Of a DNA stretch of 54,610 bases, positions 1 to 54,610 are shown piece by piece. Numbering within the stretch: the first letter of the stretch is position 1; each line of letters opens with the position of its first letter. This DNA is from Bdellovibrionales bacterium GWB1_55_8. Its GTDB lineage: Bacteria; Bdellovibrionota; UBA1018. The stretch spans positions 1-54,610 of the forward strand of contig MEPR01000051.1 of assembly GCA_001769835.1 (NCBI GenBank), given 5' to 3'. The notes under the pieces are model-generated. The model did not search any database. It was given only the letters and a program-made list of their open reading frames with translations, and had not been told where the DNA came from. The translations under genes were made by a program, and so were the position numbers.

Positions 1-264
1 AACCGAAAACAGCCCCGCCGTTTGTGAAAGATCGATAGCAGAATTGCGCTCTTCGTAAAGCAGGCAACTTCCATCGGCTGAATAAATTCCAATCACCAGA
101 TCCACGACGTCTGTCATGGCTGCCGTGCCGTCAGGCGTAAGAAATCTTCCTTGGTAATTAAATCCAGGAAAGAGCGACGCCGAGGCCAATGCTTCACTTG
201 GTCCTGAGGCTATGCACCCAAGCAGGGCAAGTACCGTCACCGGTTTAAATAGTTCCGTCAGCAT
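1..264 (-). CDS. Secreted tail-fibre-like protein, N-terminal fragment (runs off the window)
   Basis: Only the first 88 codons are present; the gene continues past base 1. The start is the ATG at 264-262, with an AAAGGA element upstream. The N-terminus is a signal peptide of about 27-30 residues ending near A-L-A-S-A. The following region (F-N-Y-Q-G-R-F-L-T-P-D-G, then V-D-L-V-I-G-I-Y-S and C-L-L-Y-E-E) closely matches residues 32-70 of the complete fibre protein at 4585-6726, so the two are paralogues. The two genes also share the bases TTGTACGTATG at the start codon. It is probably another surface fibre or adhesin. Its C-terminal, specificity-determining part cannot be seen, so function rests on the paralogue. 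Confidence 0.8.
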   Translation of the reverse strand, partial: MLTELFKPVTVLALLGCIASGPSEALASASLFPGFNYQGRFLTPDGTAAMTDVVDLVIGIYSADGSCLLYEERNSAIDLSQTAGLFSV

Positions 265-463
265 ACGTACAACATCCTTTCCCACAAAGCCGCCCCCTCC
301 ACTTTTCGTTCGATTAGCGGCAACCCTTGAGATAGTTTAATTGTGGAATAATTGACAATTTTAGTAAAGAAAGATCAAGAGACAAAATTCATTGAATACA
401 AATCTAAGTGACTGAAAAGACGGCCAATTATAGCCAGAGAAATTCATTCATGCCGCCAGGCTT

Positions 464-1267
464 CTACCTGGGCACCTTCGGAACGATTCCCTCGCCCGTG
501 CGAACAAGCATGGAAAACCAGGCCCGAAGATCCTCTTTCCAATCAAACGGAGTGCGCACCGGCGTGCCGCGCCTTTTCAGTTCCCGCAGAAGCGTTCGGA
601 TCTCTTTACGTGCTGATGAAGACGGAGAAGTGAATTGAATCCCAAAGCCCGGCACCTCTCCCTGTCTTCGATAAACAATTTTACCACTCAAACGAAGAGT
701 ATGATCCGACAACGATAGAACAAGGGGCACCACCGCGCCCAGCGGGAGCTCCGCAGCAGCTCCGACGAAAACTCCGCCTTCGGAAAAATCCGTGACACGG
801 GCTCTCACCTCATGATCCGCCAACGTAAACACGCATTCACCCGCAATGAGATAACGAGGTTTGGACTCCCACCAGCGAAGTCTGGGATCCATGTAAACAA
901 TCTTCACCGCCGGTAAAAGGAAGTAACCCACCAGGACCGCGCCCAGAATCACAGCGACTACGAACAGCCAAGCCGGAAAATAAGCAGGATAGGTTTTCCA
1001 GGTTTGAAAATTGGAAACCACATTCAAGGCTGCCACCAGAAGCACAACGAAATAGCTCCACCGCTTGCAAAGATAAATCGCGATCCCAGCCAAAGGGAAA
1101 AGAACGAAAAAATCGACGAGTCCCAGCCACGAAGTTTCATGTATCAGGACATTCAGGTAACCCGGGATCGACAGGCCTTCAAGCGACGCGGAGAATCCCG
1201 CATTCAGAAAGGGAGCCAGAATATGCAAAAGCGCCAGAATGATGATCGGCCAGGGACGTGATCGCAT
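464..1267 (-). CDS. Membrane protein with C-terminal PilZ domain (putative c-di-GMP effector)
   Basis: 267 residues. The N-terminal half (about residues 5-125) has four hydrophobic segments, and the C-terminal half is a PilZ-like domain. The signature D-F-S-E-G-G at about residue 160 fits the PilZ D/N-x-S-x-x-G motif. The upstream R-x-x-x-R half of the c-di-GMP site is weak (K-P-R-Y-L), so nucleotide binding is not certain. It is a paralogue of the PilZ protein at 42394-43284: both join the two halves through P-(R/K)-(L/I)-R-W-W-E-S-(K/D)-P-R-Y. It lies 16 bases downstream of the barrel gene at 1284-2384 and is probably the last gene of that operon. PilZ proteins couple c-di-GMP to surface or motility functions; a role in controlling the fibre locus is inference. 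Confidence 0.8.
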   Translation of the reverse strand: MRSRPWPIIILALLHILAPFLNAGFSASLEGLSIPGYLNVLIHETSWLGLVDFFVLFPLAGIAIYLCKRWSYFVVLLVAALNVVSNFQTWKTYPAYFPAWLFVVAVILGAVLVGYFLLPAVKIVYMDPRLRWWESKPRYLIAGECVFTLADHEVRARVTDFSEGGVFVGAAAELPLGAVVPLVLSLSDHTLRLSGKIVYRRQGEVPGFGIQFTSPSSSARKEIRTLLRELKRRGTPVRTPFDWKEDLRAWFSMLVRTGEGIVPKVPR

Positions 1268-1283
1268 GTCAGAACCCTCTTTA

Positions 1284-2384
1284 TCACCAGCTTAGTCCGA
1301 GATTGAACGCCGATGAAGTGGATTCAACGCTGGATCCAGCAATGTCTCCGTTCATTCTTGCGAAATCCAAAGACACTGTCAGGACAACCGGCTTCAAAGC
1401 ACGCGTATAGGACAACCCTATGGCCAGCTCCCGGCTGGGAAAGCGCAAGGCCAACCCCTCACTAGCGATGGGGGCCACTTTCGCATAAACGGAAACAGAA
1501 GAGCGGACGCTTACTTTTTTACTGAGCGTGGGAATGAACTGTGGCCCGGTAAGGTTCTGCAAGCCAAACGAATTCTTACCCGGCTCGACCGAGACCATCA
1601 TCGTCGTGTAGTAAAACCCGCCCCAAAACGTGAGACCCCAACCATTCGGAAGACCATCAAACCGATAGCCCAGGCTCATGCTCGCATCCAAAAACCTGAT
1701 CTCTGTATCTGGACGATTCGTCGACAGGGGAAAGAGAGTCAGTGCAGTCGACGCTCCAACCATCCAATTTGAAGCAAGCCCGGACCACGGCCATTCCCAG
1801 GGATTTTGAAATGACAGTTTGGTGGAAAGACTGGTTTGTTCAATTGGCTGTACGCCCGTTTCAGAATAACTCTGACGGCCCAGCCCCAATGTCGCCGAAT
1901 AGCGCGTCTTTTCCGGGTCAAGCACCTCTTTCCGGCGGGCGGCGCGGAAAACCTCCAGCCCATCGAACAAGACAACGAAATGAACTTCCTCGATCTCGCC
2001 AAACGGGCCAACCGCGTAAAGCAGCTCTTTAGTGATCTCGTCCTGAAGGACGATCCTCATCGAAAATTCGGAAGTCTGCGGGTCTAACACGATCGCACTA
2101 TTGCGATGCGTAAGCCCCCAGCCCTCACGATTCAACCGCCCCTGTAATATCACGGCTGGCTGGGAAAACTCCCCACTGTCATCGGTCTCCACTTCGAGCG
2201 TCTTGACCTTCCAACTGACAGAGCACCCTCCGGCAGAACACTCCTTGGGTTCGATGAGCTTGGCCTTCGTCCAACGGTCCGCAGCGGACAAAGGGGGCGC
2301 TTTCTCCATTTCCTGAGTCCCGGCTGCGCTTGCCGATAAAGCAGGAAAAGCAGCAAAAATCATCAGTGCTGCCCATCTATTCAT
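1284..2384 (-). CDS. Putative outer-membrane beta-barrel protein
   Basis: 366 residues with a signal peptide of about 20 residues (hydrophobic stretch ending A-S-A-A-G). A central region of roughly residues 30-150 is followed by a C-terminal half rich in alternating hydrophobic/polar strands with aromatic ends (for example G-L-T-F-W-G-G-F-Y-Y and A-F-N-L-G-L-S-W). It ends in Trp, as in many outer-membrane barrels. The ATG at 2384 overlaps the stop of the upstream LysM gene by four bases (ATGA), so the two are translationally coupled. I do not recognise a named family. The setting, with a TIG lipoprotein and a LysM protein next to a fibre gene, suggests a part in anchoring or displaying surface proteins, but that is inference. 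Confidence 0.7.
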   Translation of the reverse strand: MNRWAALMIFAAFPALSASAAGTQEMEKAPPLSAADRWTKAKLIEPKECSAGGCSVSWKVKTLEVETDDSGEFSQPAVILQGRLNREGWGLTHRNSAIVLDPQTSEFSMRIVLQDEITKELLYAVGPFGEIEEVHFVVLFDGLEVFRAARRKEVLDPEKTRYSATLGLGRQSYSETGVQPIEQTSLSTKLSFQNPWEWPWSGLASNWMVGASTALTLFPLSTNRPDTEIRFLDASMSLGYRFDGLPNGWGLTFWGGFYYTTMMVSVEPGKNSFGLQNLTGPQFIPTLSKKVSVRSSVSVYAKVAPIASEGLALRFPSRELAIGLSYTRALKPVVLTVSLDFARMNGDIAGSSVESTSSAFNLGLSW

Positions 2385-3124
2385 GGTGTAGCGACCTCAT
2401 TCAAATACGGGCGCAAAACGGGAAGTGCGGAGGCAGAAGGGTGCTTTACGAGCAACTCACTCGCGAACGCACGAGCCTCCTCCTCTTTTTTGAGCGACCT
2501 GAAAACGGCAAGCTCCAGAAGCCAGGCAGGAAGAAAAGCCGAATCCTGCTCTCGAATTTCACGCGCGCCCGAAAGGGCGGCTTCATAGTTTTTTTGACTG
2601 AAATCCTCACGAGCTTTGGCAAATGCGGTTTGAACATCCGTGATCTTGCGCAGCTCAACGGCCCGAGGGCTTTCCGGATTCCTGGCCATCTCGGTCTGGG
2701 TGCTTTTTTCGACCAAAGCCTCGAAAGTCGGCGGTGGCTTGTCCTCCGGGAGCTGTTTCTCTTCAGGCCGGGCTATCTCGACGGATGCAACTGACTTAGG
2801 CAGTCCGAAGTGCGCGCGCCAGTAGGCCAGAAGCAAGCCACGCCCTTGCTCGCGCGGCATCCCGGGGTGCCTCAGAATAAGCTTTTGTCCGGCACGAACC
2901 CGGTAAGGCGCGGGAATCCCGCTCCATTCGGCGAGTTCACGAAATGCGCCGCACTTTCCATAAAGCAACACGCCGATTTCGCAAAGCGTGGGGGCCTCAT
3001 CGCTGACCACGTGGATATCCTCGGCTCGAACCGAGACGGAAGATGCGATGAGGGCGCCAACGAAAACAATGAAAAACGCTCGCTTAATTCGAATCATCGA
3101 AATGAAGGGCCTCGCTGCCGACAA
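2381..3124 (-). CDS. Secreted LysM-like protein with C-terminal helical repeat
   Basis: Up to 247 residues. The first Met gives a long N-terminus overlapping the upstream gene by 41 bases. The Met at codon 10 (ATG at 3097) directly precedes a typical signal peptide (I-R-I-K-R-A-F-F-I-V-F) and is the more likely start. After the signal, about residues 35-85 resemble one LysM peptidoglycan-binding module (I-H-V-V-S-D...L-C-E-I-G, ending A-G-Q-K-L-I-L). The C-terminal 90 residues are helical and TPR-like (A-F-A-K-A-R-E-D-F, then Y-E-A-A-L-S-G-A). The protein should sit in the periplasm, holding peptidoglycan. It overlaps both neighbours, so the TIG, LysM and barrel genes form one tight unit. Confidence 0.72.
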   Translation of the reverse strand: MSAARPFISMIRIKRAFFIVFVGALIASSVSVRAEDIHVVSDEAPTLCEIGVLLYGKCGAFRELAEWSGIPAPYRVRAGQKLILRHPGMPREQGRGLLLAYWRAHFGLPKSVASVEIARPEEKQLPEDKPPPTFEALVEKSTQTEMARNPESPRAVELRKITDVQTAFAKAREDFSQKNYEAALSGAREIREQDSAFLPAWLLELAVFRSLKKEEEARAFASELLVKHPSASALPVLRPYLNEVATP

Positions 3125-3611
3125 TCAGTGAACGTCCTTGTGACTTGAGCAGTACCGGCCGTCCGACTTCGCCTATGGTGGATGTCATCATCCGGCCCGT
3201 CGACCGTGAAACTCCTCCACCACCGGAAATCGCAAATCCAGAAACCGGAACAAGGGAATCAATGTACGCAAATGCATCGGGCAGCTCGAAAACTTTCGCA
3301 TTCGGGTTTACCACTCTCACGGACACTCGCGACGGGGGTTGCGCTGGAGCCGTACAATAAACAGTACTTTCCGAAACGTATTGAATGTTCTCGCAACCCA
3401 TCTGGCCGAGACGAACCTCAGCCCCGTTCACGAAACCCGTACCGATGATCGCGATCTCCGTCGGCTTTTCCGAGGCTGCGATACTCGGAATGACTTTCAT
3501 GATTTTTGGCTGAGCCAAATTGGACGGATTCACCAGCTTGGCTTTCATACAGCCGCTCGCTAAAGGAAGAAGCACAAGGATGAGGAGCAGTACAGGACGC
3601 ATTCGATGCAT
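3084..3611 (-). CDS. TIG/IPT-domain lipoprotein
   Basis: 175 residues. A short hydrophobic signal ends in the lipobox L-A-S-G-C, giving a lipidated Cys near residue 21. Residues 38-115 match an IPT/TIG immunoglobulin-like fold: I-M-K-V-I-P-S-I at the start, I-I-G-T-G-F-V-N-G-A-E-V as the core G-x-G-F-x-x-G motif, then V-R-V-V-N-P. Such folds serve as protein-protein interaction modules on bacterial surfaces. No strong ribosome site is seen before the ATG at 3611; an internal Met at codon 4 is an alternative. The gene heads the TIG-LysM-barrel-PilZ run that follows the fibre/glycine-rich pair, with about 110 bases between them. Confidence 0.75.
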   Translation of the reverse strand: MHRMRPVLLLILVLLPLASGCMKAKLVNPSNLAQPKIMKVIPSIAASEKPTEIAIIGTGFVNGAEVRLGQMGCENIQYVSESTVYCTAPAQPPSRVSVRVVNPNAKVFELPDAFAYIDSLVPVSGFAISGGGGVSRSTGRMMTSTIGEVGRPVLLKSQGRSLIVGSEALHFDDSN

Positions 3612-3720
3612 GTTAATTCATTATCGTACAAAAACTCACGAATCTGAAGCTGTGTCTCAGCTGACATAGATTGACCGAACCAATCGCTTGCGCATTCCTG
3701 AACCATTTACCCGGCCGAGC

Positions 3721-4581
3721 TCACCAGCTAAGCCGAACGATTCCGTTTCTGCCATAAGTTGCGTAACAACTCCAAAAGCAACCGCTCGTTCCCCCGGCTC
3801 CGCATGTGTTATTACAGGGAGCTGCCGCGGCGTTTGCTGCAGTCGCGCCATTCCCCGTTCCCGATGCGCCCCCCGGATAACCGGAACCGCCGCTGCCCAC
3901 CAAACCCTTGCACCAACCTCCGCCGCCACCCGGATACCCGTTTGCGCCGGGTGTACCGGCCTGATTTCCCGGCGTCGCACACGATTGATTTGCCGTCCCT
4001 CCGCCTGTGGCCCACGACGCCTGGGAAGGGTTCCCCCCTCCGGCACCACCAAATGACGTTCCCGCGCCCGTGGAAATATACGCGCCGCCACCGCCCCCTC
4101 CGGCCTCGACCATTACAATCCCATCTTTCAAAACAGAACTTGAGCCACCGCCACCTCCTCCAACAGAGGTCCCGTTAACGCTTCCCGCTCCACCATTAGG
4201 CCATCCCGAGATCCCTGCAGACCCGCCCGTGGTGGTCCCGCCGCCGCCCCCCCCCACTCGCACCGTCAAACTCCCGGACGGCGCTAACGTCACAACGGCC
4301 GTAGCATAGCCACCGCCACCGCCGGCAGCTTTGATTTCGGCGGTGTAATAAGCACCGCCGCCGCCCGCCCCCCACGCATTGACCGTGACCTCCAGACAGG
4401 CACCCGCCGGCAAGGTGAATATTTGGTCACTTCCGGTGTAATTGAAGATTTGACTACCATGGGTGCATGAGGGCGCAGCTACTTCAATCATGAGGAATCT
4501 TTGACCGGCGGTCAAAGCCTTCGCTGCCCGCGGTACAGTGATGAGCAAGACCATCCCAAGAACAAGAAATACTCGCCTCAC
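3721..4581 (-). CDS. Secreted glycine-rich protein, candidate fibre-tip adhesin
   Basis: 286 residues, GTG start at 4581 just three bases after the stop of the fibre gene, with GAGGT in the end of that gene serving as ribosome site. It has a signal peptide (residues 1-22). Residues 45-75 contain I-F-T-L-P-A-G-A-C-L-E-V-T-V-N-A-W-G-A-G-G, the opening of the Gly-rich domain family. The rest is dominated by runs of four to six glycines alternating with short loops up to about residue 270. It ends N-G-I-V-R-L-S-W. Gly-rich domains of this type occur in phage tail adhesins (for example gp38 of T-even-like phage S16, which caps the long tail fibre) and in other secreted proteins. The fibre-then-glycine-rich order suggests a tip protein or ligand-binding cap; this is inference. 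Confidence 0.75.
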   Translation of the reverse strand: MRRVFLVLGMVLLITVPRAAKALTAGQRFLMIEVAAPSCTHGSQIFNYTGSDQIFTLPAGACLEVTVNAWGAGGGGAYYTAEIKAAGGGGGYATAVVTLAPSGSLTVRVGGGGGGTTTGGSAGISGWPNGGAGSVNGTSVGGGGGGSSSVLKDGIVMVEAGGGGGGAYISTGAGTSFGGAGGGNPSQASWATGGGTANQSCATPGNQAGTPGANGYPGGGGGWCKGLVGSGGSGYPGGASGTGNGATAANAAAAPCNNTCGAGGTSGCFWSCYATYGRNGIVRLSW

Positions 4582-4584
4582 TGG

Positions 4585-6726
4585 TTACCTCACATCGATC
4601 ATGCCATTACAGGTCAATGTGATGCCGTCAAACGATGCACACACAATGACGTCTTTTTTTCCAGCTGTCGTGCTCCAAACAGGCGTCGTCCCGCCCGGCC
4701 ATTTGAACTCACTGGTAAAAGTCGGAGCTACGGTTGACGACTGACTGAGCCAGATCGAGAAACTATGGCCAGCGGCAAGGGCCGTGATGCCAAGCTGGCA
4801 CGCACCATTGAGAGTCAGGGTGAGCATCGTGCCGTTATTGGGATTAATGCTATACGATGTCGCACAGGTTCCGGCTGCCACGACCGTTTCTTTCGATCCC
4901 ACGCTGGTTACCGAGCCTGAAATATTGACCGAGCCATTAACGTCCAATTTTGCATTTGGGCTTGTAGTTCCGATCCCGACGTTGCCCGAATCGCCTATCC
5001 TCATCCGCTCTGTCTTTGTGGTGGTGCCGATCGCTGTTGTCTCTAGAGTTATATAGGTTCCCTGATTGGTCGATGAAAATGGTTCAGCGGAAAGCATTCT
5101 TAACATCGCTCTGTTGGCGGTGATCCACTGGCTGCCGTCGTAACCGCTACCACCCAATCCGAAAAGAACTGTATTAGCAGCCGTTGCTCCCGGGGTCGTA
5201 ATTGTTCCATCGGCGCCTTTTCCCTGAAAAATGGGACCAACTTGGCTAACTGAGGCGTTCGCTGATCTGAGTTCGAAACGCTCATTATTACTATTTCCGG
5301 ACAAGAAAATCGAAGCCGACCCTGCCGGAAGTGTGCTTGACGATCTGACCTCCAGGGGAAACCCCGGACTCGTCGTCCCAATTCCCACATAGCCCGCGCC
5401 GGTAATATTATTGCCGCCCATCGCTATCGCGCCACTCATCGTGCCGCCCGCAAGAGGAAGCTTTGTGGAATCAGATGAACCTGGAACACCCCAAGAGACC
5501 GCTCCACTTCCGTCAGTAGTCAGGAACTTGCCCGCATTCCCGGCCTGAGAAGGTGCGAGTGCATTAAACGCGGCAGAAGACGTGGTCTGTCCCGTACCGC
5601 CATTGCCAATCGCTACTGTACCAGTCACATTCGAAGCGGTTCCAGAAACGTTGCCTGTCACATTACCAGTGAGGCTCGCCGTGATCGTGCCGGCGCTGAA
5701 ATTACCAGAGCCATCGCGCTTAACCAGCGTACTGCTCGTGCTCGCATTGGTAGCACCAAAGAGATCCAGGTAGTGCGCTGAACTCATCGAACCAGCGGAA
5801 ACACCGCTCGCCGCCGTGATTGAAAACTCCCCAGTCCCGCTGTCATATCCAAGCGGAGCGGCGGCGGACGGGCTCGTTCCGGAATCAATACCCAGCGTCT
5901 TTACGTTTGCGCCATCCCAATATTTGATTTCACCTGATCCTGAGTCAAACCAGGTACGTCCTGTTTTCGTCGAATCACTGCTCCAGCCCGTCGTGTCCGG
6001 ACTTCCAGACTGAACGCCGAGGCCAAGATACTTCCCGCTGCCCAATGACAGGGAACCATCGACCGCGAGCTGCGCATACACGGCATCGTGATGATGAAGA
6101 GAAGACGCATCTTGCGGTCCGCCGAAACCAAAGATCGTATCGAGCGCACTTTTACTGAGTTCGTATGAAGAGGCTGCGCCGGTGATCTGAACAAATTTCG
6201 TGGGGTCCAGTCCCTGGAGCGTCTCTGCCACCGTGGCTTGCGGAACCGGCGTGATTGTCAGGTCCGGGCTCATTGTTTCAGATGCTCCGCCATGAGGATA
6301 AACCGTGACTCTCAGTTTTCGAGGATCCCCGGGTGAGGGCGTATACCCGCCGGGACAGTTCGGCCCGGCGGCAACAACCGGCGACGCGTTGGAAAAAATG
6401 ACCGAGATGGATTTACCAGGATCACGTCCGGCAACGCGCTTCGGGTTCCCCACCTCTGATCCGACATGAACGGAAAAAAGCCCAGACGTAAGCGACAGAT
6501 CGATATTGAGATCCTGCTGCTCATAGAGCAGGCAATTCCCATCCGGCGAATAAACTCCAATCACCAGATCAACGACATCTGTCATCGCAGACTGCCCATC
6601 GGGCGTGAGAAATCGTCCTTGGTAGATGAATCCCTGATAGAGCTGGGCTGGCGCTGCAAAAGCGGTCGAGCCGGAACTCAGGATCAGGAGAATAATTCGC
6701 AGAATTTGTTCTAGTCTGTCGCGCAT
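4585..6726 (-). CDS. Secreted phage-tail-fibre-like protein (mosaic adhesin type)
   Basis: 713 residues, signal peptide 1-25 (ending T-A-F-A-A). The N-terminal domain (30-160) is shared with the fragment at 1-264. Then come modules familiar from phage long tail fibres: H-H-H-D-A-V-Y near 211-217 (the H-x-H-D-x-x-Y type repeat), G-E-I-K-Y-W-D-G near 265, L-T-G-N-V-T-G-N-V-S-G repeats at 352-375, I-G-N-G-G-T-G-Q-T-T at 373-382, and V-G-I-G-T-T-S-P twice (about 437 and again near 595). The C-terminal 80 residues form a compact domain. No intramolecular chaperone/protease domain is visible. Bdellovibrio is reported to use such chimeric trimeric fibres (mosaic adhesive trimers) to recognise prey. 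Prey or surface binding here is inference; the fibre architecture is seen directly. Confidence 0.82.
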   Translation of the reverse strand: MRDRLEQILRIILLILSSGSTAFAAPAQLYQGFIYQGRFLTPDGQSAMTDVVDLVIGVYSPDGNCLLYEQQDLNIDLSLTSGLFSVHVGSEVGNPKRVAGRDPGKSISVIFSNASPVVAAGPNCPGGYTPSPGDPRKLRVTVYPHGGASETMSPDLTITPVPQATVAETLQGLDPTKFVQITGAASSYELSKSALDTIFGFGGPQDASSLHHHDAVYAQLAVDGSLSLGSGKYLGLGVQSGSPDTTGWSSDSTKTGRTWFDSGSGEIKYWDGANVKTLGIDSGTSPSAAAPLGYDSGTGEFSITAASGVSAGSMSSAHYLDLFGATNASTSSTLVKRDGSGNFSAGTITASLTGNVTGNVSGTASNVTGTVAIGNGGTGQTTSSAAFNALAPSQAGNAGKFLTTDGSGAVSWGVPGSSDSTKLPLAGGTMSGAIAMGGNNITGAGYVGIGTTSPGFPLEVRSSSTLPAGSASIFLSGNSNNERFELRSANASVSQVGPIFQGKGADGTITTPGATAANTVLFGLGGSGYDGSQWITANRAMLRMLSAEPFSSTNQGTYITLETTAIGTTTKTERMRIGDSGNVGIGTTSPNAKLDVNGSVNISGSVTSVGSKETVVAAGTCATSYSINPNNGTMLTLTLNGACQLGITALAAGHSFSIWLSQSSTVAPTFTSEFKWPGGTTPVWSTTAGKKDVIVCASFDGITLTCNGMIDVR

Positions 6727-7004
6727 ACGTACAACCGGTCCTTTCTTAAGCTGAGCGCTTTACTATTCGTCCATGTATTCAATAGACTTGAGTATTTAGC
6801 GGCTCAGCTCCTGACGCTCGCAGTGTTTCGGCACTGTAAAAGCCAGCAGACGTACCCTCATTATGACATACGCATCGAGATTACTTGACAAAATTAATAC
6901 ATCACTAACAGCTGCGAAGTTTTCGCAAAGAACTAGTGAAAACGCAAAAAGCAAAAACCAATAAACCGACATCACTCACTGAAATGGGCGCGAGCGCCAG
7001 GATC
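6727..7004. other. Intergenic gap upstream of the fibre gene
   Basis: This gap of 278 bases between the fibre gene start and the end of the metalloprotease gene holds no plausible coding sequence. It should contain the fibre promoter. On the minus strand a TTGTCA (6891-6886) and a CATAAT preceded by TGT (6868-6860) are present, but the spacing of 20 is too long for a standard sigma-70 site, so no promoter is called. An equivalent TTGTCA lies upstream of the partial fibre gene at 358-353. Confidence 0.4.
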
Positions 7005-9116
7005 CTAATTCTTCAGTGAACTCGTCCTCGCGGATTCCAGAAGCTTTTTCGGATCGACCTTCTCGAGCTCTTTGATTCCAGCAGCTGCGTCGTCGAGCAT
7101 CTTCGCCGCGATTACGCCTTTGCCGATCGCTTTTGCGAAATCGAGGAATTCGACGTCGGAATGGAAATATTGACCGGCATCCAGGCTTTTTGCGCGCGCC
7201 TGAATCGCCTTATTATTCTCGCCAAACATATCGATCAGATCCAGGTGGTGTCCCAGGTTCAGATTCATGCGTTTTGTGCCGCCGAATTTGCTTTCGAACT
7301 GAACATAAACGGCCGGGACCTGCCCGAGCCGCGCGATCACTCTTTCCAGCTCACGTGCCGATGCAAGCGCATCGAGGCGATCATAAATAGCCGGCAGACG
7401 CTCCTTTGTCGTGGAGATATCCTTGAAGCTCAGTTGAAGCTCGCGATCCTCGGGAGTTTCGGCTTCCATCAGGGACCCATGAGAAACCCTGAGCACCTCA
7501 AAAGCGACCCGAATCTGCTGCTCGCGTTCAAGCAAAGAATCGCTCGAGAGAAGCCGCGAAAGGAATGCCTGAAGCGTGCTTGCCTGAGCCTGAAGAATGC
7601 CAGAGGCGAGACTCCTGAAACCCACCAGGAAATTCCGCTCGATCTTCCTCAGGCGTTCATCATTGTTTGCGGGCTGCCGACCCGTTGGGGGCGACAGGTA
7701 AGCAAAACCCGGCTCGCTCGTGGAATCAGCCAGGGCGAAAGCCCTGAACCTTTTCAGACGTTCTGCCCGCATACCCGCATCGCTTGATACGGTACGCGAC
7801 GGAGTACGTGCCGACTGCTCGAGCAGCTCTTCCGGGACCAGCGCTCCAGACGTGATGAGCTTGTAAAGCAGGGAGGCAACAAAGCCCTCCTTGGATTCCA
7901 GTCGGCTCGGCGAGTCGATGTGGCAGTTGTCGCGCAGGGTCTTCGTGGAAACCCGTTCCGCGTCGCCATAGAAGCGGTCCTCGAAGTTCTTCCAGTCGAA
8001 CGTGCGGGTGATTTCCGCGACATCCACCTTCTCGCCGCGCATGATGCGATCAACGATATCACTCATATCAGCTTGCTTGCCCACAGAGGCGGAATCCCGA
8101 GCCTTGATGAGCCGCAAAGTGCAGTTCGCGAAATCATAAAGATTATAGGCGTATGAGTTTTTCCGGATATAGATCTGCCGATTGACAAGGAACTCGAGAT
8201 CTTTCTTCAACCTGGCGCTTCGGCTTCCGAAAAACTCTTCGCGTTCTTTCGGCGTCATATTCATCATCTGAGACGACGTGGTTCCATAAAGAGCCTCAAA
8301 TGCGATAGCCAACCCCTCGGAGAAAGCAAGGCTGGGGTTGCTGACGATCATCGCGTCATGACCCACCTGTGTTTTATTGGCTTCGACCGTATGCTTTGCC
8401 CGCTCCTGCGCCTTCAAAAGCTCCAGGTGCCAGACGTGAGTGAACTCGTGGATAATGACGTCCTGAAGCAGGTTCTTCTCCGGATTGGACATCAAATCCG
8501 CGATCGAGAAAATTTCGTGATCGAAAAGCAGCATCAATCCTGACATCGGAACCCAGGACTTCGGAACGCGAACCGGAAACCGGTAGCTTTGCCCGGCGTA
8601 ATCCTGCCATTGAAGCAAACCTTCAAAACCGCTCTTGGGAACGAGCACATCCGCTACGAGCGCGGCAGGGCCGGTCTTTTGATCAGCCAGAACGCTGTTT
8701 TCCGCACGGTGAGTGAAATAGGGCACAAAGGGATTTATCCGGAAAGGATGCCCCTCTTTCAGCTGACGAGCATAAGACAGCAGCGCGAGAGACTTTTGCA
8801 GCCCGGGATGCGCGAAGAAATGATCAACCTTCTTCTCGAGCGTACTGTAGTTCGCCGGCGGAATCGTCTCATATCGAATGGTGCCGTCCGAAAAAAGTGC
8901 CATCTTCAACAGGGCGCCGGCGCCCAGATCAAGTTTCGCGGGCACCGGTTGGATCTTGTTGATTTCGGAAAAACTTTCGTAGGTTCTCACCGGGTACTCA
9001 GCCGTTCGAAGCGCCGCAAATTCCTTGGGCACATTGGCTCCTGGCTCAACACAGCCCGCAAGGAGCACCAGCACGAAGAGAAGAGCGACAGATCCACGAC
9101 GAGTTTGGGTTCTCAT
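7005..9116 (-). CDS. Lipoprotein zinc metallopeptidase (HExxH, gluzincin-like)
   Basis: 703 residues from the ATG at 9116. The open frame extends to 9203, but this internal Met starts a clean signal peptide ending in the lipobox L-L-A-G-C (Cys22). The active-site motif is I-I-H-E-F-T-H-V-W-H at residues 221-230 (zinc ligands H223 and H227, catalytic E224). About 45 residues later comes S-E-G-L-A-I-A-F-E, offering the third ligand expected of gluzincins. The remaining C-terminal 400 residues are largely helical with no recognised domain. It is exported and lipid-anchored, probably facing the periplasm or cell surface. It is transcribed away from the TIGR02147 gene and shares a short promoter region with it. 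Substrate unknown. Confidence 0.8.
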   Translation of the reverse strand: MRTQTRRGSVALLFVLVLLAGCVEPGANVPKEFAALRTAEYPVRTYESFSEINKIQPVPAKLDLGAGALLKMALFSDGTIRYETIPPANYSTLEKKVDHFFAHPGLQKSLALLSYARQLKEGHPFRINPFVPYFTHRAENSVLADQKTGPAALVADVLVPKSGFEGLLQWQDYAGQSYRFPVRVPKSWVPMSGLMLLFDHEIFSIADLMSNPEKNLLQDVIIHEFTHVWHLELLKAQERAKHTVEANKTQVGHDAMIVSNPSLAFSEGLAIAFEALYGTTSSQMMNMTPKEREEFFGSRSARLKKDLEFLVNRQIYIRKNSYAYNLYDFANCTLRLIKARDSASVGKQADMSDIVDRIMRGEKVDVAEITRTFDWKNFEDRFYGDAERVSTKTLRDNCHIDSPSRLESKEGFVASLLYKLITSGALVPEELLEQSARTPSRTVSSDAGMRAERLKRFRAFALADSTSEPGFAYLSPPTGRQPANNDERLRKIERNFLVGFRSLASGILQAQASTLQAFLSRLLSSDSLLEREQQIRVAFEVLRVSHGSLMEAETPEDRELQLSFKDISTTKERLPAIYDRLDALASARELERVIARLGQVPAVYVQFESKFGGTKRMNLNLGHHLDLIDMFGENNKAIQARAKSLDAGQYFHSDVEFLDFAKAIGKGVIAAKMLDDAAAGIKELEKVDPKKLLESARTSSLKN

Positions 9117-9270
9117 AATTTCAATTGTCCGCTGAAAGCGCCCCATGTCTAGGGAGAAACCTGCCGAACCGGGCGTTACCATTCGTATTCTGTAAGAATA
9201 CATATTCCGATGATATCGTTTTGCAAGTTATGGTAAATAGACCTGTTTTTGCTGTATACTGTATTCAAGC

Positions 9271-10110
9271 ATGAGCAACGTTTTCGAGTACGCCGATTAT
9301 CGCAATTATCTCAGGGCGGTATTCCTGGAAAAAAAATCCAAGAACACGCGATTCTCCTATCGGGTATTCTCGCGGCTTGCGGGCTTCTCTTCGCCAAATT
9401 TCCTCAAGCTGGTCATCGAGGGACAAAGAAACCTTTCCTCCGAAAGCATTGCCAAGATTTCTGCTGCACTGAAACACAATCGCGAATCAGCCAGCTTCTT
9501 CCGTCACTTGGTTCTGATGAACCAGGCCACGAGCGCCGAAGAAAGAAACTCACACGCCGAGCAGGTCCTCAAATCCCGTCATTATCGGCAGCACCACCCA
9601 TTGAGCCGTGAACGATACGAGTACTACTCCCGATGGTACGTTGTAGCAGTGCGCGAGCTTGTGGATACAAAAGGATTCCAGGAGGACCCCGACTGGATCG
9701 CCCGGACAGTAACTCCCTCGATCACGGTGACCGAAGCCACTCAGGCACTCGAAATACTCAAGCGTCTGGAGCTTGTCGCTTCTAATGAAAACGGAAAACT
9801 GGTTCAGACAAGCCGGATCGTTTCAGCCGGCGATGAAGTCGCCTCAGTGGCGCTCGCGGAGTTTCACCGGCAGATGATTGATAAAGGACGCGAAGCGATC
9901 GACCGTTTCCCGTCACATGAGAGGGATATCTCGTCCGTCACCCTTGGCCTCTCAGCGGCAAACGTTATTAAGGTCAAGGAACTCATCCAGCGTTTTCGAA
10001 AACAGCTCCTGGAAATCGCGGAACATGATGCCCACGCGACACAGGTTTACGAAGTCAACTTTCAGTACTTCCCCCTTTCCAAAGGGGAAAAGGAAGGAAA
10101 CGAGTCATGA
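9271..10110 (+). CDS. TIGR02147 family protein
   Basis: 279 residues. The opening V-F-E-Y-A-D-Y-R-N-Y-L and the following F-S-Y-R-V-F-S-R-L-A-G-F-S-S-P-N-F-L-K-L are the hallmark of TIGR02147 (DUF4423-like), a family expanded in Fibrobacter and Bdellovibrio. Residues 25-70 look like a helix-turn-helix, and residues 125-190 like a second winged region with V-T-E-A-T-Q-A-L-E-I-L-K-R-L. It is therefore probably a DNA-binding regulator. TATACT lies at 9255-9260, only 10 bases before the ATG, and there is no ribosome site, so a leaderless or very short-leader mRNA is possible. The stop overlaps the next gene by four bases (ATGA), suggesting that the regulator and the lipoprotein are made together. 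Confidence 0.88.
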   Translation: MSNVFEYADYRNYLRAVFLEKKSKNTRFSYRVFSRLAGFSSPNFLKLVIEGQRNLSSESIAKISAALKHNRESASFFRHLVLMNQATSAEERNSHAEQVLKSRHYRQHHPLSRERYEYYSRWYVVAVRELVDTKGFQEDPDWIARTVTPSITVTEATQALEILKRLELVASNENGKLVQTSRIVSAGDEVASVALAEFHRQMIDKGREAIDRFPSHERDISSVTLGLSAANVIKVKELIQRFRKQLLEIAEHDAHATQVYEVNFQYFPLSKGEKEGNES

Positions 10111-10583
10111 AACACGAATTCAAACAGGCGTGGCTTACAATTTCCGTCTCATTGATTTTTCTTCTTCAGGCCTGCGGCGGAACCGAAGGCGGAAACCCGG
10201 CACTGAACTCCGAAACCCCCTCAGCGGCTGACCAGGCCGCAACCGAGGCCCTCATCGGTGCGATCTGCAAAAAACTGAGCTCCTGCTTTCCATCCGCTGA
10301 CGAAACCACCTGCCGCGCTGCCATTCCGCTTTCGACGGACATCGACACGGAGATCGGTCTTCCCGAGGGTTTTGGAACCTATGACTCGATCATCCAGGCC
10401 GAGAAGAACGGATCTATCGTACCGAACCCGACCGCCAGAAATGTGTGCATCACTGACCTGGGCACGTTGGGCTGTGAAAATGCGGCCGTTCAATCCGCAT
10501 ACTCCGACGCCGCTCCAGACGATTACTCCAGCGTTTTCGAAATCATTCCAACCGGAGAGAACTCCTGCATCGCTATTTTTTAA
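10107..10583 (+). CDS. Small lipoprotein with T-E-G-G-N-P motif
   Basis: 158 residues. The signal peptide ends in the lipobox L-L-Q-A-C at residue 23, followed directly by G-G-T-E-G-G-N-P. Similar G-G-x-x-G-G-N-P stretches follow the lipobox in many Bdellovibrio lipoproteins. The mature part has about eight cysteines (for example I-C-K-K-L-S-S-C and T-T-C-R-A-A), suggesting a disulfide-stabilised secreted domain. No catalytic motif is seen. It starts inside the stop codon of the TIGR02147 gene and is followed by a beta-propeller protein 27 bases on. Lipoproteins next to TIGR02147 genes are typical, which suggests co-regulation; the function is unknown. Confidence 0.75.
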   Translation: MKHEFKQAWLTISVSLIFLLQACGGTEGGNPALNSETPSAADQAATEALIGAICKKLSSCFPSADETTCRAAIPLSTDIDTEIGLPEGFGTYDSIIQAEKNGSIVPNPTARNVCITDLGTLGCENAAVQSAYSDAAPDDYSSVFEIIPTGENSCIAIF

Positions 10584-10610
10584 ATTACTGTTTTTTAGGA
10601 GGCCAGGACC

Positions 10611-12389
10611 ATGAAAATGCATTCATTCACGTCTGTTCTCGTGTTCTCAGCATTGAGCATCGCATGCTCAGAACAACGGATCTGCGGAACGCCCGCCATA
10701 ACCTTGAACACTGCGCTTTACGACCGCGCCTCCAGCCCTATGGGTTACCAGAATCCGGGTGACGAAATCATTACATGTTCCGAAGCGGAACAAAGGATAA
10801 AGGCTGCACTGACGCAAACCATGGAGCACAACATCTCCAATGCGGCCAGCTATTCGCCGAGCTGCGAGGGCGAGTTCGTGGCAACCACGGCGAGCGCTGC
10901 CGACCCACGAGCAAACCAGTCCGAAACTCCCAGGTACACCGGAACAAACAATCAAGTTCCTGGAGTCGACGAAGGAGACCGGGTGAAAACCGATGGATCG
11001 CGGTTCTTCGTGTTAAGCAATCGATCGATTCTGGTCATCGATGGCTGGCCCGCCGACCAGGCAAGAATTCTTCATCGTGAGACCCTGTCCGGAACACCCT
11101 TAACACTGCACTGGGATGGGCAGTCGCGCCGCCTGACCGCGGCCCTTTCAAACGAAATCGAAAAATCCATCGAGTTTCACACCTATCAGTTGAACGAGGC
11201 AGGCACTCTTCAGCGATTACGAGTGGATTCTCTCCCGGGAACCTCCATCAAGAAATCGGCCCAGGTGGGCGGCAGAATTCGTGGCGTCGTGACCGATTAC
11301 CTTAACTATCCAGACGGCGTCAGCTGGGTCGCGAATTCAGAAGAGAAGAAAGCCGAACTCGTATCTCGAAATGCCGCTCAAATTGAGTCCCAGAACCTGA
11401 AACTTTGCTCGAACCCGAACACCTCGGTTCGCTGGAATCCCGCTTATGGCTCATCTATCGCACGGGTCTTCGATCTGAATTTAGATGAGGGAACATTGGA
11501 ATGGGCCCTCGAGCCGAGCATGCCCGACTCAGTCTTGATCACAAGGGAATCGCTGTACACCGCGAGCGATAGCTGGAGCGGACGCGCGAGCATTCAAAGA
11601 TACCTGAACGTAAAAGGAGACCAAGCTCCTTCCCATATCCGGCTTTCCGGTCGACTTGTGAATTCCTTCGCCATGGACGAGTACGCCGGAAACTTCCGGG
11701 TCGCGGTCACGGAATCACTGAGTCAAACGAACGCGAGCCGCATTGAGACGTTCACGATCGCCCAGAATACTTTTGAACGACTCGGACAAAGCCAGGAGCT
11801 CGCGCCAGGAGAACAGATCTACTCAGTCCGGTTCGATGGCCTCCGTGCTTACGTCGTCACATTCAGAACGGTGGATCCGCTCTTCGTCATCAACCTGGAA
11901 GACGTTTCAAAGCCGGTCGTCGTGGGCGAATTGAAAATCCCGGGTTACTCGACCTACCTGCACCCCACCTCCCTGCATCAGCTCATCGGGATTGGAAGAG
12001 AAGGAAACGCACTGAAAGTCTCGCTCTTTGATGTCGAGATGAAGCCTCGTGAAACGGACTCCTATCAAATGCAGAACCGCTATTCAGAGGCGGAGTGGAA
12101 CCACCTGGCGTTCAAGTATTTCGAACACAAGGAATTGCTCGCGATCCCGACCTCCTGGAATTCGGTTGATCTCTTTTCCATCAACGCGGAAGCCGGTATT
12201 CGTCCGCTACTCACCATTCCAATGCCGCTCGGTAGCGGGGCACCCGACACATACAGCCCCGCCTGCGTGGCGCCCATGAGTTTTCTCGGAAGCGTCTTCA
12301 TCCAGAATCATCTGTACGTGTTTTCAGAAACTGGGATGAGCATCGTGGATACGCAGGTACCCGCGGTTACGTCACAGATTCTGTTCTAA
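10611..12389 (+). CDS. Secreted beta-propeller lipoprotein (Beta_propel family)
   Basis: 592 residues, preceded by a strong AGGAGG site. The N-terminus is a signal peptide ending L-S-I-A-C, a plausible lipobox. Residues 110-130 contain N-N-Q-V-P-G-V-D-E-G-D-R-V-K-T-D-G, the signature that opens proteins of the PF09826 beta-propeller family. Repeated propeller blades follow, with F-F-V-L-S-N-R-S-I-L-V-I-D-G, I-Y-S-V-R-F-D-G-L-R-A-Y-V-V-T-F and L-Y-V-F-S-E-T-G-M-S-I-V-D as blade strands. The family is secreted and of unclear role, thought to bind other proteins at the surface. It is third in the TIGR02147 operon. No enzymatic residue is evident. Confidence 0.8.
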   Translation: MKMHSFTSVLVFSALSIACSEQRICGTPAITLNTALYDRASSPMGYQNPGDEIITCSEAEQRIKAALTQTMEHNISNAASYSPSCEGEFVATTASAADPRANQSETPRYTGTNNQVPGVDEGDRVKTDGSRFFVLSNRSILVIDGWPADQARILHRETLSGTPLTLHWDGQSRRLTAALSNEIEKSIEFHTYQLNEAGTLQRLRVDSLPGTSIKKSAQVGGRIRGVVTDYLNYPDGVSWVANSEEKKAELVSRNAAQIESQNLKLCSNPNTSVRWNPAYGSSIARVFDLNLDEGTLEWALEPSMPDSVLITRESLYTASDSWSGRASIQRYLNVKGDQAPSHIRLSGRLVNSFAMDEYAGNFRVAVTESLSQTNASRIETFTIAQNTFERLGQSQELAPGEQIYSVRFDGLRAYVVTFRTVDPLFVINLEDVSKPVVVGELKIPGYSTYLHPTSLHQLIGIGREGNALKVSLFDVEMKPRETDSYQMQNRYSEAEWNHLAFKYFEHKELLAIPTSWNSVDLFSINAEAGIRPLLTIPMPLGSGAPDTYSPACVAPMSFLGSVFIQNHLYVFSETGMSIVDTQVPAVTSQILF

Positions 12390-12454
12390 AGTGCGGCTGG
12401 CCGCCGCTACTTTCGCGTGTTGCTCTCGTATTCCAAGCAGAGGGACACGCATCG

Positions 12455-13507
12455 ATGACCAATGAACATTCGAATTTCAGGTTTGGACGCCTTTTGTTGT
12501 TCGCCGCTCTGCTCAACATCGGGCCAATCACTTTAACGGCTTGCAACTCCACAGATCCTGGCACGCCGGGCGATGTAACCGATTCATTGATCCCGGCGCC
12601 GACGCCGACACCAACAGCCACTCCGACGGCAACACCGACACCTATTCCAACACCTACGAAAAAACCGACCCCTACAATCACGCCCAGTCCGACGCCGACG
12701 CCCATTCCGATTCCAACGGCAACTTTGTCACTCGGCAATATTCACAAACTCAAACTCAGGAATGACGCCCTCCAGGAGTATTATCTGTACCTTCCGACGG
12801 TTGGCGCCCAAAACGCGCCCATTTTCGTGACGGTCCACGGAATATCAGAAAACGTGGAACAGCACGCGACGTTGTATAAGTCGTTCGCCGAAAAGTATCG
12901 CGCGGTATTGATTGCTCCGCACTTTCCACAGACCCGGTACGACGATTACCAGCGCCTTGGGCGCGATGGAGCCCGGGCTGATCTCGCCCTGAAGAGCATC
13001 GTCAGCGAAGTTCGCGAACTCACAGGAGCGAGCAGCGGTAAATTTTATCTTTTCGGTTATTCAGGGGGTGGGCAATTCTGTCATCGATATGCCATGGCTC
13101 ATCCGGACGATATCGCGCGCTATGCGGTCGGCGCCGCGGGCTGGTACACATTCCCGGATACTAGCGTGGAATACCCGCAAGGTACGCTGAACACAGGTGA
13201 CCTTGAAAACGTGGTATTCGATCCTGCTCGTTACCTCAGAGTTCCTGGCGCCGTCTTTGTCGGCGATCTGGATACCGCGCTGGACTCATCGCTGAATCAA
13301 TCCGAGTCCATCAATCTGCAGCAGGGCTATACTCGCTTTGAACGCGGACAGCGCTGGATCGACGAGATGTCGGATGCCGCCCAGAACTCAGGACTGAACT
13401 CCCTGTTCGAATTCCACAGCCTGCCGGGTTGTGCTCACTCATTTTCATCCTGCATGACAACGAGCAAAATGGGCGAGGGCGTGTTCAAATGGTTTTTTGG
13501 CTACTAA
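12455..13507 (+). CDS. Lipoprotein alpha/beta-hydrolase (esterase/depolymerase type) with Pro-Thr linker
   Basis: 350 residues. A signal peptide ends in the lipobox L-T-A-C (Cys30). A linker of about 45 residues rich in T-P/P-T pairs (48-90) separates the lipid anchor from the catalytic domain. The nucleophile elbow is G-Y-S-G-G-G (Ser203), with V-G-D-L-D-T giving a candidate acid and G-C-A-H-S-F the catalytic His. The oxyanion region is V-T-V-H-G-I. This layout resembles PHB-depolymerase/feruloyl-esterase-like hydrolases. It has a paralogue lacking the lipoprotein part at 14119-14970. A strong hairpin terminator follows two bases after the stop codon. The substrate is unknown; the long linker suggests it reaches out from the membrane. 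Confidence 0.82.
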   Translation: MTNEHSNFRFGRLLLFAALLNIGPITLTACNSTDPGTPGDVTDSLIPAPTPTPTATPTATPTPIPTPTKKPTPTITPSPTPTPIPIPTATLSLGNIHKLKLRNDALQEYYLYLPTVGAQNAPIFVTVHGISENVEQHATLYKSFAEKYRAVLIAPHFPQTRYDDYQRLGRDGARADLALKSIVSEVRELTGASSGKFYLFGYSGGGQFCHRYAMAHPDDIARYAVGAAGWYTFPDTSVEYPQGTLNTGDLENVVFDPARYLRVPGAVFVGDLDTALDSSLNQSESINLQQGYTRFERGQRWIDEMSDAAQNSGLNSLFEFHSLPGCAHSFSSCMTTSKMGEGVFKWFFGY

Positions 13508-13508
13508 A

Positions 13509-13549
13509 AATAACGACGGGGAAGCGTCACACGCATCCCCGTCATTATT
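13509..13549. terminator. Bidirectional hairpin terminator
   Basis: An 18-base arm (13509-13526) pairs with 13532-13549 with only two mismatches around a five-base loop, and the arms begin and end in A/T-rich bases (AATAA and TTATT). It lies between the convergent esterase gene (+) and the small secreted protein gene (-), so it can end both transcripts. Confidence 0.85.
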
Positions 13550-13572
13550 CAGCAGGAGCGATCAGCCTGCGA

Positions 13573-14058
13573 TCAATCGTGCTGTCTCAGGAAGTCAAGT
13601 TCGCACTCGCCCTGAAGACGAACCGGGGTTTCCTCATCGACCATCGTGACCAGCTCGGCATCGAACGTACGATCGTGCTCGCGTCCTTCAGAACGATGGC
13701 CGAACTCTTCGATCGTCACCAAAGCGCGCTTGCCATGGGATGCGCCGAAAATCTGAAGCTCATTTTCCAGCTTACGGACTCTCACCTCATCCGTCCGCAG
13801 CGCAAAACCGTCGGTGCAACGGACCTTCATTGCGTCCTCCCCGTCATGACAGCGGTTGTCCCCACTTGCCAGGTCGAAGCCTTCGCAAACACGGCCTTCC
13901 ACTTCGCAAACGACATCCGGCAGTTTGCCTTTGTCGCCCAGGGCTTCAAACCGGCATTCAAAACCAAAACCGCGAGGACGGTCCTCGTCGCCACCTGGTA
14001 CGTTGGCATATGCCGTTGAGCCCATTGCAACAAACAAAATAGCTGCTAAATATTTCAT
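13573..14058 (-). CDS. Small secreted cysteine-containing protein, unknown function
   Basis: 161 residues from the ATG at 14058, chosen because AGAGGAAAA lies seven bases upstream and the codons that follow encode a clean signal peptide (M-K-Y-L-A-A-I-L-F, cleaved after A-Y-A). The frame itself opens 39 bases earlier without a ribosome site. The mature protein has about six cysteines in pairs (F-E-C-R, V-V-C-E, R-V-C-E, N-R-C-H, V-R-C-T, G-E-C-E), suggesting disulfides, and many charged residues. No known domain is recognised. It is convergent with the esterase lipoprotein and separated from it by the terminator. Confidence 0.7.
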   Translation of the reverse strand: MKYLAAILFVAMGSTAYANVPGGDEDRPRGFGFECRFEALGDKGKLPDVVCEVEGRVCEGFDLASGDNRCHDGEDAMKVRCTDGFALRTDEVRVRKLENELQIFGASHGKRALVTIEEFGHRSEGREHDRTFDAELVTMVDEETPVRLQGECELDFLRQHD

Positions 14059-14118
14059 AGATTTTCCTCTGTTTACTATTTGTGTGATCCTGTTCATACG
14101 AACACCAGCCGGTCTTAT

Positions 14119-14970
14119 TCAATTCCCGTTCCGCTGTTCGCTTTTATTGCCTGAAAAAAATAGCCATTCGAAAACTCGCCGCCCCATCTCGCCGCGGTCC
14201 ATGCTGCGCGAAAAGGAGTGCCTGCACCTGGGAAGTACGTGAAACTCAAATCGCGCACCGAGCTTTGAACGCTGAGCAGCAGAATTCATGGCATCCACCC
14301 AGCGTCTGCCACGCTCGAATCGGTTGAGGCCCTGATGTTCAGAAATTTCCGGCGACTTGTTCAGGGAACGCCCCTGCCGAATATCCCGATCACCGACCAT
14401 GACTGCGGCCCTGACCCGCAGAAAATCGTTCATATTGAAAGAAGCTCCGGTCAGGCCCCCGTTTCCGAGAAGGCCACGTGGATATCTCACGTCCCCATCG
14501 GGGAAGGTGTACCAGCCCGCCGCGCCAACCACATAGGCCATCACCCGCTCCGGGTAAGCCATCGCGTATCGATGCACAAATTGACCGCCACCTGAGTAAC
14601 CAAAAAGATAGATACCGTCGGAGTTCGCGGAGGTCATCTCACCGACTTCGCGAACAACAGCATTTAACGCAAGATCCGCCCGGACGCCGCGCCTGCCCCG
14701 CCCCAATCGCTGGTAATCCTTGAAACGAGGAAGAGAAAAGCGGGGAGCGATCAAGACAATGCCGTGCTTCTCGGCAAGCTCCCTGAACGACTCAGCGTGC
14801 TCTTTTGCATTTCCTGATATCCCGTGGACGGAAACAAAGATCGGCGCGCCTGATGTCCCGGACGTCGGCAGATAGAGGTAGTAACTCAAACACGAATCAT
14901 TCCTGGAATTCAGCTTGAGTATCCTGCCTGGTGGCGGTGATTCTGATTGAGCACGTGACATGTCGGCCAC
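14119..14970 (-). CDS. Alpha/beta-hydrolase, paralogue of the esterase lipoprotein
   Basis: 283 residues. It aligns along its length with the catalytic domain of the protein at 12455-13507: V-S-V-H-G-I-S-G-N, K-D-Y-Q-R-L-G-R-G, G-Y-S-G-G-G-Q-F-V-H-R-Y-A-M (Ser126) and G-A-A-G-W-Y-T-F-P-D are shared, with R-C-R-H-S-F as the His motif. It lacks the signal peptide, lipobox and Pro-Thr linker, so it should stay in the cytoplasm. It starts six bases after the stop of the DUF1611-like gene and is probably co-transcribed with it. An intracellular hydrolase paired with a P-loop enzyme suggests a role in metabolising the product of this locus; that is inference. Confidence 0.8.
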   Translation of the reverse strand: MADMSRAQSESPPPGRILKLNSRNDSCLSYYLYLPTSGTSGAPIFVSVHGISGNAKEHAESFRELAEKHGIVLIAPRFSLPRFKDYQRLGRGRRGVRADLALNAVVREVGEMTSANSDGIYLFGYSGGGQFVHRYAMAYPERVMAYVVGAAGWYTFPDGDVRYPRGLLGNGGLTGASFNMNDFLRVRAAVMVGDRDIRQGRSLNKSPEISEHQGLNRFERGRRWVDAMNSAAQRSKLGARFEFHVLPRCRHSFSRSMDRGEMGRRVFEWLFFSGNKSEQRNGN

Positions 14971-14976
14971 GGCCCA

Positions 14977-16029
14977 TCACGCGGCGCCGGCCAGGTTCGG
15001 CCGACTATTCCCTGTCGGTATTTGCAGCATATTGGCTATACCAGGCGTACTCAGTGAATCGGTACTTATGATGGGTAGCAGCGTTTCAGCTGTAGCCTCT
15101 CGCATCGCAAGGGGCGAGCTTGTCAGAACCCCCGACACCCCCATCACGGGCAAGCCCTTGGCCAGAAGCCACCTGACACCCGCTGCGGCACCCAGCGAAT
15201 CGAGCGCGGCAAAAATCAGCGCGTTGACAGTCCGCCTGAAAATCTCGGAATTAAGCAAAGAAGATGTCTCCTGCTGAAATATGCCATCCGCCACTTCGAA
15301 CACGATCACATCCACTTCCGAGTCACGGCAGTGTCCGATCAGCGCGACAAAGGCAGCTTCCACTTTGGCGGGATTCGCCAGGTAAGTGGTTGAAAGCCCT
15401 ACGTCAGAAAAGTCCAGAACGACGACGGCTCCAGCGTCCCGCATGGACCACAGATCCCCGCCCGATCCCGTGCCGGTCACCTTTGCGGCACCGACCCTGA
15501 GCCCCGCATTCGTCAAGCCTCGTATCATCTGAGTTGCCGTTTCCGTTTTACCGGAGTTCATCGAAGTACCCACAACCCCCAATATGTACGGGGCTGGTTT
15601 GGTCTCCCCTTTGTGGGCCGGGAGCGCAAAGTCCTCCAGATTAAGGACATCGCCGTCGGCGTTCCCGATCAGCGCGATCGGGGTGATCTTTGTCGGAGTG
15701 GTCATCTTGACGTGCTTGCAAACGAATTTCGCCGCTATACCGCCCGACGCCACCATATGACAGGGCCCAAGGGACTCGGGAACAAATGCTTCATATTGAT
15801 CGGGCGCGTAGCGATTGCCATACGCGAGGATAATCTCGTCCCCGGGAAACAACCTCGCTTTACGCCCGGATTCCAGTTCAATATTCTTGTGCTGACCCAA
15901 TTCGTCGACGCGGGCAAAAACAAGATCGCCCGATCTCGGAGCGACGTGATCCGTCAAGAGACGGCCCATCTTGCCGATGGAAATCCGCCTTGTCGCGAAA
16001 GCCTTCTTCGCGCGCGCCAATCTGGACAT
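14977..16029 (-). CDS. DUF1611-like P-loop NTPase
   Basis: 350 residues from the ATG at 16029, preceded by AAGGGTGGG at a good distance; the frame could begin at 16104, but those codons look non-coding. The N-terminal 130 residues form a small domain. The C-terminal part holds the Walker-A-like G-T-S-M-N-S-G-K-T and then K-V-T-G-T-G-S-G-G-D-L-W, D-A-G-A and D-F-S-D-V-G-L-S-T-T-Y, all typical of DUF1611-related proteins. One DUF1611 member (DgcN) has been described as a D-glutamate N-acetyltransferase in a D-Glu catabolic route, so action on amino acids or peptides is plausible but unproven here. It is divergent from the operon holding the secreted His/Cys proteins and the ATP-grasp enzyme. 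Confidence 0.72.
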   Translation of the reverse strand: MSRLARAKKAFATRRISIGKMGRLLTDHVAPRSGDLVFARVDELGQHKNIELESGRKARLFPGDEIILAYGNRYAPDQYEAFVPESLGPCHMVASGGIAAKFVCKHVKMTTPTKITPIALIGNADGDVLNLEDFALPAHKGETKPAPYILGVVGTSMNSGKTETATQMIRGLTNAGLRVGAAKVTGTGSGGDLWSMRDAGAVVVLDFSDVGLSTTYLANPAKVEAAFVALIGHCRDSEVDVIVFEVADGIFQQETSSLLNSEIFRRTVNALIFAALDSLGAAAGVRWLLAKGLPVMGVSGVLTSSPLAMREATAETLLPIISTDSLSTPGIANMLQIPTGNSRPNLAGAA

Positions 16030-16193
16030 GTCGTTCCCACCCTTGATTTCATGAATCATGATGAATATCTCTCCGTTCGCAGTGTCCCGCACTCTGCAAC
16101 CCATGTACCGCCAGCAGGCTGCCGCGCGTATTGCGTTCGAAGCGCGTCATCTGTTCTCTAGAGACCAGGCCTACGTTGACCGAATACCTTAAT

Positions 16194-17234
16194 ATGCGCC
16201 ACTACATGGAACCCATCATGTTTCTTCTGCTTGCCTTGCTATCCATCCAACCAACGTCCTCGTCCGCAGCGTTGACTGAAGAACCCAGGGGAAATGGGCG
16301 ATTCTCCTTCCTTGATGAATTGGAAAAACATCCGGATCCATGGACTCAGGAAACATCAGGTGAAGATGCACATCTGACGGGGGACGCGGAAGATAACTTG
16401 CCGGAGCTAAGCATCGATCTTACCCCGTTCTACCGGGACTTCGCGCAAGACGGTATTGTCAATATCTACATGGGGTATGGCTACGAGGCCTATTCTCCTG
16501 GTAAAGGCGCTCAGCTCTACAAAATGCTGAACTTATTGGGATCAAAAGAAGACCTCGAGCTCCTCTTTGCACCGCTTGAACGGGATCAGCAAACCGTCCG
16601 ATTCCGCGACGTGAGACGCGGAATCGACTACCAGATACAAATTGGACCTGAGCGGGACGATTACAGGCGTGCCTTTTCCAAGTACGAAGTGGTCATGTAC
16701 ACCGGCCACTCCCGCTACGGGCGCGGACCTGCTTTTGGCACGTTCTGGAACTACTACAGAATGGGAGACCGGTTCGAAACCATCGAGGTGGACACAAGGA
16801 ATCCATATTTTGATTTTGAGCCAATCGTCCTGACGGAACGTTTTCCACTCCTGAAAATTCTGCTGGGTGGATTTCCGTTTCCGTATCAGTACCGCGGGCA
16901 GCAGACAAACACCTCTTATCTTCCAAGCACGTCCTACACGAAAAACATTCCCGGCGGCAATGCGGACCTTGCCACAACGAAATTCATTCCCGGCCGCCAG
17001 ATCCTGTATTTTCATTCCTGCAAAAACAGGAAGTACTGGCGGAATGCCATTCGCTCCGTACTGACGGATCCCGCCAGGAAAGTGGTTTTCGGCACCAGCA
17101 ATGACTCATTCGGGGGCGCCCGACCCGACTCCGTCCTCATCATCTCAATTGTTCGGCAGCTTGCCCGCACCGAAGAGATCGTGAGCGACCTGAATGCCAC
17201 GCAGGACTGCAATCAATGCTTTACGAGTTACTGA
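16194..17234 (+). CDS. Secreted protein with clan-CD-like His/Cys signature, copy 1
   Basis: 346 residues from the ATG at 16194, which begins a signal peptide (hydrophobic core F-L-L-L-A-L-L-S-I, cleaved near S-S-A-A); no clear ribosome site precedes it. It is a paralogue of the next gene. Two conserved blocks stand out. One is a hydrophobic strand then G-H-S (Y-E-V-V-M-Y-T-G-H-S-R-Y-G-R-G, His172); the other is a hydrophobic strand then S-C (I-L-Y-F-H-S-C-K-N, Cys276). Strand-His and strand-Cys in this order and spacing resemble clan CD cysteine peptidases (caspase, CHAT, separase), although those usually have H-G. It ends D-C-N-Q-C-F-T-S-Y with a C-terminal C-x-x-C. Protease activity is inference. 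Confidence 0.7.
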   Translation: MRHYMEPIMFLLLALLSIQPTSSSAALTEEPRGNGRFSFLDELEKHPDPWTQETSGEDAHLTGDAEDNLPELSIDLTPFYRDFAQDGIVNIYMGYGYEAYSPGKGAQLYKMLNLLGSKEDLELLFAPLERDQQTVRFRDVRRGIDYQIQIGPERDDYRRAFSKYEVVMYTGHSRYGRGPAFGTFWNYYRMGDRFETIEVDTRNPYFDFEPIVLTERFPLLKILLGGFPFPYQYRGQQTNTSYLPSTSYTKNIPGGNADLATTKFIPGRQILYFHSCKNRKYWRNAIRSVLTDPARKVVFGTSNDSFGGARPDSVLIISIVRQLARTEEIVSDLNATQDCNQCFTSY

Positions 17235-17256
17235 TCCCACAAGCCCAGGAGGTTCA

Positions 17257-18252
17257 ATGTACCATCGTGTTCCAGTCATCCTTTCAGTGATCGCGAGCTT
17301 CTGGTTCGGCATCGCGAGCTCAAAAGCAGAACCTCACAGCTTTGATTTCCTGGATCCAATCGACCAACAACCCACGGCATGGGAGCCCGAGCGCAGCAGG
17401 GATTCGCGCGAGACACAGGATCCGATCGAGGTTGACCTTCGTCCTTATTATCGTGAGTTCACGCGAGACGGAATAATCAATATCTACATCGGTTACGGTG
17501 TCGAGGCCTATTATCCCGAAAGGTCCGCACAGATCTTTGAAATGCTGAAGGCTTTGGGAAAACACCATGAACTCGCCCTCACCAATTGGTCCCTGAGCGA
17601 CGACAAAAGAATTGTCTCATTTCGTGATTCGCTGAATGGCGTTCGCTTCAATATCACCGTCGAACACGAAAGAAACCAGTTCATTAACGCCTTCTCGACA
17701 CATGAACTGGTGATGTATCATGGCCATTCCCGCAGGGGTAAAGGCCCTGCTTTCGGCGCATTCGAGAACTATTTTCGAATGGGACGAAAATACAAATCGC
17801 TTGAAGTGGATACGAGAAATATCTACTTCCGCGACGAGCCGATACTTAAGACCGATCTTTACCCACCACTGACAGAGTATTTCTTCGGCCAGCCGTTCCT
17901 TTATCAGTACAGAGGGCAGAAGAACAAGAAATCAAAACTTCCTCCTACCTCCTATACAAAAAACATCCCCGGCCTGGATGTGGACCTCGCAAAGACGCGC
18001 TTCCTGCCGGGAAGGCAGTTGTTGTATTTTTATTCGTGCAAAAACCGGAAATACTGGCGCGAATCCATTCGCTCCCTTTTCCCAGACCCGAATCAGAAAC
18101 TGGTCTTCGGAACATTCAAAGACGGCTTTGGCGGAACGAAGCCGGAAGCACTGATGATCATTTCTGTCGTCCGACAACTCCAGGATTCCTTCAACGTTCT
18201 TGAACTATTGAACGCATCCAAAGACTGCGACCATTGCTTTACAAGTTATTAG
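17257..18252 (+). CDS. Secreted protein with clan-CD-like His/Cys signature, copy 2
   Basis: 331 residues. The ATG at 17257 has AGGAGG six bases upstream and starts a signal peptide (to about residue 24), so this start is well supported. It is collinear with the preceding gene: P-Y-Y-R-E-F-T-R-D-G-I-I-N-I-Y-I-G-Y-G, E-L-V-M-Y-H-G-H-S-R-R-G-K-G-P-A-F-G (His157), T-S-Y-T-K-N-I-P-G, and L-L-Y-F-Y-S-C-K-N-R-K-Y-W (Cys261). Both copies end in D-C-x-x-C-F-T-S-Y. The N-terminal 40 mature residues differ. The pair probably arose by tandem duplication and may form a heteromer. It is 22 bases after copy 1 and 11 before the DUF11-like gene, in one operon. Confidence 0.75.
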   Translation: MYHRVPVILSVIASFWFGIASSKAEPHSFDFLDPIDQQPTAWEPERSRDSRETQDPIEVDLRPYYREFTRDGIINIYIGYGVEAYYPERSAQIFEMLKALGKHHELALTNWSLSDDKRIVSFRDSLNGVRFNITVEHERNQFINAFSTHELVMYHGHSRRGKGPAFGAFENYFRMGRKYKSLEVDTRNIYFRDEPILKTDLYPPLTEYFFGQPFLYQYRGQKNKKSKLPPTSYTKNIPGLDVDLAKTRFLPGRQLLYFYSCKNRKYWRESIRSLFPDPNQKLVFGTFKDGFGGTKPEALMIISVVRQLQDSFNVLELLNASKDCDHCFTSY

Positions 18253-18263
18253 AGGGAGCCTGA

Positions 18264-18749
18264 ATGAGTTTACGAAACACCGTCTACCGATCTATTTTGA
18301 CTCTCATCGCCTGTTCCGGCTTTTGGGCAATTCCAAGCAGCCTGGCGGCAGAATCGGCTCCCGACCCGCTGGATCCCTGTCCGTTGAAAATAAGGCTGAT
18401 CGGCCCTCGTGAACTGCCAACCGGAGCCGTCGCGACGTATCTGATCAAGCTGGAAAACAAGAGCAGCTGCCAGCTTTCCGGAGCTTCGCTCAAAGACTAT
18501 TTCCCGGACGCCTCAAGGTTCCGGAGGTCCGACCCCGTACCCACGAAGGTCCAAAAGCACCCCTTACCGAAAGGACCCGAACTGACTTGGGAAGGCCTGG
18601 AGCTTGATCCCGGGCAGGTCGCCTTGTTCGAAATCGGAATGCAGGTTCGCGGCAGCGCGAATGTCGGACGAAAAAGAATCTGCGTCCTGCACCCCGTTTT
18701 GATCGGCGGAAAAACCTGCAAGAACTATCAAATATGGACAATGCCCTGA
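18264..18749 (+). CDS. Secreted DUF11-like (immunoglobulin-fold) protein
   Basis: 161 residues, GAGGGAG ahead of the ATG. The signal peptide ends near S-L-A-A. The mature part is one DUF11/CARDB-like beta-sandwich: I-G-P-R-E-L-P-T-G-A-V-A-T-Y-L-I-K-L-E-N-K-S, then L-S-G-A-S-L-K-D-Y-F-P, L-T-W-E-G-L-E-L-D-P-G-Q-V-A and F-E-I-G-M-Q-V-R. Cysteines at the start, middle and end could be paired. Such modules are usually structural or adhesive. It overlaps the start of the ATP-grasp gene by 16 bases, which ties these secreted proteins to the cytoplasmic biosynthetic enzyme in one transcript. Confidence 0.72.
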   Translation: MSLRNTVYRSILTLIACSGFWAIPSSLAAESAPDPLDPCPLKIRLIGPRELPTGAVATYLIKLENKSSCQLSGASLKDYFPDASRFRRSDPVPTKVQKHPLPKGPELTWEGLELDPGQVALFEIGMQVRGSANVGRKRICVLHPVLIGGKTCKNYQIWTMP

Positions 18750-20305
18750 AAATGGCTGTCTGGACTAGCGTAAGCGAGGATGTGGCACCAAGCCCGAGAA
18801 TGATCATCCGCGCCGCGGAAGCCCGGGGCATTCCATGGACCTACAGGAAAGACCTCGATCTGCTGCAGCTTGGACAGGGCTCCCAGCGTCGCTGGATTCG
18901 AGCGATGACCACCTGCCTCGAAAGCGATGTGGCGGTTGACCTGGCTCAAGACAAGCAGGTCACGAAATCACTCCTCCAGTCGTCCGGCATTCCGGTTCCG
19001 CGGGGATTTTCCGTGAAGAGCGTCGAATCTGCGGTGGCTGCGGCCGAACAGTTGAATGGCCCTTTTGTCGTGAAGCCGGTAGACGGTCACAAGGGGAAGG
19101 GCGTTTCCACGGGACTGAACACAACCGAGCAGGTGATTCAAGCGTACAAATATGCGTCCCGTTACGCTCGCGCCATCCTCATTGAGGAGCAGCTGCTCGG
19201 CCGTGATTTCCGCGTTCTCGTGGTAAATGGAAAAGTGTTCGCCGCTGCGGAAAGGATCCCGGCGCATGTAACGGGAGACGGCGTCCACTCAATCGCGGAG
19301 TTGATCGACATTGAAAACCGAAACCCTTTGCGAGGGTCCGGGCGCGATAAACCGATGACCCGGCTCAGGCTCGACGCCATTGCGGACGCATTTTTAAGCA
19401 AAGCCGGCAAAAATCGCGAAGATGTCCCGCCAGCTGGATCAATTGTGACACTCAGAGGAAACGCTAATCTGTCCCAGGGAGGATGCGCTGACGACGTCAC
19501 TGATGGAATTCACCCGGAAGTACGAAATATCTGTGAGAGGGCTGCACGCATCCTGGGATTACCCCTATGCGGAATTGATCTCATTCTCCGGGACGTTTCT
19601 CGTCCACTATCTGATCAAAGAATAGGAATCATTGAAGTGAACGCAGGACCTGGCATCCGGGTGCATCACTTCCCACGACGAGGGCCTTCGCGTGATGCCG
19701 GAGCCGCGATCCTGGACTATCTCTATCCAGATCACGGGGACGGCAGAATTCCTGTCTTCGGAGTATTTGGTTCCGCTGACATCGCCCTCGTCATCGAAGA
19801 AGAACTGAGAAGGACAGGGCTTCGCGTGGGACTTGCGAACCCAAAGGGCACCTTTGTCGATTCCAAAATAGTTTCCAGCACGAGCACGATCAATCCGGCG
19901 CACCTCCTCCTCGGAGATCCGGGCGTGGACGCGGCGATATTCGAGACAACTCTCTCCCCGACGCACGACCTCCCGGAACTCGATATAGCGGTGCTTGCCA
20001 GTTCTGCCGTGGAGCCGGGATCAATCATCGCTCGCTTATTGCCAGCGGGAAAACTGGTCGTGAATGCGGACGATATGGAACTCGTGAATCATGAGCGGAT
20101 CGTGAACTATCCCGTTCAAAAGCTGGTGTTAGTCTCTGCGCAACCGAATTCGCCTTCGGTCCAGGATCACCTGGCGCGCGGCGGTTCAGCTTTCTTTCCG
20201 CCAGAGAGGCAAATGATTGCACATTCGTACCGTCTCGAATCGATTGCCGCGATTGCGGCTTGCAGGTCCATTCCCTCTAGACCGAACAGATTGCACGCGC
20301 GTTGA
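18734..20305 (+). CDS. Cyanophycin-synthetase-like ATP-grasp ligase with a degenerate Mur-like domain
   Basis: 523 residues. After a CphA-type linker (R-G-I-P-W-T-Y-R, then L-L-Q-L-G-Q-G, 31-49) comes a full ATP-grasp domain (72-330): D-K-Q-V-T-K-S-L-L, F-V-V-K-P-V-D-G-H-K-G-K-G (111-123), E-E-Q-L-L-G-R-D-F-R and the Mg-binding E-V-N-A-G-P-G (301-307). It then enters the Mur-ligase half at G-R-I-P-V, but where CphA has G-T-N-G-K-T-T this protein has G-S-A-D-I-A-L (346-352). The P-loop is lost and the domain is cut short. The N-terminal CphA domain is also absent; CphA is normally near 870 residues. It probably adds amino acids using ATP. A separate protein at 21992-23416 keeps the intact Mur half. 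The 3' end overlaps the convergent ABC gene by 29 bases. Confidence 0.85.
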   Translation: MDNALKMAVWTSVSEDVAPSPRMIIRAAEARGIPWTYRKDLDLLQLGQGSQRRWIRAMTTCLESDVAVDLAQDKQVTKSLLQSSGIPVPRGFSVKSVESAVAAAEQLNGPFVVKPVDGHKGKGVSTGLNTTEQVIQAYKYASRYARAILIEEQLLGRDFRVLVVNGKVFAAAERIPAHVTGDGVHSIAELIDIENRNPLRGSGRDKPMTRLRLDAIADAFLSKAGKNREDVPPAGSIVTLRGNANLSQGGCADDVTDGIHPEVRNICERAARILGLPLCGIDLILRDVSRPLSDQRIGIIEVNAGPGIRVHHFPRRGPSRDAGAAILDYLYPDHGDGRIPVFGVFGSADIALVIEEELRRTGLRVGLANPKGTFVDSKIVSSTSTINPAHLLLGDPGVDAAIFETTLSPTHDLPELDIAVLASSAVEPGSIIARLLPAGKLVVNADDMELVNHERIVNYPVQKLVLVSAQPNSPSVQDHLARGGSAFFPPERQMIAHSYRLESIAAIAACRSIPSRPNRLHAR

Positions 20306-21995
20306 AAAAGCGCGACGCTGGCCCGTTTGCGCCAAATACAGTCTGAGGCGCCCCCGTTTCAACGATTGCACCGTCTTCCATGTACCAGACGGTATCCGCC
20401 GATCGCGCGAAATTCATGTTATGCGATACCATAAGCACCGTACCGGGATAATTCGCCATCACCTTCTCGAGAACAGAAGAGGAGCGCGGGTCCAGATTGG
20501 CATCCGCTTCATCCAGCAAAAGAATGGAAGGAGAACCGACGAGCGCGCGCGCCAGGGATATCCGCTGACGTTGTCCAAGCGAAAGGTTGGCGCCCCCCTC
20601 CGTAATTCGCGTCCGCAGGCCGTCCGGCAGTTCTTTTATAATTTCCTCCACGCCACAGAGCTTCAGGACTCGGGCAATCTCATCCTCGGGAGCCTCGGGC
20701 CAGCGATAGCGGAGGTTCTCCTCGATCGGCCCGCGTAGCAGGGGAAGGTCCGGACTCACCATTCCGAGCCTGTGCCTCAGTGATGCAAGGCTGTGGTCTG
20801 ATAACTTCTGGCCATCGAGCAGGATCTGACCTTCATCAGGATCAGCAAGCCGCGCCGCCAGGCTGAGGAGGGTCGACTTTCCCGACCCGTTCGGACCGAT
20901 AACGGCGATTCGAGTACCGGGATGCGCGAAAACGGAGATTCCTCGCAAAATCTTGCCGAGGCTCACGCCGCGAAACTCCAGCTTTCCCGAACCAGGCAGG
21001 AGATCAGGAGCAAAGGGCGTATCAACGATCTTACGGGACGTCCGTATGAATTCCACGATCTTACCATTTGAAACGCGGGCCCCGTGCCATAAAACGAAGG
21101 CCGAACTCAAATCGCGAAGCAGTGGCGTGACCAAACCGACAAGCGACATGGCCGCAACTACAGTCCCGCCAGTAGCTCTACCCAACTGAACTTCGTAAGC
21201 GCCAACCAGCAGAACCATTGCGGTCGCCAGGGAAGCCGTTGCATCCCCGATCGACCTGAGCTGAGCACTTGCTCGGGCTTGCGTGATCATGGCTTCTTTC
21301 AGTTTCTCCCCCTGCTTCGCGATCCGTTCGCGTTCACGACCCGACTGGCCGAACGCTTGCACGACGGCGATCGAAGATATCTTATCGTTTACGTTCGCCG
21401 CGAAGATCGACTGACGCCGTCTGGATTCGACAACCGCCTGATGAAGATGTTTTCCCCAAGCGAAGCCCAGGAAACAGCCCACTATGAGGATGGAGGTGGC
21501 GGAGATCGCCATTGCTCGATTCATCCACGCAAGGCCCGCCATCGCGATGACCGTGCTCGCGGTGGCCACGACAATGCGCGCCAGCCCGAGACTGATCCAT
21601 AAACGAAGTACTTTCAAATCGCCAATGAACCGAAGCATCACTCCGCCACGGCTACGCTGCTGGAAGAACCTCACGGATGTATTGCTGATGTGCTCAAAAA
21701 GTCGGATTCGAAGCTGATTTCCATAGTCCTGACCCATGCGCTCCGCATCCACTCTCTCAGCCATTCGAAGCCAGGCTACAAGCAGAGCAGCAAGCGCAAG
21801 CCCCGCTCCATATCTGGCGAAAGTGATCCATTCGACGAACTGTTTTTTATGAGTCAGGTCAAAAGCGAGGTGCATCATTCGTGAGGCAAAAAGGGCAGCG
21901 AAGGCCTGAGTAATCCCGTTCAAGATCAGTTTGGCAAATAGCCAGTATCTTCCCTGCTCCATGATTCCGACAACGCGCTGCTCCCGCGGGATCAT
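20277..21995 (-). CDS. ABC exporter (fused membrane and ATP-binding domains)
   Basis: 572 residues from the ATG at 21995, preferred because GGAGG lies seven bases upstream and because it forms an ATGA overlap with the Mur-ligase gene; the frame is open to 22061. The membrane domain (about residues 10-310) has six predicted helices. The nucleotide-binding domain has Walker A G-P-N-G-S-G-K-S-T (367-375), signature L-S-L-G-Q-R-Q-R, Walker B S-I-L-L-L-D-E-A-D and the switch V-S-H-N. This is the layout of a type IV ABC exporter half-transporter (MsbA/peptide exporter class), working as a homodimer. No peptidase C39 domain is present. Translational coupling to the Mur-like ligase implies that it exports the ligase product; the cargo is unknown. 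Confidence 0.88.
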   Translation of the reverse strand: MIPREQRVVGIMEQGRYWLFAKLILNGITQAFAALFASRMMHLAFDLTHKKQFVEWITFARYGAGLALAALLVAWLRMAERVDAERMGQDYGNQLRIRLFEHISNTSVRFFQQRSRGGVMLRFIGDLKVLRLWISLGLARIVVATASTVIAMAGLAWMNRAMAISATSILIVGCFLGFAWGKHLHQAVVESRRRQSIFAANVNDKISSIAVVQAFGQSGRERERIAKQGEKLKEAMITQARASAQLRSIGDATASLATAMVLLVGAYEVQLGRATGGTVVAAMSLVGLVTPLLRDLSSAFVLWHGARVSNGKIVEFIRTSRKIVDTPFAPDLLPGSGKLEFRGVSLGKILRGISVFAHPGTRIAVIGPNGSGKSTLLSLAARLADPDEGQILLDGQKLSDHSLASLRHRLGMVSPDLPLLRGPIEENLRYRWPEAPEDEIARVLKLCGVEEIIKELPDGLRTRITEGGANLSLGQRQRISLARALVGSPSILLLDEADANLDPRSSSVLEKVMANYPGTVLMVSHNMNFARSADTVWYMEDGAIVETGAPQTVFGANGPASRFFNARAICSV

Positions 21996-23416
21996 AATCG
22001 GGCCTCCGTCCTGGATGGCGTTGCACTGAACTCGGCCAGAATTCCAGCAACGGAACTCCATTCGTCGTGAAAGAGCACAGTCAAGTCATCGGATCCCATG
22101 CGTTCAATACAGTTCCGCAAAGCATCCGCACCATTTAGAATGATTTCCACATTTGTCGTTTCCGCTTCTTCTCGGATCGCCGCAGCCATGATTTCGGCCA
22201 ATTCACCGGGCGCTCTCCCACGAAGATCTTCATCCTCCCTCAATACGATGTTAGGAAAATAGCGGGCTGCGATGCGAGCGGAACTCCGCAGGAGCGAATC
22301 CGCACGGTCACCTGGAAGTCCTAAAATGCAGATGACAGTTGAGGCATGCCTCGTCTTCACCCATTCCCCGATAACGCGGATGGCTTCCGGATTATGGCCG
22401 TAATCAACAAGCAAGTGCCCTCGTTTCAGACGGTAAAGGTTCATCCTGCCTCTATTGTGCGTCTCATTTTCGAAAGTGCGTATGCTCACGGCAACCCCGG
22501 ATGGGGATCGGCCGAGTGCGCGGACAGCTGCTATCGCGGCAAGTGCATTGGAAAGTTGGAAGAGAGCGGTACCTCCCAGCGACGAGCCGACTTCATGGGC
22601 AGGCAGAAGCGCACGCTCTCCTTCCGGGCTCTCCGGGTTTCCTGGACCGGCCTCCATGATAACGCCGTCCTTCAGGTAATAAGCGCGCCCTCCTCTTTGA
22701 AGGTGCGACCGAACGAACTGATTTCCAGGACGGCGTGAGAATAGAACAAGACTCTTCGGACCTTGCTCGAAACCACCGGAACCCGCGAGCCTCACCAGCA
22801 GATCGTCATCGGCATTGAGGACCAGCGTTCCGTCTGAAAGAACTCGATCAGCCACGACTTTCTTGATCCGAATCAGATCGTCCATTGTTCGGATACCATC
22901 CTGGCCTATGTGGTCCGGTTGAATATTCGTCAATACTGCGACATCGGCGGCATCGTAACCCAGGCCTGCCCGAACAATCCCTCCACGGGCCGTCTCAAGA
23001 ACAGCTACCTCGACCGAAGCGTCCGACAAGATCCTTCTTGCGGAGCGCGGTCCTGTCATATCGCCGGGTTTGACGCAAACACCCCGGATAAAGATCCCGT
23101 CGGTACTGGTCATTCCTACCGAGCTCCCGGACTCTGACAGGAGGTGACTGATCATTCGGGTGACGGTGGTTTTTCCATTGGTTCCCGTGATCGAAACGAC
23201 CGGGATCCGGAATGCGGCGGAATTCAGAGTGGCGAACTCCTGCGCGATTTGCTTTACACGCGCCATCGAATCGATGCGAACGCGGCGACCCTTCGTTCCA
23301 TACCCGATCTGCAGGGACATATCGCGATGGAAAAACCATGGAATACCCGAGCGACTGGCTGTTTCCAGAACTTCGCGAAGAGCGGGATCGAGCTGAGGAT
23401 TGCTGATACGCATCAC
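21992..23416 (-). CDS. Mur-ligase-like enzyme related to the C-terminal half of cyanophycin synthetase
   Basis: 474 residues; GTG at 23416 or ATG at 23413. It opens with a remnant of the CphA linker (S-G-I-P-W-F-F-H-R-D, then L-Q-I-G-Y-G, 23-40) and goes straight into a Mur ligase core: I-P-V-V-S-I-T-G-T-N-G-K-T-T (P-loop 78-84), S-T-D-G-I-F-I-R-G, D-M-T-G-P-R-S-A-R-R, E-T-A-R-G-G-I-V-R, T-N-I-Q-P-D-H-I-G and L-V-D-Y-G-H-N-P-E-A. All of these are hallmarks of the CphA ligase half. The ATP-grasp half is missing and is supplied in trans by the convergent gene at 18734-20305, whose own P-loop is destroyed. The gene is co-translated with the ABC exporter. Reaction inferred: ATP-dependent peptide or isopeptide bond formation. 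Confidence 0.87.
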   Translation of the reverse strand: MMRISNPQLDPALREVLETASRSGIPWFFHRDMSLQIGYGTKGRRVRIDSMARVKQIAQEFATLNSAAFRIPVVSITGTNGKTTVTRMISHLLSESGSSVGMTSTDGIFIRGVCVKPGDMTGPRSARRILSDASVEVAVLETARGGIVRAGLGYDAADVAVLTNIQPDHIGQDGIRTMDDLIRIKKVVADRVLSDGTLVLNADDDLLVRLAGSGGFEQGPKSLVLFSRRPGNQFVRSHLQRGGRAYYLKDGVIMEAGPGNPESPEGERALLPAHEVGSSLGGTALFQLSNALAAIAAVRALGRSPSGVAVSIRTFENETHNRGRMNLYRLKRGHLLVDYGHNPEAIRVIGEWVKTRHASTVICILGLPGDRADSLLRSSARIAARYFPNIVLREDEDLRGRAPGELAEIMAAAIREEAETTNVEIILNGADALRNCIERMGSDDLTVLFHDEWSSVAGILAEFSATPSRTEARL

Positions 23417-23458
23417 GACTACATCACTTGCACAAAGGACGCCTGATCCTCAGGCAAA

Positions 23459-23488
23459 GGGGGCGCGCCCCTTTCGGAACACGCCCCC
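23459..23488 (-). terminator. Hairpin terminator candidate
   Basis: A seven-base G/C stem (23459-23465 with 23482-23488) around a 16-base loop, followed on the minus strand by TTTG. It sits just after the stop of the lipoprotein gene at 23524-25287. The T-tract is short, so efficiency is uncertain. Confidence 0.5.
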
Positions 23489-23523
23489 TCCAACTCAACT
23501 TCAATCGCAGTGCGCCAGAGCCG

Positions 23524-25287
23524 TCATTTGGCCATGTAGAACATTCCTTTCATGGAGCGGTTCTGAAACTCAGCTTCGCAGGCGGGCTTGTCCAGGCTCA
23601 GATTCTTTTGCTCCTCAATGAACTCGACCAGCAGTTTTGAATCCGCGACCTTCTTGAACGTGATCGTCGTTGTCTGGAAGACACGACAGGGAATGTAATC
23701 ACCGTTTCCACCGCGTGCGCCGCGAACGGCTTCCCCTTCCTCACGAATCGTCGCTTCGTTCGGGGAACCGTAGCTCATCAGCCCGAGCAAATGCTCCGAT
23801 CGCGCTTTCTGCGGTCCGTCCTGATCGAGCACGAAGTCGGCAGGACTTTCCGCAGCATAATTGGTTTCAATGCTGCGTAGGCATCCATCATCATCCTGGT
23901 TCTGCCAGTAGTGCTGTGCATAGCACTGCAGCTGAGCCAGCTGACCCTGGGCCGTTCCCGTGCTGATCGTCGAACAGAGCTGATCTTGAGCGACCAGTAC
24001 CGCAACATTGTTCCAGTCAAAACACCCGGCCTCGCCCTGGTTACAGGCGTTTCCTGCGGAATCAAACTCACCGCCGATGTTCTCACATCTCACGCTGGTG
24101 AGAACGCCATCGATCGTGGTAGTGCCTGAGCTCACGCGAAGAAAATACCCACTGCCCAGATCCGTCGATTCGTGACTATTCAGCGCGCCCCAATCGTACA
24201 GCTTGACCGACTGGTTGTCGGCCGTATTCACGCAACCTCCACCCAGATGGATCTGATAGTGGTTACCGCTATCCACGCATTTCCAGCCCGTTTTCGTCTG
24301 TCCGCTCAGGACCACGGCGACCGGGCCACAGGCACGCATTTCATGAAGAGACGTGGCGTTTGCGACATCTTTCCACCCGTCCTCAAGACCGACCGGAAAG
24401 TCGAAAGATCCTTCAGCGACGCCGGACAGACTGAGATCGATTCCGGCTTGCGTTTTAGCTTCCGCGTATGAAAAACCGAGCTTCGAACCACAAGCCTGGA
24501 ACGACTGCTCGGATTGCCAAACCATCAAGGCATAACGTCGTTCAGCAGTGGTGGCACCAGCAGCATACTTGAAGCCGTCCAGGCGCTTCAGGAAAATGTT
24601 CTCTCCGACACGCGGCCCTTTGCACTCATCATTTTGTCCATCACCTGCGCAAGCAGCCACGTAACCTTTCGGAAGGATGAAATCGACGGGCTGAATGGTC
24701 CAGCTGCCCGACGGATCAAATTCCGTTCCGCTGGCAACAGCCACGTTTCTCACCGCGTCCACCTCCGCCAGGTCGGCGACAGCGGTACCCTTTTCGAGAT
24801 CCAGAACGATTGTCCCGAAGCTTGCATCCGCATCAAAAGCGGCGTGCGTGAGAGTCTGATCACTTCCGTCCATGGCTTTTTCGCTTTCGTCCTTGAAGAC
24901 AAGCGTCGCCACAACGTCCTCATCCTTCATGACGAAACAGCCAAACTGCTGGCTTTTTGCGCCCTCCATGGTCACCTTGAACTTTCCATCGACGTCCACA
25001 CTTCCTACCCCCGACGTGGGAGGCAGAGCGAAGGTAACGCAGTAAACAGTGAGTTCAGACAGAGCCTGAACACTGAGCAGCGACGCAAACCGCAAGCCCT
25101 CCGCAGAACTCAAGGCATCAGCATCGACTTTGAATGCCGAACTCACGCGAGCACCACCACCGTCTGTCGCAGTGGAAAGCTGACCGCTGATACTGAGCGA
25201 TTCAGCGGAAAGCAAATCTGACTTTGCGCAACCACTTCCGGCCGCCAACGCTAACGAGATCAGTATGACGAGATCATGCGATTTCAT
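23524..25287 (-). CDS. Large secreted lipoprotein, unknown function
   Basis: 587 residues. The signal peptide ends in G-S-G-C-A-K-S, a lipobox with Cys at residue 20. The mature protein is rich in Gly, Ser and acidic residues with about 14 cysteines spread over the C-terminal two thirds (for example V-A-A-C-A-G-D, K-W-K-C-V-D-S, G-G-G-C-V-N-T), suggesting several disulfide-linked beta domains. No catalytic or binding motif is recognised. An upstream region with two hairpins (25311-25367) separates it from the CNNM/CBS gene, and a terminator candidate follows. Codon use and base composition look like those of its neighbours. It may be a surface protein; that is inference from the lipobox alone. 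Confidence 0.7.
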   Translation of the reverse strand: MKSHDLVILISLALAAGSGCAKSDLLSAESLSISGQLSTATDGGGARVSSAFKVDADALSSAEGLRFASLLSVQALSELTVYCVTFALPPTSGVGSVDVDGKFKVTMEGAKSQQFGCFVMKDEDVVATLVFKDESEKAMDGSDQTLTHAAFDADASFGTIVLDLEKGTAVADLAEVDAVRNVAVASGTEFDPSGSWTIQPVDFILPKGYVAACAGDGQNDECKGPRVGENIFLKRLDGFKYAAGATTAERRYALMVWQSEQSFQACGSKLGFSYAEAKTQAGIDLSLSGVAEGSFDFPVGLEDGWKDVANATSLHEMRACGPVAVVLSGQTKTGWKCVDSGNHYQIHLGGGCVNTADNQSVKLYDWGALNSHESTDLGSGYFLRVSSGTTTIDGVLTSVRCENIGGEFDSAGNACNQGEAGCFDWNNVAVLVAQDQLCSTISTGTAQGQLAQLQCYAQHYWQNQDDDGCLRSIETNYAAESPADFVLDQDGPQKARSEHLLGLMSYGSPNEATIREEGEAVRGARGGNGDYIPCRVFQTTTITFKKVADSKLLVEFIEEQKNLSLDKPACEAEFQNRSMKGMFYMAK

Positions 25288-25310
25288 AACTACTACTCCT
25301 TCAGTTAATT

Positions 25311-25367
25311 GCGGCGGGATCCTGCCAGTCCTCTGACAGTGCGCCGCAGGTGCTCTGGTAAAGCACC
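25311..25367. other. Two hairpins in the gap between the lipoprotein and CNNM/CBS genes
   Basis: The six bases at 25349-25354 pair perfectly with 25362-25367 around a seven-base loop. GCGGCG at 25311-25316 pairs with 25342-25347, enclosing CTGCCAG/CTGACAG. Read on the minus strand they lie after the CNNM/CBS gene and before the lipoprotein ATG. They could act as a terminator without a T-tract or as a 5' leader structure. Confidence 0.4.
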
Positions 25368-25480
25368 CGCCATGCCGTCCGTGAACCCGTGAAATTCAAT
25401 GCGAATTGGCGTTCATGTCGCCAACTGAAGTGGGCGACTCCAACTACGGTTGTTGGCAAGCGACTGAAGCTGCGGCTCCG

Positions 25481-26524
25481 TCACTCCTCGCGACGCCTTC
25501 TTTTTGTCCTCGCAGCAAAGAGCTTGCGAATCCGGTCGTCCTCGTCCTCGTCATAAATCTCCCCGAGGAACTCCTCGAGAATATCTTCCATCGTGACAAT
25601 GCCGATGCGCTCCCCAGTGGGCGACCAGACGATGCACATGTGATTACGCGTGTTTTGCATCAGACGAAGAACAGAGAGCGCGGTATCGACGGCCTTCACG
25701 TTCAACGCCGGACGGATTACGGCCTGCCAGGTGTCACCGCCGCTCTCGCGGAAGGTCAGAAATTCCTTCGTGTGGAGAATACCGGTCACACTCGCAGCAT
25801 CGGTTACGGGCAGTCGAGTGTACCCCGATTCAAACACGGCGGAGAGCACGGTCTGCATGGAGTCCACGAGACTCACACACGCCACCTCGCGCCAGGGAAC
25901 CATGATGTCCTTGATCTGACGGCTCTCGATGTGAGCCAGATTGATCACAGCTTGCCGGTGGGCGGGAGCGAGATTCTCAATTTCGATTGCCGGCTCCGGT
26001 TCATGTACGATTTTCCGGCCCGGCAGAAAAAATCTCAAAAGGCGTTTTGTCGACCACTCCAGAGCCGAAACCGCCGGCGAGAGTACCCGGTCCGCTACGA
26101 ACAGCCACGCGGAACCCTTGAGTACGATGATCATGGGCGCACGAAGCGCGAGGGATTTTGGCACCAGCTCTCCGAGAACCACACTGAAATACGTGAGCGG
26201 CAGAACGATCAGAACAATCGAAAGCAGTTCCGCGCTCCACTCTCGCATATGCCATTGCGTCATGAAAAAAGGTTGGATGGTTTCGGCAGCTCCGACGCCG
26301 GCGACCGCAGCGGCCACGGCCCCGACAAGGGTGATTCCAATTTGGATCACGGAAAGCGTGCGCTCAGGATTGTCACGCCGGATCAGGATCGACTGAGCAT
26401 TTTTTGAACCGGTTTTGACCGCTTTCTTGAGTTCGTTTCGTGAAACACTGACAAAGGCCATCTCAAAGGCTGAGAGCAGGCCGTTCAACACAAGACAGAT
26501 TGCAACAATGAGAAGCTCTTCCAC
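25481..26524 (-). CDS. CNNM/CorC-type membrane protein with CBS pair
   Basis: 347 residues. The N-terminal DUF21/CNNM transmembrane domain (1-160) has four hydrophobic segments and carries F-E-M-A-F-V-S-V-S-R-N-E-L near residue 20 and G-E-L-V-P-K-S-L-A near 120, both family hallmarks. Two CBS domains follow (about 200-325): D-I-M-V-P-W-R-E-V, G-Y-T-R-L-P-V, and I-G-I-V-T-M-E-D-I-L-E-E-F-L-G-E-I-Y-D-E. The usual CorC/HlyC C-terminal domain is absent; the protein ends soon after CBS2 in a basic tail. The family is linked to Mg/Co ion transport and was once called haemolysin-like. It lies 23 bases after the heparinase-like gene and may be co-transcribed, though the functions look unrelated. Confidence 0.9.
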   Translation of the reverse strand: MEELLIVAICLVLNGLLSAFEMAFVSVSRNELKKAVKTGSKNAQSILIRRDNPERTLSVIQIGITLVGAVAAAVAGVGAAETIQPFFMTQWHMREWSAELLSIVLIVLPLTYFSVVLGELVPKSLALRAPMIIVLKGSAWLFVADRVLSPAVSALEWSTKRLLRFFLPGRKIVHEPEPAIEIENLAPAHRQAVINLAHIESRQIKDIMVPWREVACVSLVDSMQTVLSAVFESGYTRLPVTDAASVTGILHTKEFLTFRESGGDTWQAVIRPALNVKAVDTALSVLRLMQNTRNHMCIVWSPTGERIGIVTMEDILEEFLGEIYDEDEDDRIRKLFAARTKRRRREE

Positions 26525-26547
26525 AAGACAACCTCAAGACATCCATA

Positions 26548-29500
26548 TCACAGGTCCCGGGATGAAATCTCGCCTGTCGCGGAAACCTGAACTGAAAGAA
26601 TTCCCATCGAGCTTGTTCTTATCGCGCCTCCTGCTGAATTCGGGGCGACCTGCAGCAATCCTCCGGCATCTATTTCTACGGAGTAAAGAGCGTTCGGCGC
26701 AAGATCACAGATCACGCCTCTCGCTGCGCCTGGACCGACATTCACCTGAAATGCTGAGAGGGTATCGCGGGAATTGCCGAAGAGGACAAATGTTCGTCCA
26801 GTCACGGAATCCGTCAGGAGTGCACCTGAAGCATTTGCTTCGACTGACTTCAGAAGCTGCGCGCTCGGCATGGGCACACTCGGATCGCGAAGAGCCAGGA
26901 CGTTCAAAAACTGATCCAGTTTTTTCGGAATGGACGCCTCGATATTGATCGTGTACTGACCCAGCTCCTTGCGCTTTTTGTAGGTATCACCTGTTGCATC
27001 GGAATGCGGGACAAATGAATGAAGCCGCCCGAGCGCATCCTCGGTGTCAAAGTAATGGGGTACTGATACAGAAAAATTACCGACATCGAGCCCCTGGGCC
27101 GTAATCGAATCGATTTTTTTCCACAGCTTTGTTGTATTCGCCACCGGGCGGTCCACCTGATAGGCCCAACCTCGAACGAGATTCGGAACTTCAGCGAACG
27201 TCAGTGTATTTGACGTATTCGACGTGATGGTCAAAAACAATTCAGGTCCCCGAATCCAGAGCCGGTATCCTCGCCATTGATCGGGAATCCAGTTTTGCGT
27301 CAGATCTGTCAGCGTCGTGGTCGTGACGCTGTACGATGGGTCGCCGGAAACCTCAAGCTGGTGCTTGTTTTGAAAACTGACAGTCTCGGTGGCCGCCACT
27401 AACGTTTTCTGAACCTGAGTGATCTGCCCATCACCCGCCAGGGTATTCTGGACGGATTCCGCCTCTCCTGTAATTGTCACCGATCCGGTTGTGGTGGCTC
27501 CAACCGCAAATAATTCAAGCCAGCGAGGAATGTCGAGTTCAGCGAGAGGAGCCCCGTCAGCGCCTTGCAATGTGATGCCCGAGTTAAGGGACCGGGGCGA
27601 AACGAGCATCGTATCTCCGCCGCGGATCACCACTCGATTGGACTCTGGCAGGAGCATGCTCATCTGTGTGTTGTTTTTCGGATTGGATATCAGCAGTTTC
27701 CTGGAATCACTGAATGCGCTCATCCCAAGGGACAACGGCGGCAAGGGAGCGGGAATTCCATCGGGAACAGGGGAATCCATGGTATGCGCAACCCAAACTT
27801 TCTTGAATTCGGGATCGACGGATTGCACCCGGTCGAAAATGATGAATATATCCGGTCGCAGATACAGGAACTCGCGGTCAAAAAAATCGATCTTCCTGGT
27901 GTAAGAAGCTGTCAGATCCCCAACGGTGTATGTGAACGCCGCAGGCCGGTGTTCATATTTGATGATATCCGCGCGTTCGTAGATCCCGAAATTTTCCGGA
28001 AACGCTGAGCCCTCCTTTCTGTAAATCCTTGAGGAACAGGAGCTGGTGTTTCCATCAGGGGCATAAATGCAGCCGTCTGCGCTCGACAGAGCCGTATCAA
28101 AGATCTGTCCTCCGAGGTTGTCTGAACCCACCAAGGACCACCCCCCCGCATGGAGCGGAAGCGTCGCTCCAGTCACGGGATCGATGTCAAATCGTTCCAG
28201 CGGATCAAAAATCTTCAGCGTATTCTTTGATGCCGATCGGATGTGATACCAATGAGCACGTTCATTGATGACATTTCCGCGAATGCGGGCGCCGCCCTGC
28301 ACGATCACATCGACCTTGCGGCCAAGCAGGAATGATCCTGCGTCCTCGTATCTGCGGCTGATGGCCTCACCGGCCATGAATACGCCGAAGGCCGCGTCGT
28401 TTTCCCAGCTGGCTCGCATGCTGACGAGACCCGGGCCGCTGAAATAGCTGGCCGTCGGATTCGATGCCGGCCCTTCCTCCTCCAGCGTGTCGTCATAGAA
28501 AAGAAGATCCATGTACAGATAGTTATAAGGAACGCCGCAGAGCTCGATCTGCGTGCCATGATTCACAAAATGCTGCATGCGTGAATCCTGATAGAGCCAG
28601 GCAACCAGCGGTGCGTTCTGAATGGGCGGCTCCTGTATGTAGTCGGTTTGAGTGTTCCAGATGCGGGCTACGGTGTGCCATTCATCTCCGGCGCGATGGC
28701 ACCATACATTGGCGCTCGGCTTGCTGTTCAGATAAGGATACTGCATGTTCTGGTAAAAGCTTGCCCGGGCCTGTTCATGCAGGAATCCGGAATAATGATC
28801 CTCTCCCGTTAAAAACGAGAACTCCGCCACTGAAAGAATGCTGCTTCCCTCTTCGCCTAAAGACGAATCGTAGCCAAAGTTGTCGAACATGCCACCGAAA
28901 CTGCCCGGAAGAGCCGTGTTGTATTGCGGACTTCCGGCTATTCGATTTTCAATATTCCAGAAATAACCCCCGGACGGGGAAAACTCGTCCTTCACGTGGG
29001 TCAGAAAATTGTGCGCATCGAAGCGATGGATATTCGCGTCTTTGTTCATTTCGTAATCCGTTCCCGCGAACACTCCTGAATACAGAAGAGCCACAGCAAC
29101 CCCACCTTGGCGGTGATAGCCCCAGCTTGGCTTGATGCTGGAGTTGGATTCACCAACGGCGCCGTAGTAAAAACCGTCAGGATTGTCTGAAGCTCTTTTC
29201 ATGACAGCCCATTTTGTGGAATCCGGAATATCGTCAAAGACAAGATCGAGCGCGCGAAGCTCCTCGATTGAAGGAGCACCCGAAGTGGAACTAAGAGGAA
29301 TGCGTGAAATGAGCTGGCTCAGGTAACTGATATCTCCCGTGACTTTATAAAGGATGGCCAGCGACGGAAGCTGAACCGGGGTACCAGAATCCTGGGACTG
29401 CTTCAGAAGGTTGAACCATCTTTTGTAGGGATCCTTTGCCTTTGGCCCGTTCATCAAAGGGAGCATTTCCTCGAACTTCTGTTTTGTGATGAAGACCCTC

Positions 29501-29718
29501 GGATGTTCTGAAGATATTTGCATGCCATTTGGCAAGCTGATGAGTTTTGAGGAGGGCCCGGGCGAAGGCTGCGGCGCGGATTCAGGCGCAGTATCGATCG
29601 ACAAGCCGCTCAAGAGGACGCTGCGGTTGCAGCCAGAACTCACAATCGTGAGACTCATCAGGACAGTGAACAGCTTTGCCACTAGCGCCGCCCGCAAGGC
29701 ACCGCCTCGCCCCGACAT
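26548..29718 (-). CDS. Heparinase II/III-like lipoprotein (putative polysaccharide lyase)
   Basis: 1056 residues from the ATG at 29718, which begins a lipoprotein signal ending I-V-S-S-G-C; the frame is open upstream to 29988, but those codons look non-coding. Residues about 70-420 fit an alpha/alpha-toroid (P-R-V-F-I-T-K-Q-K-F-E-E-M, then S-W-G-Y-H-R-Q-G-G). Residues 440-720 fit the heparinase II/III beta-sandwich, with V-S-M-R-A-S-W-E-N-D-A-A-F-G-V-F and the H/Y-rich stretch N-E-R-A-H-W-Y-H-I. A long C-terminal beta region follows (D-L-T-Q-N-W-I-P-D-Q-W-R-G-Y-R-L-W). It should degrade an acidic polysaccharide at the cell surface; the true substrate is unknown. A predator attacking prey envelope glycans is one reading. 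Confidence 0.75.
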   Translation of the reverse strand: MSGRGGALRAALVAKLFTVLMSLTIVSSGCNRSVLLSGLSIDTAPESAPQPSPGPSSKLISLPNGMQISSEHPRVFITKQKFEEMLPLMNGPKAKDPYKRWFNLLKQSQDSGTPVQLPSLAILYKVTGDISYLSQLISRIPLSSTSGAPSIEELRALDLVFDDIPDSTKWAVMKRASDNPDGFYYGAVGESNSSIKPSWGYHRQGGVAVALLYSGVFAGTDYEMNKDANIHRFDAHNFLTHVKDEFSPSGGYFWNIENRIAGSPQYNTALPGSFGGMFDNFGYDSSLGEEGSSILSVAEFSFLTGEDHYSGFLHEQARASFYQNMQYPYLNSKPSANVWCHRAGDEWHTVARIWNTQTDYIQEPPIQNAPLVAWLYQDSRMQHFVNHGTQIELCGVPYNYLYMDLLFYDDTLEEEGPASNPTASYFSGPGLVSMRASWENDAAFGVFMAGEAISRRYEDAGSFLLGRKVDVIVQGGARIRGNVINERAHWYHIRSASKNTLKIFDPLERFDIDPVTGATLPLHAGGWSLVGSDNLGGQIFDTALSSADGCIYAPDGNTSSCSSRIYRKEGSAFPENFGIYERADIIKYEHRPAAFTYTVGDLTASYTRKIDFFDREFLYLRPDIFIIFDRVQSVDPEFKKVWVAHTMDSPVPDGIPAPLPPLSLGMSAFSDSRKLLISNPKNNTQMSMLLPESNRVVIRGGDTMLVSPRSLNSGITLQGADGAPLAELDIPRWLELFAVGATTTGSVTITGEAESVQNTLAGDGQITQVQKTLVAATETVSFQNKHQLEVSGDPSYSVTTTTLTDLTQNWIPDQWRGYRLWIRGPELFLTITSNTSNTLTFAEVPNLVRGWAYQVDRPVANTTKLWKKIDSITAQGLDVGNFSVSVPHYFDTEDALGRLHSFVPHSDATGDTYKKRKELGQYTINIEASIPKKLDQFLNVLALRDPSVPMPSAQLLKSVEANASGALLTDSVTGRTFVLFGNSRDTLSAFQVNVGPGAARGVICDLAPNALYSVEIDAGGLLQVAPNSAGGAIRTSSMGILSVQVSATGEISSRDL

Positions 29719-29783
29719 AAAACCCCCACGGTAAAAAATGACGATACTCATATGATCGAGCAAATGGATTGACCTGAACAGAT

Positions 29784-29799
29784 GTGTCATGACTGACAC
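29784..29799. promoter_or_regulatory. Perfect inverted repeat, probable operator of norZ
   Basis: GTGTCA, four bases, TGACAC: both six-base arms match exactly. The 6-4-6 geometry (5-4-5 core) is that of CRP/FNR-superfamily sites, to which NO-sensing DNR/NnrR regulators belong, but the half-site is not the FNR TTGAT. It lies 70 bases before the norZ ATG and 66 from the divergent heparinase-like start, so either could be controlled. The regulator is not in this window. Confidence 0.5.
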
Positions 29800-29868
29800 C
29801 TGAAGGAGAAACTCCCCACCTCGTACACACTTTGCAAGCGACGCCTTTTGCCTTCGGGGGGACTCGCA

Positions 29869-32163
29869 ATGACCAAGTCTGAAAAACGCGGAATGCTGAT
29901 TTCGAAACGTTGGCTTCATGCGTCGCTTTTCGTTTTTCTGATCGGATTCTTCGTACTCGGCTTCCTTGCCTTTCGCACGTACGGCCATGCTCCTCCGATC
30001 CCGGTCAGCGTAGTGGACTCATCCGGAAGCGTTGTATTCACGGGCAGGGATATCCAGGACGGACAACGCATTTTCCTGCGCAGCGGCCTGATGGAATACG
30101 GCTCCGTATTCGGCCACGGCGCATACCTTGGACCCGATTTCACAGCTGACTATTTGCGGCGCGCTGCGGAATTCGTGGCTGACGCAAATGGCGGCAAGGA
30201 CAAACCAGAAGCGCGTTTTCGCACGGCTCGCGAGTTCAAGGAAAACCGCTATGATTCTCAGACCGGGATTCTGACTCTTACCACCACTCAGACAGCAGCT
30301 CATGCGCGAATGCTGGAACATTATCGCGAATATTTTTCTGATGCCGCCGCGACCAAAGGACTGCAACCGGGAATCCTCTCGAACGCTGAGGACCTGAGAA
30401 AAGTAACCGCATTTTTCGGATGGGCAGCATGGGCTTCTGCCGCACTACGCCCAGGCAAAGATTATTCTTATACGAACAACTGGCCCCCAGAGCCGCTGGT
30501 GGAAAATCGGCCGACGGCCGATATGGTTTTCTGGAGCGTCCTTTCACTGATCGCCTTATTGGGCGGCATCGGCCTTCTGCTCGCTTCGTTTGGAAAGTGG
30601 AACTTTTTGGGGTGGCACGGACGCGAGAGCCTCATCCTCTCTTTCCGGCGTCCTGGCGATGTGGCGCTCACTCCTGCCCAGCGAGCCTGTGCCTGGTTCA
30701 TGCTCGTGATGGCGGCGCTGTTCCTGCTCCAGACACTGGTCGGCGGCGCCACCCAGCACTACCGTGCGGAGATATCTGGTTTCTTCGGCTTGAACCTCGC
30801 TCAATACATCCCATTCAACCTGGCTCGGACATGGCACATCCAGCTCGCTATTTTCTGGGTATCCACGTCCTTCCTGGCCGCGGGAATCTTTCTCGCACCC
30901 ATGATTTCGGGTCGTGAACCGAAGGGTCAGGCGGTTCTTTCCTACCTGCTGCTCGGTGCTCTCGCCGTCGTCGTCTTCGGCAGCATGGCAGGCGAAATGC
31001 TCGGAATTCACGGAATCACAACGAGTCTCTGGTTTGGAAATCAAGGCATGGAATACCTGGATTTGGGCCGCTTTTGGCAGTTACTGCTGTCGATCGGGCT
31101 ATTCTTCTGGGTGGTGATCGTTTTCCGGAGCTTGAGAGCCAGGCTGCCGTCGGACCACATCGGCAACATGCCTTGGCTCTTCTTCTTCTCCGCGCTGGCA
31201 ATTCCGTCATTTTACGCGGTTGGCCTCCTGTCACACCCCGACTCATCATTCACCGTGAACGACTTCTGGCGCTTCTGGGTGGTCCATCTCTGGGTGGAGG
31301 ATTTCCTCGAGTTGTTCACGACAGTGGCCGTAGCCTATATTTTCGTCTTACTCGGAGTTGTGACCGAAAAAATCGCGCTCCGGGTCGTCTACCTCGACAT
31401 CATTCTGTACTCGATCGGCGGAGTGGTCGGAACAATGCATCACCTGTACTTCTCGGGCGAGCCGGTCGAGCACATGGCGCTCGGCGCGTTCTTCTCTGCT
31501 GCGGAAGTGATTCCGCTGACGTTCCTGACCGTTGAAGCCTGGAGCTTCGTGCGTCTGGGCCTGCATCAGCAGGCTAAATCGGCGGCACCGTTTCCTCATC
31601 GATGGTCGGTCATGTTTCTCGTTGCCGTGGGATTCTGGAATTTTCTCGGAGCCGGTATTTTTGGATTCCTGATCAATCTGCCGATTGTTTCCTACTTCCA
31701 GATCGGAACCGCCCTCACCGCCAACCATGGACACGCTGCGATGATGGGTGTCTACGGGATGCTCGCGGCCGGGCTCGCGCTTTTCATCCTTCGCTACCTG
31801 ATGCCCGACGACAGGTGGTCGGACCGTGCCGCGAAAATCAGTTTCTGGTCACTGAACCTGGGGCTTGCATGGATGGTCTTCGCCACTCTGTTTCCGATCG
31901 GACTCGTTCAGTTGTATCACTCGGTCCGGGCTGGATACTTCGAAGCTCGTCAGATCGATTTCCTGACGACGGATACGCTGAGATTGATCGAGTGGCTTCG
32001 ACTTCCGGGAGACGCCGTTTTCATTATCGGCGGAGTGCTGCCTCTGCTCTGGCTCTGCTGGAGAGGCGTCCGGTACCGCGTGAAACCCGCACCAGCTGAC
32101 ATCACTCATCAACCCCTTTTCACTGAAGTGAGCGGCACATCGGAAAACCGGGGCCTTGAATGA
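29869..32163 (+). CDS. norZ: Quinol-dependent nitric oxide reductase (qNor)
   Basis: 764 residues; the ATG at 29869 has a GGGGGGA site upstream, while the earlier TTG at 29848 has none. It reduces NO to N2O with electrons from quinol in the inner membrane. The N-terminal extension (about 20-230) is the fused NorC-like region with W-A-A-W-A-S-A-A. The NorB-like core has twelve or so helices with the metal-site histidines in L-A-R-T-W-H-I-Q-L, V-V-H-L-W-V-E-D-F-L-E-L-F and G-T-M-H-H-L-Y-F-S-G, plus G-S-M-A-G-E-M-L-G-I-H-G. Length and order fit the single-subunit norZ type. No NO2- or N2O-reductase is near, so detoxification is more likely than full denitrification. It overlaps the next gene by four bases. 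Confidence 0.95.
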   Translation: MTKSEKRGMLISKRWLHASLFVFLIGFFVLGFLAFRTYGHAPPIPVSVVDSSGSVVFTGRDIQDGQRIFLRSGLMEYGSVFGHGAYLGPDFTADYLRRAAEFVADANGGKDKPEARFRTAREFKENRYDSQTGILTLTTTQTAAHARMLEHYREYFSDAAATKGLQPGILSNAEDLRKVTAFFGWAAWASAALRPGKDYSYTNNWPPEPLVENRPTADMVFWSVLSLIALLGGIGLLLASFGKWNFLGWHGRESLILSFRRPGDVALTPAQRACAWFMLVMAALFLLQTLVGGATQHYRAEISGFFGLNLAQYIPFNLARTWHIQLAIFWVSTSFLAAGIFLAPMISGREPKGQAVLSYLLLGALAVVVFGSMAGEMLGIHGITTSLWFGNQGMEYLDLGRFWQLLLSIGLFFWVVIVFRSLRARLPSDHIGNMPWLFFFSALAIPSFYAVGLLSHPDSSFTVNDFWRFWVVHLWVEDFLELFTTVAVAYIFVLLGVVTEKIALRVVYLDIILYSIGGVVGTMHHLYFSGEPVEHMALGAFFSAAEVIPLTFLTVEAWSFVRLGLHQQAKSAAPFPHRWSVMFLVAVGFWNFLGAGIFGFLINLPIVSYFQIGTALTANHGHAAMMGVYGMLAAGLALFILRYLMPDDRWSDRAAKISFWSLNLGLAWMVFATLFPIGLVQLYHSVRAGYFEARQIDFLTTDTLRLIEWLRLPGDAVFIIGGVLPLLWLCWRGVRYRVKPAPADITHQPLFTEVSGTSENRGLE

Positions 32164-32525
32164 GCCACATTCATGGCGAAGTGATCCTGGGAGGGGGCTA
32201 TGCGCTTTTTCTACTCGCGGTCTCCGTCGGCTTTTCCGCAATGGGAGCCCGGTCCGATGCAATTGCCTGTGATATCGAAAAAGAGTTTCATCCAAAGCGC
32301 GAAGCCGCGCGACTGCCTTACGGACTGTCACTGCTTCTCGCCGTGATTGCGGCAGTCATCTTCTTCGGGCTCGGCCTTCGCCACTGGTCTTCACATTCCG
32401 ATGTGCTGATGTGCGCGGTCGGGGAACTCATCGCAGCGAAGGTGTTTCTCAGGAACTTAAGTCGATTCAAACAAAGCTTCGGCCCCGATCGAGCCGTCGT
32501 CTTCAGTCGAAATCGGCCACTTTAA
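32160..32525 (+). CDS. Small membrane protein co-transcribed with norZ
   Basis: 121 residues with two hydrophobic segments (about 8-30 and 53-75) joined by a charged loop (C-D-I-E-K-E-F-H-P-K-R-E). The ATG overlaps the norZ stop (ATGA), so translation is coupled. The N-terminus M-S-H-I-H-G-E-V-I-L-G-G-G-Y contains two His. No known family is recognised. It could help assemble or stabilise the reductase, which is inference from coupling only. Its 3' end overlaps the convergent gene at 32522 by four bases. Confidence 0.7.
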   Translation: MSHIHGEVILGGGYALFLLAVSVGFSAMGARSDAIACDIEKEFHPKREAARLPYGLSLLLAVIAAVIFFGLGLRHWSSHSDVLMCAVGELIAAKVFLRNLSRFKQSFGPDRAVVFSRNRPL

Positions 32526-32767
32526 GTACAGCCGCAGCTGCCTTCCTTGCCAAATTGTGAGAGTTCGACAACCGCCTTCTCCAGTTCCTGGATAAGCTTC
32601 TTGTTGCCCTGCTTTTTCGCGAGCTTGAGATAGTCCTTGTAGAAAGCGGCGCCCGCGCGACCAAAGGCTTTTGCCTTTTTTCCAGTCATGAGGAGGCAGA
32701 TCGCCTGGCACTCAGCTTCTTTTTTGTTAACTTTGTTTTTTTTCGACGTTGCACGTTTTGTTTTCAT
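32522..32767 (-). CDS. Small lysine-rich protein with C-terminal C-G-C
   Basis: 81 residues with AAGGA seven bases before the ATG. The first 20 residues are strongly basic (M-K-T-K-R-A-T-S-K-K-N-K-V-N-K-K). A helical middle (A-F-G-R-A-G-A-A-F-Y-K-D-Y-L-K-L-A-K-K) follows, and the C-terminus is G-S-C-G-C-T. Two further cysteines lie at residues 20 and 24 (E-C-Q-A-I-C). The Cys pairs could bind metal or form a disulfide. No family recognised. The clean ribosome site and acceptable length make it a likely real gene. Confidence 0.6.
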   Translation of the reverse strand: MKTKRATSKKNKVNKKEAECQAICLLMTGKKAKAFGRAGAAFYKDYLKLAKKQGNKKLIQELEKAVVELSQFGKEGSCGCT

Positions 32768-32828
32768 GTTTTTTCCTTTTTGATCAAACCAGTTTCGAAA
32801 GGGACAGAGTAATTGAAATTCGAGCGTT

Positions 32829-33908
32829 CTACATCTCCCGCGGATGCTGCCCGAAAAAATAGCTCACCGTCACATCGACGTTCCACAGCCGTGGCAAGGA
32901 GAGCCTCTGATAATTCTGAATATCCGAATTCAACGTCAGATTGGTTCCGACTTCCATCTTATTCATTGAGAATTTGGCCCCAATGGGTTTCATATTCGAC
33001 ATCCAGATATCCGTATTGCGAGCCGTCCTCAGATAGGTGATCCCAAACCCGGTGCTGAGCGAAACGGAATCCGATAAAGAGAAAGATCCGCCGATCGAGG
33101 TCATCGTACGACTGACTTCCCTGTCACTGAGGACGAGATCAATCTCTTCGATCTGACCCATCGCGGGCATTCCGCCAGGCCCCCCCGCCCCGTGGGAAAC
33201 GGAACCATGGGAGATTGCGCCGGGTGTCGCGGAAACCGCGCGGAAGAACGGCACAGAATGCGACAAGCTGCCATGAGCGGACCAGTTGGCTTTACGAAGA
33301 TACGCACCCGAGCGCGCCGTCGTGCGCGTGATCAGATGATCTCTTTTGCTTTTCGCATTGATGGGAGCGGCGAAGTCAACGCCCATCCGGTAAGACAGCC
33401 CGTTCCCGGCGGAACGCCTGTACGTCACTCCCGCGGAAGGATCCGTGAAACGGAAAACATCGATATATGCGCCTCCCGCACTCAGCCGCCAATTCGGCGC
33501 TACTGCGTAGCTGTATTTGAGAGCGAATATCTGCCCGGGAATGACAAAATTTCTGCCAAACGGCGTCGGAATGGTGCGAAGTTCACGGCTATCCAGCGAT
33601 TGCAGGGCCGCAACCACGAATCGGTGGTTTTCCTGAAACTTCAGAATCCCGACACCTGCGGCATAACTCAGGTTTGGGATCGAAGTGGATTCCGACATCC
33701 CGCCGGTGTCATCACTGGCTGAACCCTTCAGGGAACGAAAATCGTTCTTCTGTCCCGACTTTGACGAAAGCATCGAAAACTGCAGGAAGTAATCCGAAGC
33801 GGGTTTCACCGAGTGTACGGAACTCGGGGCTGCGGTGGTTTCGCTCGCAAGCAAAGACGACGGAAGAACTGTCACGGCCAGTAAAAGTGGAATGACGCAT
33901 TTCATCAT
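32829..33908 (-). CDS. Putative outer-membrane beta-barrel protein
   Basis: 359 residues from the Met pair at 33908, which begins a signal peptide (hydrophobic core I-P-L-L-L-A-V-T-V, cleaved near L-L-A-S); the frame is open to 33935. The mature protein has many alternating strands with aromatic girdles (A-A-G-V-G-I-L-K-F, A-L-K-Y-S-Y-A-V-A-P-N-W-R-L, L-S-T-G-F-G-I-T-Y-L) and ends in a strand V-D-V-T-V-S-Y-F-F-G. A Gly/His-rich insert (S-H-G-S-V-S-H-G-A-G-G-P-G-G) lies near residue 235, likely an external loop. This is typical of an outer-membrane barrel of unknown cargo. It diverges from the lemA operon. Confidence 0.7.
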   Translation of the reverse strand: MMKCVIPLLLAVTVLPSSLLASETTAAPSSVHSVKPASDYFLQFSMLSSKSGQKNDFRSLKGSASDDTGGMSESTSIPNLSYAAGVGILKFQENHRFVVAALQSLDSRELRTIPTPFGRNFVIPGQIFALKYSYAVAPNWRLSAGGAYIDVFRFTDPSAGVTYRRSAGNGLSYRMGVDFAAPINAKSKRDHLITRTTARSGAYLRKANWSAHGSLSHSVPFFRAVSATPGAISHGSVSHGAGGPGGMPAMGQIEEIDLVLSDREVSRTMTSIGGSFSLSDSVSLSTGFGITYLRTARNTDIWMSNMKPIGAKFSMNKMEVGTNLTLNSDIQNYQRLSLPRLWNVDVTVSYFFGQHPREM

Positions 33909-34026
33909 GGACCGCAGACTATCCAATATTAGCAATAGATCAAGCGGCTTTTTCCTACTAAGCTGCCTGTTTCTTGCACCCCATGAGACCCGTCCTCTGA
34001 CGCCCCGTCTCGAAAGGAGTTCGTGA

Positions 34027-34629
34027 ATGGCTCAACTCAAGTTTCCGCTTCAAAAACTTTTGCTATTTTGGGTTGCTACAACGCTCCTGAGCGGCTGCGG
34101 CATCCAGAGCATCCCTACCGCACAAAACGAAGTCGAGGCGGCATGGTCCGAGGTGCTCAACCAATATAAGCGACGCGCGGACCTGATTCCGAATCTGGTT
34201 CAAGTGGTGAAGCAGTATGCGTCTCACGAAAAGCAAACGCTGCAGGCCGTAGTGGAAGCGCGTTCCAAGGCAACGTCGGTGCAGTTTAATGCGGACCAGC
34301 TAACGCAGCAAAATCTCGAAAAATTCTCACAGGCCCAGGCAGGGTTGAGTACGGCCCTCTCACGTCTGATGGTGGTCGTCGAAAAGTACCCGGACCTCAA
34401 AGCAAACGAGAATTTTCGCGACCTTCAAGTCCAACTCGAGGGAACCGAAAACCGGGTCACCATCGCCAGACAGCGTTACATCGAGGCCGTGAAACGTTTC
34501 AATAATCTGGTGACGGTCCCACCCTCTTCCTGGACCAACTCCATATTCCTCCATTATGAGAAAAAGCCGCAGTTCACGGTTGAGAACGTAGGCGAGCTGG
34601 AGAACGCCCCCAAGGTCGATTTCAAATGA
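34027..34629 (+). CDS. lemA: LemA family lipoprotein
   Basis: 200 residues, AAAGGAG ahead of the ATG. The signal ends in the lipobox L-L-S-G-C (Cys24). The rest is the LemA three-helix fold: E-V-E-A-A-W-S-E-V-L-N-Q-Y-K-R-R-A-D-L-I-P-N-L-V near 38-60, then R-L-M-V-V-V-E-K-Y-P-D-L-K-A-N-E-N-F and N-R-V-T-I-A-R-Q-R-Y-I-E-A-V-K. The family is widespread, envelope-associated and poorly understood. It is commonly encoded beside TPM-domain proteins, as here. The stop overlaps the next ATG (ATGA). Confidence 0.95.
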   Translation: MAQLKFPLQKLLLFWVATTLLSGCGIQSIPTAQNEVEAAWSEVLNQYKRRADLIPNLVQVVKQYASHEKQTLQAVVEARSKATSVQFNADQLTQQNLEKFSQAQAGLSTALSRLMVVVEKYPDLKANENFRDLQVQLEGTENRVTIARQRYIEAVKRFNNLVTVPPSSWTNSIFLHYEKKPQFTVENVGELENAPKVDFK

Positions 34630-35372
34630 GTCGATTCGGATTTTTCGCCGCTAGCGTCCTCTTCATGCTCACGCAACCATTCGCCGCGCACGCCCGGAGC
34701 ATTCCGGTCTATCAGGAATTCGTAGTGGATGAGGCTGGGTTACTTGGGCACACCCTTCAGCAGCAGCTTGTTTCAAGCCTCCGGCAATTCCGGCAGCAGC
34801 ACGGACCGCAGATTCAGCTGTTAACCGTGAGCTCCCTGGAAGGCGAGCCGGTCGAGAATTTTTCGATACGCGTCGCCGACGAGTGGAAACTCGGAGACGA
34901 GAAAAAAGACGACGGAGTTCTCCTTCTCGTGGCCCTGAATGACCGCGCTGTTCGAATCGAAGTCGGTCAAGGTCTTGAAGGATCTCTTCCGGACATCACC
35001 GCCGGCCGAATCATCAGAGAAGAAATTCTTCCCCATTTTCAAAGAAGCGCCTACGACGCGGGGGTGATCTCGGGACTCCAGGCAATTGCCGCAAAGATCG
35101 GAGGCCCGCTGGAAGCGCTCCCCGCGCGCAGGGTGCTGTCACGCCCCAAGGTAGGCGGCGGGGGTTCTCTTCTTTTTCCAATTCTCCTGTTCTTCTTCCT
35201 TTTTCCGCGATTTTTCGGTGGCGGCAGAGGTTTCGGCCGGACAAGACGCCGAAGCATCTGGGGCGGAGTTGGGGCGGGGCTCGGCGGATTCGGTGGTCTC
35301 GGAAGCGGCGGGTTTTCGCGAGGCGGTGGAGGCGGCGGTTTCTCGGGCGGCGGCGCATCGGGGCGGTGGTGA
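34626..35372 (+). CDS. TPM-domain protein (YgcG type) with glycine-rich tail
   Basis: 248 residues. Signal peptide 1-23 (A-A-H-A). The TPM domain spans about 30-160: F-V-V-D-E-A-G-L-L, I-Q-L-L-T-V-S-S-L-E-G, K-K-D-D-G-V-L-L-L-V-A-L-N-D-R, and V-R-I-E-V-G-Q-G-L-E-G, matching the known fold. One transmembrane segment lies near 180-197 (L-L-F-P-I-L-L-F-F-F-L-F). A cytoplasmic tail of G-G-G-G-G-F-S-G-G-G-A-S-G type closes the protein, as in other family members. It is coupled to lemA and followed directly by a second TPM gene, a familiar three-gene unit of the envelope with unknown biochemical role. Confidence 0.92.
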   Translation: MSRFGFFAASVLFMLTQPFAAHARSIPVYQEFVVDEAGLLGHTLQQQLVSSLRQFRQQHGPQIQLLTVSSLEGEPVENFSIRVADEWKLGDEKKDDGVLLLVALNDRAVRIEVGQGLEGSLPDITAGRIIREEILPHFQRSAYDAGVISGLQAIAAKIGGPLEALPARRVLSRPKVGGGGSLLFPILLFFFLFPRFFGGGRGFGRTRRRSIWGGVGAGLGGFGGLGSGGFSRGGGGGGFSGGGASGRW

Positions 35373-35387
35373 ATGCGTGAGGGAAAA

Positions 35388-36002
35388 ATGATTCGTGACG
35401 AAGATATCCAGGCGATCTCAACGGCAGTTCAATCCGTGGAGAAAAGGACGTCAGGAGAGATAGTCCCGATGGTTCTGGCGGAAAGCGATAGTTACTCCAG
35501 TGCCCACTGGCGTCTGGGTATTTTCATCGCTCTGCTGGGAGCTCTCCTCTCGTATTACCTCTTTCCGGAATGGGAACCGGTTTGGTACCTATGGCTTGAA
35601 TTGCCTTTGCTAGCGCTCGGTTATGCTCTTGCTGCGTACTCCCCTTTGAAGCGGATGCTCATCGGACCCCGGGTCATGGCCGAGGAGGTCCACCAGCGCG
35701 CGATCCAGCAATTTCACGTACTCGGGTTCTCCAAAACTCAAAACCGCACAGGGGTGCTGATCGCGGTTTCGCTCCTGGAGCACCGTGTGGAAGTGATTAC
35801 GGACGTCGGAATCGATTCAAAAGTGCCTCCGGGAACCTGGGACGAACTGGTGAAGCAACTCCTTATCAGGATCCGCGCGGGGAATCTCAGTGCCGGCCTG
35901 ATTGAAGCCATTGAGCATGCAGGAGAAATTCTGCAGACCCATTTCCCCGCTGACAGGGAAAACGAAGACGAACTCCCCAATCGTCTGATCATCGACCTTT
36001 AG
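35388..36002 (+). CDS. Second TPM-domain membrane protein
   Basis: 204 residues if started at the ATG at 35388, which has GAGGG five bases upstream; an ATG directly after the previous stop (35373) is in frame and adds five residues. The N-terminus has the TPM start (I-R-D-E-D-I-Q-A-I-S-T-A-V) and E-K-R-T-S-G-E-I-V-P-M-V near 25-36. Two membrane segments lie at about 50-85, then the second half of TPM: R-T-G-V-L-I-A-V-S-L-L-E-H-R-V-E-V-I-T-D. This membrane-inserted TPM layout is the usual partner of LemA and the YgcG-type protein. Third gene of the operon. Confidence 0.88.
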   Translation: MIRDEDIQAISTAVQSVEKRTSGEIVPMVLAESDSYSSAHWRLGIFIALLGALLSYYLFPEWEPVWYLWLELPLLALGYALAAYSPLKRMLIGPRVMAEEVHQRAIQQFHVLGFSKTQNRTGVLIAVSLLEHRVEVITDVGIDSKVPPGTWDELVKQLLIRIRAGNLSAGLIEAIEHAGEILQTHFPADRENEDELPNRLIIDL

Positions 36003-36057
36003 CTCCTTGACTAATTATGCGTTGTGTCATAACCCACCCTCATTCAATGGGGTGGTT

Positions 36058-37452
36058 ATGAAGTCTTCTGTATTCAAGCTCTTGCCATTTCTGAGTTTAC
36101 TGCAGCTTTCCTGCAGCCCGGACATACAGTCGCCACCCGCACCCGAAGAGGTTCTAGAAGCAACCCTGGCGGGCCCCTCGGTCGAAGAGCGTTTCTACAC
36201 CGCGAAAGATTCGCGGGAAGCGCTTCTCGTTTTTGATCACGAAGTGGAGATCGCCAGCCAGCGCACTCCCGGCAAACAGCGCGTTGAAGAGGCGATCGAC
36301 GCGCAGATTTGGCATCTGTTTGGCCCAATGGCCGCCGCCCAGATTCCTGCTGTCCCGAAGGGCGATCATCAGATTACCCGGATTCAGGTCAGCCCCAAAG
36401 CTGGTGCGCGAGGCCGTTACATCATCAGATACCATCACGAAGGAACGATCGTGGTTCAACGGGGACCACGCACTCGCTATAAAGTGATTCTTCCCATGAA
36501 TCCGGATGAAATTTATCAGGCCGGAAGCGTGCGCCGCGGCGGCACGGTGACTTACCCCTGCACGGACGAGCATTACAGCGACGAAGAGGACTTCTGGTAT
36601 TTTTGGAACCCCGCACAGCCGGGGTGCCCGCTTCTACAGGGACGGGATTATCGGGTTGTGGAAGCATTTATCCGGCCGATTCCGGTCATGACTCGAAGCT
36701 ATCCGGAGTACGAGCGCCTGGCCGACCCGAACGGAACGATTTCGATCCATGTCTTGATTGGCATGGATGAGCCCGAAGGGAACAAGCCCCATCCAAGCAC
36801 ATCCAGGGACATCGGTGCCGAAACCTTCCGTTCACTGAAACAGAAGCTCTTGCAGGGAGGCTTCAGTTCACGCCAGTGGAGCCGAGCCGAAATCACCGCA
36901 CTGATTCAAAGCCGGGCCCGGAAACTCCCCTACATCGAGGAGTTCACCAAACGGTCGGGCAATCATGCTCTCGTTATCCGCCTGTTCTTCGGAGAAACCG
37001 GAATCGATGAGAACAGTCGCGCGTTCCATTACTTTTTCAAAGACGCCATCGAAAACGCCTCGGTCGTGATTTACGACGGCCATTCCGGCCTCGGCGGCTA
37101 CCTGGACCTCCCCACGCTTGAAGCGCAAAACGGCTTCCGCATACGCCTGAATCCAAGAAAGTATCAGATCTATTTCTTCAACAGCTGCAGCTCATACTCT
37201 TATTACAACTCGATGTTCTTCGCCCGAAAGTCGAGTCCGTCGGATCGGAGAGGGACAAAAAATCTCGACATCCTGACCACCGGTCTGGCCACCTCCTTCG
37301 ACGTCGGCCATGAAACGAACTTGGTCCTGATTCAAGCGATCGATCATTGGGCGAGCTCGGGCGGCAGGGTGAGTTATCAGGAACTCGCCTCTGAAATCGA
37401 TAGCGAGAACCTGTTCGGTGTAAACGGCGACGAGGACAATCCTCGCAGGTGA
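36058..37452 (+). CDS. Lipoprotein with clan-CD-like His/Cys signature, third copy
   Basis: 464 residues from the ATG at 36058 (GGGGTGG upstream). A signal peptide ends in the lipobox L-Q-L-S-C (Cys19). The C-terminal third carries the same two blocks as the proteins at 16194-18252: a strand then D-G-H-S-G-L-G-G-Y-L (S-V-V-I-Y-D-G-H-S, His342) and a strand then S-C (Q-I-Y-F-F-N-S-C-S-S, Cys377). Here the spacing between His and Cys is only 35 residues, against about 104 in the other two, and closer to the spacing in CHAT and caspase-like folds. The N-terminal 300 residues are unlike the other copies. A surface-anchored cysteine peptidase is plausible but unproven. Confidence 0.72.
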   Translation: MKSSVFKLLPFLSLLQLSCSPDIQSPPAPEEVLEATLAGPSVEERFYTAKDSREALLVFDHEVEIASQRTPGKQRVEEAIDAQIWHLFGPMAAAQIPAVPKGDHQITRIQVSPKAGARGRYIIRYHHEGTIVVQRGPRTRYKVILPMNPDEIYQAGSVRRGGTVTYPCTDEHYSDEEDFWYFWNPAQPGCPLLQGRDYRVVEAFIRPIPVMTRSYPEYERLADPNGTISIHVLIGMDEPEGNKPHPSTSRDIGAETFRSLKQKLLQGGFSSRQWSRAEITALIQSRARKLPYIEEFTKRSGNHALVIRLFFGETGIDENSRAFHYFFKDAIENASVVIYDGHSGLGGYLDLPTLEAQNGFRIRLNPRKYQIYFFNSCSSYSYYNSMFFARKSSPSDRRGTKNLDILTTGLATSFDVGHETNLVLIQAIDHWASSGGRVSYQELASEIDSENLFGVNGDEDNPRR

Positions 37453-37460
37453 TCACCCGC

Positions 37461-38792
37461 TTATTCAGCGGCCATGTTCCCGTGACGTTCCAGATAGAGC
37501 GAGAGCGCGTCGGCCGCCAGTGACGTTGTGTAAGCCTCGGATTTCCAGAAAATCCAGTGACGGGCGAACGTTCCACCGGAGAAGAACACCCCCTCCTTCC
37601 ACGACATGCTTCCATCAAAGTTCTTGTGCCCGCTCAGGAGCGCTTTCCCGATACCGAGATCGATCGCCGAGCCTGAGCTGAACGTTTCAAACTGTCCCGC
37701 ATACAGCAGCGCGTTCAGCGCGTAGAGACTCGTGTGGACATCGTCTCCCGAGATCGAACTCCTCCAGGAACCGTCGGGAAGCTGCTTTTTGAGGATATCC
37801 TTCACGGCAATCTTCACCGCGGGCTCAAGGCACTTCACGCCGGCATCAAACGCCTTGGCGACCACGTAATGAGCATTGAAAGGACTGGGGTAATAAACTC
37901 CGCAGCTCTTCTGACGCCCCTTCCGGAAAGCCCGCTCAATATAACGGCAGGCCTCTTTGACTCCTGGAGTATCCAGCTCATCGTAACGGGCCAATGCGTT
38001 CAGCACGTTCGCGTTCACGACACAGTCGACATCGTTCAAGCCGAAAGGAAGATAAAACCGGTTCGTGCTCGGGATGTAGGATTTCGGACGGAACGGCTTC
38101 TCATCTTCGAGCCAGGTCATGAACGCGCCTGTATTGATCGTCCGGTGCAGCAGATTGTAAAAATGAGGAGTCCAACGGTTCACATCGCGGAATCGGCTGA
38201 AAACAGGGCCGATCTCGGAGGGCAGCTCCAGCGCGTTCTCCGGACGGACCAGATTGTAATTCTGCATGGCCGTGAACGCGACGGCAGTATCGTCCGCATC
38301 GTTATACACGTTGCAACCGGCTTCGAGCCGAGCGTATTTGATCGGGAAATGATTAGGCCTTCGTATTCTGGCGAAGGCCGGATCAGTGGACTGATACAGC
38401 TTCGGTTCGAGCAACGGCCAGAAGTTAAAGGAATCGCCGTTCTGATAGCTGAGTATCCGTTCCATTGAGAGATCGAGCATCGGAGGAATACGTTCAAGCT
38501 GCTGGCGCTTCCAGATCGACGCCAGCGCATTATGAATGGAGGATACGGTGAAACTGTTGGAATCGTATCCGCCCGTACCGGCAGGTCCGATCAACGGAAT
38601 GCGACGGGTACTTCGCATCGTACTGGGCCATTCACCACTGAAGTAATCCTCTCCTGAGGTCACCTTCTGCTGAGACAAATCAAGATACTGGACAGCGCGA
38701 TCCAGTGCCTCGCGCACGTCCCCGTGTTCGGGACGGGCCCAAGCGCTCCACGAACTGAGAAATACAATGAGGATGAAAGTCAGAAAACGCAC
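37461..38792 (-). CDS. Secreted alpha/alpha-toroid protein with DxDD motif (terpene-cyclase/prenyltransferase-repeat fold)
   Basis: 443 residues. Signal peptide 1-19 (hydrophobic core then S-A-W-A). The body is helical with repeat-type motifs of the squalene-cyclase superfamily, including K-Q-L-P-D-G-S-W-R-S-S near 345 and F-D-G-S-M-S-W-K-E-G near 395. Near residue 166 it has Y-N-D-A-D-D-T-A-V-A-F, which matches the catalytic DxDD-T-A motif of class II terpene cyclases such as squalene-hopene cyclase (D-V-D-D-T-A-V). At 443 residues it is shorter than a complete cyclase (about 630), and export is unusual for such enzymes. It might instead be a non-catalytic toroid, for example a peptide- or glycan-binding or lyase-like protein. 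The fold is a fair call; the activity is open. Confidence 0.6.
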   Translation of the reverse strand: MRFLTFILIVFLSSWSAWARPEHGDVREALDRAVQYLDLSQQKVTSGEDYFSGEWPSTMRSTRRIPLIGPAGTGGYDSNSFTVSSIHNALASIWKRQQLERIPPMLDLSMERILSYQNGDSFNFWPLLEPKLYQSTDPAFARIRRPNHFPIKYARLEAGCNVYNDADDTAVAFTAMQNYNLVRPENALELPSEIGPVFSRFRDVNRWTPHFYNLLHRTINTGAFMTWLEDEKPFRPKSYIPSTNRFYLPFGLNDVDCVVNANVLNALARYDELDTPGVKEACRYIERAFRKGRQKSCGVYYPSPFNAHYVVAKAFDAGVKCLEPAVKIAVKDILKKQLPDGSWRSSISGDDVHTSLYALNALLYAGQFETFSSGSAIDLGIGKALLSGHKNFDGSMSWKEGVFFSGGTFARHWIFWKSEAYTTSLAADALSLYLERHGNMAAE

Positions 38793-38852
38793 GGCGCGAA
38801 CATATATTACCTGACTATATTAGTCAACTAGTCGCTCATAAGAGGTCTGTCC

Positions 38853-40727
38853 CTAGTCGGACAGCCCCGTTTTCGTCTTCAGAAGCTCTTTTCTGAAAAA
38901 AGCGATATTCCCGGAAGTAGCACTGATCTCGTCAAGCTGTGGGCCAAAAGTCTCGCGCAGCCAGAAGTTCACGTCCTTGGCGAGTTGAGTCCATTTCTCG
39001 TCTTCATCCGTCCCCTTGGCAGCGTCCTCGGGAGCAAAGTCACTCTTCAGAGGCACTCCGTAACCGTGCTGAAAACGCGGGGCCCGGCTTCGGTTCATTC
39101 CGGAGGCGATAACGGTCAGGAACTTCTCCGCACGCGGATCTTTGCGATCACGCAGCGATTCAAGCTCGGCGGTGACGGCTTTTGAGAGCTTCCTCTGATT
39201 CTCCATCAACGCAAAAGTCTCCAGAACGTAGAATGCGCCTGACAATACGACTCGCGCGCGTTCCTGGTACACTTTTCGGCGTGCATCGGCTGTCGTGGCT
39301 GCGGCGAACTCAGACACCCGGGTCTGCCCGAAGGATGCGCCCGCGCCGTCGAGGATCCGCAAAGCCTTGTCGTAAGCCGCCTGTTTGGAGCGAAAAAATA
39401 GTCCCTGGCGTTCGGCCTCGTTCTTATCCTCCACCAGCGCGGGATCGATCAGGCCGGCCTTGATGTATTTCTTATAAAGGCCGAGGGGATGCAAGGTTCG
39501 CAGCTCGGCGAAAGCGTCCCCTTCTTCCGCAGCCTGGACGAGCTGCAACGCCTCGTCGGCGCAGTTGTTCGTGAAAAAAAGATAACGCCCGCTATACCCC
39601 CAATACTGCTCAAGGACTCGGTTCACGAAATTCTGTTTTTCCGCATCGGAGATCTTCAACGGCAGGCTCAGCATGTCTCGGAGTTCAAGCTTCGTGTATT
39701 CATCGACGATCTCAGGAAGTGAGTAGAGAAAGAGCTGAGAAGGGTACTTCCCGAAAATTCCCTTCCAGTAACTGATCGAGAGGTCGTCCACGGCGGCCCG
39801 GTGACTGACAACCACATGGTGCTGAATATCCCTCAGGCAGTCAGGCCCCACTTCCGTTCGCTCTGGTGCGCAGACCACCAGCCGGTACATGGCATGCCCC
39901 CAACGCGACATAAGCGCCGGCCCGCGCGAGGCGAAAAGAAAATGCACCTGATAGATCCGATCCGGATTCAAGTCGGTCTTACGTAAGAGGTTTTTTCCAA
40001 TGTTCTGTGAGTGCAGAAACACCGTCGAGTCCCGCTCGCAAGCGGTGGTCTGTAACTGCGTCTTCCCGAATATCGACTGGAAATAGCGGTTCAGAGTCGG
40101 GCGTCGACAGGCGTACTCCGGATCCAGAAGAAAAAACTCGAGATTCACCGCAAAATTCTCTGCCGAGTTCTTGAGTTCGTAAGCGTCTGGAGTACGGAGA
40201 GGCACGCCTCCCGTCCAGGTCCTTTTCTGAAATGCGGTTTGGTCCGAAAACCTGTGCCGGCCCTCTTCGTCTCGCAAATCGTAAAGATGGGCCAATTCAT
40301 GGATGACCGTGGCAAGCGCCAGCCTTCGAATAGTTCCGTGCGTGCAGGCGATTTCCCGCTCGGGGTTGAGCTCGAGTTCACGGATGAGCCATGGATTCAA
40401 CTCAAGCCGATCCTGAAACCAGGCATTTACCCTGCCCAGAACGATTTTCTTTTTTGATGCCCCGGAATTACAGAGCTGGTCTGCACGTTCGGGTGCGGGA
40501 AGTTTCGGATTCAAGACAACGCGAATTCCCGCCTCATGGCTTGCCCTTAATTCTTGGACGAGCGTTTTCGGCAGGCGTTCCTCGACCTGTTCGAGAAGGC
40601 CGCGAAGAGCCGCGTCCTGGGCGCCTTTTCCAGCCACCCGGAGCAGAGCGGATTCAGCTCGAACCCCGGATGGAATCGAAAGAGCCATGACCAGGGAAGC
40701 AGCGGAGAACAGACTGAGGATTCTCAT
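38853..40727 (-). CDS. Secreted DUF4105 protein with N-terminal HExxH metallopeptidase-like domain
   Basis: 624 residues, signal peptide 1-24. Residues 95-200 hold a zinc-peptidase-like site: T-V-I-H-E-L-A-H-L-Y-D (H143, E144, H147) and, 43 residues on, N-S-A-E-N-F-A-V-N (E190) as a possible third ligand. From about 250 the sequence matches DUF4105, with S-R-W-G-H-A-M-Y-R (H268) and F-F-T-N-N-C-A-D-E-A (C379), the His and Cys expected of its permuted NlpC/P60-like active site. DUF4105 is found in the Bacteroides lipoprotein N-acyltransferase Lnb. The C-terminal 220 residues are helical. Role: periplasmic or outer-membrane acyl transfer or hydrolysis, possibly with proteolysis. Confidence 0.75.
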   Translation of the reverse strand: MRILSLFSAASLVMALSIPSGVRAESALLRVAGKGAQDAALRGLLEQVEERLPKTLVQELRASHEAGIRVVLNPKLPAPERADQLCNSGASKKKIVLGRVNAWFQDRLELNPWLIRELELNPEREIACTHGTIRRLALATVIHELAHLYDLRDEEGRHRFSDQTAFQKRTWTGGVPLRTPDAYELKNSAENFAVNLEFFLLDPEYACRRPTLNRYFQSIFGKTQLQTTACERDSTVFLHSQNIGKNLLRKTDLNPDRIYQVHFLFASRGPALMSRWGHAMYRLVVCAPERTEVGPDCLRDIQHHVVVSHRAAVDDLSISYWKGIFGKYPSQLFLYSLPEIVDEYTKLELRDMLSLPLKISDAEKQNFVNRVLEQYWGYSGRYLFFTNNCADEALQLVQAAEEGDAFAELRTLHPLGLYKKYIKAGLIDPALVEDKNEAERQGLFFRSKQAAYDKALRILDGAGASFGQTRVSEFAAATTADARRKVYQERARVVLSGAFYVLETFALMENQRKLSKAVTAELESLRDRKDPRAEKFLTVIASGMNRSRAPRFQHGYGVPLKSDFAPEDAAKGTDEDEKWTQLAKDVNFWLRETFGPQLDEISATSGNIAFFRKELLKTKTGLSD

Positions 40728-40770
40728 TTGCCCGACTTAACGCATCGCAGCAAAGAACGCTAGAAAAGAT

Positions 40771-40799
40771 TTGCCATGCCGTGTCAAAGCTGTTACTCA
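40771..40799 (+). promoter_or_regulatory. Sigma-70-like promoter candidate
   Basis: TTGCCA (40771-40776), 17 bases, TACTCA (40794-40799), 33 bases before the start of the secreted protein gene. The -35 fits well and the -10 only moderately. Divergent from the DUF4105 gene. Confidence 0.4.
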
Positions 40800-40832
40800 G
40801 GCCCAACTTTTGTTTTTACCAAGGAGAATACG

Positions 40833-41441
40833 ATGAAAAAGCTTATTTCTATGCTGTCTTTGGCCCTGACCCTAGGCGTGGCTTCACAAGCCAAAGCCCA
40901 TGAAGGCCTCATCACACTGGGCTCCTATTTCGCCAGCTCCACGGTGGGTTTCCTGGTTTGCATGCAGGACTCGAATCACACTGTCCCCGAGTGCCTCTTC
41001 GTCGCGACGGTCACGACCGCGATCACCATGGATGCCTACGACAAAGAAGCGCTTCAGCAGGCTTCTGACGACGCCGCCGCTTTCCTCGCGGGCGTTGCCC
41101 AGCCTTCCGCGATTCTCAATCAGATCTTCGCTGAAATGAGAAAGGAACCGACCGGAAAAAGCGCTCAGTTCAGCGATCAGGAACTGGCCTACGCGGTCAT
41201 GGAAACAGCCGAAGCTCTTTTGACTCAGACGACAGCGCAGGGGCCGAAAACCGGCTCTTTCGGAAGCTGTACGACCAAGACCCGTTGCAGTGACGGTCAA
41301 ATCATTTCCTGCACAACCTATGGCAACCGCGCAACCAAAACCACTTGCACCTGGGACATGACACCCGGTTTCTTCGTGGAATGCACCGGCCTGGATGCAA
41401 AGGGTCAGTGGACGGCGATCTCTCAGATCTGCGGCGCCTGA
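40833..41441 (+). CDS. Small secreted protein, unknown function
   Basis: 202 residues from the ATG at 40833, supported by AAGGAGA upstream and the signal peptide that follows (M-K-K-L-I-S-M-L-S-L-A-L-T-L, cleaved after S-Q-A-K-A). The open frame begins 57 bases earlier without support. The mature part has a helical N-terminal half with two hydrophobic stretches (L-I-T-L-G-S-Y-F-A-S-S-T-V-G-F-L-V) and a cysteine-rich C-terminal half (S-C-T-T-K-T-R-C, I-S-C-T-T-Y, T-T-C-T-W, V-E-C-T-G, Q-I-C-G-A) likely closed by disulfides. No family recognised. Only three bases separate its stop from the end of the convergent gene. Confidence 0.7.
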   Translation: MKKLISMLSLALTLGVASQAKAHEGLITLGSYFASSTVGFLVCMQDSNHTVPECLFVATVTTAITMDAYDKEALQQASDDAAAFLAGVAQPSAILNQIFAEMRKEPTGKSAQFSDQELAYAVMETAEALLTQTTAQGPKTGSFGSCTTKTRCSDGQIISCTTYGNRATKTTCTWDMTPGFFVECTGLDAKGQWTAISQICGA

Positions 41442-41444
41442 GCC

Positions 41445-41897
41445 TCAGTGCGAAACGGGAGGCTTCTCTGACGGAGACACTCCCTGCGCGACCTGGGTCG
41501 CCTGAACGACGTTGAAATCAAGCAGGGACTCGCCCACTTTGGATCCCTTGTCATTCATCAGTGACACCACAAAACGGTGATCACCAAAAGCAAGCACCGG
41601 GAATCCGCCGAAACGGAAAACGGCTTTCAGACGTCTTTGCTGGGCAGGAACGCGCATCTCACCTGTGCCCACCATCTGCTGTTTCCCATCCGGTGTGAGG
41701 ATGTGAATCAGTACCTTGCCGTTGAAATCGCCGGGTTCGGTTTTCTCCATGGCAAGAGTAATGACCAACGCCTGCAAATGCATCGGCACCTGCGGGGTCC
41801 GCAACTCCTCGACAATATCAAATATGGAAAGGCTTCCGGTCTGCTGATCAACGGATGCACCAAATGAAAGACTCGCGAAGTGGACTTTGAGCGCCAT
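41445..41897 (-). CDS. Conserved small cytoplasmic protein (DUF6941-like)
   Basis: 150 residues without signal peptide or membrane segment. It opens K-V-H-F-A-S-L-S-F-G-A-S-V-D-Q-Q-T-G-S-L-S and continues with strands M-H-L-Q-A-L-V-I-T-L-A-M-E, V-L-I-H-I-L-T-P-D-G-K and H-R-F-V-V-S-L-M-N-D, ending in a low-complexity tail. The pattern resembles DUF6941 proteins (predicted beta-sandwich of unknown role), but I cannot confirm it. It may follow tadA in one transcript, 23 bases downstream. Confidence 0.5.
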   Translation of the reverse strand: MALKVHFASLSFGASVDQQTGSLSIFDIVEELRTPQVPMHLQALVITLAMEKTEPGDFNGKVLIHILTPDGKQQMVGTGEMRVPAQQRRLKAVFRFGGFPVLAFGDHRFVVSLMNDKGSKVGESLLDFNVVQATQVAQGVSPSEKPPVSH

Positions 41898-41920
41898 AAT
41901 GAAACCAGCCTACACCAATT

Positions 41921-42397
41921 TCAGCCCGACGTCGAACGCTGCCGCTTATTCCGGAAGAACTCGCTCAGGATAGCGCCGCATCGCGGATCGAGAGCCTCTT
42001 CAACCTGAAACCTGTGATGGGTCCTCGCATCCTCGTGCACTCGGTACCCGAGGCTGAGCGCGCCGCCCTTCGGATCTGTTGCGCCATACACGACGCGTGA
42101 AACGCGGGATTGCTGACAGGCCGCAAGACACATCGGGCAGGGCTCCAGCGTCACGAAAAGGTCACAGCCTTCGAGTCGCCAGCTCCCGAGCTTCGTGGCT
42201 GCTTCACGAATCGCCATGATCTCGGCGTGCGCCAGAGGATCCTGATCCTGCTCGCGACGGTTGTAACCTGTTCCGATGACAGCCCCATCCTTCAGGACGA
42301 CCGCTCCCACGGGAACCTCATCCTCATCGCGAGCTTTCCTGGCGAGTTCCAATGCGCGCTCCATCGGAGAGGGGGAACCCGGAGTGGTCAAACTCAC
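41921..42397 (-). CDS. tadA: tRNA-specific adenosine deaminase
   Basis: 158 residues, GTG start overlapping the PilZ stop (GTGA); an ATG at codon 12 is the alternative. It converts adenosine-34 to inosine in tRNA-Arg(ACG), and is essential. The zinc site and catalytic Glu are complete: L-A-H-A-E-I (H57, E59) and L-E-P-C-P-M-C (C87, C90), with E-V-P-V-G-A-V-V near 27. Length fits the family (about 150-170). Confidence 0.96.
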   Translation of the reverse strand: MSLTTPGSPSPMERALELARKARDEDEVPVGAVVLKDGAVIGTGYNRREQDQDPLAHAEIMAIREAATKLGSWRLEGCDLFVTLEPCPMCLAACQQSRVSRVVYGATDPKGGALSLGYRVHEDARTHHRFQVEEALDPRCGAILSEFFRNKRQRSTSG

Positions 42398-43284
42398 TCC
42401 CGCTTCTCCGGTGCAGCCACACCGTCCGCCGCAGCGGTCGCATCCGGAGCCACCGCCTTCATCGGACGTGAAAATCTCACAGGCCTTTTCAAGGTGCGAC
42501 GTTTGCCAACCTCAATCTCTTTCAGACGATCGACGAATTCCTGCTGATTCAGAAGGTATCTGGAACGTCGATAGAGCTGCGCGATTTTTTTCAGGCGCCG
42601 GTTAATGAACTTGAGGTGCCTTTTCTCAAGCCTTCCAAGCACGCCGAACTTCACGCCAACGCCTCGCGGAACCGTCACGGTACTATGAGTCCGCCAAACC
42701 ACGTTGCCGCGGCAAATCACGCTATAGCCGAAAATCGTGAACTGAAGAGCAATGTCCTCATCAGTCGCCAGGTCCCCGCGTAATTTCACGAAGCACCCGC
42801 CGATCGAGAGATCCATGATCTGCCCGGTCATGGCTTCGCCATTGTTTCGGGTAAGTTGCACCGGCACGGAAAGCTTGTAGCGCGGGTCGCTTTCCCACCA
42901 GCGAATCTTCGGGAAAAAATAGGGAACCCGAATTTCCTTTGCCACTCGATAAGTCACCCCCAGGAGAATTACCAGGGATGAAAGATATGCGAGAATTTTA
43001 TGATGACTTTCGCCGTAGAGATTCGCGATGACGGCGTTCTCGTAGCTGATCAGGACATTACTGAAAAGAAGCATGTACCAGGCCCAGCGCCGCATTTCCC
43101 AAAGGCCATATCCGGCAGAGACCGCCGACGCTCCCACGATGTAATAAAAAGGGGAAAGCAGAATTCCGATGCAGAAATTGAAAGGAATGTCGAAAAACAC
43201 AGCTGCCGCCAAAATGTGCCAGAGCGGAAAAGCCATGTACGCGACCGCGAGCGTTTTCAGGAATTTCGAAGTGTACTGCTTCAC
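42394..43284 (-). CDS. Membrane protein with PilZ domain, paralogue of the gene at 464-1267
   Basis: 296 residues. Four hydrophobic segments at about 10-125, then the join P-K-I-R-W-W-E-S-D-P-R-Y-K-L shared with its paralogue, then a PilZ domain with I-M-D-L-S-I-G-G-C-F-V (D-x-S-x-x-G) near 165. The PilZ Arg motif is poor (R-Y-K-L-S). A basic helical tail (R-R-L-K-K-I-A-Q-L-Y-R-R-S-R-Y) follows the domain and ends in a low-complexity Ala-rich stretch. The stop overlaps the tadA start. It is presumably a c-di-GMP-responsive membrane protein; with flagellin genes nearby, a link to motility is conceivable. Confidence 0.8.
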   Translation of the reverse strand: MKQYTSKFLKTLAVAYMAFPLWHILAAAVFFDIPFNFCIGILLSPFYYIVGASAVSAGYGLWEMRRWAWYMLLFSNVLISYENAVIANLYGESHHKILAYLSSLVILLGVTYRVAKEIRVPYFFPKIRWWESDPRYKLSVPVQLTRNNGEAMTGQIMDLSIGGCFVKLRGDLATDEDIALQFTIFGYSVICRGNVVWRTHSTVTVPRGVGVKFGVLGRLEKRHLKFINRRLKKIAQLYRRSRYLLNQQEFVDRLKEIEVGKRRTLKRPVRFSRPMKAVAPDATAAADGVAAPEKRE

Positions 43285-43338
43285 GAAATCGATATTGCCA
43301 TGAAACCGAAGCGTCAGAAAGAACCGAACGAGATTTGC

Positions 43339-44241
43339 TTAAGCGCTGTCCAGACCCCAGAGCCAGAAATCCTGAGGAGCCCGACCAGGCTCGAGCACCT
43401 TTGCAAGACAAAGTGGTTCCGATGATTCGGGCGGCAAGATTCCCTGTTCAGACATCAGGGTCGGTGAGCCAAGAAGTTCCGAGCCAGGATGTTCACGCTC
43501 GATGGCAGCGAAGAGTTGGACCAATTCCTTTCGGGCCCCACCCCACTCATGGATCATTCCCGCCAAATCGATGCCCTTGCCCAGCGCCGCATAGGCGTTT
43601 GGCTTCCCGGGATCGCCCGTCCAGAACCATTTCACGTTCTTGTGCGCACGCACCCAGGCGAGATCCGCCTCTCTGAGACGAAGTCCCTGAGGACGGGCCT
43701 TCAGAAGCGGGAAAAGCGCATCGGTCCATCCGGTCTGAACGGCAACCGAACCCAGCCCCTGGAAACCGGCAAGCGGAACCCGGACCTGCTTTCCACGAAG
43801 AAGGAAGCCCAACTTTCCATATAAGGAGTGCTCGGATCCCCAAAGCACCGCAAGAGCCGCTCGTTTTCCGACAGCCCACTCCAGCGCGAGCGACACGGTC
43901 TTGGACGCAAGTCCCCGCCCCCTCCAGGCTTCATCGGTGGCAACGGCACCGACAATGGCGACGGGCACAATTCCGCCCGTAAGATCCTTCAGTTCGGCCA
44001 TCCGAATCGCCACGGAGGAAACCAGCAGATCACCATCGAAGGCTCCGATCTTGAGAAGATCAGCCCCGCTCGGGATACATCGCTCATCCCAAACCGGGAA
44101 ATCGTCCAGATAATGTGAGCCGGCAGGCAGGCAAAAGGCCTTGTCCAGAAGTGTGCTGAACTGCTTTAGCGCCGCATCATTCCGGATCATGTCGATCTTC
44201 AGGGGGCGATCTGCTTCATTGGGGTTCACGTGGGCCTCCAT
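43339..44241 (-). CDS. GNAT-family N-acetyltransferase
   Basis: 300 residues from the ATG at 44241; the frame is open to 44277. The acetyl-CoA site is seen as A-I-V-G-A-V-A-T-D-E-A-W-R-G-R-G-L-A-S-K (residues about 80-105; R-G-R-G is the pyrophosphate-binding part of the Q/R-x-x-G-x-G/A motif). Y-G-K-L-G-F follows near 145, as in Eis-like two-domain GNATs. The C-terminal half may be a second, degenerate GNAT domain. Target unknown. It lies 54 bases before the PilZ gene on the same strand. Confidence 0.85.
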   Translation of the reverse strand: MEAHVNPNEADRPLKIDMIRNDAALKQFSTLLDKAFCLPAGSHYLDDFPVWDERCIPSGADLLKIGAFDGDLLVSSVAIRMAELKDLTGGIVPVAIVGAVATDEAWRGRGLASKTVSLALEWAVGKRAALAVLWGSEHSLYGKLGFLLRGKQVRVPLAGFQGLGSVAVQTGWTDALFPLLKARPQGLRLREADLAWVRAHKNVKWFWTGDPGKPNAYAALGKGIDLAGMIHEWGGARKELVQLFAAIEREHPGSELLGSPTLMSEQGILPPESSEPLCLAKVLEPGRAPQDFWLWGLDSA

Positions 44242-44378
44242 GGACACACTGTATCTCAAGCAAGAGTACCTTACCAATTACGCTGGCTTGGACAATGCAG
44301 CCGCCGGCATTAAGTGCCGGGCAACGATTGCCGATAGGTAGAAAGTAGAACACACCGTCCAACGGAGGAAAGACAAGC

Positions 44379-44678
44379 GTGGCAAAGAAAAGCAAGAAGT
44401 TCGACCTGACGCACCTGGTACATGCCGGATACGTAAAAGAGGGCCAGCCCCTGTACTTCGTAAGCGACCCGTCAAAGACCTGTGTCGTGACGAAGCACCC
44501 CAGTGGCGAATACAAGGTGTCGACGGACGGCAAGCAGCTGGTAACTGTACATGCCTTCGCGCAAACCTGCCTGGGAACCGAACCCCCGGACCATGCTTCG
44601 AAATGGCTCCGCACCGCGGAAAACAAAACTCTTTACGAGCTGTGGCACGCGGAAGAGGAAGAATCCCTGGCCGCCTAA
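44379..44678 (+). CDS. Small RAMA-like domain protein
   Basis: 99 residues, GTG start with GGAGGAAAG upstream. The sequence L-V-H-A-G-Y-V-K-E-G-Q-P-L-Y-F, followed by G-E-Y-K-V, a K-Q-L region and K-W-L-R-T-A-E-N-K-T-L-Y-E-L-W-H, resembles the RAMA module (restriction enzyme adenine methylase associated) thought to bind modified DNA or proteins. Here it stands alone, without methylase or nuclease nearby. A rho-independent terminator follows. Its role is unknown; the family match is moderate. Confidence 0.6.
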   Translation: MAKKSKKFDLTHLVHAGYVKEGQPLYFVSDPSKTCVVTKHPSGEYKVSTDGKQLVTVHAFAQTCLGTEPPDHASKWLRTAENKTLYELWHAEEEESLAA

Positions 44679-44712
44679 AAAGCAGCCCGACAGCCGGTCA
44701 TGTAAATTTTTA

Positions 44713-44765
44713 AACGCTCCGGACCACCCCCGAAAGAGGGTCGGAACCGGGGCGTTTCTTTTTTT
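44713..44765 (+). terminator. Rho-independent terminator
   Basis: Ten-base stem (44713-44722 with 44747-44756, one G-T pair) with inner pairing, followed by TTTCTTTTTTT. It ends the RAMA-like gene and insulates the flagellin promoter just downstream. Confidence 0.9.
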
Positions 44766-44775
44766 CATTTTTTTC

Positions 44776-44802
44776 TAAAGAACTCCCGCCGAACGCCGAT
44801 CC
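44776..44802 (+). promoter_or_regulatory. Sigma-28 (FliA-type) promoter of flagellin 1
   Basis: TAAAGAAC (44776-44783), exactly 11 bases, GCCGATCC (44795-44802), close to the FliA consensus TAAAGTTT-N11-GCCGATAA. It lies 97 bases before the flagellin ATG, directly after the terminator, giving a leader of about 90 nt that contains the hairpins at 44860-44898. Confidence 0.85.
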
Positions 44803-44859
44803 GTAACTTGGAAGCAGGATTCACCGGCCAAGATGGCCGGGTAGCCCGCTCCCCATAAA

Positions 44860-44898
44860 GGCCACGGATCGGCCGCTAACACCTACATGGAGGTAGGT
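44860..44898 (+). promoter_or_regulatory. Two GGA-loop hairpins in the flagellin-1 leader (CsrA-type sites)
   Basis: Hairpin A: GGCC (44860-44863) pairs with GGCC (44871-44874) around ACGGATC. Hairpin B: ACCTAC (44881-44886) pairs with GTAGGT (44893-44898) around ATGGAG and ends next to the start codon. Each loop shows A-N-GGA, the CsrA motif, and hairpin B contains the ribosome site. Another hairpin (44824-44840) upstream has no GGA loop. Confidence 0.6.
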
Positions 44899-45744
44899 AT
44901 GGGACTACGAATCAATACAAACGTACCCTCCTTGGTCGCGCAAAGAAATTTGCGTTCCACCCGTGGTTCCCTCGATCGCACTCTCGAAAGACTCAGCTCA
45001 GGATCACGAATCAACCACGCCGGCGATGACGCCGCGGGCCTCGCGATTTCCGAAAGCCTTCGAGCTCAGATCCGCGGACTAGGTCAGGCCGAGCGGAACG
45101 CGCAGGACGGCATCTCCCTGGTTCAGGTCGCCGAAAGCGCGATGGGCGAAGTTTCAAACATTCTCATCAGGATGCGCGAACTCGGTGTTCAAGCCGCATC
45201 CGACACGGTCGGACCGCAGGAGCGCCGGTTCCTCGACGTCGAATTCCAGCAGCTGATGGAAGAGGTCGATCGAATCGCGAACAGCACCGAATTCAATGGA
45301 ATCCCCCTTCTGAACGGAAATGCCTCCACATTTGAAATTCAGGTCGGCACGGGAAACAACCCTGCAATCGACCGGATCAGGCTCTTTGATTCAAATTCCG
45401 CGGACATCAGTGTGGTTGCGCTGGGGCTCAACCTGAGCAATGTCGCCGACAAAGCCAGTGCCCAGAACAGTCTGGCCTCGATCGACGACGCGCTTCAGGG
45501 CGTGACCTCCATTCGTGCTGAATTCGGCGCCATGCAGAACCGCCTGCAATCGGTTTCCAACAACATCATGATCAGCAAGGAAAACCTCTCAGCTGCAAAC
45601 AGCCGAATCCGCGATGCAGATATCGCCGAGGAAACTACCGAGCTGACGAAAAATCAGATTCTGACTCAGTCTGGCATCTCAGTGTTGAGCCAGGCGAATA
45701 GTACAACCAAAGCTGCCCTGGGACTCCTGGGGCAAGGAGGATGA
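44899..45744 (+). CDS. fliC: Flagellin 1
   Basis: 281 residues. The start is the ATG at 44899, matching M-G-L-R-I in the two later copies; an in-frame ATG at 44887 lies inside the leader hairpin. The N-terminal D0/D1 (N-T-N-V-P-S-L-V-A-Q-R-N-L, L-E-R-L-S-S-G-S-R-I-N-H-A-G-D-D-A-A-G-L-A-I) and C-terminal D1/D0 (N-R-L-Q-S-V-S-N-N, N-S-R-I-R-D-A-D-I-A-E-E) are complete. The variable region is minimal, as is usual in Bdellovibrio-like flagellins. It has a sigma-28 promoter and is unlike copies 2 and 3 in its middle part. Confidence 0.95.
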   Translation: MGLRINTNVPSLVAQRNLRSTRGSLDRTLERLSSGSRINHAGDDAAGLAISESLRAQIRGLGQAERNAQDGISLVQVAESAMGEVSNILIRMRELGVQAASDTVGPQERRFLDVEFQQLMEEVDRIANSTEFNGIPLLNGNASTFEIQVGTGNNPAIDRIRLFDSNSADISVVALGLNLSNVADKASAQNSLASIDDALQGVTSIRAEFGAMQNRLQSVSNNIMISKENLSAANSRIRDADIAEETTELTKNQILTQSGISVLSQANSTTKAALGLLGQGG

Positions 45745-46125
45745 TGAAAAGTTTACCCTGAAGCAAAGGCACGTTGCCTGAGCTTGTTTCCTGGATAGAG
45801 GCTATCGGTCCGCCCGTATCGTCCAAGACGGTACGCTGCGGGTGGGCCGAACCTCAAAACCATAAACAGGCCCTTTAGGACTCGAGCCCTACGCACGGCC
45901 ATCAGATCCTGTGCGGGGAACGAACACAAGTTTGACGGGAAGGAGTTCGCTCCATTCGCGTCAAAGACCACCCGGGCCCGAGGCCCAGATGGACGCAGTG
46001 AGTGACTTGTCACAGTCCCGCGTGCGGGACGTTGTGATGAGGAGATAAACGGTAGTGCAGTAAAAATAGCGGCGAATTGCCGGCCTCGCGCAAGCGAAGC
46101 CGGGGATCCGGCGCATAAACAAAAA
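45745..46125 (+). other. Structured gap between flagellin 1 and 2 (candidate RNA)
   Basis: No credible gene is seen, although a 138-codon frame exists on the minus strand. The stretch is dense in stems: 45806-45816 with 45839-45849 (G-T pairs allowed); 45931-45937 with 45959-45965 enclosing GGAG-TTCG-CTCC; 45974-45978 with 45982-45986; 46010-46021 with 46024-46037 (almost perfect, two-base loop). It should also hold the promoter of flagellin 2; a weak FliA-like pair lies at 46061-46086 (TAAAAATA, 10 bases, GCCGGCCT). The stems could be a terminator, a processed leader or an independent RNA. Confidence 0.4.
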
Positions 46126-46199
46126 GGGCATGGATGCCCGCCGCCCCTATGGATAGGGGTGTGTCGCATGGAGGATGACGCTTATGAACGGAGGCTAAT
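46126..46199 (+). promoter_or_regulatory. GGA-loop hairpins in the flagellin-2 leader (CsrA-type sites)
   Basis: Hairpin GGGC-ATGGAT-GCCC at 46126-46139; hairpin CCCCT-ATGGAT-AGGGG at 46144-46159; single ATGGA at 46168-46172; ACGGAGG ribosome site at 46188-46194. Order, spacing and loop sequences repeat in the leader of flagellin 3, while the stem bases differ but still pair. Confidence 0.65.
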
Positions 46200-47033
46200 A
46201 TGGGTTTGCGAATTGCGACGAACACAACTGCGCTGAACGCGCAGAGGCAGATGGCAACGACACGACTCAATCTTGATAAATCGCTTGAACGGCTCGCCAG
46301 CGGCAGCCGCATCAATCGCGCAGGCGACGATGCCGCAGGACTCGCGATCTCGGAGAATCTCCGGGCTCAGATCCGCGGTTTCAGACAGGCGAAACGAAAC
46401 GCGTCCGATGGCGTCTCGTTGATCCAGGTCTCGGAAGGTGGACTGAATGAGATTTCAAACATCCTCATTCGTTTGCGGGAACTCGGCATCCAGGCCGCTT
46501 CCGACACGATCAGCGATACGGAACGCCAGTTCACGGACCGTGAATTCCAGTCTCTGAAAGAAGAAGTGGACCGGATCGCGAATGTCACGCAGTTCAACGG
46601 CACTCCCCTGCTCAACGGCAAGGCCGGGATCTTCGAGATCCAGGTCGGCACAAGGAACAACCCGGTACTCGACCGCGTGGTCTATAACGGCGAAAGATCC
46701 GATGCCTCGCTCGATGCGCTGAACCTGGGCGGCGAGTCTGTCGCCACCAAACAGGGTGCACAGTTGAGCCTCGCGGTGATCGACGACTCCTTGATCCGGG
46801 TGAACAGCATCCGAGCGGATCTGGGCGCCATGCAGAACAGGCTTCAATCGACGATCAACAACCTTGCGATCAGCGATGAAAACCTCTCGGCAGCCAACAG
46901 CCGCATCCGCGATACCGACATGGCCGAAGAAGTCTCCGAGATGACCAAGCAGAACATCCTGATGAACGCCGGCATCTCCGTCCTCGGGCACGCGAACACA
47001 ACGAGCCAAGCGGCCGTGAAGCTGCTCGGATAA
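46200..47033 (+). CDS. fliC: Flagellin 2
   Basis: 277 residues, ACGGAGG before the ATG. N-terminal and C-terminal D0/D1 regions are complete (N-T-T-A-L-N-A-Q-R-Q-M, L-A-S-G-S-R-I-N-R-A-G-D-D-A-A, and at the end N-S-R-I-R-D-T-D-M-A-E-E-V-S-E-M). The middle is short, with F-N-G-T-P-L-L-N-G-K and V-G-T-R-N-N-P-V. It differs from flagellin 3 at only about fifteen positions, so the two are recent duplicates, and it is clearly separate from flagellin 1. It is followed by a gap of 111 bases and then flagellin 3, probably on one transcript. Confidence 0.95.
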   Translation: MGLRIATNTTALNAQRQMATTRLNLDKSLERLASGSRINRAGDDAAGLAISENLRAQIRGFRQAKRNASDGVSLIQVSEGGLNEISNILIRLRELGIQAASDTISDTERQFTDREFQSLKEEVDRIANVTQFNGTPLLNGKAGIFEIQVGTRNNPVLDRVVYNGERSDASLDALNLGGESVATKQGAQLSLAVIDDSLIRVNSIRADLGAMQNRLQSTINNLAISDENLSAANSRIRDTDMAEEVSEMTKQNILMNAGISVLGHANTTSQAAVKLLG

Positions 47034-47067
47034 TACCGGGCGGTCCGCTTCTCGCAACAACAACACG

Positions 47068-47144
47068 CCGGCATGGATGCCGGTCCACTCCAAAGGATAG
47101 GAGTGCGCTACATGGAAGCTGGGCATTTATGAACGGAGGCTAAT
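47068..47144 (+). promoter_or_regulatory. GGA-loop hairpins in the flagellin-3 leader (CsrA-type sites)
   Basis: Hairpin CCGGC-ATGGAT-GCCGG at 47068-47083; hairpin CACTCC-AAAGGATA-GGAGTG at 47086-47105; ATGGA at 47112-47116; ACGGAGG ribosome site at 47133-47139. The same array as in flagellin 2, with compensating changes in both stems. Confidence 0.65.
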
Positions 47145-47978
47145 ATGGGTTTACGAATTGCGACGAATACAACTGCGCTGAACGCGCAGAGGCAGATGGC
47201 CACGACTCGCCTTAACCTTGATAAATCGCTTGAACGGCTCGCCAGCGGCAGCCGCATCAATCGCGCCGGCGATGATGCCGCAGGACTCGCGATCTCGGAG
47301 AATCTCCGGGCTCAGATCCGCGGCTTCAGACAGGCGAAACGAAACGCATCCGATGGCGTCTCGTTGATCCAGGTCTCGGAAGGTGGATTGAATGAGATTT
47401 CAAACATCCTCATTCGTCTGCGGGAACTCGGCATCCAGGCCGCGTCCGACACGATCAGCGATACGGAGCGCCAGTTCACGGACCGTGAGTATCAGTCCTT
47501 GAAAGAAGAAGTGGACCGGATCGCGAATGTCACGCAGTTCAATGGCACTCCCCTGCTCAACGGCAAGGCCGGGATCTTCGAGATCCAGGTCGGCACAAGG
47601 AACAACCCGGTACTGGACCGCGTGATCTACTACGGCGAAAGATCCGATGCCTCACTGGACTCCCTGAACCTGGGTGGAGAATCGGTTGCCACGAAACAAG
47701 GGGCACAGCTCAGCCTCGGAGTGGTGGACGAGGCATTGATTCGTGTGAACAGTATCCGAGCGGACCTCGGCGCCATGCAGAACAGGCTTCAATCGACGAT
47801 CAACAACCTTGCGATCAGCGATGAGAACCTCTCTGCAGCCAATAGCCGCATTCGCGATACAGACATGGCCGAAGAAGTTTCCGAGATGACCAAGCAGAAC
47901 ATCCTGATGAACTCCGGCATCTCCGTACTCGGACATGCGAACTCGACGACTCAGGCAGCACTGAAGCTGCTCGGCTGA
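47145..47978 (+). CDS. fliC: Flagellin 3
   Basis: 277 residues. Same ribosome site and the same first 100 residues as flagellin 2; the differences cluster in the middle (R-E-Y-Q-S-L; V-I-Y-Y-G-E-R; S-L-G-V-V-D-E-A-L-I) and near the C-terminus (M-N-S-G-I-S-V-L-G-H-A-N-S-T-T-Q-A-A-L-K). All flagellin signatures are intact, so it should be functional. No sigma-28 site was found in the 111-base gap before it, so it probably depends on the flagellin-2 promoter. Several similar flagellins in one filament are typical of Bdellovibrio. Confidence 0.95.
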   Translation: MGLRIATNTTALNAQRQMATTRLNLDKSLERLASGSRINRAGDDAAGLAISENLRAQIRGFRQAKRNASDGVSLIQVSEGGLNEISNILIRLRELGIQAASDTISDTERQFTDREYQSLKEEVDRIANVTQFNGTPLLNGKAGIFEIQVGTRNNPVLDRVIYYGERSDASLDSLNLGGESVATKQGAQLSLGVVDEALIRVNSIRADLGAMQNRLQSTINNLAISDENLSAANSRIRDTDMAEEVSEMTKQNILMNSGISVLGHANSTTQAALKLLG

Positions 47979-48074
47979 GAACGAGGCACGAAGGTGCACG
48001 CGGATTTCTGATGTGTTTATGTTAACGTTGGGCACATCCTCGCCAAAAAGGCGCGGCGGCCCGGCTGGAGAATT

Positions 48075-48986
48075 GTGAATCGAGCAAAAGGAATACTCAT
48101 TGTAGGCGGCAGCGGAGCGCTCGGGACGCATCTCGCGCTTGCGCTTCGCGACCACTACAAAGTTTACTCAACCTATCATAAAAACCGCATACCCGTTCGT
48201 GGAGTGACCCAGATCCCTTTGAACGTGGAAAATCGCGATTGGGCCAAGCGCGTCGCTTACATGGCTCAGCCGGAGGTGGTCATCTATGTGGCGGGTAGCA
48301 ATACGTTGCCGCCGGGCGAGGTCCATGCGCGGAACGCGGAACACGTGCATGCGAGCGGAGCAGCGACGATATCCATGGTTTCAGACATCCTTCAGCCGGT
48401 TTTTATCTATCTCTCGAATTCCTATGTCTTTGACGGCTCGAGAGGGAACTACCACGAGACCGATACGACAGTTCCTTCCAACGCACTCGGAAAAGCCAAG
48501 CTGAGCGGTGAGAATTTCATCCGCAGCCGAACGCTGAACTATGTGATCATTCGGTCAGCGCCGCTTCTCATGAGAGGTAATGGTTACAATCTCTCGCAAC
48601 TCGATCAGATCCGGATGACTCTCGATGCGGGAAAGAAAATTGAACTCTCGAATGATGAGCTGCACAACTTCGCGTCCGTGCACGGCCTTCTGGACCTGGT
48701 ACGGCGGGTGATCGAAACCGGCGTCCGGAAGAAGGTGTTTCATTATGGCGGTCTCACGAAAGTCACGCCGTATGACATGGCCCGCTCTTTCGCCGAAAAG
48801 CTAGGATATGATCCTCGACTGGTCTTCTCGAAGAAAACCACTGGTCGGCATTTCGGTCCCCTGGATGTTCCGTCGGAAGATTACTCGTTGAACTTTTCCC
48901 AGACGGTGGAGGGATTAAAGATCAAGCCCCTTTTCCTGGAGGAGGGCCTTGATCTGATCAATCAGGACCTGGTTACCCGCACGTGA
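48075..48986 (+). CDS. NAD(P)-binding sugar-epimerase/RmlD-like protein
   Basis: 303 residues, GTG start with GGAG upstream. An extended-SDR fold: I-L-I-V-G-G-S-G-A-L-G-T-H-L at residues 7-20 is the dinucleotide loop (G-x-x-G-x-x-G), and F-I-Y-L-S-N-S-Y-V-F-D-G-S near 113-125 is the RmlD-type strand. Where these enzymes have the catalytic Y-G-x-x-K this protein has L-G-K-A-K, so the Tyr is replaced by Leu. It may bind a nucleotide sugar or act as a regulatory subunit (as MAT2B does) instead of being a normal reductase. Next to flagellin genes, a role in flagellin glycosylation is possible. Its last 72 bases overlap the convergent gene. Confidence 0.75.
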   Translation: MNRAKGILIVGGSGALGTHLALALRDHYKVYSTYHKNRIPVRGVTQIPLNVENRDWAKRVAYMAQPEVVIYVAGSNTLPPGEVHARNAEHVHASGAATISMVSDILQPVFIYLSNSYVFDGSRGNYHETDTTVPSNALGKAKLSGENFIRSRTLNYVIIRSAPLLMRGNGYNLSQLDQIRMTLDAGKKIELSNDELHNFASVHGLLDLVRRVIETGVRKKVFHYGGLTKVTPYDMARSFAEKLGYDPRLVFSKKTTGRHFGPLDVPSEDYSLNFSQTVEGLKIKPLFLEEGLDLINQDLVTRT

Positions 48987-49544
48987 ACGCCGCTGATCCC
49001 GCGTGATTCGCGCGAACTCCGTGAAATAAAATTTCGAAACCTGCTCCGGCGTGACCTTCTCGCCCTGAAAAGTCCAAAACACGTCCCGGAACGGCCCTAC
49101 CTGCGCGAGCAGATCCTGTGACTGACTCAAGCCGGGTGCGACCAAGGTCTGATCTTTTGACTGAATCTGCCCGTCGACAGCCAGAGTGCCGCGGACGTGC
49201 TGTGCAAGCGCGATCTGAATCACACCGTGCGCGGCGTTTGAGATCACAAGCTTGACCTGATTTCGGAATACCATGAAGTCGGCCGGGGTCTGGGCGACAC
49301 TGTAAACTTTGATCTCCTGAAAACGGGCTCCGCCCTCTGAGTAAGCATTCAGGACGCGCGCGGATTCAGTGAACGACTCCTTCAATTCCGTGAGGAAATC
49401 GATTGTGCTTTCTTCGACTAGCTGCTGCGGGTCAAAGCTTCGATTCAATTGAAGAACCCTCTCAGCATCCGGATGGATCTCGGCCCTTGCGAGCTCGTGA
49501 ATCCAACCCTGCCTTGACGGAAGCAAATCCTTAAAACTACTCAT
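48915..49544 (-). CDS. Cytoplasmic protein of unknown function
   Basis: 209 residues from the ATG at 49544 (GTAGGGGGA upstream); the frame extends to 49595 without support. There is no signal or membrane segment. The sequence is mixed alpha/beta: E-L-A-R-A-E-I-H-P-D-A-E-R-V-L-Q-L-N-R-S-F near the start, V-K-L-V-I-S-N-A-A-H-G-V-I-Q-I-A near 120, and a basic helix K-F-Y-F-T-E-F-A-R-I-T-R-D-Q-R-R near 175. No family recognised. The 3' end overlaps the RmlD-like gene by 72 bases, a large convergent overlap that implies antisense between the two messages. Confidence 0.6.
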   Translation of the reverse strand: MSSFKDLLPSRQGWIHELARAEIHPDAERVLQLNRSFDPQQLVEESTIDFLTELKESFTESARVLNAYSEGGARFQEIKVYSVAQTPADFMVFRNQVKLVISNAAHGVIQIALAQHVRGTLAVDGQIQSKDQTLVAPGLSQSQDLLAQVGPFRDVFWTFQGEKVTPEQVSKFYFTEFARITRDQRRSRAGNQVLIDQIKALLQEKGLDL

Positions 49545-50032
49545 GGATCCCCCTACCTGTAGGTGAGTGTATTTCTGTCTGAGTGGGATTGTCAAATTTA
49601 TGGATAGTCACGGCCGATTTCGCCGTAAGTTCTGCGCTTTGCGCCCGCTTTGGATTTAGCCGGGGCCCCGTTGGGGTTCCAGCGAGCCGAAGCCCCGCAT
49701 TGCGGGGCTGGAGAGCTGGAATTAAAAAAGACCCGAGGCCGGCGAAGTCAAATGGACCCCTAAAATCTTAGGTGGGCGCCGTATGGTCAGCTTTAGGCTT
49801 CCTGGTAAAACCAGGCATGCACACCACTGACAGGGACAGCTCCCTTGGTCTTGACTGTCGGGACCAAATGAAACGGTGCCGGCCCCGGGTCACCTACGAT
49901 TATAGCGGAAATCCAAGACCCCAACACAAAAAATCGAACCCAGCGAGAATTCAAAAAGAAGCCGACGAGAATTGCTCGACCTTTGAAGTGTGGCTTTACA
50001 GCACCCCCAGGAAATGACACAATTTTTTTCAA
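49545..50032. other. Long non-coding gap upstream of the response regulator
   Basis: A gap of 488 bases with no convincing gene. It holds a compound hairpin at 49677-49721 (outer TTCCAGC/GCTGGAA, inner AGCCCCGC-ATT-GCGGGGCT) and two small perfect hairpins at 49759-49772 (CCTAA/TTAGG) and 49801-49815 (CCTGG/CCAGG). There is no T-tract on the plus strand; read on the minus strand, the outer stem is preceded by T-rich bases. It may be a leader or a small RNA. Confidence 0.35.
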
Positions 50033-51121
50033 ATGCCTGGAAAAAAAATCCTTGTAGCAGACGACAGCTTGACAATACAAAAAGTCATCCGCCTTGCCTT
50101 ATCGAACGAGGGATATGACATACAGGCGGTTTCCGACGGAAACGACGCCATTCAGCAGATCGCCGTATTTCGGCCGGATGTCGTACTGATTGACGTGTCG
50201 CTTCCAGCAAAATCCGCCTTCGAGGTCAAGAGAGCAACTGATGCTGAGCCCAGCTCTGCAGATCTCCGGTTCGTGCTCATGTCGAGCGCTTTCGAGCGTG
50301 TTGACGAACAGCAGATCCAGGAGCTGCAGTTTCATGGTCAGCTCACCAAACCATTTGATCCGGCACATCTCAGAAAAGTGCTCACGGATGTTCTGGCGTC
50401 CGCACCAGAAAGAATGCCGGCTGCATTCGAAGAGCAGATTCAGCCCTCCATCGAACTGGTCCCGCCACCGCTGCCGGCGTTTGACTCACCCAGCCTGGAA
50501 GAGGCACCACTCCCCGATTCCTTTGGAGCTCCTGAATTTGATGAACTCTCATCTGCGGCACCGCTTTCTCTCGACATGCCGTTTGAGCTCCCCCCCGAAC
50601 TCCCCCCGGAGCTGCCGCCGATTCCGACCGCACCGCCTTTTGCCCCCAGCCGACCACCACTACCGAGCAGCAAGCCGGCAACTCCCGCACAGGACGATTC
50701 CGATATCCGACACCTGACCGAATCAACCATTCGAATGAGCGGTCTCGATGATTTTGAGTGGAGCGTGAAAGAACCCTCCCTTAAACCTACTTCCGACATC
50801 GTGGACCTGTCAGATTCTAATTTCCCGGAATTTCCATCCGCGCTTGAGCCCGGAAGCGAACCCGATTCACCGCTGCCGGGACCGGATCTGCCGCAAGCAG
50901 ATATCGGCGGATCCGAGTTTGAGGAGTTGCACCTCGACATTCCCGAACATCAACAGCGCCCGTCCAACGAATTGCAGGGCCTCTCACAGGCTGCCATTGA
51001 AGAAATGGTTCGCAACGAAGTTCAAGAAGCGCTTGCGAGGATGGCTCAGCAGATTCTTCCGGAAGTCGCCGAACGGGTCATCAAGCAGGAGATTCATCGA
51101 CTGCTTTCAGAGCAGCCCTGA
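50033..51121 (+). CDS. Response regulator with proline-rich linker and C-terminal helical tail
   Basis: 362 residues. A complete receiver domain (1-122): acidic pair D10-D11, phosphoacceptor D54 in V-L-I-D-V-S-L-P, T/S near M-S-S-A-F and the K106 of L-T-K-P-F. A long Pro/Ser/Asp-rich linker (about 125-310) leads to a short amphipathic end (A-L-A-R-M-A-Q-Q-I-L-P-E-V-A-E-R-V-I-K-Q-E-I-H-R), the type seen in delta-proteobacterial and related response regulators. There is no DNA-binding or enzymatic output domain, so it probably acts through protein contacts. There is no clear ribosome site before the ATG. The 3' end overlaps birA by 41 bases. Confidence 0.88.
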   Translation: MPGKKILVADDSLTIQKVIRLALSNEGYDIQAVSDGNDAIQQIAVFRPDVVLIDVSLPAKSAFEVKRATDAEPSSADLRFVLMSSAFERVDEQQIQELQFHGQLTKPFDPAHLRKVLTDVLASAPERMPAAFEEQIQPSIELVPPPLPAFDSPSLEEAPLPDSFGAPEFDELSSAAPLSLDMPFELPPELPPELPPIPTAPPFAPSRPPLPSSKPATPAQDDSDIRHLTESTIRMSGLDDFEWSVKEPSLKPTSDIVDLSDSNFPEFPSALEPGSEPDSPLPGPDLPQADIGGSEFEELHLDIPEHQQRPSNELQGLSQAAIEEMVRNEVQEALARMAQQILPEVAERVIKQEIHRLLSEQP

Positions 51122-51866
51122 TACGGATCTCTTCAGCATAGAGAGCCTGCTCGCCAGCAGGCTCTGCTTCCGCTTGAACGCGCAGTTCAGAGGAGGGCCC
51201 CAGCCCTCTCACCTCTCCGGAAAGAACTCTGCCATCAGAAGTGTCCCATTCGATTCGCATCCCGGGACGAAGCAAAGCGAGGCGAGCATATTCAGCGGCG
51301 ATCTCTCTCGCTCCCTCCGCGCCACGCGCAAGGCTTCGCACAGAAGCAAGAATCGCCTGTGCTGCGTCCGAGCGGATCGCGTCAGCTGAAACCGGAGTTC
51401 CGGTTTCCCTGGTCAGAGAAGTGGCGTGTCGCGTGAGGCCTTCTGTTGCGGACAGTTGGGGCGCGTGAAGGCAATTCAAACCCAACCCGACGATCAAGAA
51501 AGCTCCCGAAGAACTCCCAACGGATTCGCACAGAATTCCGGAGAGCTTTCCATTTGCAGTGACCAGATCATTAGGCCACTTCACTTGCACCTGAAGATCG
51601 GGAAACCTCGTTTTGAGATATCGGGCCAAACCGACCGCAGCCGCGAGCGGAACCCATGTCCAATGAGATGGCTTGGGCGTACGTACGATCGTGGATAAAA
51701 ACAGATTTCCCGGTTCAGAACTCCAGACTCTCCCCAGGCGACCGCGTCCCTGTGTCTGTAGTCGCGCTGAAACCCATGAACCTTCCGGAGCACCCGCTTC
51801 ACCCAAAAGGCGGGCTGCCTCGTTCGTGGAGCCGCAAGTCTCCAAAATCCTGCAGACGGGCTCCAC
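51081..51866 (-). CDS. birA: Biotin-[acetyl-CoA carboxylase] ligase
   Basis: 261 residues. It activates biotin to biotinyl-AMP and attaches it to the biotin carboxyl carrier protein. The motifs are G-S-T-N-E-A-A near 12, T-Q-G-R-G-R-L-G-R-V-W (biotin/ATP loop, 38-48), V-K-W-P-N-D-L near 94 and G-K-L-S-G-I-L-C-E near 106. The N-terminal winged helix of bifunctional BirA is missing, so this is a monofunctional ligase and not a repressor. It is one base after nadC and likely co-expressed. The 3' end overlaps the response regulator. Confidence 0.93.
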   Translation of the reverse strand: MEPVCRILETCGSTNEAARLLGEAGAPEGSWVSARLQTQGRGRLGRVWSSEPGNLFLSTIVRTPKPSHWTWVPLAAAVGLARYLKTRFPDLQVQVKWPNDLVTANGKLSGILCESVGSSSGAFLIVGLGLNCLHAPQLSATEGLTRHATSLTRETGTPVSADAIRSDAAQAILASVRSLARGAEGAREIAAEYARLALLRPGMRIEWDTSDGRVLSGEVRGLGPSSELRVQAEAEPAGEQALYAEEIRIRAALKAVDESPA

Positions 51867-51867
51867 C

Positions 51868-52782
51868 TCAGGTCACCAGAAGAGACAAATCGGCGGCGCG
51901 AACGGAATGGGTCAAACCGCCCAGTGAAAGGATGTCGACGCCGGGCATCGCGTATGCAGCGATCGTATTCTCGTTCAAACCGCCGGAAACCTCGATCAGC
52001 GGACGGTGAGATGAGCGCTCGACCAGAGCCACCGCGTTGCGTACTTCCTTCGGCGAAAAGTTGTCCAGCATGACAACGTCCGCCTGTGCGCGAAGCGCCT
52101 CAGAAAGCTCGCGTTCCGAACGTACCTCCACCTCAATTTTCAATCCATGCGGGGCAATCCGCCGCGCGGCCGTTACCGCCTTGGACACGCTCCCCGCGGA
52201 AGCGATATGATTTTCTTTTACCAGCACTCCTCCGGCAAGGTTCACGCGGTGACTGTAGCCACCTCCGGCAATGACAGAATGGATTGCGATGTCGCGGTAA
52301 CCGGGAAGGGTTTTTCGGGTCGCCGTGATCCGGGGAGTGCGTTCAGGACATGCCTTGCGCACAAGTTCCACGATACGACGGGTAGCTGTCGCCACACCGC
52401 AGGCATAAGCCGCAAGGTTCAGAAATGGCCGCTCCAACGCGAGCACGAGTTCGGGAATTCCTTTCCATTCGCAAACCGTTTGGGTTTTCTTGAATCTGGT
52501 TCCGGTGCGCACTCGAGATGAAGCCGTCAGAAGTTCACGCGCGCGCGACGCAGTTCCGAGTTCCGGCGCCACCAGTGAGAGTGCCGCCACCAAACCCTCA
52601 GCAGCCCAGATGCCGTCCGACTTCGCGATAATCCGAGCTTTCACCGAAGCGGACTTGGGCTGAATCCCGAGCGAGGTCCAATCCCAGGGCCAACCATCCT
52701 CCTTCACACCTTGAAGGAGCAGAGACTTCCAAATAGCGGGGCTATCGTGATAGCTCATTGAAAACTTCGTCGAGTGGTTCAC
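51868..52782 (-). CDS. nadC: Quinolinate phosphoribosyltransferase (nicotinate-nucleotide pyrophosphorylase)
   Basis: 304 residues; GTG start at 52782 supported by AGGAG eight bases upstream. It makes nicotinate mononucleotide from quinolinate and PRPP in NAD biosynthesis. The motifs are complete: A-T-R-K-T-L-P-G-Y-R (153-162), H-R-V-N-L-A-G-G-V-L-V-K-E-N-H (178-193), I-E-V-E-V-R-S near 216, D-V-V-M-L-D-N-F near 234 and I-E-V-S-G-G-L-N near 265. The gene diverges from rph with 57 bases between the starts. Confidence 0.96.
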   Translation of the reverse strand: MNHSTKFSMSYHDSPAIWKSLLLQGVKEDGWPWDWTSLGIQPKSASVKARIIAKSDGIWAAEGLVAALSLVAPELGTASRARELLTASSRVRTGTRFKKTQTVCEWKGIPELVLALERPFLNLAAYACGVATATRRIVELVRKACPERTPRITATRKTLPGYRDIAIHSVIAGGGYSHRVNLAGGVLVKENHIASAGSVSKAVTAARRIAPHGLKIEVEVRSERELSEALRAQADVVMLDNFSPKEVRNAVALVERSSHRPLIEVSGGLNENTIAAYAMPGVDILSLGGLTHSVRAADLSLLVT

Positions 52783-52839
52783 TGGAAACTCTCCTCGAAA
52801 TCGGTGTACCTTTATTAAGTTTCAGGAACAAGGGGCAAC

Positions 52840-53568
52840 ATGAACGCACGTCAAGCAGCTGGAAGAACCAATCTCGATATCCGTACGGTCTCAATCGATA
52901 CAAACGTGAATCTTTATGCTGAAGGCTCTGTGCTGATTCGCTCGGGGAACACCCACGTGCTCTGCACCGCTTCCGTTGAGGAATCTGTCCCGGGCTGGAT
53001 GAAAGGCACCGGTAAAGGCTGGATAACCGCGGAATACTCCATGCTGCCCAGAGCCACTCATACGCGCGGAAAAAGAGATCGGGAAAAAATCTCCGGCCGG
53101 ACCCAGGAGATCCAGCGCCTGATCGGGCGCGCCCTGAGGTCCATGGTGAAACTCGAATCACTGGGAGAACGCTCCATTCTCGTTGACTGCGACGTACTGC
53201 AGGCGGACGGCGGTACACGAACCGCTTCGATCACCGGTGCCTGCGTTGCGGTAGGAATCGCGCTGAAAAGGCTCGAGCGCGAAAAAAAGCTTGCCGTGCC
53301 GCTTGCTGAAATCTGGCTGGATACTGTCGCCGCGGTGAGTGTCGGAATCGCTGCAGGAGAACCCGTCGTCGACCTCGACTACAGCGAAGACTCGACTTGT
53401 GACGTGGACATGAACTTCGTCATCACCGGCAAGGGTCTCTTTGTTGAAGTGCAAGGCACCGCCGAACGGGGCGCTTTCTCAAAAACCGATCTGGACAGGA
53501 TGACTGCGGCTGCACAGGTTGCGGTTGAGAAGCTGAAGAAAATCCAACTCCGGGCCATGGAACAATAA
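52840..53568 (+). CDS. rph: Ribonuclease PH
   Basis: 242 residues, AAGGGG before the ATG. A phosphorolytic 3'-5' exoribonuclease that trims tRNA 3' ends. The family sequence is intact: [17 protein letters not shown] near 28-44, [18 protein letters not shown] near 92, [18 protein letters not shown] (phosphate site, about 113-130) and D-L-D-Y-S-E-D-S. Length matches the usual 240. Confidence 0.97.
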
Positions 53569-53615
53569 CCCCCAGCATATCAATTTCGTTAAACATTTTG
53601 CCCTCACCTCATTAT

Positions 53616-53644
53616 TTGACTAAATCAATCAAGTAAGCTACAAC
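53616..53644 (+). promoter_or_regulatory. Sigma-70-like promoter of the small secreted protein gene
   Basis: TTGACT (53616-53621), 17 bases, TACAAC (53639-53644), 21 bases before the ATG with GGAG at 53656-53659. Both elements and the spacing fit well. Confidence 0.6.
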
Positions 53645-53665
53645 CACTCGTGATTGGAGATTTAA

Positions 53666-54151
53666 ATGAGGCGAATCACCCATATCCTGCTCCCTGGTAT
53701 CATCGCCCTGCTGACCTTTTCAGCCGCATACGCGAAGGCCAATATTATCTCGTCGCAACCGGCCAGCGGGCTTCTTCCGGATATTATTCTCCGTCACATC
53801 GACTGTCGGATTGTTCACAGGGTCCCGAACGACTTCCCGGTCGTGCTGGCCGACGCGAACATCAATACACTCAGTAAAAACCCCAAGGACTTCACTCTCA
53901 ATGCGACATCCGCGGATGGGCACACCTTCACCGCAGCGGTCTGGCATGTTCCGACGGCTTACCCGACCTCACGTTTTTGGGTGACCATTCAGCTTGATGG
54001 TAAACCGCTCATTCGAGTGACTCACATCGATATGATCATCTGGTTCGAGTGGACTCACAACGGCAACACCTACGCTCTCCACTGCGACAAACCCGTCGAG
54101 CTCCCGGAAGACGAGCTCATGGAAGAGATGAAAAAGAACCAGCGCGAATAA
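53666..54151 (+). CDS. Small secreted protein, unknown function
   Basis: 161 residues, GGAG ahead of the ATG. Signal peptide 1-23 (I-A-L-L-T-F-S-A-A-Y-A-K-A). The mature part is a small beta-rich domain with I-L-R-H-I-D-C-R-I-V, T-F-T-A-A-V-W-H-V-P, F-W-V-T-I-Q-L-D-G and I-W-F-E-W-T, and only two cysteines (likely one disulfide). The acidic, lysine-containing end (E-D-E-L-M-E-E-M-K-K-N) is probably helical. No known family. It is convergent with hgcB. Confidence 0.65.
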   Translation: MRRITHILLPGIIALLTFSAAYAKANIISSQPASGLLPDIILRHIDCRIVHRVPNDFPVVLADANINTLSKNPKDFTLNATSADGHTFTAAVWHVPTAYPTSRFWVTIQLDGKPLIRVTHIDMIIWFEWTHNGNTYALHCDKPVELPEDELMEEMKKNQRE

Positions 54152-54168
54152 GGCGGATTTTCCGCAAC

Positions 54169-54456
54169 TCAGCAGCAACCGGATTTATCGCAGCCACAGC
54201 TCGGCTCACCGCCACGGATCATTCCGTTGATGATGGCGGCAGCGCAACCCACGCCGGCGGATACACTCAGCGCGCCCGCCTCGCAATTCTTCATGCAAGC
54301 GCCGCACTCCATGCATGCTTCTCGGTCGTGAAGAACAGCACGTTTATTCTCGAATGCAAAAACCTCGCGAGGGCAAACCTCGACGCAGCGCTGGCACCCG
54401 TTGCACTTTTCGGGAAGATACTGAAGGCTCACATTGCGCAGATAACGGAACTTCAT
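54169..54456 (-). CDS. hgcB: HgcB, ferredoxin partner in mercury methylation
   Basis: 95 residues, the family length. Two [4Fe-4S] sites: C18-x2-C21-x2-C24-x3-C28-P and C48-M-E-C-G-A-C54-x3-C58. The C-M-E-C-G-A-C motif is the diagnostic HgcB signature. G-V-G-C (Cys71) is the conserved lone Cys, and the C-terminus carries the vicinal cysteines (C-G-C-D then G-C-C, 87-95). HgcB reduces the corrinoid of HgcA during methyl transfer to Hg(II). The ATG overlaps the stop of hgcA (ATGA), and the codons before it match the HgcA C-terminus, so this is a genuine hgcAB pair and not a stray ferredoxin. Confidence 0.95.
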   Translation of the reverse strand: MKFRYLRNVSLQYLPEKCNGCQRCVEVCPREVFAFENKRAVLHDREACMECGACMKNCEAGALSVSAGVGCAAAIINGMIRGGEPSCGCDKSGCC

Positions 54457-54610
54457 GGCCCCCCCGAAAACAAGCGGACGCCCAGCAAAGCGGTCACCGA
54501 CAAGAGGGCGCCAGCTGCGTACACCGGGAGAGCCAGCTTCAATTCCCGCTTCACCCCTGAAAAATGCGTGAACGGAGTAGACCCTGTGAACTGCAGCGCA
54601 ATGTACGAGG
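54453..54610 (-). CDS. hgcA: HgcA, C-terminal end (runs off the window)
   Basis: The last 51 codons and stop are in the window. The sequence S-Y-I-A-L-Q-F-T-G-S-T-P-F-T-H-F-S-G-V-K and then L-K-L-A-L-P-V-Y-A-A-G-A-L-L, with a hydrophobic stretch ending near the stop, matches the end of HgcA, the corrinoid membrane protein that transfers a methyl group to mercury. The stop overlaps the hgcB start by four bases, as in known hgcAB operons. The corrinoid-binding cap-helix region (N-V-W-C-A-A) lies outside the window and cannot be checked. Confidence 0.85.
   Translation of the reverse strand, partial: SYIALQFTGSTPFTHFSGVKRELKLALPVYAAGALLSVTALLGVRLFSGGP

Follow-up and report, generated by a model that had tools for sequence, protein, structure and literature searches.

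The window analysed here (the whole 54,610-nucleotide stretch of contig MEPR01000051.1 from Bdellovibrionales bacterium GWB1_55_8) carries the two ligase sites of cyanophycin synthetase (CphA) in two separate proteins: (i) an ATP-grasp half, F, which lacks the Mur P-loop; and (ii) a Mur half, H, which lacks ATP-grasp and whose gene overlaps that of an ABC exporter. According to the preferred reading, for which a probability slightly under one half (about 0.48) is estimated, these repurposed ligases would make an amino-acid conjugate that is exported. This suggests that a storage enzyme has been re-used for something sent out of the cell in two uncultured Bdellovibrio-like bacteria. The open reading frames which a preliminary description of the DNA had placed at 14119-23416 were all recovered there; with Z, the parts of the locus are the following:

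12455-13507, plus strand: Z, lipoprotein-like esterase (PHB-depolymerase-like alpha/beta hydrolase) with a Pro/Thr-rich linker and, by eye, an LTAC lipobox; a paralogue of A.
14119-14970, minus strand: A, alpha/beta hydrolase, directly downstream of B and with no evident signal peptide by eye.
14977-16059, minus strand: B, P-loop enzyme of the MobB/DUF1611 kind (P-loop GTSMNSGKT) with a conserved N-terminal region; start set at the conserved MIHE/MIHD.
16060-16193, no strand: intergenic region from which B and the sec1-sec2-DUF11-F genes diverge, delimited by the gene starts.
16194-17234, plus strand: C (sec1), secreted GHS/SC protein with a signal-like N-terminus by eye; start set at 16194.
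17257-18252, plus strand: D (sec2), secreted GHS/SC protein ending in DCxxCFTx(Y/F), from the alignment of the six-member family.
18264-18749, plus strand: E, small DUF11-like protein with a signal-like N-terminus.
18734-20305, plus strand: F, CphA-derived ATP-grasp ligase with a degenerate Mur remnant (TIGR02068, active-site comparison, tree).
20277-21995, minus strand: G, ABC exporter (membrane and ATPase domains, PF00664 and PF00005).
21992-23416, minus strand: H, CphA-derived Mur ligase half without ATP-grasp (TIGR02068, PF08245 and PF02875, residues, tree).

The genes of E and F overlap by 16 bp, and those of F and the exporter, tail to tail, by 29 bp. The conserved unit reaches beyond 14119 to Z, and the block from 12455 onwards is syntenic in Bdellovibrionales GWA1_52_35, a member of a second genus, with protein identities of 47-78% (E, 47%; sec2, 68%; A, 69%; B, 72%; Z, 74%; exporter, 78%). 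Between the two genomes, the nonsynonymous differences (pN, 0.15-0.33) lie far below the synonymous ones (pS, 0.70-0.77, a saturated value) in eight genes of the block, and the reading frames of F and H are open in both genera. A contig scan of whole genomes, a set which may omit the window's own, returned two strong loci, both of GWA1_52_35, together with three weak loci from deltaproteobacteria. Only two metagenome-assembled genomes, the window's own and GWA1_52_35, are known to have the block. Among nine proteins compared with PADLOC, the ABC protein alone gave matches, located in its ATPase part or low-scoring.

Against the CphA model TIGR02068 (cut-off 850), F scores 453.8 bits, with its best stretch at 152-550, and H 446.2 bits, with its best stretch at 476-860, so neither reaches the more than 850 bits of a single CphA1 chain, which combines N, ATP-grasp and Mur domains. 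Model coverage stops at position 674 of 862 for F and at 623 of 862 for its paralogue on another contig of the window genome (the C72 protein). The residue alignment agrees with the division of labour described beforehand. In F, GS---AD is aligned to the CphA1 Mur P-loop GTNGKTT, and Pfam detected no Mur_ligase_C in F or in the GWA1_52_35 homologue of the C72 protein; the Mur remnant of F is only 42-44% identical between the two genomes. By contrast, F retains nine of ten ATP-grasp catalytic positions (215, 220, 261, 267, 309, 323, 394, 396, 450 and 458, the change of E215 to D being counted as kept), including K220, K261, R309, R323, N394, S396, E450 and R458 in CphA1 numbering. The exception is His267, replaced by Lys in F and by Gln in the C72-type paralogues. 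In CphA1, the His267Ala mutant has been used as an inactive G-domain control (PMC9262961, excerpt) and showed lowered activity (PMC9427784, excerpt). Given this replacement, the chemistry or the substrate of F may differ from that of CphA1, or its activity may be low.

The Mur half presents the complementary picture: H keeps the GTNGKTT P-loop and K499, T500, T522 and E558, the further Mur positions compared (520, 522 and 558) are unchanged, and its P-loop, middle and C-terminal (lid) domains are intact (PF08245, PF02875). The P-loop, Thr522 and Glu558 are likewise intact in the GWA1_52_35 homologue. A linker common to both halves, as had been claimed, is visible in the 'GIPW...LQxGxG' segment, in which the GWA1_52_35 homologue of F (residues 12-52) and H (8-47) share 41% identity over 41 residues. 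In both genomes, H and the exporter gene overlap by 4 bp as ATGA, the exporter start lying inside the stop codon of H; this places the start at 21995 instead of 22061 and is in line with the translational coupling noted earlier. The exporter itself is, judging from its matches, a generic one, a point against the preferred reading: it reaches 181.1 bits with the CphA-associated ABC transporter model NF052233 (cut-off 880), MsbA-type models match it better, and Pfam found no peptidase domain in it. No plasmid match was obtained at E 1e-60 and 1,556 plasmid records matched at E 1e-35, so that no specific signal comes from the ABC protein; among the best 30 of these 1,556 records, an ABC gene neighbouring B was found for Sulfitobacter only, at 186 bits, barely above the others (181 bits).

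As regards origin, F groups in the ATP-grasp tree (22 rows) with the full-length CphAs of three Bdellovibrionota genomes, G108, G236 and G270 (support 95/89), and H groups with the same three in the Mur tree (21 rows; support 96/92). Hence, duplication of a Bdellovibrionota CphA with complementary loss, as the preliminary description had it, is supported by both trees. Long branches were left out, namely Dt_Mur and Microvirga from the ATP-grasp tree and Roseateles_NM and Legionella_NM from the Mur tree; Dt_Mur was kept in the latter, and both Dt_Mur and Dd_NM were flagged there as unusual in composition. The tree does not show F and the C72-type protein as sisters, but such a pairing is not rejected either (p-AU 0.10). 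Neither a dispersed neighbourhood nor a full-length synthetase of which F and H might be decayed copies was encountered: the gene order is conserved in the second genus, and no full-length CphA was found in the window genome (21/21 candidates scored) or in GWA1_52_35 (13/26 scored). In a sample of 290 genomes of the phylum, with the three best candidates scored per genome, 29 had a CphA match at E 1e-60. Sixteen correspond to full CphAs and two to the window genome and GWA1_52_35; the Mur match of G055 runs into a contig end and may be a cut full-length gene, and ten genomes have ATP-grasp-only matches (E 1e-61 to 1e-70) which could belong to other ATP-grasp families. The N-domain motif HxxEH, which many but not all CphA1 hold, is present in 16/16 full-length CphAs of this sample and missing from all six CphA-derived proteins encoded by the two genomes.

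Both genomes also carry a second ATP-grasp gene of the CphA type, adjacent to a secreted GHS/SC gene and a DUF11-like one, and all four strongly CphA-like ATP-grasp genes lie next to such a sec-DUF11 pair. In the window genome, this second unit stands on a separate contig (18,975 bases) without a match to B, A or the ABC protein; in GWA1_52_35, it is only about 3.5 kb from Z. Since the H-ABC pair occurs once per genome and the sec-DUF11-ATP-grasp unit twice, F need not work with H.

In the proposed scheme, whose substrates, order of steps and joint action we infer from the gene set, a cyanophycin synthetase of the Bdellovibrionota lineage would have been duplicated and its two ligase activities parted. 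The following steps can be envisaged: (i) F would activate a carboxyl with ATP and add an amino acid, like the ATP-grasp domain of CphA; (ii) H would couple an amino acid to a carboxyl through the Mur reaction; (iii) both, acting in trans on one small intermediate, would yield an amino-acid conjugate or short isopeptide which is not stored as cyanophycin; (iv) B and the cytoplasmic esterase A would tailor the conjugate; (v) the ABC protein coupled to H would export it; and (vi) the GHS/SC pair, the DUF11-like protein and the esterase lipoprotein Z may act upon the exported conjugate or serve to anchor it in the envelope. A bolder form of this proposal, tentative and with the odds somewhat against it, is a two-gene trans-acting assembly line in which CphA-derived ligases would make exported aspartyl-type isopeptides of a new class; a DUF1611-like protein and an esterase would be dedicated to tailoring them, and a dedicated secreted GHS/SC protein with its DUF11-like partner would be placed at the cell surface.

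The alternative that survives best, albeit an unlikely one, is storage by two enzymes: H would make beta-aspartyl dipeptides, F would polymerise them in the manner of CphA2, the polymer would stay inside the cell and the neighbouring genes would be incidental. H could indeed make such a dipeptide, and F preserves the residues that bind Asp (N394, S396, R323 and R458). But His267 is changed in F, an exporter gene overlaps that of H in both genomes, and the pairwise scores of F and the C72 protein with CphA1 chains (300 and 293 bits) are far above those with 7ta5 (186 and 184 bits), a structure named glutathione synthase in the PDB and which we take to be CphA2. Furthermore, a cyanophycinase was searched for and not found in the window genome or in GWA1_52_35, though their nearest full-CphA relatives, G108, G236 and G270, carry cphA, an iadA-type gene and a cyanophycinase close together; nor was a strong IadA match found in the genome carrying F and H. 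The absence of cyanophycinase is weak evidence against cyanophycin, because only 658 of 1,614 CphA1 genomes have a recognisable one (PMC10206079, excerpt), and IaaA (PF01112) does not discriminate, being absent from all five genomes tested. Also in favour of storage, the Mur P-loop and lid are missing from both F and the C72 protein, as is described for CphA2 (PMC9427784, excerpt).

Returning to the exported conjugate, its putative tailoring genes have relatives elsewhere. B, found in two of the 290 phylum genomes (the window's own among them), passes the MobB cut-off (PF03205, 28.1 bits against 26.6) and fails that of DUF1611 (PF07755, 16.2 bits against 25), which qualifies the earlier designation as a DUF1611-like P-loop enzyme. 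A and Z match NCBIfam NF050058 under its cut-off (E 1.9e-15 and 1.9e-14, respectively), and A contains GYSGG and other conserved hydrolase residues. Of eight plasmid records containing a B homologue, seven have an A-family hydrolase next to B and five have an ABC exporter directly after B, two of the five being from one species. Such pairs beside ABC exporters occur on alphaproteobacterial plasmids of Paracoccus, Sulfitobacter and Tritonibacter, which lends support to the export part of the make, export and process scheme of the preliminary description. They also allow for another interpretation, a rather improbable one, in which B, A and the ABC protein (plus Z) would together handle the export and tailoring of an unrelated metabolite, with F and H merely adjacent and serving other purposes. 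Around the seven plasmid A-B pairs, the stretches read contain no CphA-like open reading frame except in Microvirga, so the A-B pair does not require CphA, and the second sec-DUF11-ATP-grasp unit of the window genome does without these genes on its contig. Against this interpretation, H and the exporter overlap in both genomes, the block is held together across two genera with the second unit of GWA1_52_35 close to Z, and a Microvirga ossetica plasmid carries B, an A-like gene, an ABC gene (matching G in the ATPase part only, 166 aa) and a CphA-N/ATP-grasp/CapA fusion within about 11.5 kb.

The two secreted proteins share 52% identity and belong to a family in which GHS and SC are invariant in all six aligned members and the C-terminal residues (DCxxCFTx Y/F) are nearly invariant to the last position; Pfam gave no match for the five members scanned. 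In cysteine peptidases of clan CD, the His follows one strand and the Cys a later strand, in that order. The name clan CD-like is unproven for the sec proteins, its basis being this motif order, with strands taken from a low-confidence AlphaFold model of sec2 (mean pLDDT 40.7, five sequences). That model was built from five close rows, an eight-row alignment with distant relatives having been dropped with the Cys region out of register; when it was compared with the PDB by Foldseek, nothing appeared at E<=0.001. PDB searches by sequence with the family and a distant relative gave nothing convincing for clan CD, and the family profile aligns with distant relatives over only 34 and 41 columns round GHS, so homology is supported at most for the region of the motif. 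The model of B (mean pLDDT 43.2, two sequences) gave mixed P-loop NTPases in Foldseek, dethiobiotin synthetase among the top rows; neither model is good enough for a fold assignment. As for the DUF11 assignment, the C72 paralogue of E matches PF01345 below the cut-off (19.1 bits against 24.6; E 0.0017), while E itself has no Pfam match to it at E up to 1.

Protein tails are tagged by ATP-grasp enzymes of the RimK kind, and, by analogy, F-type enzymes might extend or tag the C-terminus of the adjoining sec proteins, H being separate. This possibility, a very doubtful one, draws on the constant association of the ATP-grasp genes with sec-DUF11 pairs, on the almost invariant sec tails and on the action of the CphA ATP-grasp site on a C-terminal carboxyl (PMC9427784, excerpt). 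But sec N-termini are signal-like and that of F is not (by eye), so the modification would have to precede export; a third sec gene of GWA1_52_35 has no adjoining ATP-grasp match to F or the C72 protein; and the two Cys may do no more than form a structural disulfide. Finally, that F and H are decayed, functionless synthetase paralogues is extremely improbable: each half has lost one ligase site, HxxEH is gone and the Mur remnant of F has diverged, but the losses are complementary, each retained site preserves most of its residues, the frames are open in both genera with pN far below pS, and the H-ABC overlap is maintained.

If the exported conjugate is real, domains known from the synthesis of storage polymers can be separated from each other and put to use for a product that leaves the cell. 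In that case, CphA halves beside an exporter, a DUF1611-like protein and an esterase would serve as a search handle for amide-linked natural products or surface polymers of a class that may have gone unrecognised, and the locus would offer a defined setting for asking about the role of DUF1611-like P-loop enzymes.

Among the titles and abstract beginnings listed from the open-access literature, none describes a split CphA beside an exporter, and PMC2922099 (excerpt) contains nothing on cyanophycin. The previous statement that no described system has this content needs, in any case, to be qualified by CphA2 (PMC9427784, excerpt), by NF052233 and by stand-alone Mur halves; CphA2 and the Mur halves are already known parallels to a split CphA. 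In general terms, the following comparisons can be made. F and H derive from CphA1 (TIGR02068) by sequence and tree, each half having preserved the majority of its catalytic residues; they differ from it in forming two polypeptides without the N-domain HxxEH, in the replaced His267 and in the lack of a detected cyanophycinase or strong IadA match. CphA2 is a CphA in which only the ATP-grasp site works, without Mur P-loop and lid (PMC9427784, excerpt), and is described as cyanobacterial (PMC9262961 and PMC10206079, excerpts). F and the C72 protein share this architecture. They are nevertheless nearer to CphA1 than to 7ta5 by pairwise bits, its CphA2 identity being our assumption; in addition, their genes are linked to those of secreted proteins, and F has no N domain. 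The CphA-associated ABC transporter of NF052233 resembles G in adjoining CphA-type genes, but G scores 181 against 880 bits.

Stand-alone Mur halves on plasmids of Legionella adelaidensis, Roseateles sp. XES5 and Deinococcus deserti consist, like H, of an N-terminal region and Mur without ATP-grasp. That of Legionella accompanies a cyanophycinase and an IaaA-type gene and has an RND efflux pair downstream, that of Roseateles is positioned after cyanophycinase and cphA, and none adjoins an exporter of the G kind in the stretches read. The Microvirga ossetica protein differs in being fused to a poly-gamma-glutamate-capsule domain (CapA), in a stretch with no open reading frame matching H, sec or DUF11 and with a TPR protein and HlyD in the set; it has in common with the present locus a CphA-type ATP-grasp with His267 replaced by Lys, together with a B homologue (48%), an A-like hydrolase and an ABC protein.

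The preliminary description had placed the functions of CphA in two separate proteins. This core claim holds: they are divided between an ATP-grasp ligase and a Mur ligase half. The open reading frames it listed are likewise borne out, with three refinements: (i) the ABC exporter starts at 21995, where an ATGA joins the end of the Mur half to the exporter start; (ii) the start of the MobB/DUF1611-like P-loop enzyme is placed at 16059, and that of the first secreted gene at 16194; and (iii) the block edge moves out to 12455, because a lipoprotein-like esterase paralogue belongs to the conserved block. The coordinates include the following:

12455-13507: lipoprotein-like esterase paralogue
16194-17234: first secreted GHS/SC protein
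17257-18252: second secreted GHS/SC protein
18734-20305: CphA-derived ATP-grasp ligase
20277-21995: ABC exporter, reading from 21995
21992-23416: CphA-derived Mur ligase half

The ligase contains the CphA ATP-grasp region and a Mur-domain remnant without the P-loop, and the Mur half contains the entire Mur region, C-terminal domain (PF02875) included. They reach 453.8 and 446.2 bits with the CphA model, each about half of the model score (cut-off, 850). Upstream of the block lie a beta-propeller-domain protein (PF09826; 10611-12389) and a DUF4423 protein (9271-10110).

The same gene order is found in Bdellovibrionales bacterium GWA1_52_35: (i) Mur half (58% identity) and exporter (78%); (ii) ligase (57%), DUF11-like protein (47%) and secreted protein (68%); and (iii) P-loop enzyme (72%), esterase (69%) and lipoprotein-like esterase (74%). 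The Mur half and exporter overlap by ATGA in both genomes, and the ligase and exporter overlap tail to tail by 29 and 32 bp; the window differs in carrying an extra secreted copy, the first one. Across the eight genes compared, pS is 0.70-0.77 (saturated) versus a pN of 0.15-0.33. Inside the ligase, identity is 64-70% in the ATP-grasp part and 42-44% in the Mur remnant.

Both genomes also encode a further CphA-like protein of 632 aa (on contig C72 in the window's genome), with an N-like domain, ATP-grasp and a Mur remnant without the P-loop. Its gene is convergent with a DUF11-like and a secreted-protein gene; in GWA1_52_35, this second locus lies about 3.5 kb from the lipoprotein-like esterase. 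Hence, every strongly CphA-like ATP-grasp gene (E<=1e-40) in the two genomes, four in total, adjoins such a pair. An additional secreted-protein gene of GWA1_52_35 has no neighbour matching the DUF11 or ATP-grasp proteins. The Mur half of GWA1_52_35 measures 663 aa; it carries an additional N-terminal stretch that, at 43 bits and 26.5% over 200 residues, is related to the N region of the second CphA-like protein.

Active-site residues were numbered on the solved Trichodesmium enzyme (chain 7wac), with roles as described in PMC9427784. In this alignment, the ligase retains Lys220, Lys261, Arg309, Arg323, Asn394, Ser396, Glu450 and Arg458, and has Asp at the Glu215 position and Lys at that of His267; the Mur half retains Lys499, Thr500, Thr522 and Glu558. 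The C72 paralogue and its homologue have Gln at the His267 and Arg458 positions. PMC9262961 describes the H267A mutant of CphA1 as an inactive G-domain control. Among the signs of a possibly altered chemistry or substrate, the change of His267 to Lys in the ligase is the strongest. The N-domain HxxEH motif is kept in 16/16 full-length CphAs of the phylum and in 0/6 derived proteins of the two genomes.

Full CphA scores above the cut-off in 16 of 290 phylum genomes. In the order, 3/55 genomes have a match at E 1e-40, the window's own included, and full CphA occurs in one of the 55, G108. In the trees, the ligase groups with the CphAs of G108 and of two further Bdellovibrionota genomes, G236 and G270 (support 95/89), as does the Mur half (96/92); the C72-type pair falls just outside (wider group, 90/85). 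Trees and gene content support the proposed origin, and the placement fits duplication within the lineage followed by complementary loss. Two other kinds of match occur in the phylum: (i) ATP-grasp-only matches to the CphA model in 10 genomes (L060-L069; E 1e-61 to 1e-70), which may represent other ATP-grasp families; and (ii) a Mur-like frame in G055 (L075 7078-8226; 382 aa, 31% to the Mur half), within 72 bases of a contig end, which may be a truncated full-length CphA.

The secreted family is nearly limited to the two genomes: 2/55 in the order and 3/290 in the phylum, own included, the third match being weak (40 residues). GHS and SC are common to its members. They end in a DCxxCFTx(Y/F), almost invariant at the extreme C-terminus (window 16194-17234 and 17257-18252; L009 16690-17778; L021 2373-3449), which could be a disulfide or recognition tail. 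Three secreted-looking deltaproteobacterial MAG proteins (L023-L025) have GHS with ASC 26 residues further, a spacing that resembles some clan CD peptidases, and both of those scanned (L024, L025) end in proprotein-convertase P-domains. Fold and sequence searches with the secreted proteins did not settle their fold.

Five genomes were tested for cyanophycinase: it matches in G108, G236 and G270 and was found neither in the window's genome nor in GWA1_52_35. IadA-type matches are strong in the former three (G108 under the curated cut-off), absent from the window's genome and marginal in GWA1_52_35 (two, best 9.8e-5); IaaA (PF01112) appears in 0/5. The order cphA-iadA-cyanophycinase is found in G236 and G270, and the G108 genes lie near one another. 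Assembly gaps are unlikely to explain absence from both MAGs, which are ~96% and ~92% complete. Since, according to PMC10206079, only 658 of 1,614 CphA1 genomes have a recognisable cyanophycinase, its absence alone cannot exclude cyanophycin. The system is probably not one for cyanophycin storage.

The P-loop enzyme occurs in 2/290 phylum genomes, own included, and has homologues in eight plasmid records. An esterase-family hydrolase adjoins it in seven: Microvirga ossetica, Paracoccus albus, P. liaowanqingii, P. marcusii (P-loop gene broken), Sulfitobacter and Tritonibacter (two records, one species). Among the 30 matches listed out of 120 records matching the esterase, the top six by bits (105-125; next 86) are these neighbours, and the seventh, from Microvirga, has 76 bits. 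Priestia megaterium is the sole record without the hydrolase; its distant homologue (24%; L038 4899-5960) has ATP-grasp genes nearby on both sides, and its cluster includes a PEP-mutase-family gene. The P-loop gene is directly followed in 5/8 records by an ABC exporter (507-558 aa); these exporters are generic, that of Sulfitobacter (186 bits) being little above unrelated exporters among the matches listed. Microvirga also encodes a 1004-aa fusion (L043 10691-13705) of a CphA-type N region (under Pfam's cut-off), a CphA-type ATP-grasp with Lys at the His267 position, and a PGA_cap (CapA) domain; its gene adjoins TPR, HlyD, ABC, P-loop-enzyme-like and esterase-like genes. CapA-type proteins are part of poly-gamma-glutamate capsule systems, so the fusion leans towards an exported amide.

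From gene context, a product that is made, exported and processed is the likeliest reading of the block. Among the matches listed from the open-access literature, none combined CphA halves with an exporter, a DUF1611-like enzyme, esterases and secreted proteins. The closest known counterparts of the system are CphA1, CphA2 and Mur halves that stand alone. Two of the latter consist of an N region and Mur: (i) that of Roseateles sp. XES5 (L032 7614-9419) comes after cyanophycinase and cphA; and (ii) that of Legionella adelaidensis (L034 7548-9416), which retains the HxxEH motif, is accompanied by cyanophycinase and IaaA-type genes and by an RND efflux pair.

Follow-up and report, generated by a model that had tools for sequence, protein, structure and literature searches.

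An apparently intact hgcAB operon in the chromosome of a probable Bdellovibrionota bacterium

The HgcAB system of Pseudodesulfovibrio is composed of HgcA, a membrane-associated cobalamin methyltransferase, and HgcB, a ferredoxin with two [4Fe-4S] clusters; a conserved cysteine provides Co-thiolate ligation and S-adenosylmethionine is the methyl donor (PMC11588087). One conserved cysteine of HgcA and three of HgcB (C73, C94 and C95) are apparently crucial (PMC11588087). The presence of hgcAB predicts potential producers of methylmercury, and in surveys the capacity to form it is attributed according to host taxon. A survey reporting hgcA from about 30 phyla, along with extensive lateral transfer, kept Deltaproteobacteria as one class and left Bdellovibrio unmentioned (PMC7438021), and another mercury paper merely lists Bdellovibrionota as a split of Deltaproteobacteria (PMC8557936). 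In a full-text search of open-access papers, we found no documented report of hgcAB in Bdellovibrionota. The function of HgcAB is known already; what appears to be new is the host phylum.

Here we analyzed a stretch of 54,610 nucleotides (hereafter, the window), which corresponds to positions C51:1-54610 of a parent contig of 56,182 bases. It very likely carries part of a genuine, apparently intact hgcA-hgcB operon located on the chromosome of a probably facultatively anaerobic member of Bdellovibrionota (family f1). As in Pseudodesulfovibrio mercurii ND132, hgcA and hgcB are neighbouring genes, and HgcA combines a corrinoid domain carrying the cap cysteine with membrane helices (PMC11588087). 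HgcB is likewise a dicluster ferredoxin with a lone cysteine and a terminal CC, a likeness established at the level of motifs. The present locus differs from that of ND132 in host phylum and in that no ArsR-type regulator lies next to hgcA within the contig, unlike in two further carriers of the same phylum (G355 and G300, see below); such regulators are already known near hgcAB (PMC7438021).

The hgcB gene (54169..54456, minus strand) encodes a 95-aa ferredoxin with two [4Fe-4S] motifs. In a profile search it scored 115.2 bits against the equivalog model NF040864 (NCBIfam; cut-off 99), and the E-value of 8.8e-34 is far beyond chance. The translation starts with MKFRYLRN and contains the cysteine clusters CNGCQRCVEVCP (C18/21/24/28) and CMECGACMKNC (C48/51/54/58), followed by the lone Cys71 within GVGC and by the vicinal pair Cys94-Cys95, which ends the protein (SGCC). 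The earlier note, made from the nucleotide sequence of the window, had described HgcB as complete, with the CMECGAC motif, a second 4Fe-4S site, the lone cysteine of GVGC and terminal vicinal cysteines, and this description holds. The stop codon of hgcA and the start of hgcB overlap by 4 bp (54453..54456, minus strand), an arrangement that suggests translational coupling.

The frame overlapping hgcB from upstream (54453..54610, minus strand) is the 3′ end of hgcA; it includes the last transmembrane helix of the corrinoid protein and goes on to C51:55514. On the parent contig, the full gene (C51:54453-55514, equivalent to L001:949-2010(-)) encodes 353 aa, of which 19 residues are unread: a 55-base N stretch (C51:54611-54665) inside hgcA ends the window, and the reading frame is kept across it. 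In the alignment, the length missing at the N stretch fits HgcA of G355 within a few residues. We considered whether the N stretch joins unrelated contigs and rejected this option, because the two flanks encode consecutive parts of HgcA on one strand and in one frame, and the size of the gap agrees with the alignment.

HgcA scored 387.2 bits against the equivalog model NF040863 in the profile search (cut-off 275, E 5.6e-116), in agreement with the assignment of the upstream frame to the HgcA C-terminus in the earlier note, which had about 50 C-terminal residues at its disposal. The full protein also contains the cap motif, for which the consensus is N(V/I)WCAAGKG: INVWCAAGKGTFG (NVWCAAGKG from residue 102) with Cys105, which sits within TRAINVWCAAGKGTFG. 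The N102-G108 stretch, Cys105 included, is invariant among 20 aligned HgcA proteins from many phyla. In addition, HgcA matches PF03599 (Pfam) with 42.8 bits. The AlphaFold2 model of residues 1-283 has a mean pLDDT of 87.4, and a Foldseek search with this model returned 9a0b, a published computational HgcAB model, as the first hit (E 3.5e-17), followed by five entries of the corrinoid/iron-sulfur protein (CFeSP). Judging by the model, HgcA has a corrinoid-binding domain with a CFeSP-like fold. This fold is common to HgcA and the CFeSP large subunit (the gamma subunit, corrinoid protein of CODH/ACS), but the sequence match is limited to HgcA residues about 50-174, and CFeSP is devoid of the HgcA-type membrane domain. 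DSSP assigns no helix to the cap segment, a call to which we give little weight, since the model holds no corrinoid. The reference criterion for HgcA is five C-terminal transmembrane helices; our protein has three long modelled helices before the gap, one hydrophobic stretch after it, and one region within the 19 unread residues. Taken together, we regard the identity of the two genes as true hgcA and hgcB as virtually certain.

A distinct issue is whether the pair might represent an HgcAB paralogue or a decayed copy that performs other corrinoid chemistry and does not methylate mercury. Such a reading could draw on the long HgcA branch (about 1.06 changes per column), on the existence of relatives that form a separate family, such as the fusion form NF043039, and on the occurrence of divergent pairs in the same phylum (L005 and L006). 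Nevertheless, we consider it improbable, as both proteins score well over the equivalog cut-offs, the N102-G108 stretch and every HgcB cysteine are kept, the frame is open and codon use is host-like. The comparison with the fusion proteins themselves points the same way. These proteins (e.g. L005 of genome G129) also possess corrinoid and ferredoxin domains and the NVWCAAG motif, but here the two domains are encoded by two genes, and NF043039 gives 200.5 and 58.1 bits, under its cut-off of 285.

If the pair is indeed a true HgcAB, its mode of action may be outlined by reference to the Pseudodesulfovibrio enzyme. By motif, HgcA Cys105 and HgcB Cys71, Cys94 and Cys95 are evident counterparts of the crucial cysteines of the latter. 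In HgcA, Cys105 in the cap region would ligate the cobalt of a bound corrinoid, and the protein would pass a methyl group on to Hg(II) at the membrane. The two [4Fe-4S] clusters of HgcB would serve to reduce the corrinoid, and Cys71 and the Cys94-Cys95 pair of this protein would bind mercury and hand it over. S-adenosylmethionine, shown to donate the methyl group in Pseudodesulfovibrio (PMC11588087), probably does so here too. Corrinoid use is plausible in this host, because its genome encodes a B12-dependent methionine synthase-type protein (MetH; TIGR02082 is the best family, 865 bits, partial frame) and a methylmalonyl-CoA mutase B12 domain. Carriage of hgcA does not always mean methylation; by analogy with the characterized enzyme, mercury-methylating activity of the present pair is likely.

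The genomic context of hgcAB is chromosomal. At lower window coordinates than the pair lie genes for a BirA-type biotin ligase (51081..51866, minus strand; TIGR00121, 104 bits), NadC (51868..52782, minus strand; TIGR00078, 240 bits) and ribonuclease PH (rph, 52840..53568, plus strand; TIGR01966, 320 bits), which serve as chromosomal anchors. The birA-nadC-rph order is shared by all ten genomes sampled from the host's GTDB family, and nadC was found beside rph in none of the other loci examined. This block ends about 600 bp from hgcB, and the intervening sequence is gap-free. The rph product is 61-72% identical to those of ten same-family genomes, and at most 59% identical to those of families f9 and f11, Desulfuromonas, Nitrospirota, Spirochaetota and others. 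Past hgcA, on the side away from rph, lies a DUF2784 gene, homologues of which occur in three members of the family (46-57% identity). Codon-usage scores of hgcA (0.097) and hgcB (0.108) are in the middle of the range for 46 window genes (0.000-0.162, median 0.081), and the G+C content of the window is even. Based on the synteny, the rph identities, the DUF2784 homologues and the typical codon use, we consider it highly probable that the contig is sound; neither composition nor context gives any sign of the chimeric join considered in the earlier note.

Between rph and hgcB, there is an orphan ORF for a 161-aa secreted-protein-like product (53666..54151, plus strand), which converges on hgcB. 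It has no match in Pfam, NCBIfam or PHROGs and no homologue in any of the 34 other family genomes, and is thought to be a neighbour rather than part of the hgcAB system. The orphan leaves no family-specific gene immediately beside hgcB, which could be taken to mean that hgcAB was misassembled or misbinned from a co-occurring methylator of the Nitrospirota, Spirochaetota or Myxococcota type, all the more so as the nearest HgcA relatives, about 48-55% identical, come from those phyla and the estimated contamination of the bin is 2%. We find such an artefact very improbable. The synteny block shared with the family reaches to within about 600 bp of hgcB without a gap, homologues of the DUF2784 gene beyond hgcA are present in the family, codon use is typical and G355 carries hgcAB independently; moreover, no close donor sequence was found and HgcA is deeply diverged.

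To which phylum does the host belong? In the RpoB tree, it grouped with full support with three family members (86-91% identity; 91% to G355) and with family f9, which belongs to the same phylum. This clade lies inside a branch also holding E. coli and delta-type genomes and is separate from Nitrospirota, Spirochaetota, Fibrobacterota, Nitrospinota, Bacteroidota, Planctomycetota and Bacillota. The possibility, raised in the earlier note, that marker genes would assign the contig to an already known methylating phylum found no support in RpoB, which is positioned outside Nitrospirota, Spirochaetota, Fibrobacterota, Nitrospinota and the sampled delta-type genomes. DUF4423, the domain of TIGR02147 proteins, is present in 169 of the 192 genomes of the host phylum (88%); among 22 named genomes, it was detected in 3/3 Fibrobacterota and 0/19 representatives of other phyla, and in 0/14 controls. 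Both Fibrobacterota and Bdellovibrionota have expanded sets of TIGR02147 proteins, and as RpoB excludes the former, these proteins point to the latter. Together with MAT-type adhesins, TIGR02147/DUF4423 proteins are typical of Bdellovibrionota, if not strictly defining. The window encodes a 713-aa surface protein (4585-6726, minus strand) with five PDB sequence matches, including 8oml, 8ond and bd2133, and its sequence resembles the MAT trimeric adhesins of Bdellovibrio. 8OML is cited in the paper on MAT adhesins of Bdellovibrio bacteriovorus, and bd2133 is one of the proteins described there; these adhesins are implicated in prey recognition (PMC10769870).

The RpoB tree, the DUF4423/TIGR02147 distribution and the MAT-like adhesin together make it highly probable that the host is a member of Bdellovibrionota. 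There is a small chance that it represents another lineage split from the old Deltaproteobacteria and already known to carry hgcAB (e.g. Myxococcota or an unnamed phylum), given that the RpoB tree took in no certain Myxococcota and no named Bdellovibrionota reference, and that methylators of Myxococcales have been described (PMC7438021). Such a placement is at odds with the presence of DUF4423/TIGR02147 in 88% of the sampled phylum and in no sampled non-Fibrobacterota genome outside it, with the adhesin matches to Bdellovibrio MAT proteins and with the exclusion of Fibrobacterota by RpoB.

Within Bdellovibrionota, as the host phylum is taken to be, hgcA is rare. HgcA over the NF040863 cut-off was found in only three of the 369 genomes of the phylum, namely, the host, G355 and G300. 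Two carriers are among the 35 genomes of the host family, the host and G355, which belongs to another genus and has its own hgcAB pair with both proteins over the cut-offs; G300 comes from a distant family. We then compared these proteins in a tree of 81 HgcA sequences, from which L006 was left out for its extreme branch length. HgcA of the host and of G355 fall in a cluster (100/96 support) with those of Nitrospirota, Spirochaetota, Actinomycetota, Fibrobacterota and delta-type genomes, yet neither has a supported sister, and G300 HgcA belongs to the other main cluster. The closest sampled sequences, from Nitrospirota MAGs and bacterium BMS3Bbin05 (L009-L013), are 47-55% identical and share the same major cluster, whereas the host HgcA is a lone deep branch. 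Neither a sister relationship of the host and G355 HgcA (AU p 0.60) nor a clade uniting both with G300 (AU p 0.26) was rejected. Identity between the host and G355 is about 49-50% for HgcA, compared to 68% for rph, 60% for NadC and 49% for BirA.

These data may be accommodated by old inheritance of hgcAB in the host and G355 followed by fast change. Alternatively, the two pairs may be separate acquisitions, a possibility opened by the 49% identity of their HgcA and by their different neighbourhoods. The patchy distribution, with few family members carrying the genes, and the different neighbourhoods favour transfer, and a deep lone HgcA branch among Nitrospirota, Spirochaetota and Actinomycetota is what would be expected after it. 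We infer that hgcAB was probably acquired laterally.

Several observations concern the other carriers and HgcAB-like proteins of the phylum. In G355 (L144, G355:C37, 3670-17900), an ArsR-type regulator and an RND efflux pump adjoin hgcAB, and a membrane cluster resembling complex I and group-4 hydrogenases is located on the same contig, farther from hgcAB. An ArsR-type regulator is also found alongside hgcAB of G300, the contig of which (L146, G300:C254) is 14 kb long with 39% G+C. DUF4423 is absent from all four listed genomes of the G300 family (f25), unlike most of the phylum, and the bin or placement of G300 deserves a check. Family f9 of the same phylum has two HgcAB-like loci. L006 (G062:C7, 1288-2621) comprises a divergent pair of hgcA-like and hgcB-like genes, which scored under the cut-offs (156 of 275 and 87 of 99, respectively) and showed ~30% identity to true HgcA, but kept the cap motif NVWCAAGKGQF and the terminal CC; no other close copy of such a pair was found in the 369 genomes. 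L005 (G129:C25, 1189-2313, minus strand) is a one-gene HgcAB-like fusion, with 308 bits against the NF043039 cut-off of 285.

As to the lifestyle of the host, its genome encodes a CcoN-like (cbb3-like) oxidase (TIGR00780 is the best family, 247 bits, under the cut-off of 583), a pair of qNor-like nitric oxide reductases, each about 780 residues long (29848-32163, plus strand, which has a NorB cytochrome-c-like domain, and G000:C12:14373-15713) and four POR-type genes. These few families suggest a facultative anaerobe or microaerobe. A member of Bdellovibrionota with oxygen- and nitric-oxide-reducing enzymes would broaden the span of redox conditions and lifestyles known for putative methylators, and its genes would provide new hgcAB reference sequences that present primers and databases may miss. 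The expectation of the earlier note that such an unusual host would widen the known set of methylators holds for gene carriage, with methylation itself predicted from the genes. Since about 30 phyla were previously recorded as having hgcA, with much lateral transfer (PMC7438021), the finding adds to an established pattern without overturning it. A more far-reaching scenario, in which mercury is methylated, for the first time in Bdellovibrionota, by a facultative anaerobe that is motile and possibly attaches to prey, at least two separate acquisitions took place in one family and a predator-type lifestyle is tied to methylmercury production, is in our opinion rather unlikely.

Finally, the window contains three flagellin genes in tandem (44887-47978, plus strand), two of which (46200-47033 and 47145-47978) encode identical first 60 residues, and a 6S RNA at 49726-49894 on the minus strand (RF00013, 85.9 bits).
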